Source of the DNA: Desulfuromonas sp. SDB
Lineage (GTDB): Bacteria; SDB-A
Direction of reading: 5' to 3'
Length of the DNA stretch: 5,233 nucleotides
Assembly (NCBI GenBank): GCA_001412365.1
Contig: LKUE01000257.1
Span: forward strand, 1 to 5,233
A model generated the notes under the pieces. It had not been told where the DNA came from, did not search any database, and saw only the letters and a list, made by a program, of their open reading frames with translations. How positions within the stretch are numbered: the first letter of the stretch is position 1; each line of letters opens with the position of its first letter. Below, one piece after another: positions 1 through 5,233 of the stretch. The translations under genes were made by a program, and so were the position numbers.

Positions 1-1
1 A

Positions 2-1213
2 GACAGATATATTGAAAAAAAACATGTTTATAATTTTGTATTACACTTAGTTATGTTTATTTTGGCTCTTTTAACTAAAGAATCAGCAGTTGTTCTTCCA
101 TTTATTTTTTTTCTGTTTATTATTTTAATCAAAAAGATGCCGGTTAAGAGTAAAAATAATTTAATCATCTGTTTTATATGGTTCTTATGTTTATCCTTTT
201 GGTTTTTACTCAGAAATATTTTTGTAAATTATTATTCAGGAGGTTTTTATTCAATTGTTGATCTAGGGAGAGGACTATTAAGCTATATTGGAAAATTAGT
301 TTTTCCATTTGATCTTTCTCCCTATCCAATTCCTGAAAATGTAAATATTTATTATGGAATTGCAGTTTTAATTATCCTGGTGCTGCTAGCACTGATGCAA
401 AGGATAAAAGATAGAAAGAATTTTTTGTTTGGTCTTATGTTATTTCTATTATTTTCCCTAGTCACTTTTAAGAAAGGATTTACCACTCCCAGTTTTATTG
501 AAACCAGGATTTATCCTGCTTTATTTGGTTTTTTAATCATCACTGCTGAAATTGATTATGGTAAAGTACTGTACAAATATAGAAAAATTTTTATAATCCT
601 GATTACTGCTTTTTTTTCAGTAATCACATTAACATATACTCCAGTATATAAAAATCCGTTTACTCACCTCAAATTTGCAGTTTTAGCATCTCCAGAATCC
701 TGGGTAATCAGACATAACTTGGGGATGGAATATTTAAAATCAGATATGATTGATTCGTCATTTTATCAATTTAATAGAGCTTGGCAAATAAATCCTGAAA
801 ACTCTAATATCAATGCTGCATTAGGAGTAGTTTATGATAGAATGAATTTAACTGATAGTGCTTTGAGGTATTATCAAAGATCTATAAAGTATAATCCTAA
901 AAATCTAACTGCGGTGAATAATATTGGTTTAATTTATTTTGAAAGTAAAAATTATGACAGCAGCTTGAAGTACTTTTCACAAGGGATTTCTATTGATTCT
1001 TCAGATGCTCAAATTCATTTTAATTTAGCTAATACCTATTTCAAATTAGGGGATTATGAAAGATCTAAATATTTTTATCTTACCTCAATAAGACTGGATA
1101 AACAAAACATACATGCTCACCGTTATCTTTACTATACTTATCTGGAACTTGGATATGAAGACTACAATAGCATTTGGAAATATTTTTTAGGCAAGATATT
1201 ATTTTTATTATAA
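2..1213 (+). CDS. PMT/TMTC-like membrane protein with C-terminal TPRs (5'-truncated by the window edge)
   Basis: The reading frame is open from base 2 with no stop, so the ATG at 53 is an internal methionine; 403 codons plus TAA are visible. Numbering from that methionine, hydrophobic segments lie at about 1-28, 37-55, 101-117, 124-139, 152-166 and 178-196. The TKESAVVLPF stretch (8-17) and the ETRIYPALFGF stretch (150-160) resemble the conserved Lys-Glu loop and the E-R-x-Y-x-P-S region of TMTC/PMT-type glycosyltransferase-like proteins. From about 215 to the end the protein becomes soluble, with four to five tetratricopeptide repeats (about 215-248, 249-282, 283-316, 317-350 and a partial one), showing the usual A-L-x-Y-Y/F and N-P spacing. 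The family is thought to act in sugar transfer to proteins at the membrane. The catalytic N-terminal part lies outside the window, so neither activity nor substrate can be judged. The gene is AT-rich, like the 2201-3721 gene and unlike the DUF401 gene. Confidence 0.8.
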   Translation, partial: DRYIEKKHVYNFVLHLVMFILALLTKESAVVLPFIFFLFIILIKKMPVKSKNNLIICFIWFLCLSFWFLLRNIFVNYYSGGFYSIVDLGRGLLSYIGKLVFPFDLSPYPIPENVNIYYGIAVLIILVLLALMQRIKDRKNFLFGLMLFLLFSLVTFKKGFTTPSFIETRIYPALFGFLIITAEIDYGKVLYKYRKIFIILITAFFSVITLTYTPVYKNPFTHLKFAVLASPESWVIRHNLGMEYLKSDMIDSSFYQFNRAWQINPENSNINAALGVVYDRMNLTDSALRYYQRSIKYNPKNLTAVNNIGLIYFESKNYDSSLKYFSQGISIDSSDAQIHFNLANTYFKLGDYERSKYFYLTSIRLDKQNIHAHRYLYYTYLELGYEDYNSIWKYFLGKILFLL

Positions 1214-1257
1214 AATTTATTCAATAGACCTCTATTTTTCTTTCAATACAGAAAATG

Positions 1258-1278
1258 ATATTTGCAAAATGCGAATAT
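1258..1278. promoter_or_regulatory. 21-bp imperfect inverted repeat, candidate activator (enhancer) site
   Basis: The half-sites ATATTTGCA (1258-1266) and TGCGAATAT (1270-1278) are inverted copies with 8 of 9 positions paired and an AAA spacer. The centre lies about 108 bp upstream of the start site predicted from the sigma-54 promoter at 1349-1366. That is a usual distance for the upstream sites bound by sigma-54 activators such as PilR or NtrC-type proteins. The dyad is visible in the sequence; its role is inferred. It has no U-tract, so it is not a terminator for the upstream gene. Confidence 0.45.
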
Positions 1279-1348
1279 TATCTAAATAATTTTCAAGTTA
1301 TTCTTTTGTAAATTACATTATATCATTAATTCTGTTTTTTGTTAACAG

Positions 1349-1366
1349 TTGGCATGAAAATTGCTT
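1349..1366 (+). promoter_or_regulatory. Sigma-54 (RpoN) promoter of the prepilin gene
   Basis: The sequence TTGGCATGAAAATTGCTT matches the sigma-54 consensus (YTGGCACG, four bases, TTGCW) closely. The invariant GG is at 1351-1352 and the invariant GC at 1363-1364, separated by exactly 10 bases. Transcription would begin near 1375-1377, leaving a leader of about 30 nt that contains the Shine-Dalgarno of the prepilin gene. Pilin genes in several Gram-negative bacteria are known to be driven by RpoN with PilS/PilR, so the context fits. Confidence 0.85.
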
Positions 1367-1404
1367 AATATTAATGTAATGATGAAAAAAATGGAGTGAT
1401 TGAA

Positions 1405-1815
1405 ATGAAAAAAATAAAAGGTTTTTCTCTTCTGGAGTTGATGGTAGTAGTGGTAATAATCGGTATACTGGCAGCTATTGCCATTCCCAACTTTATCCGT
1501 TTAAAAGACCGGGCAAAGGAATCAGAAGTAAAAGCTAATGCCCATACTTCCCATTTAGCTGCTGAAGAATATGCAACAGGTGCTGACGGATATTATATCC
1601 CCCAAGCTGATTTTATAAATCTCCCCATGTTAAGTAATTTAAAAAATCCTTTTGTCAGTGGAGGAGTTGCAGTTTCAGCTGGCGCTCCATCTATCGCTGG
1701 ATGTGTAGGGTACAACCATGGTGGCTATAGTGTCGATCCCTATACTATCGTCGCAGCGGGTAAAGAGGGCTCGACTGATACAATATTAGTTCTATGCCCC
1801 TCCGGTTCATTTTGA
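1405..1815 (+). CDS. Type IV prepilin (PilA/pseudopilin-like), 136 aa
   Basis: Encodes a small secreted filament subunit with a class III signal. The leader MKKIKG is followed by FSLLELMVVVVIIGILAAIAIP. Prepilin peptidase would cut between Gly6 and Phe7, and the conserved Glu5 of the mature protein is present at residue 11. The hydrophobic helix covers about 7-29, followed by an amphipathic stretch (NFIRLKDRAKESEVKAN) and a short globular domain. Cys100 and Cys131 could form a C-terminal disulphide loop as in many pilins. The ATG at 1405 was chosen over the in-frame GTG at 1396 because the Shine-Dalgarno GGAG (1393-1396) overlaps that GTG and lies 8 nt before the ATG; the leader is also of normal length from this ATG. 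The length fits a short PilA-like or minor pilin. No assembly genes (pilB, pilC, pilQ) are nearby, so it is an orphan, and whether it is a major or minor subunit cannot be told. A sigma-54 promoter lies just upstream. No terminator-like hairpin is seen after its stop. Confidence 0.92.
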   Translation: MKKIKGFSLLELMVVVVIIGILAAIAIPNFIRLKDRAKESEVKANAHTSHLAAEEYATGADGYYIPQADFINLPMLSNLKNPFVSGGVAVSAGAPSIAGCVGYNHGGYSVDPYTIVAAGKEGSTDTILVLCPSGSF

Positions 1816-1862
1816 TTGTGTTTGTAATTTTAAGTTAGATATATTGGTCACTTTTCTAATCC

Positions 1863-2028
1863 AACTTGCCAATTATCGAAATTCCTGATAATTTCAGCAT
1901 ATGTCATTGGTTAAGGTTGCAATAATATTCCTGGTTATATTCTTGCTGTCCACCCGGTTGAAGAAGTGGATTGCAATGGCTATATTTACCGGAGCAATTC
2001 TCAGCGGGATATTATTTGCCTTCTCTCC
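1863..2028 (+). repeat. Direct repeat, upstream copy (partner at 3776-3941)
   Basis: Aligns without gaps to 3776-3941 at an offset of 1913 bases. Bases 1884-2028 match at 144 of 145 positions; the single difference is A at 1976 versus G at 3889. In the lead-in 1863-1883, 16 of 21 positions match and all five differences lie within 1872-1883. Homology stops abruptly after 2028. The repeat consists of the upstream bases and first 42 to 43 codons of the DUF401 gene. Confidence 0.95.
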
Positions 2029-2044
2029 CTGGAAAATTAATTAA
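1901..2044 (+). pseudogene. Truncated 5' fragment of the DUF401 membrane-protein gene
   Basis: This open frame of 47 codons starts with the same ATG context as the intact gene at 3814. Its first 43 residues match that protein except for Met26 in place of Val26. After Phe-Ser-Pro (41-43) it runs into unrelated AT-rich sequence, adds Trp-Lys-Ile-Asn and stops at TAA (2042-2044). It would encode only the first two hydrophobic segments of a protein with about ten, so a transporter function is not possible. It has no Shine-Dalgarno. It is best read as a remnant of a duplication rather than a working small gene, although a two-helix peptide could still be made. Confidence 0.88.
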
Positions 2045-2143
2045 ATATTCATCTAATTTATCAAAATAGAATAATAAAAAAATCCTTAAAATTACATATT
2101 ATATAATGAGTTATATTAGTTTATATATATACAAACAAAGTTC

Positions 2144-2173
2144 TTGACATTATCATAAAATATAAGTAATCAT
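2144..2173 (+). promoter_or_regulatory. Candidate sigma-70-type promoter for the secreted-protein gene
   Basis: A perfect TTGACA box at 2144-2149 is followed, after 18 bases, by AATCAT (2168-2173; four of six matches to TATAAT). AT-rich DNA upstream (2090-2140) could act as an UP-like element. The -35 box is convincing and the -10 is weak, and housekeeping promoters of Bacteroidota-like bacteria differ from this pattern. Confidence 0.4.
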
Positions 2174-2188
2174 ATTTTCATTATTAAC

Positions 2189-2195
2189 AAGGAGG
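2189..2195 (+). promoter_or_regulatory. Strong Shine-Dalgarno that sets a TTG start
   Basis: AAGGAGG ends five bases before the TTG at 2201, which makes TTG the likely start codon. The in-frame GTG at 2207 has 11 bases of spacing and would shorten the signal peptide by two residues, so it is a weaker choice. Confidence 0.75.
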
Positions 2196-2200
2196 AATAA

Positions 2201-3721
2201 TTGCGAGTGTTACTAACATTGCTAATTAGTATTTCTTTTACTGTAGCTTTATCTGCTAATGTGGCTTTTATCACACAATGGGATACTTGTTATACCAGGT
2301 TAGGAGCTGAATCATTTTATAGATGTGAAGATATAACAAAAACAGATAATGGATATGTATTAGTTGGACATGTCAATAATCATTTGCTAAATAATGATAC
2401 GACTAGTGACATTTATTTATTAGAATTTTATTCAGATGGCTCATTTCGAAATCATAAATTGTTTTATACTCAAATTACTATTGATTCTATAACTTACAGG
2501 TTTACGGACGATACTGCATTTAGTATATGCAGGTCATTTGATGGAGGATATGTAGTTGTAGGTCAAGGTCATGACCCTCAATCACCAGTAACTAATAAAT
2601 CTTATTGGGATGATATTTTAATTTTAAAACTAAATAGTAATTTGAATAAAACAAATTCTTATTATTATAATCCTAATGATAGGAATGATTGTGCTTATCA
2701 TGTATCAACAACTTCTGATTCATGCTACATTGTTTGTGGCTTTTATGGTTTTGATAACTATCCAGTTCGTAACAGTCCTCTAGTGATAAAGTATTCTGAT
2801 GATTTTAATATTTTATGGGGTGAATCATATCTTTGTGGTAAGCATTCGGGGCTATTCTACAAAGTTAAAGAAATTAGTGATGGTTCATATATCGCAGTTG
2901 GATGTATTCAATATAATTATTGGCAGAACAATAATGGATACATTTTTAATATAAGTTCGGATTCTGGAATAATTATTGATTCAGTTCATTGTTCATCTAC
3001 AAAAATTTTAGATTTTGTAGAATGTGGAGAAAATCTTTTTTTTATCGGATATAAATTAAATACTCCCAATCAATTTTTGTGTAGCTTCTTTGGCAAAACA
3101 GATATAAGTTTAGACAGTGCAATTTATGTCACAAATAATTATTCTTTTATATCGGGAGTGCCAACTTCAATAAATCTTGGTCCAGAAGATAATACTTTTT
3201 TGGTAACTAGTTCAAGCGGATATATATACTATATTGATACTTTAGGCATCAAATTAGATTCATTCAAACCAATTGATATTCCTAGTACAAGTGCTTGTGA
3301 TTTATCAGCAATTTATCAGGAAATAAATAATTTCTTCACGGCAGGGAATGTATGGATAGGGGGGTACAGCTATTATGCTGCAGCTAGAACTTTTACTTTA
3401 AAGTTCCAAACCCCGCCCAGTGATGATGAATATGATCTAGATAGATCAAAGTTAATTAGTTCATTAGATTTCTATAGTCGGGAAAATGTATACTATTTTG
3501 ATATAAAAACATCAAAAAGTTGCAATATCAATGTTAATATTTACAATGTTGCAGGACAGAGAGTCAGAAATATTATTAATAATCAAAATATAACTGGAGA
3601 GTATACAGTTTCATGGGATGGTCGAGATGATAATGGAATAAAAGTGAATGCTGGAATTTACTTTTTTGAAGTTAAAACTGCTGAAGATCGTGAAATAAGA
3701 AGTTTTTCATATATTAAATAA
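2201..3721 (+). CDS. Secreted beta-propeller-like protein with C-terminal FlgD-like / T9SS type A sorting domain
   Basis: The 506-aa product starts with a Sec signal peptide: Arg2, a hydrophobic core at 3-17, and probable cleavage after Ala-Leu-Ser-Ala at about 19. Residues 38-400 hold loosely repeated units of the type D-G-G/S-Y-[VI]-x-[VA]-G followed by an acidic D-[IL]-x-[IL]-L-x-[FK] strand. Examples are near 49-80, 106-146, 168-199 and 222-250; later units are degenerate. This is the pattern of secreted propeller proteins that carry T9SS tails. Residues about 425-506 form an Ig-like tail: VNIYNVAGQRVRNI, then G-E-Y-x-V-S-W-D-G-R-D-D-N-G and V-N-A-G-I-Y-F-F-E-V, ending in SYIK. In this family the tail directs export through the type IX system or anchoring at the cell surface. 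Thirteen cysteines (30, 42, 110, 164, 175, 179, 212, 235, 264, 275, 294, 366, 441) are many for such a protein. The gene stands alone between a promoter-like site and a terminator, inside the repeat-bracketed segment. Its ligand or substrate is unknown. Confidence 0.82.
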   Translation: MRVLLTLLISISFTVALSANVAFITQWDTCYTRLGAESFYRCEDITKTDNGYVLVGHVNNHLLNNDTTSDIYLLEFYSDGSFRNHKLFYTQITIDSITYRFTDDTAFSICRSFDGGYVVVGQGHDPQSPVTNKSYWDDILILKLNSNLNKTNSYYYNPNDRNDCAYHVSTTSDSCYIVCGFYGFDNYPVRNSPLVIKYSDDFNILWGESYLCGKHSGLFYKVKEISDGSYIAVGCIQYNYWQNNNGYIFNISSDSGIIIDSVHCSSTKILDFVECGENLFFIGYKLNTPNQFLCSFFGKTDISLDSAIYVTNNYSFISGVPTSINLGPEDNTFLVTSSSGYIYYIDTLGIKLDSFKPIDIPSTSACDLSAIYQEINNFFTAGNVWIGGYSYYAAARTFTLKFQTPPSDDEYDLDRSKLISSLDFYSRENVYYFDIKTSKSCNINVNIYNVAGQRVRNIINNQNITGEYTVSWDGRDDNGIKVNAGIYFFEVKTAEDREIRSFSYIK

Positions 3722-3741
3722 GCTATAAATTATTTATTTGT

Positions 3742-3773
3742 GCAGGATAGTATATAAACTATCCTGCTTTTTT
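3742..3773 (+). terminator. Intrinsic (rho-independent) terminator
   Basis: GCAGGATAGT (3742-3751) and ACTATCCTGC (3758-3767) form a perfect 10-bp stem with a 6-base loop, followed by six T (3768-3773). It lies 20 bases after the stop of the secreted-protein gene. It should insulate the DUF401 gene downstream from its transcription. Confidence 0.93.
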
Positions 3774-3775
3774 CT

Positions 3776-3941
3776 AACTTGCCATTTCTCCAAAACCCTG
3801 ATAATTTCAGCATATGTCATTGGTTAAGGTTGCAATAATATTCCTGGTTATATTCTTGCTGTCCACCCGGTTGAAGAAGTGGATTGCAGTGGCTATATTT
3901 ACCGGAGCAATTCTCAGCGGGATATTATTTGCCTTCTCTCC
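3776..3941 (+). repeat. Direct repeat, downstream copy (partner at 1863-2028)
   Basis: This is the copy that continues into the intact DUF401 gene. It starts three bases after the T-tract of the terminator and ends within codon 43 of the gene. From 3797 to 3941 it differs from the upstream copy only at 3889. The upstream stretch 3785-3796 carries all other differences. Confidence 0.95.
3779..3805 (+). promoter_or_regulatory. Candidate promoter of the DUF401 gene, possibly giving a leaderless mRNA
   Basis: TTGCCA (3779-3784, five of six matches to TTGACA) and GATAAT (3800-3805, five of six to TATAAT) are 15 bases apart, a slightly short spacer. The -10 box ends eight bases before the ATG at 3814, so transcription would begin at or within a base or two of the start codon. 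The terminator just upstream means that the gene needs a promoter in this 40-base gap or depends on readthrough. Both boxes are identical in the upstream copy (1866-1871 and 1887-1892). Confidence 0.45.
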
Positions 3942-5073
3942 AGTTAAAACTTTTGTGGTAGTGTTCAAAGGGATGTTTACCCTGGAATCAGTATCCTTAT
4001 CCCTGCTGGTTTCATTGATTACGGTGATGGGAAGCCTGATGAAGGAGACCAACCTGCTGGATGACTGCAGAGAATACGCTTTAAAAGTATTCCCCTCCGC
4101 CCGATCAGCGGGAGCATTCATGGCTTCTCTGATCGGACTTCTGCCTATGCCCGGAGGAGCCCTGTTCAGCGCCCCCCTGGTGGGAGCGAGTATTGAAGGA
4201 GAGGGGGAGAAGAATTCCCCAGGTTTGATGACTGCCCTTAATTACTGGTTCCGGCATGTGTGGGAATTCTGGTGGCCCCTTTATCCGGGAATTATCGCTC
4301 TGCTGGCGGTAACCGGATTGGATTTATCTCAGTGGATTCCGGTTTCCATTGTTTTCACTCCCCTGGCAATATTTTTAGGATGGATATTTTTATTACGCAG
4401 AGTAAAAGTAACCCTTGTAAAAAATAAATCCGGTCAAACCAAAAATTCCCCTAAAGCATTTATGCCCCTGTTAAGCGTGATAATATCGGCAGTGATATTT
4501 AAAATCCTGGCAGTGTTGTTTAAAATTGATATTCAAACTGCCTTTCTGATAATTCCTGCAGTATTAATTGGAATATTGATCAATTTAACTCAATACCGGC
4601 ATAAGAAAATCAAGTTATCGGCGGTATTGAACTGGCAGCGGATTTTGCCTATTGCCGTTCTTCTGTTAACCATAATGGGATATAAGGCAATTATTGAACA
4701 GGCTAACATCGCCACGGGGATAGCTGCGGACATTCAAAGTCTCAATCTGCCGGTAATCTTGCTATTTGTATTGCTGCCGTTTATTGCCGGAGTGATTACC
4801 GGTATTGCGGTGGGGTATATCGGAGCCAGTTTTCCTCTGATTGTGGAAATGCTGGCTGATTTTCCCCAGTATTCTAAAATAGCAGTACTGGTGCTGGCAT
4901 TCGGATGGGGATATGTGGGAATGATGCTTTCTCCTTTTCATGCCTGTTTTCTTTTTTCCAAGGATTATTTCTACGCCTCCTGGAAGGACAGCTATAAATA
5001 TTTATGGCTTCCCGCTATTTTCCTGGCTATTGCCTTCACTATTGCCTACATCCTCCTGGAATTATTTAGTTAA
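3814..5073 (+). CDS. DUF401 family integral membrane protein (putative transporter), 419 aa
   Basis: A very hydrophobic protein with about ten membrane segments, roughly at 4-18, 23-42, 56-76, 99-122, 155-168, 174-195, 215-236, 242-258, 276-290, 312-336, 353-375 and 396-417 (some may be re-entrant loops). It shows the signature stretches I associate with DUF401: L-L-P-M-P-G-G-A-L-F-S-A-P (109-121), N-Y-W-F-R-H-V-W-E-F-W-W-P-L-Y-P-G (143-159), and G-W-G-Y-V-G-M-M-L-S-P-F-H-A-C (365-377) followed by K-D-Y-F (383-386). The family looks like ion-coupled anion transporters, but I know of no proven substrate. The length is normal and no frameshift is seen. A stop at 3802 in this frame limits the start to 3805 or later, so ATG 3814 is the natural choice although no Shine-Dalgarno precedes it. 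Its first 43 codons exist a second time at 1901-2029. It is more GC-rich than the secreted-protein gene before it. No hairpin terminator is evident after its stop. Confidence 0.88.
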   Translation: MSLVKVAIIFLVIFLLSTRLKKWIAVAIFTGAILSGILFAFSPVKTFVVVFKGMFTLESVSLSLLVSLITVMGSLMKETNLLDDCREYALKVFPSARSAGAFMASLIGLLPMPGGALFSAPLVGASIEGEGEKNSPGLMTALNYWFRHVWEFWWPLYPGIIALLAVTGLDLSQWIPVSIVFTPLAIFLGWIFLLRRVKVTLVKNKSGQTKNSPKAFMPLLSVIISAVIFKILAVLFKIDIQTAFLIIPAVLIGILINLTQYRHKKIKLSAVLNWQRILPIAVLLLTIMGYKAIIEQANIATGIAADIQSLNLPVILLFVLLPFIAGVITGIAVGYIGASFPLIVEMLADFPQYSKIAVLVLAFGWGYVGMMLSPFHACFLFSKDYFYASWKDSYKYLWLPAIFLAIAFTIAYILLELFS

Positions 5074-5081
5074 GATAACCA

Positions 5082-5172
5082 TTAACCACAGAGAACACAG
5101 AGAATAAAAAGATACTGCTTCGCAGGTACCACCCAGCACCCCGGAATTTTTTACCACAGATGAACACAGTGA
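5082..5172. repeat. Imperfect ACCACAGA-GAACACAG repeats
   Basis: TTAACCACAGAGAACACAGAGA (5082-5103) recurs as TTACCACAGATGAACACAGTGA (5151-5172) with a few changes. Such ACCACAGA/AACACAGAG strings occur as dispersed intergenic repeats in several bacterial genomes. Here they lie just after the DUF401 stop. No coding potential is evident in 5074-5233. Confidence 0.7.
5092..5125. repeat. 34-bp unit with a small hairpin, first copy
   Basis: AGAACACAGAGAATA (5092-5106), a short variable stretch, then ATACTGCTTCGCAG (5112-5125). The same order occurs at 5196-5228. CTGC-TTC-GCAG (5115-5125) can fold into a 4-bp stem with a 3-base loop. There is no U-tract, so it is not a typical terminator. Confidence 0.75.
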
Positions 5173-5195
5173 CCCAACTTACCACCCCTGTTCCC

Positions 5196-5228
5196 AGAAC
5201 ACAGAGAATAATGGATACTGCTTCGCAG
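5196..5228. repeat. 33-bp unit with a small hairpin, second copy
   Basis: AGAACACAGAGAATA (5196-5210), then ATGG in place of the AAAAG of the first copy, then ATACTGCTTCGCAG (5215-5228). It differs from the first copy only in this middle stretch and is one base shorter. The array may continue beyond the window edge. Confidence 0.75.
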
Positions 5229-5233
5229 ATGCC

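Follow-up and report, generated by a model that had tools for sequence, protein, structure and literature searches.

How did a single gene come to lie between a prepilin gene and a DUF401 gene, bracketed on both sides by the beginning of the very gene that follows it? This is the question raised by the window analysed here, a stretch of 5,233 nucleotides that makes up the whole of contig C257 in a 3.1-Mb draft genome (G000) of 433 contigs. Its features are collected in Table 1, in which T, P, S and D denote genes; the contig starts within T.

Table 1. Coordinates of genes, repeat copies and putative signals in the window.
Feature	Position	Strand	Basis or remark
T, 3' part of a membrane TPR/glycosyltransferase-like gene	2..1213	+	TPR matches
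P, prepilin-like gene	1396..1815	+	N_methyl and GFxxxE prepilin models
Upstream lead-in, diverged copy	1860..1883	+	6/24 bases differ from 3773-3796
Upstream repeat copy, last bases ahead of the DUF401 start and 43 codons (stub ORF 1901-2044)	1884..2028	+	
Joint of DUF401 stub and S-upstream sequence	2028..2029	no strand	G+C 41% to 16%
Promoter-like site of S (TTGACA, 18 nt, AATCAT)	2144..2173	+	consensus match only
S, probable secreted/surface protein, 506 aa, hydrophobic N-terminus, FlgD-Ig / secretion-tail-like C-terminus	2201..3721	+	profile matches
Putative terminator hairpin of S, then T6	3742..3767	+	-16.3 kcal/mol, z -5.6
Downstream lead-in, diverged copy	3773..3796	+	comparison with 1860-1883
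Downstream repeat copy, start of the working DUF401 gene	3797..3941	+	
D, complete DUF401 / TIGR00529-like membrane protein, 419 aa	3814..5073	+	PF04165 E 7.6e-49

The repeat and the gene it encloses

A repeat search and self-BLAST delimit a direct repeat of 169 nt (1860-2028 and 3773-3941) with 96% identity and a spacing of 1913. The initial annotation of this DNA had described two copies that begin at 1884 and are identical but for one base, and this was borne out for the core (1884-2028 and 3797-3941), where 144 of 145 bases agree and A1976/G3889 is the sole mismatch, whereas a weaker homology begins already near 1860. The match between the two cores is far beyond chance. The short lead-in ahead of them is considerably more diverged (6/24 against 1/145; Fisher p = 3e-5), and at the other end the homology stops abruptly at 2028/3941. 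There, at the joint between stub and S-upstream sequence, G+C falls sharply (Table 1) and the joined sequences show no overlap. The longest identical run between the copies amounts to 92 bases.

As had been noticed before, only the downstream copy becomes a full gene. In the upstream copy, the DUF401 start codon at 1901 is followed by 43 codons of the gene and soon afterwards by a stop, which yields a peptide of 47 residues; this copy is a dead stub of 47 codons. The product of the complete gene D is 55-57% identical to that of its three relatives (G001, G002 and G003). At residue 26, the working DUF401 protein and that of G001 have Val, those of G002 and G003 have Leu, and the stub has Met. 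Since Val26 is common to the working copy and G001, it is the stub that appears to be the copy free to change. Furthermore, a crossover anywhere within the repeat was computed to restore a full DUF401 ORF, with either Val or Met at position 26, and to release 1913 bp, in agreement with the earlier suggestion that the unit could be lost precisely.

Between the copies lies one self-contained gene, as previously annotated, with a promoter-like site and a terminator of its own; S is the only gene there. The consensus promoter matches near 2144 barely exceed what is expected from shuffled sequence. Among profiles relevant to a possible cargo of type IX secretion, the C-terminus of S scores above the cut-off for TIGR04183 (25.8 bits, cut-off 23) and FlgD_ig (43, cut-off 27), and below it for Por_Secre_tail (14.7, cut-off 27). 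Judging from this C-terminal domain and the location of the gene, S is probably a surface or secreted protein, which perhaps works with the adjoining pilin-type genes. A structure prediction from the single sequence was unusable (mean pLDDT 37). The AT-richness of S had to be discarded as a sign of foreign origin, with the native gene T being just as AT-rich (27.5% against 29.6%). Neither ORFs nor profile searches revealed a recombinase, transposase, integrase or any other mobility gene in the S unit, a repeat search of the window found no inverted repeats at the ends of the unit, and no relatives of S were found in viral contigs or plasmid collections. Two further matches within the genome were rejected: one at G000:C249, considered as a second copy of S, is short (50 bases), AT-rich and 83% identical, and that of the S leader in G000:C172 is a chance match. 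For P, which is 65% identical to its G001 counterpart, the internal ATG at 1405 (MKKIKGFSLLELM) is likelier to be the start than 1396.

Gene order in genomes of the same family

Our comparison covers four genomes of the phylum, and the three relatives are of the same family and of one sister genus. In all three, DUF401 comes immediately after a prepilin gene, at a distance of 39-41 bp. P and D are 41 bp apart in G001, where the order is S-relative, T, P, D, an M23-type peptidase and a holB-type gene (the last two named from their translations). In G002 and G003 the contig stops just upstream of D, and its last bases are the tail of a prepilin gene, 39 bp from D. The initial annotation had proposed looking for related genomes that lack the unit, and these three provide them; its idea that S entered between the prepilin and DUF401 genes, leaving the target intact, is supported accordingly by the adjacency of P and D. 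Going by gene order, the empty site in the relatives is real, and, as a comparison between genera, it offers no base-by-base empty site. Because the three relatives all belong to one other genus, the polarity does not come from them alone; it is the dead stub that marks the lineage of the window as the one that changed. The near identity of the repeat copies means that the duplication, or the last homogenisation of the repeat, was recent, and the insertion or rearrangement at C257 is thus probably a fairly recent one.

The same genomes also provide relatives of S, in a different place. While the space between prepilin and DUF401 is empty in the three relatives, the slot upstream of T, behind a second prepilin gene (P'), holds an S gene in G001 and a weakly similar gene, S2, in G003. 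The closest relative of S is a gene fragment in G001 just upstream of T (G001:C82:78-605), with 41% identity over S residues 333-505, that is, the last ~175 (E 3e-36); it is the sole clear relative, the common FlgD-Ig domain aside. S2 in G003 encodes 502 aa and is preceded by P'. The orthologues of T itself (G001:C82:676-2349 and G003:C15:56682-58340) have 46-47% identity. With the nearest relative of S located one slot upstream in a sister genus, the case is not simply one of a foreign unit entering, and S is at least as likely to have moved locally or to have been exchanged between strains.

Whether the upstream slot is flanked in a parallel manner was considered as well. In G001, where two contigs are involved, the sequences behind the P' stop and behind the S stop are identical for 62 bases; the two sides of the S2 slot in G003 agree at about 35 of 38 bases. 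As a parallel to the repeat studied here these flanks are suggestive only, as they partly reflect a terminator-promoter layout that is common in that genus; exact copies of the hairpin GGGGAGAT..ATCTCCCC are confined to two sites in G003 and three in G001. A relationship between the S-upstream sequence (2029-2200) and the P'-S leader of the sister genus was rejected, its alignment scores falling within those of shuffles. The 5' end of C82 in G001 was likewise discarded as a truncating joint of S, since 87 bases are exactly common to it and the end of C97 in what is an assembly fork, for which reason nothing is claimed on the N-terminus of the G001 relative. The fork (G001:C82:1-87 and G001:C97:5229-5315, exactly 87 bases) adjoins two different secreted-protein genes.

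Two other features of such clusters were observed. In the conserved (77%) leader that separates P' from the secreted gene, a TTGACA/TATAAT promoter-like site is closely followed by a (CT)n tract. This tract, with 16 copies at L090:8285-8316 (G001:C35) and 12 at L088:9943-9966 (G003:C15), is a candidate for a length-variable on/off switch of the secreted gene. Moreover, at L088:6028-11610 (G003) and L089:6864-9883 (G002) a pilin-like gene with a large secreted gene downstream (FG-GAP or FlgD_ig) is found beside groEL, and this recurrent pairing in G003 and G002 suggests units of a pilin and a surface-protein partner.

Possible origins of the duplication

So what kind of event would leave such an arrangement? 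The best explanation in our view, which we put forward with some reserve, is additive recombination, through which S with its promoter-like site and terminator would have been added between the prepilin and DUF401 genes. The incoming DNA would already have included a DUF401 gene start behind S; its source may have been a relative, by uptake, or this cluster on a sister chromosome, by copying. On the right side, an ordinary homologous crossover would have taken place within DUF401, while on the left side the DNA would have been joined without homology at 2028/2029, within codon 43 of the resident gene. The start of the resident gene would have been left behind as the dead stub, with the incoming start completing a working gene. 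What we infer here is the donor order, with S beside DUF401, as well as the nature of both junctions and the direction in which the event ran. A sharp right edge together with a diverged lead-in is what one illegitimate joint would give, the other edge lying where donor and recipient already differed, and the sharp, overlap-free joint fits the non-homologous side of homology-facilitated illegitimate recombination. As part of the same tentative reading, the 145 bp would represent the scar of an additive insertion and neither an att site nor the target duplication of a transposon; for the latter the repeat had already been considered too long, and transposase and terminal inverted repeats are missing as well.

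Additive recombination is favoured by the empty site, the sharp edge, the diverged lead-in, the Val26 of the working copy, the lack of mobility genes, the uniqueness of the unit in the genome, the want of S relatives in the viral and plasmid collections and the S relative in the neighbouring slot. Against it, a lead-in of 25% divergence beside a core of 0.7% needs a donor whose lead-in had been altered earlier, and the sequence upstream of S has no detectable relation to the S slot of the sister genus. A donor of the required kind, in which S immediately precedes DUF401 and the stub is lacking, was not found among the four genomes of the phylum. Furthermore, a tandem duplication with deletion, or a later gene conversion of the core, would give nearly the same scar. 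The former is the main biological rival to additive recombination, although we regard it as clearly less probable: a duplication of S-T-P-D whose breakpoints lay ahead of S and at DUF401 codon 43 would have given S-T-P-d-S-T-P-D, where d is the stub, and loss of the second T-P would have resulted in T-P-d-S-D. The position of S just before T in G001, with a weakly similar gene in that slot in G003, is in line with such a duplication, and the joint of d and S looks exactly as a duplication joint would appear. However, two or three events are needed, more than for additive recombination, the sequence upstream of S does not match the sister slot, and no copy or remnant of S is visible upstream of T, where the contig begins within T and the N-terminus of T is missing from the assembly.

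An artefact, in which two strains or repeat copies were misjoined by the assembler, we consider improbable. The draft is fragmented into its 433 contigs, and others among them have unmerged end overlaps, which an end-overlap analysis found to be of varied sizes; one other contig (G000:C200) moreover has an inverted terminal repeat. Yet the longest identical run is shorter than an ordinary read, the joint at 2028/2029 offers an assembler no overlap, and the base at 1976/3889 and the lead-in phase the two copies. The earlier argument against misassembly, made from the base difference and the lead-in, therefore holds, though it leaves an artefact unlikely and not impossible. Little credence is also given to a circle carrying S and the start of DUF401 that integrated by a single homologous crossover, or to a mixture of integrated and excised forms in the population. 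Its geometry fits, as one crossover leads to P-d-S-D and its reversal to a 1913-bp circle and an intact gene, and for plant genes with repeats on either side, circle integration has been suggested (PMC2869330). On the other hand, the unit lacks genes for replication or recombination, neither a further copy nor a circle contig nor a match to a plasmid was found, and the origin of the circle would still need explaining. Least probable is a site-specific mobile element that integrates at 5' ends of genes and supplies a replacement start, a possibility raised in the initial annotation. While an incoming start would have restored a working gene with the stub on the far side, the unit lacks a recombinase, its flank is unique in the genome, the flank of the slot in the sister genus is unrelated and shows no shared att core, and the ~0.67 Mb of this genome that were scanned contain no further such unit; as a repeatable habit of an element, the proposal finds no support here.

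The contig G000:C200 (L185) carries a 72-base inverted repeat at both of its ends, which may be a real element boundary or an assembly chimera.

Known parallels and recurrence in the genome

Insertion with long target duplication of Helicobacter pylori restriction-modification genes is reportedly described by Nobusato et al. 2000 and Furuta et al. 2010. In that species such insertions frequently involve restriction-modification genes and have duplications of ~100 bp (PMC3874152; PMC1643837; PMC4978471), with the long target duplications of restriction-modification insertions being of variable length (PMC3874152). Like these, the C257 locus has a gene unit without mobility genes, a direct target repeat in the order of ~100 bp (here a 145-bp core within 169 bp) and an empty site in relatives (G001, G002 and G003). 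Unlike the Helicobacter cases, its payload is a secreted-protein gene, with FlgD_ig and secretion-tail matches only, and the comparison is between genera instead of strains, in an uncultured WOR-3-type lineage. Given that a restriction-modification payload is typical of the described cases and not defining, the C257 locus is a known type of scar, that of insertion with long target duplication, with a different payload.

Other systems are similar in part. Whole genes are exchanged between conserved neighbours in minimal mobile elements (PMC3082526), and our locus may be compared with those of Neisseria (Saunders and Snyder 2002), where different genes fill the interval separating two conserved ones and could be swapped through these flanks. 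Their model, however, has homology on both sides and leaves no duplication, and here only G001 and G003 hint at alternative genes in one slot. Transformation can make duplications by alternative pairing (PMC3784515). Such transformation-made duplications in pneumococcus and homology-facilitated illegitimate recombination in Acinetobacter and Pseudomonas stutzeri are laboratory events, unlike the C257 locus; the latter process, with one homologous and one illegitimate junction, would yield a scar of this kind. SXT integrates at the 5' end of prfC and supplies a new start. At C257, too, an incoming 5' end would have restored the target gene, with the displaced stub on the far side, but the C257 unit has no integrase and no short core site, and its repeat is much longer. 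From a transposon or insertion sequence it differs by having one gene only, no transposase, no terminal inverted repeats and a duplication that is far too long.

Within the limits of one locus in a draft genome, this is a clear and probably recent case in which one gene has acquired a new position in the absence of any mobility gene, with the junction still readable, and it widens the pattern of long target duplication, known from restriction-modification genes, to a gene for a surface protein in an uncultured lineage. Precise loss is also predicted from the repeat, so that empty and occupied forms may coexist in metagenomes. A more far-reaching reading, which we think doubtful, is that in this lineage S-type genes beside pilin-type genes shuttle between the slots of one cluster, duplicating the local flank each time in a precisely reversible manner. 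The flanks would then be the 145 bp around S, the 62 bp in G001 and the about 38 bp in G003. If true, this shuttling would constitute a transposase-free means of varying the cell surface.

The scan for self-repeats covered 42 stretches, which amount to 456 kb with the window counted in and were almost all selected for their S-type genes, and 41 further ones (218 kb readable), in total about 0.67 Mb or ~1/5 of the genome. The initial annotation had suggested a search for other units bracketed in this way, and none was found in this fraction: no further direct repeats reached both 100 bp and 90% identity, and the others with a length of 100 bp or more have 69-85% identity and resemble ordinary paralogues. 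Matches between contigs likewise gave no repeat flank elsewhere in the genome, the unit being unique. With about a fifth of the genome scanned, the insertion of S looks like a one-off event. A dispersed intergenic repeat family of a different kind, 'accacagagaacacagagaataa ... gatactgcttcgcag', occurs at the end of the window (5081-5233) and at about a dozen places in G000, among them C186, C423, C388, C386, C22 and C332, and also at several contig ends, including a 41-base overlap with contig C87.
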